Below, piece after piece: positions 1 to 9,184 of a DNA stretch of 9,184 nt. Origin of the DNA: Candidatus Methylomirabilis sp. (GTDB lineage Bacteria; DYJV01); NCBI GenBank assembly GCA_020722945.1, contig DYJV01000078.1:1-9184 (forward strand). Reading direction: 5' to 3'. Within the stretch, counting starts at the first letter, position 1. Every line of letters begins with the position of its first letter. The notes under the pieces were generated by a model, which saw nothing but the letters and a program-made list of their open reading frames with translations, ran no database searches and was not told where the DNA came from. The translations under genes were made by a program, and so were the position numbers.

Positions 1-38
1 TTTTAAAATTAACATAATTTTCTAATAATCAATGCATT

Positions 39-84
39 AACTTTATAAACTTTTTACTTTATGAACTTTATAGACTAAACTCAT
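39..84 (-). repeat. Solo copy of the dispersed arm repeat, ending on the rhomboid start codon
   Basis: Positions 56-84 are an exact 29-bp direct repeat of 6747-6775. The reverse complement of 39-80 matches 6530-6571 at 39 of 42 positions by hand alignment, 25 of them in one unbroken block. Internally it is built from loosely periodic AAAGTT units about 8-9 bases apart. The copy ends at base 84, inside the ATG (83-85) of the rhomboid gene, so that gene's whole visible immediate leader is repeat sequence. The rest of 1-82 is AT-rich with nothing else I can name. The identity is seen directly; the idea of a dispersed repeat family is inferred from three arm copies in one window. Confidence 0.8.
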
Positions 85-973
85 GAATAGATTAATTGAC
101 GATTTTATTGCCCAGTTTAAGCATGGATCAATGATGATTAAATTGTTATTCATTAATGTCCTTGTTTTTTTAGCAGTCCAAGTGGTTCTTTTATTTTTTT
201 TCTTTTTTGCTTTGCACGGTGATAATTTTATTATTCAATATCTGGCATTACCGGCAGACCTCAACGAATTGCTGAATAAACCGTGGACAGCTATTTCGTA
301 TATGTTTCTTCATGAGGGATTTATGCATATTCTTTTCAATATGTTATGGTTTTGGTGGTTTGGGAACATCTTTTTGACGGTTTTTTCTAATCGTCAATTA
401 TTGAATGTGTATCTGCTTGGTGGCTTACTAGGGGCAGCGTTTTACATTATAAGCTATAATGTGTTTCCTGTCTTTGAGACCGTGTTACCAATAGCCAAAG
501 CATTAGGTGCTTCAGCTGCTGTCTTGGCTGTTGTTTTGGCGGTGTCGGCATATATGCCCGATTATATTATTTATTTAATGTTTATTGGTCCTGTCAAGTT
601 GAAATATGTCGCTATTTTTACAGTCGTATTTGATATTTTGTCTATTTCGTCAGGGAATGCCGGTGGTCATATTGCCCATCTGGGGGGGTCTGTTTTCGGT
701 TTTTGGTTTGGTTATCAAATGAGGAATACCAATAGGGATATTACGGAATTCTTAAATAAAGTCTTTGATTTTTTTAGAGATGCTTTTAAACCAAAGCCAA
801 AATTTAAAGTCCATAATAATTCATACAAGACCAGAAGCGATTGGGAATATAATGTACAAAAAAATAGAAACCAACAACGAATTGATGAAATACTTGATAA
901 GGTGGCACAATCCGGTTATGATAGTTTAACCAAAGAAGAAAAAGATATTTTGTTTCGTTCATCTAATAATTAA
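83..973 (+). CDS. Rhomboid family intramembrane serine protease
   Basis: A predicted inner-membrane protease that cleaves transmembrane substrates within the bilayer; the substrate cannot be read from sequence. The 296-residue protein has about six hydrophobic segments between residues 18 and 212. Visible motifs are H82-x3-N86 (oxyanion-hole type HxxxN on the second helix), the nucleophile S144 in G-A-S-A (142-145), and the catalytic His, most likely H199 in HIAHLGG. After the last helix comes a soluble tail; residues about 262-293, with SGYDSLTKEEKDILF, resemble the short C-terminal domain common on Bacteroidota rhomboids. The usual GxSG is GxSA here. ATG 83 is chosen because the preceding 17 residues (IDDFIAQFKHG) look like the conserved amphipathic start of homologues, but ATG 131 and 134 (M17, M18) are possible. 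No ribosome binding site is evident. The next gene begins one base after the stop, suggesting co-transcription. Confidence 0.9.
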   Translation: MNRLIDDFIAQFKHGSMMIKLLFINVLVFLAVQVVLLFFFFFALHGDNFIIQYLALPADLNELLNKPWTAISYMFLHEGFMHILFNMLWFWWFGNIFLTVFSNRQLLNVYLLGGLLGAAFYIISYNVFPVFETVLPIAKALGASAAVLAVVLAVSAYMPDYIIYLMFIGPVKLKYVAIFTVVFDILSISSGNAGGHIAHLGGSVFGFWFGYQMRNTNRDITEFLNKVFDFFRDAFKPKPKFKVHNNSYKTRSDWEYNVQKNRNQQRIDEILDKVAQSGYDSLTKEEKDILFRSSNN

Positions 974-974
974 T

Positions 975-2069
975 TTGATTAAAAAAATTATACATAGAGC
1001 CATCGTTATTATTGGCAGTTTATTTTTGCTATTACTGCTGATGTCCTATTTTTCACCGTATATTAATCCTTTGTATTCGTCGTTTTTTTCTATATTGGCT
1101 TTGATTTATCCAATAATATTAGTTATTAACTTGCTATTTCTTGTCGTTTCTTTTTTTATGAAAAAAAAAATATATCGCTATGTTTTAATAGTAATTATTT
1201 TGGGAGGGTATCAGTATCATCATCGTTTTTTTGCTTTTCATTTTTCAGACAAAAAAGATATTCAAACGGAGGATATTCGGGTATTAACCTATAATGTAAA
1301 AACTTTTGATTTATATAATTGGACAAACAATGCCTATAGTCGTAGAAATATTATTCGCTTTATTGATAGTGTGGGGCCTGATATTGCTTGCTTTCAAGAA
1401 TATGTTATGGATGATAGAAATCTATTTAATACTACCGATACGCTATCAGAATTATTGAAAGTGAACTTTATTCATGAAGGATTCCCAAGGAAAAACCTTT
1501 ATTTTCATTTTGGGATGGCTACTTTCTCAAAATATCCTATCATTAAAAGACAAGAGATATTATTTAAGGAATCATTTAATTTTGTTTTGATGACGGATAT
1601 AGTAATGAATGAAGATACGGTCAGAGTTTTTAATTGTCATTTACAGTCAATTCATCTCGGCGTTAAGGAATATAATTTTTTAGATAGTATTTCTGAAAAT
1701 ATTGATAAACAAAATTTTAATGAGGTTACGCCATTGTTGAAATTGTTGCATACGGCCTATCATAAACGCGCCAAGCAGGTAACCATACTGAAAGATTCTT
1801 TAACTGCTTCACCTTATCCGGTCATTGTTTGCGGTGATTTTAATGATATACCAAATTCTTATTCTTATCAAACTTTATCGGATGATTTATATGATAGTTT
1901 TTTAGAATCAGGCAATGGATTTGGAACTACTTTTACAAAATTTTTTATTCCTTATAGGATTGATTACATACTCTATAATGACAATTTTCAGTCTGTATAT
2001 GCCGAAAATTTTGAAATACCATATTCCGACCATTTCCCGTATTTTACAGTTCTTAGAATGAAAAAATAG
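975..2069 (+). CDS. Membrane-anchored endonuclease/exonuclease/phosphatase (EEP) family protein, TTG start
   Basis: A metal-dependent phosphoesterase of the EEP fold (relatives of DNase I, AP endonucleases and sphingomyelinases) tethered to the membrane; the substrate is not predictable. Two or three hydrophobic helices occupy residues about 8-28, 35-61 and 68-79. The catalytic domain follows from about residue 100: TYNVK (N107), FQEY (E142), NCHLQS (H222), GDFND (D288, N290), RIDYIL (D330) and SDHFP (D352, H353), the full expected set in order. At 364 residues the length fits Bacteroidota homologues. The start is TTG: an in-frame stop lies at 927-929, no ATG or GTG occurs between it and 975, and the first ATG downstream (M23) would cut the first helix. 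One base separates it from the rhomboid stop, consistent with translational coupling. A run of ten A (1161-1170) lies within the K63-K65 codons. Confidence 0.88.
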   Translation: MIKKIIHRAIVIIGSLFLLLLLMSYFSPYINPLYSSFFSILALIYPIILVINLLFLVVSFFMKKKIYRYVLIVIILGGYQYHHRFFAFHFSDKKDIQTEDIRVLTYNVKTFDLYNWTNNAYSRRNIIRFIDSVGPDIACFQEYVMDDRNLFNTTDTLSELLKVNFIHEGFPRKNLYFHFGMATFSKYPIIKRQEILFKESFNFVLMTDIVMNEDTVRVFNCHLQSIHLGVKEYNFLDSISENIDKQNFNEVTPLLKLLHTAYHKRAKQVTILKDSLTASPYPVIVCGDFNDIPNSYSYQTLSDDLYDSFLESGNGFGTTFTKFFIPYRIDYILYNDNFQSVYAENFEIPYSDHFPYFTVLRMKK

Positions 2070-2070
2070 T

Positions 2071-2078
2071 TAAGTTTG
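2071..2078 (+). promoter_or_regulatory. Possible -7 promoter box (TAAGTTTG) before the ABC permease gene
   Basis: TAAGTTTG fits the Bacteroidota TAnnTTTG -7 consensus exactly and ends 16 bases before the ATG at 2095. It starts immediately after the EEP stop. No TTG-type -33 element is visible at the usual 17-23 base spacing, and the match is short, so it may be chance. If real, the permease could be transcribed separately from the two upstream genes. Confidence 0.35.
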
Positions 2079-2094
2079 TCAAAACTTTTTTACT

Positions 2095-3339
2095 ATGCTT
2101 TCGTGGGTGCTTTTTCAGGAAAATCTTAAAATCGCTTGGCAGGCAATCAAATCTAACCGCTTGCGCACCATTCTTACGATTAGTATTATTGCCTTTGGAA
2201 TTATGGCATTGGTGGGTATTCTTACGGCTATTGATGCAATCAAAAATTCGCTTAATGAGCAGTTTGCTATCATGGGAACTAATACTTTTCAGATTTCTAA
2301 TCGTACCATGAAAGTTAGAATTGGAAAACATGGCAGAGCCAGATATTACGAAAATATTTCTTATCGGCAAGCAGAAAAGTTTAAGGCATCTTTTGATTTT
2401 CCTGCTTGGGTGTCTATACAGATGTATGCCACCGGAAGAGGAACCATTAAATATGGTTCATACAAATCTAATCCTAATGTAACAGTTATTGGTGCGGATG
2501 AAAATTATTTGAAGTGTTCAGGTAATACTATTGCACAGGGACATTTTTTTACGCAAAAGGATTTGACAGGTGGAAGCAATGTTGTTGTTATTGGTGCTAA
2601 TGTGGCCAATCATACTTTTGATAATAAGGAAAATCCAATCAATAAAATGATTTCTGTAGGTAATCAGAAATATCGTGTCGTAGGTGTTTTCAAATCAAAA
2701 GGGAATAGTATTACTGATCGTACGGATGACCAATGTTTGGTACCTTTGTTAGTGGCTCGTAATAATTTTTATAGCAGTGACATTAGTTATACCATTAATG
2801 TAACACCAAAAAATCTGGCAATAATGGATTTAGCTGTAAATGAGGCAGAAGCACAGATGCGAAAGGTAAAAAAACTGAAAATAAATGAGGATAATAATTT
2901 TCAAATTGACAAAAGTGATAATCTGGCCAATATGCTTTTTGAAAATATTAAGTATGTTACTATTTCGGCAACCATCATTGGTTTAATTACGCTACTTGGC
3001 GCGGCTGTGGGATTGATGAATATTATTTTAGTGTCTGTAACCGAACGCACCCGTGAAATAGGTGTGCGAAAAGCTTTGGGAGCGACCCCTAAAACAATTA
3101 AACAACAATTTTTGTTCGAAGCGGTCTTTATTGGTCAATTAGGGGGTATTTTGGGTATCGTATTCGGCATTATTATTGGCAATGTGGTTTCAATCTTTAC
3201 TGGAACCGGATTTATTATTCCATGGCTGTGGATTTTGTTGGGGGTGTTTCTATGTTTTGTAGTCGGTTTGGCTTCGGGTATTACGCCAGCTGTAAAGGCA
3301 TCAAAATTAGACCCTATTATTGCACTACATTACGAATAA
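2095..3339 (+). CDS. ABC transporter permease, MacB/FtsX type
   Basis: The membrane subunit of a type VII (MacB/LolCDE-like) ABC exporter, probably acting by mechanotransmission on an envelope substrate that cannot be named. The 414 residues show the family plan: a short N-terminal amphipathic part (QENLKIAWQAIKSNRLRT), helix 1 at about 24-46, a MacB-type periplasmic domain at about 50-280, then helices at about 284-310, 340-365 and 375-398 (FtsX domain). Helix 2 is followed by the hallmark coupling segment TERTREIGVRKALGAT (316-331), and the protein ends with the typical KASKLDPIIALHYE. No ATP-binding subunit is encoded in the window, so the partner ATPase must be elsewhere. ATG 2095 gives a normal family start. 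The gene begins 25 bases after the EEP stop and may be read through from it or from the TAAGTTTG box in the gap. Confidence 0.92.
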   Translation: MLSWVLFQENLKIAWQAIKSNRLRTILTISIIAFGIMALVGILTAIDAIKNSLNEQFAIMGTNTFQISNRTMKVRIGKHGRARYYENISYRQAEKFKASFDFPAWVSIQMYATGRGTIKYGSYKSNPNVTVIGADENYLKCSGNTIAQGHFFTQKDLTGGSNVVVIGANVANHTFDNKENPINKMISVGNQKYRVVGVFKSKGNSITDRTDDQCLVPLLVARNNFYSSDISYTINVTPKNLAIMDLAVNEAEAQMRKVKKLKINEDNNFQIDKSDNLANMLFENIKYVTISATIIGLITLLGAAVGLMNIILVSVTERTREIGVRKALGATPKTIKQQFLFEAVFIGQLGGILGIVFGIIIGNVVSIFTGTGFIIPWLWILLGVFLCFVVGLASGITPAVKASKLDPIIALHYE

Positions 3340-3374
3340 ATTTTTCAGTATTCATTATCAAAAATTAAAAGTGT

Positions 3375-3382
3375 TATCTTTG
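3375..3382 (+). promoter_or_regulatory. arcC: Bacteroidota -7 promoter box (TATCTTTG) for the arcC-arcB pair
   Basis: TATCTTTG is a textbook TAnnTTTG box, placed 23 bases before the arcC ATG in the 66-bp gap after the permease gene. Transcription would start near 3388-3390, giving a leader of under 20 bases and no room for a riboswitch. A -33 TTG/TTTG is not recognisable at normal spacing. I saw no convincing operator palindrome nearby, so regulation of the pair is not visible. Confidence 0.6.
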
Positions 3383-3405
3383 TCATCCTTAAAAAAATTG
3401 AAATT

Positions 3406-4359
3406 ATGGCAAAAATGGCTGTTGTAGCACTCGGTGGAAACGCTTTGCTGAGGGGTAATCAAAAGGGAACCATAGAAGAGCAGGAACAAAATACATACGA
3501 AACGATGAAAAACTTACTTTTCTTGATTAAAGATGGATATAATTTGGTCATTTCTCACGGTAATGGACCGCAAGTTGGAAATATCTTGATGCGTAATGAT
3601 GCCGGTGAAACAGAGTATGGTATCCCACAAATGCCTTTGGATATATGTGTTGCCGATTCACAAGGTGGTATCGGTTATATGTTACAAAAAGGATTGCGTA
3701 ATGTAATGAATGAACAGGGGATTGACAGGGAAATTATTTCGCTCATTACGATGGTTGAAGTTTCCGAAGAAGATGAAGCATTTAAAAATCCGACAAAACG
3801 AGTAGGAAAGACCTATTATGATAAATCGGAAACCGATCGCTTGGTAAAAGAAAAAGGATGGATTTTTAAAGAAGAGGTAAAAGAAGGTAAAAAAGGCTGG
3901 CGCCGTGTAGTTCCTTCCCCAAAACCACTTGATATATTGAACAAAAGAATTGTAAAAGAATTAGCTGAAAGTGGGGTAATTGTTATTGCCAGTGGGGGTG
4001 GAGGTATTCCTGTGGCTAAGAAAAACGCTAAATTGGTTCCTATTGAAGCGGTTATTGACAAAGATTCTGCCTCATCGCTTTTAGCCAGACAAATTGGAGC
4101 TGACGAATTTTATATCTTGACCGATGTGCCGTATGTCTATCTAAATTATGCAGAACCAAACCAAAAAATTCTTGAAATTTTAGATAAAGCTGATGCAGAA
4201 AAATATTTGAACGAAGGAAAATTTGGTGAAGGCAATATGAGCCCGAAGATTCGTGCTGCTATTGAATTTGTTGAATACGGAGGCAAAAAATCAGTGATAA
4301 CTGAATCAACTAAATTGGAAGACAAAAGATACGGCACTAAAATAACTTTAAATTATTAA
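3406..4359 (+). CDS. arcC: Carbamate kinase
   Basis: A cytosolic amino-acid-kinase-fold enzyme. In catabolism it transfers phosphate from carbamoyl phosphate to ADP, giving ATP plus carbamate, which decays to ammonia and CO2. The 317 residues are the normal family length. Visible motifs in order: VVALGGNAL (6-14), ISHGNGPQVGN (49-59), DSQGGIGY (84-91), the NPTK lobe segment (128-131), RRVVPSPKP (166-174), ASGGGGIPV (195-203), EAVIDKDSAS (214-223), LTDVPYVYLNY (238-248) and GNMSPKIRAA (276-285, the family's GSMGPKV-like segment). It stands first of two genes behind a clear -7 box, 22 bases before ornithine carbamoyltransferase. That pairing matches the last two steps of the arginine deiminase pathway. 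No arginine deiminase gene lies in the window. The start is supported by the family N terminus. Confidence 0.96.
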   Translation: MAKMAVVALGGNALLRGNQKGTIEEQEQNTYETMKNLLFLIKDGYNLVISHGNGPQVGNILMRNDAGETEYGIPQMPLDICVADSQGGIGYMLQKGLRNVMNEQGIDREIISLITMVEVSEEDEAFKNPTKRVGKTYYDKSETDRLVKEKGWIFKEEVKEGKKGWRRVVPSPKPLDILNKRIVKELAESGVIVIASGGGGIPVAKKNAKLVPIEAVIDKDSASSLLARQIGADEFYILTDVPYVYLNYAEPNQKILEILDKADAEKYLNEGKFGEGNMSPKIRAAIEFVEYGGKKSVITESTKLEDKRYGTKITLNY

Positions 4360-4381
4360 TAATCAATAAAATAAATTAGTT

Positions 4382-5380
4382 ATGGCTTATAATTTAAAAA
4401 ACCGAAATTTTTTGAAATTATTAGATTTCTCTCCGCGTGAGATTCAATTCTTTTTAGATTTAGCATTTGACTTAAAAAAAGCAAAGTATGCAGGAACGGA
4501 AACACAAAGACTCAAAGGAAAAAATATTGCATTGATTTTTGAGAAATCATCCACACGAACCCGTTGTGCTTTTGAAACGGCTGCATATGATCAAGGGGCT
4601 AATGTTACTTATTTGGGACCTAGTGGCTCACAAATTGGTCATAAAGAATCAATGAAGGATACAGCACGCGTTTTGGGGAGAATGTATGATGGTATTGAGT
4701 ATCGTGGTTTTGGACAATCCGTAGTGGAAGAACTTGGAAAATATGCCGGGGTACCTGTATGGAACGGTTTAACCACAGAATTTCATCCCACACAAGTGTT
4801 GGCAGATTTTATGACCATGATGGAACAGGCTAACAAACCATTAAATGAAATCAAATTTGCCTATCTTGGAGATGCCCGTAATAATATGGGAAATTCCTTA
4901 ATGATTGGTGCCGCCAAAATGGGAATGGATTTTCGCAGTGCCGCACCTAAGTCATTATTCCAAAATGAGAATTTGGTGAAACAAGCGCGTGAGATTGCCA
5001 AAAAAACAGGTGCAAAAATAACATTAACCGAAGATGCTAAGGCGGCAGTAAAAGATTGTGATTTTCTTTATACGGATGTATGGGTATCTATGGGTGAACC
5101 CGATAGCGTTTGGGAAGAACGAATTAAGCTATTGAAACCCTATCAGATAAATAAAACGCTGATGGAAGCTACCGGAAATCCCAATACTAAATTCCTACAT
5201 TGTTTACCGTCATTCCATAATAGGGAAACCAAAATAGGCGAAGAGATTTATCAAAAATTTGGCTTGGATGGGATGGAAGTTACTGAGGAAGTTTTTGAAT
5301 CGGAAGCATCTGTCGTATTTGACGAAGCAGAAAATCGCCTGCATACGATTAAAGCAGTGATGGTGGCTACACTTGGATAG
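4382..5380 (+). CDS. arcB: Ornithine carbamoyltransferase, probably catabolic
   Basis: Interconverts citrulline plus phosphate with ornithine plus carbamoyl phosphate in the cytosol. The 332 residues carry the carbamoyl-phosphate loop STRTR (57-61) in [15 protein letters not shown] (135-138) in the segment leading to VLADFMT, the ornithine-binding SMG loop (236-238) in DVWVSMGE, and HCLP (273-276), which supplies the catalytic Cys. The SMG loop argues for ornithine, rather than putrescine or the N-acylated ornithines used by the transcarbamylases of many Bacteroidota arginine biosynthesis routes. Length and the [17 protein letters not shown] segment fit the ArcB/E. coli ArgF group. HCLPS replaces the common HCLPA. 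It follows arcC by 22 bases, so carbamoyl phosphate made here could be turned directly into ATP. Biosynthetic argF is the alternative name; direction is inferred from the arcC partner. Confidence 0.93.
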
Positions 5381-5420
5381 ATTGCAACTTGATAGCAGGT
5401 CGGTATAAGATTATTTTCAC

Positions 5421-5428
5421 TATCTTTG
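5421..5428 (+). promoter_or_regulatory. Bacteroidota -7 promoter box (TATCTTTG) for the terC-family gene
   Basis: A second exact TAnnTTTG match, identical to the arcC box, 36 bases before the ATG at 5465 in the 84-bp gap after arcB. The expected transcription start is about 5434-5435, inside the left arm of the hairpin at 5431-5453. A TTG at 5389-5391 is too far upstream (29 bases) to be a convincing -33 element. The box implies the terC-family gene is transcribed independently of the arc pair. Confidence 0.6.
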
Positions 5429-5430
5429 CA

Positions 5431-5453
5431 ACCGCTAATATGATGTTAGCGGT
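5431..5453 (+). promoter_or_regulatory. Perfect 8-bp hairpin in the terC leader
   Basis: ACCGCTAA (5431-5438) pairs with TTAGCGGT (5446-5453) around a 7-base loop, beginning two bases after the -7 box and ending 11 bases before the ATG. Three readings are possible: an operator palindrome overlapping the transcription start, a 5'-end stem affecting mRNA stability or translation, or a weak terminator for arcC-arcB, since ATTTTAT follows. The T-run is poor, so I favour one of the first two. The pairing is seen directly; the function is inference. Confidence 0.55.
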
Positions 5454-5464
5454 ATTTTATCAAT

Positions 5465-6517
5465 ATGCACAGTAGCGAACTTATCTTTTTTTTAGCATTT
5501 TTAGGATTAATATTACTTATCCTATTTTTAGACCTTGGCGTTTTTGACAAACATAGTCATAAAGTAAAATTTCAAGAAGCGATAACATGGACAGTGGTAT
5601 GGGTAAGCCTTGCGCTTGGCTTTTTCTTTTTCTTAAGGTTTGAAGGTCACTTGCTTCACGGAATTGATTCCATAGAACTACTTAAACAAAAAATTGCTAC
5701 CAACTCACATCCGATTAAAATTGATGGATTAAACTTTGAAAAAGCCTTAAGTTTATATGATGCCAATTTGTCGCTTGAATTCATTACCGGTTATATTATT
5801 GAATATACCCTCTCCATTGATAATATTTTTGTCATTTTCATGATTTTTTTTAGCTTTAATGTAAAAGAAATTCATTATAAACGCGTGTTGTTTTGGGGCA
5901 TTTTAGGAGCTATTGTTTTTAGATTCATTTTCATCTTTTTAAGTTCAGCTCTTATTCATAAATTTAGTTGGATGTTTTACATTTTTGGCGCCATTTTACT
6001 TTACTCTGGCATAAAAATGTTTATGAATCGAAATAAAGAAGAAAAAGTAGATGCTCAACATCACCCTGTTGTTAAATTTGCTTCAAAATATTTCAAATTA
6101 TTCCCCCGATTTGTCGGAGAAAACTTTTTCGTAAAAAAGAATAAACGATTATATATTACTCCTCTATTTCTTGTTTTACTTATAGTTGAGTTCAGTGATA
6201 TAATTTTTGCTGTTGATTCTGTTCCTGCTATTTTCTCAGTTACTAAGGATGCATACATTGTTTTCTTTTCAAATATTTTTGCAATACTCGGTTTACGGTC
6301 ATTATTTTTCCTGATTGTTCATATAATTAATATTTTCAGATTTTTGAAAATTGGTATTTCATTACTTCTCGTATTTATTGGTTTTAAGCTTATTTTTCAT
6401 ACATGGTTGAAAGATGTGGGCTTCACTACCCAACATTCTTTGTACATAGTACTTGGAATTTTAATTGGCAGTATTTTAGTATCTATTGCTTTTCCTGCAA
6501 AAAAACAAATGGTATAA
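5465..6517 (+). CDS. TerC/Alx family integral membrane metal transporter
   Basis: A predicted polytopic inner-membrane protein of the TerC family, whose studied members (E. coli Alx, Bacillus TerC homologues) take part in manganese export and metal supply to exported enzymes; tellurite resistance is the historical label. The 350 residues contain about eight or nine hydrophobic segments (for example 6-27, 40-58, 105-130, 142-163, 168-186, 229-256, 264-289, 298-312, 326-342). Family signatures are FLDLGVFDK (21-29), EYTLSIDN (113-120) and VEFSDIIFAVDSVPA (241-255). Acidic residues E113, D119, E242, D245 and D251 fall inside membrane segments, as expected for cation handling. A soluble loop at about 60-105 and a basic loop at 187-228 make it slightly longer than Alx. 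ATG 5465 is the natural family start. It has its own promoter box and converges with the histidine kinase gene. Confidence 0.92.
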   Translation: MHSSELIFFLAFLGLILLILFLDLGVFDKHSHKVKFQEAITWTVVWVSLALGFFFFLRFEGHLLHGIDSIELLKQKIATNSHPIKIDGLNFEKALSLYDANLSLEFITGYIIEYTLSIDNIFVIFMIFFSFNVKEIHYKRVLFWGILGAIVFRFIFIFLSSALIHKFSWMFYIFGAILLYSGIKMFMNRNKEEKVDAQHHPVVKFASKYFKLFPRFVGENFFVKKNKRLYITPLFLVLLIVEFSDIIFAVDSVPAIFSVTKDAYIVFFSNIFAILGLRSLFFLIVHIINIFRFLKIGISLLLVFIGFKLIFHTWLKDVGFTTQHSLYIVLGILIGSILVSIAFPAKKQMV

Positions 6518-6529
6518 TGGGTTCATACA

Positions 6530-6775
6530 GTTTAGTCTATAAAGTTCATAAAGTTGAAAGTTTGTAAAGTTGAAAGCGTATGTCGTTCATAATTAAAAAC
6601 TTAAGAAAATGTAAATTTTGAATTAAAACCATTATTTTTTCCAAAGGTCTGTCCGTAGGACTCTACAAGGGAGTTCTTTTCCAAAGGTTCAACGAACTCC
6701 CTTGGAGAATCCTTCGGATGAACCATCGGAGAATGCCTTTGGCACCACTTTATGAACTTTATAGACTAAACTCAT
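6530..6775. repeat. Nested inverted-repeat element (MITE- or REP-like) between convergent genes
   Basis: Perfect 25-bp outer inverted arms lie at 6530-6554 and 6747-6771; the right arm extends to 6775 as a 29-bp match to 56-84. The left side continues to about 6571 with periodic AAAGTT units that also match the copy at 39-55. Inside are a second inverted pair, CCAAAGG (6641-6647) and CCTTTGG (6736-6742), and a central hairpin. The AT-rich stretch 6572-6640 has no reading frame I can support. No transposase or other protein is encoded, so if this is mobile it is non-autonomous. It occupies most of the 296-bp gap between terC and the kinase. Confidence 0.75.
6651..6719. repeat. Imperfect GC-richer hairpin forming the core of the repeat element
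   Basis: CAAGGGAGTTC (6666-6676) pairs perfectly with GAACTCCCTTG (6694-6704) around a 17-base loop. The stem continues outward imperfectly, 6651-6664 against 6706-6719, with TCT/AGA, AGGA/TCCT and TCCG/CGGA blocks broken by single mismatches. By hand count about 52 of 105 bases in 6641-6745 are G or C, against a strongly AT-rich surround. TTTTCCAAAGGT occurs twice with a 40-base period (6637 and 6677), and GGAGAAT twice (6704 and 6728). Neither strand has a T-run after the stem, so it does not look like an ordinary terminator. Confidence 0.7.
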
Positions 6776-6813
6776 TGATAATTAATCATTAAAATTGACA
6801 ATTAATAATTTTT
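6774..6813. repeat. Two imperfect 20-bp AT-rich tandem units
   Basis: Positions 6774-6793 and 6794-6813 share 15 of 20 bases, both following the pattern ATTGAnAATTAATnATT. They fill the space between the right arm of the inverted-repeat element and the kinase stop codon. Low complexity makes chance similarity possible. Confidence 0.4.
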
Positions 6814-6838
6814 TTATGAAACTTTCAGATTGTCAATT
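6793..6838 (-). terminator. Possible weak terminator overlapping the kinase stop codon
   Basis: AATTGACAAT (6793-6802) and ATTGTCAATT (6829-6838) form a perfect 10-bp inverted repeat with a 26-base interval that contains the kinase stop codon (6814-6816). Read on the minus strand, the distal arm ends ATTGTCAATTTT, giving a short T-run. The stem is AT-rich and the loop long, so termination would be inefficient; the palindrome is real but its role is a guess. Confidence 0.35.
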
Positions 6839-9105
6839 ATTTTCAGTAGTAATTGATCTTTTTTAAACGGTTTTATTAAGACATCGTTGCATCCGGCGGA
6901 TAGTGCTTTTTCTTTGTCTTCGGTTTGGGAAAGTGCTGTTTGTGCAATAATGGGTATATTCGGATTGGTTTGCCTGATAATTTTTGTTGCTTCAATGCCA
7001 TCCATTACAGGCATTTGTAAATCCATTAAAACAACATTGATGTAGGGCGTTTTCTTTAAAATATCTATTGCTTCTTTGCCATTTGATGCTTCCACAACAT
7101 TAAAATTATATTGTTGTAAAATTTTGCTGATAAGTATTTTGTTTTCGATATTATCTTCTACGATAAGTACTGTAAATTTATCATTTTTAAAGTTTTCTGA
7201 ATAACTTTTTTGATACGGTTCTTCTTTTTGCTCTTTTTCTTCTTCGTTTACAATAGGAAAAGACACATAAAATGTTGATCCTTTTCCTACTTCAGATTCC
7301 AACCATACTTTCCCGTTTAATAGAGAAACAATATCTTTGACAAGTGATAATCCTAAACCGATGCCTTCGTACCGGCGGGAGAGGGTTTCTTCAACTTGAC
7401 GAAACCGTTCAAAGATGATTGCTTGTTTGTCTTTTGGAATACCAATACCGGTATCTTTGACAGTAATAATCAATTGGTTATTGCTAACATTATAAAATAC
7501 TTCTATTTTTCCATCGTTGGTATATTTGATGGCGTTGTTTACCAAATTAATTATAATTTGTGTAAATCGTTTTTTATCCGTATTTAAAACAATGTTTTTG
7601 ATTTCTTCATAAGGATGGATAACTAATTCTAAGTGTTCTTTTTGGAATGCCACTAATTGTTGTTTCAACATCGGAATAAGTGGTTCTACAATTTCGCAAA
7701 CTTTTATTCTCTCTAAAGTATAGGTTAGTTGATGTAGGCTAAGTTGTGAGACATCAACCAAATCATTGATAATGGACAATAAATGATTGGCACTATCGTC
7801 AATGTATCTTAAATACTCTTTTTGTTCTTGTATTAAATTGTTATTATCTTTTAGCATTTCACCGAATCCGATAATGGCATTTAAAGGGGTTCTGAGTTCA
7901 TGACTTATATTGGCAAGAAAAATATCTTTTAGTCTGTCGCTTTCTTCTGCCTTTTCCTTTGCTTCTAAAATGCCTTTTTCATACTGCTTTTCTTTAGAAA
8001 TATCTTCTATAATTGCTAAAATATTTGTTACTTCGTTGTTGCTATTCAAAATAGGACTAAGATAAAGACGATAATAAAGTGTTTTTCCCCATTTTGAGGT
8101 ATAATTATTTTCAAAACGAATTTTTTCTTTAGAGTCAATACATTTTTGAAATTGTTCTGATACGCCGGCTGCTTTTAATGGCGGAAATGTTAACATATTT
8201 ATACTTTTAGTGGCTTCAATTGAGGGGGATCCCAAAAAGTTAATCATTGCTGTATTTATCGTTAATATATTACCATTTGTATCTATAATAATAATTCCAA
8301 GTGGTGCATTTTTTATTAATTCTTGGTATTTGATTTCAGTATCTTTAAAGTTTATTTCTATTGTTTTCTGATTTGTAATATCTTCTTTAATAGCAAAATA
8401 CGATTTTATTTTGCTTTGCTCATCAAATATGGGTGTAATGGTTGCCTTTTCCCAATAAAGTTCACCGTTTTTCTTTTTATTTTGAAATTCACCATTCCAT
8501 GTTTTGCCTTTGGTTAAAATAGACCACATGTTTTCATAAAATTTTCTTGAATGATAGCCGGATTGTAATATTTTTGGATTTTGTCCTATGACTTCATCTG
8601 GAGTGTAGTCGGTAAGGACACAAAATTGTTTATTTACATAAATAATGTTAGCATCAGCATCTGTAATGACAATAGATTCATGGCTTTGGTCTAAGGTGGT
8701 GCTAAGTAGTTGCTCTCTTTGGTTATATTGTTTGTCTTGAGTTAAATCTTTAATCGTAACGACTCTGAATATTTTTCCATAATGGTTAACCATTTTTGGT
8801 TTTAGCAGTGCCGGAAATTGGGATTTATCTTTTCGTATTGCCCATATTTCATAAGGGGTTTCTGATTTTGATTCCATGTTTTTTTTTGTCATTGCCAAAA
8901 AATCAGGATGAACGAAATCTAAGGGGGACCTTTTTATTATTTCTTCTTCGGTATATCCTGAGTAATCAAGAAATTTGTTGTTTACAAAAATGATTGTATT
9001 ATTTTCTGTTATTATGGCCGCTTCATCAATGTGTTCCAGTATGGCATTGAAAAGATTTTTAGCTAATTCGTTTTGTTCTTTAGACTCAAAAATATTAAAA
9101 TTCAT
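6814..9105 (-). CDS. Hybrid histidine kinase: three PAS domains, HisKA, HATPase_c, receiver
   Basis: A 763-residue cytosolic sensor kinase with no transmembrane segment or signal peptide. PAS1 spans about residues 17-125. PAS2 spans about 133-248 and has the NPKILQSG...WNGEFQNKKKNGELYW signature of common PAS/PAC pairs. PAS3 spans about 255-372. A coiled-coil signalling helix (about 372-397) leads to HisKA with H402 in SHELRTP, the predicted phosphorylation site. HATPase_c follows, with the N box around N520-N524, DTGIGIP (551-557), GIGLGLSL (581-588) and GKGSTFYVSFP (607-617). A Glu-rich linker (about 618-642) joins a C-terminal receiver with E650/D651, phospho-acceptor D695 (VLMDLQMP), T723 and K745. 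There is no output or HPt domain, so the signal must pass to a separate protein. The ligand is unknown. No partner regulator is adjacent; the gene stands alone, convergent with terC. ATG 9105 precedes PAS1 sensibly. Confidence 0.94.
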   Translation of the reverse strand: MNFNIFESKEQNELAKNLFNAILEHIDEAAIITENNTIIFVNNKFLDYSGYTEEEIIKRSPLDFVHPDFLAMTKKNMESKSETPYEIWAIRKDKSQFPALLKPKMVNHYGKIFRVVTIKDLTQDKQYNQREQLLSTTLDQSHESIVITDADANIIYVNKQFCVLTDYTPDEVIGQNPKILQSGYHSRKFYENMWSILTKGKTWNGEFQNKKKNGELYWEKATITPIFDEQSKIKSYFAIKEDITNQKTIEINFKDTEIKYQELIKNAPLGIIIIDTNGNILTINTAMINFLGSPSIEATKSINMLTFPPLKAAGVSEQFQKCIDSKEKIRFENNYTSKWGKTLYYRLYLSPILNSNNEVTNILAIIEDISKEKQYEKGILEAKEKAEESDRLKDIFLANISHELRTPLNAIIGFGEMLKDNNNLIQEQKEYLRYIDDSANHLLSIINDLVDVSQLSLHQLTYTLERIKVCEIVEPLIPMLKQQLVAFQKEHLELVIHPYEEIKNIVLNTDKKRFTQIIINLVNNAIKYTNDGKIEVFYNVSNNQLIITVKDTGIGIPKDKQAIIFERFRQVEETLSRRYEGIGLGLSLVKDIVSLLNGKVWLESEVGKGSTFYVSFPIVNEEEKEQKEEPYQKSYSENFKNDKFTVLIVEDNIENKILISKILQQYNFNVVEASNGKEAIDILKKTPYINVVLMDLQMPVMDGIEATKIIRQTNPNIPIIAQTALSQTEDKEKALSAGCNDVLIKPFKKDQLLLKIIDNLKVS

Positions 9106-9184
9106 ATCTTATTTTCTTTTTGTATTTTGAACGGAAGTTCACCAAATTTTCTCAAAAAAAACACACCTATCCATTTGACTCACA

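Follow-up and report, generated by a model that had tools for sequence, protein, structure and literature searches.

A non-coding element of about 245 bases, built as a hairpin, lies between terC and a PAS hybrid histidine kinase gene that converge upon it, and the locus raises the question of what kind of element this is and how it came to sit there. The window, i.e., the whole 9,184-nucleotide stretch of DNA analyzed here, encodes, in order, a rhomboid protein with DUF6576, an Exo_endo_phos protein, a MacB/FtsX permease, arcC, a catabolic-type OTC, terC, and the kinase. The features on which the analysis rests are as follows.

39-81, minus strand: second copy of the left-arm array (43 bp, 93%), inverted; the contig end cuts off what lies on its other side
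4360-4381, no strand: arcC-arcB junction of 22 bp without an array; the counterpart at locus L226, of about 250 bp, contains an AAAGTT array
6529-6554, plus strand: left outer arm, one half of a perfect 26-bp inverted repeat
6540-6576, plus strand: degenerate tandem array of AAAGTTNN words with an 8/16-bp unit, overlapping and extending the left arm (TRF)
6577-6636, no strand: AT-rich spacer without an ORF, for which no relative was found
6637-6742, no strand: GC-rich core with seven CC-N3-GG palindromic modules, split over two inverted halves that together make a single long, imperfect stem (repeat search, folding, and shuffles)
6747-6772, minus strand: right outer arm, fully complementary to the left one (inverted-repeat search)
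6774-6810, plus strand: AT-rich array of a 7-bp word (ATTAATA) abutting the element (TRF)

Architecture of the terC-kinase element

As a whole, the element consists of one inverted word array nested within another. Its outer shell consists of degenerate tandem words that return inverted on the far side as the right arm. The original prediction had described perfect outer arms of 25 bp; the two are indeed 100% complementary, but each is 26 bp long, with 192 bp between them. By comparison, 100 dinucleotide shuffles of the window yielded no perfect inverted repeat longer than 16 bp. For the left-arm array, TRF reported a 16-bp unit, AAAGTTCATAAAGTTG, in 2.2 copies with 90% matches, and it described the unit as 7, 9, or 16 bp.

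The inner shell is the GC-rich core, whose modules start at 6641, 6653, 6681, 6699, 6711, 6723, and 6736. Seven modules were found where 0.36 were expected, a count reached in none of 2,000 shuffles, and four of the six intervals measure 12 to 13 bp, corresponding to a unit of about 12 bp. Several features predicted for this region were recovered, namely, the inner pair CCAAAGG (6641-6647) and CCTTTGG (6736-6742), the 11-bp central stem formed by CAAGGGAGTTC (6666-6676) with GAACTCCCTTG (6694-6704), which the repeat search extended to 43 nt at 77%, and a G+C content of 40 to 52%, compared to 12 to 30% in most flanking segments. Likewise, the element encodes no protein, as judged by the lack of any ORF of at least 60 amino acids within it, and no PF05635 ORF was found anywhere in the window. 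Folding of the core gave z-scores of -5.7 (plus strand) and -8.0 (minus strand) against shuffles, and the entire terC-kinase gap (6518-6813) gave -8.6 as RNA and -8.3 as DNA. At the Rfam gathering score, no family matched the element, the sub-threshold matches being miRNA hairpins only.

Strong folding on both strands, together with a location between convergent genes, is what would be expected if the element served as a bidirectional transcript end or an mRNA-stabilizing hairpin for terC and the kinase. Nevertheless, we consider this very improbable. No terminator-like site, i.e., a GC hairpin followed by a T run, was found at the element; moreover, the arm also occurs upstream of the rhomboid gene, and relatives have similar arrays between the genes of operons (see below), so such sequences are not confined to gene ends at which a terminator would be required.

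Copies in the bin and origin of the contig

The second arm copy, at 39-81, runs right up to the rhomboid start codon at position 83. The bases TCAT that follow the arm recur with this copy, at 81-84, and hence are repeat sequence that provides no evidence of a target duplication; the original prediction had allowed for this. Window positions 1 to 38, upstream of the second copy, showed homology to the spacer of the element no better than that of shuffles.

In the bin, the element was present only on contig C148, identical to the window, and on contig C147. The latter is the sequence of the window contig on the reverse strand, shifted by nine bases; this contig is thus included twice in the bin. 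The bin has one full copy of the element, and this bin is probably not the host of the contig. No further core and no further AAAGTT array were detected in 532 kb sampled from the bin. The mean tetranucleotide correlation was 0.48 to 0.72 among sampled bin contigs but 0.40 between the window and the bin. Two genomes represented the bin's phylum in the collection used. The best-scoring chains for the RpoC of the bin included the E. coli enzyme, whereas the nearest relative of the window's TerC was from Pedobacter (58% identical). Based on the low correlation and on these two proteins, the window is probably a misbinned Bacteroidota contig.

The bin contigs also bear on the idea that the element can invert, giving phase variation by recombination between 26-bp sites at its ends. 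Perfect arms enclosing 192 bp would suit such a switch, yet the orientation is the same in both contigs, the arms at other places consist of degenerate words and not of a fixed site, and no promoter role is obvious for a segment that lies between convergent genes. We regard this explanation as hardly credible.

Terminal inverted repeats, the lack of an ORF, and the arm copy at 39-81 are also consistent with a MITE or a REP-like transposon moved in trans by a transposase or a RAYT. Three observations make this improbable. First, there is no target duplication, TCAT being part of the repeat. Second, no transposase with the same arms was found near the word matches that we inspected in other Bacteroidota. 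Third, REPs have a stem of 5 to 13 bp with a GTAG/CGTC foot and high copy number (PMC3733652); the sequence of the element contains no unpaired GTAG or CGTC at the foot of such a stem, and high copy number is not seen in the sequence available, so the suggestion of a REP element finds no support. We consider it plausible that the element is non-autonomous, with a PF05635 protein rather than a transposase as its putative partner.

Arm words, core modules, and PF05635 genes in Bacteroidota

We searched 395 genomes of the phylum to which the Draconibacterium MAG G080 belongs, assumed here to be Bacteroidota, and found matches at E ≤ 0.001 in 25 of them. The matches were mixed, some falling on the arm words and others on the AT-rich spacer or on coding sequence. 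We put the spacer matches (L207-L209, L137, L138, and others) down to chance; L137 and L138, the only ones inspected, look like coding sequence. In contrast, the arm matches that were inspected are mostly intergenic AAAGTT arrays (L201, L202, L203, L206, L210, L214, and L226-L230). An inverted partner lies near the arrays at L210, L229, L230, and L221/L222, although these loci share a single word and the pairing statistics are weak; L201, L202, L206, and L226 are solo arrays without an inverted partner. At L226, an array separates arcC from arcB, and the arcB there is 76.5% identical to that of the window, where the corresponding gap spans 22 bp; for the array family, the two loci therefore make up a candidate occupied/empty pair, located at the arcC-arcB junction and not at the terC site. 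None of the other genomes searched contained the full-length element, and plasmid and phage sequences gave no real match to it. One viral contig matched an exact 20-mer of the arm, but this single hit lies inside a terminase-like gene and was set aside as chance. As a separate observation, genome G018 carries a repeated intergenic element that starts with AGTTGAAAGTTGAAAGTTTGTAAAGTTTATAAAGTT, continues into a conserved GC-rich body, and is present in at least eight copies (L032, L044, and L046-L051).

The core also has counterparts. In the Pedobacter MAG G064, modules of the core type adjoin AAAGTT or AAGGTT words at a GTGCC junction at three loci: at L095 and L291, the words are followed by GTGCC-N3-GG modules; L087 has the sequence GGGTTGTGCCAAAGGCATCCCTTTGGG, with AAAGTT words close by. 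The minus strand of the window shows the same junction of words and GTGCC (...AAAGTGGTGCCAAAGGCAT). Because L087 and L095 were picked through word matches, they are a biased sample; L291 came from an unbiased stretch. No such junction occurred in 1.9 Mb of other sequence. Membership in a dispersed repeat family, as originally predicted, is thus supported by the recurrence of the words in other Bacteroidota and of the core type in the Pedobacter MAG, and the dispersed-element reading is supported for the family, not for the full-length unit.

PF05635 corresponds to the 23S-rRNA-IVP or S23-type four-helix-bundle protein, for which, to our knowledge, there is no agreed function outside 23S rRNA. 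Genes for it are present in 263 of the 395 sampled Bacteroidota genomes. AAAGTT arms flank a PF05635 ORF at L266/L315 in genome G506 and at L167/L136 in genome G208, and both genomes also have ORF-less AAAGTT inserts (L210 and L136, respectively); in G208, a single CRISPR array (contig C34) contains inserts of both kinds, with and without the ORF. To quantify the association, the best inverted match between the two 220-base flanks of each ORF (260 bases in the third set) was scored and compared with the scores of mismatched flank pairs and of ordinary ORFs, with the 95th percentile of the mismatched pairs, approximately 12, as the cut-off. PF05635 ORFs exceeded it in 17 of 28, 16 of 29, and 12 of 19 cases in three sets (45 of 76 altogether), compared to 13 of 514 control ORFs scoring above 12, two of these 13 being PF05635-like in their own sequence. 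PF05635 ORFs therefore generally sit between inverted word arrays, far above control ORFs. Such arrays surround PF05635 ORFs in Bacteroidota and in a second phylum (L231-L280 and L141-L170), and this enclosing architecture is typical in both; the words vary by locus, e.g., GTGATGGGTGAT, AGGCTATAGGT, and AAAGGTTTTAAAGG.

The sites that host PF05635 elements, with identities read from the sequence, include two CRISPR arrays (L136 and L147) and a 23S-5S spacer (L159). At L136/L167 and at L147 (G123, contig C3), the elements are apparently placed within the CRISPR repeats. At L159, the ORF lies between an apparent 23S 3' end and 5S rRNA and is accompanied by inverted words of the AAGTAACAAGTCAC type, and at L244 the arms around the ORF are about 200 bp long. 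The 23S rRNA IVP appears in a figure of CRISPR-associated proteins (PMC10910872), and the DGR accessory protein Avd resembles PF05635 (PMC10053308). No description of the word-array ends was found in the literature searched, subscription journals being mostly outside its reach.

These data lead us to favor, with moderate confidence, the explanation that the element is an ORF-less member of a dispersed class bounded by inverted degenerate word arrays that elsewhere typically enclose a PF05635 gene. In read-through transcripts of terC or the kinase, the arms would base-pair to give a hairpin of the RNase III type, as the IVSs of 23S rRNA do; by analogy with the Coxiella IVS, this pairing and the ensuing cleavage would allow insertions to be tolerated in transcribed gaps. 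Spread may be helped in trans by a PF05635 element, the weakest step of the scheme. Only tentatively do we extend this to a broader proposal, which we hold to be possible but somewhat doubtful: that inverted degenerate word arrays are the ends of very widespread, uncharacterized PF05635-centered mobile elements that insert into operon junctions, rRNA operons, and CRISPR arrays, with the window holding an ORF-less descendant that has a nested array of palindromic modules and can be spread in trans.

Alternatively, the word arrays may be no more than generic intergenic sequence, found with PF05635 elements as well. According to this explanation, the element is a common Bacteroidota intergenic repeat that arose through slippage and through duplication or inversion in place, rather than from a mobile element, and its link to PF05635 is a coincidence of shared habitat. 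The solo arrays would fit, as would the finding that words differ between loci of a single genome (L201/L227 versus L261 in G657), and arrays of the heptamer TAACTGA have been reported with no evident transfer mechanism (PMC4679880). Nonetheless, slippage alone hardly yields a perfect 26-bp inverted pair, and the excess of inverted arrays at PF05635 ORFs over control ORFs would have to be coincidental; we thus judge a generic origin unlikely, while giving it real weight. If PF05635 genes and ORF-less hairpins do form one family with word-array ends, this would provide an origin for a large part of the intergenic repeats in Bacteroidota that are so far unexplained, and the mobility of IVS-like elements would become testable by strain comparison. 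The association of inverted word arrays with IVP genes is perhaps the more interesting result.

Comparison with known systems

Integron attC sites have the core sites RYYYAAC and GTTRRRY, which do not fit the element, and they were set aside. Cyanobacterial STRRs are heptanucleotide repeats; these and the TAACTGA repeats resemble the outer shell in being intergenic arrays of short tandem words, but here the unit is a degenerate 8/16 bp, the arrays form inverted pairs, and the core forms a stem. Like REPs and BIMEs with their RAYT, the element is an extragenic palindrome, yet it is longer and is not high copy in the sequence at hand. Like MITEs, it is short and non-coding with inverted termini, but it differs by having neither a target duplication nor a parent transposase that we could find.

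The closest likeness is to the IVS with its S23/IVP (PF05635) protein, given the long inverted termini, the single large hairpin, and an insertion in transcribed DNA that is expected to be tolerated. The Coxiella IVS has a 28-bp terminal stem that is cut by RNase III (PMC4990558), similar in size to the 26-bp arms and nested stem described here. The element has the long-stem inverted terminal repeats of this class; unlike IVSs, it has no PF05635/S23 gene and lies outside rRNA, in the gap between terC and the histidine kinase, and it adds degenerate word-array termini and a second, nested palindromic core. Altogether, our best reading is that the window element is a new ORF-less variant, akin in design to IVS/IVP elements, that falls outside the IVS, REP, and MITE families.
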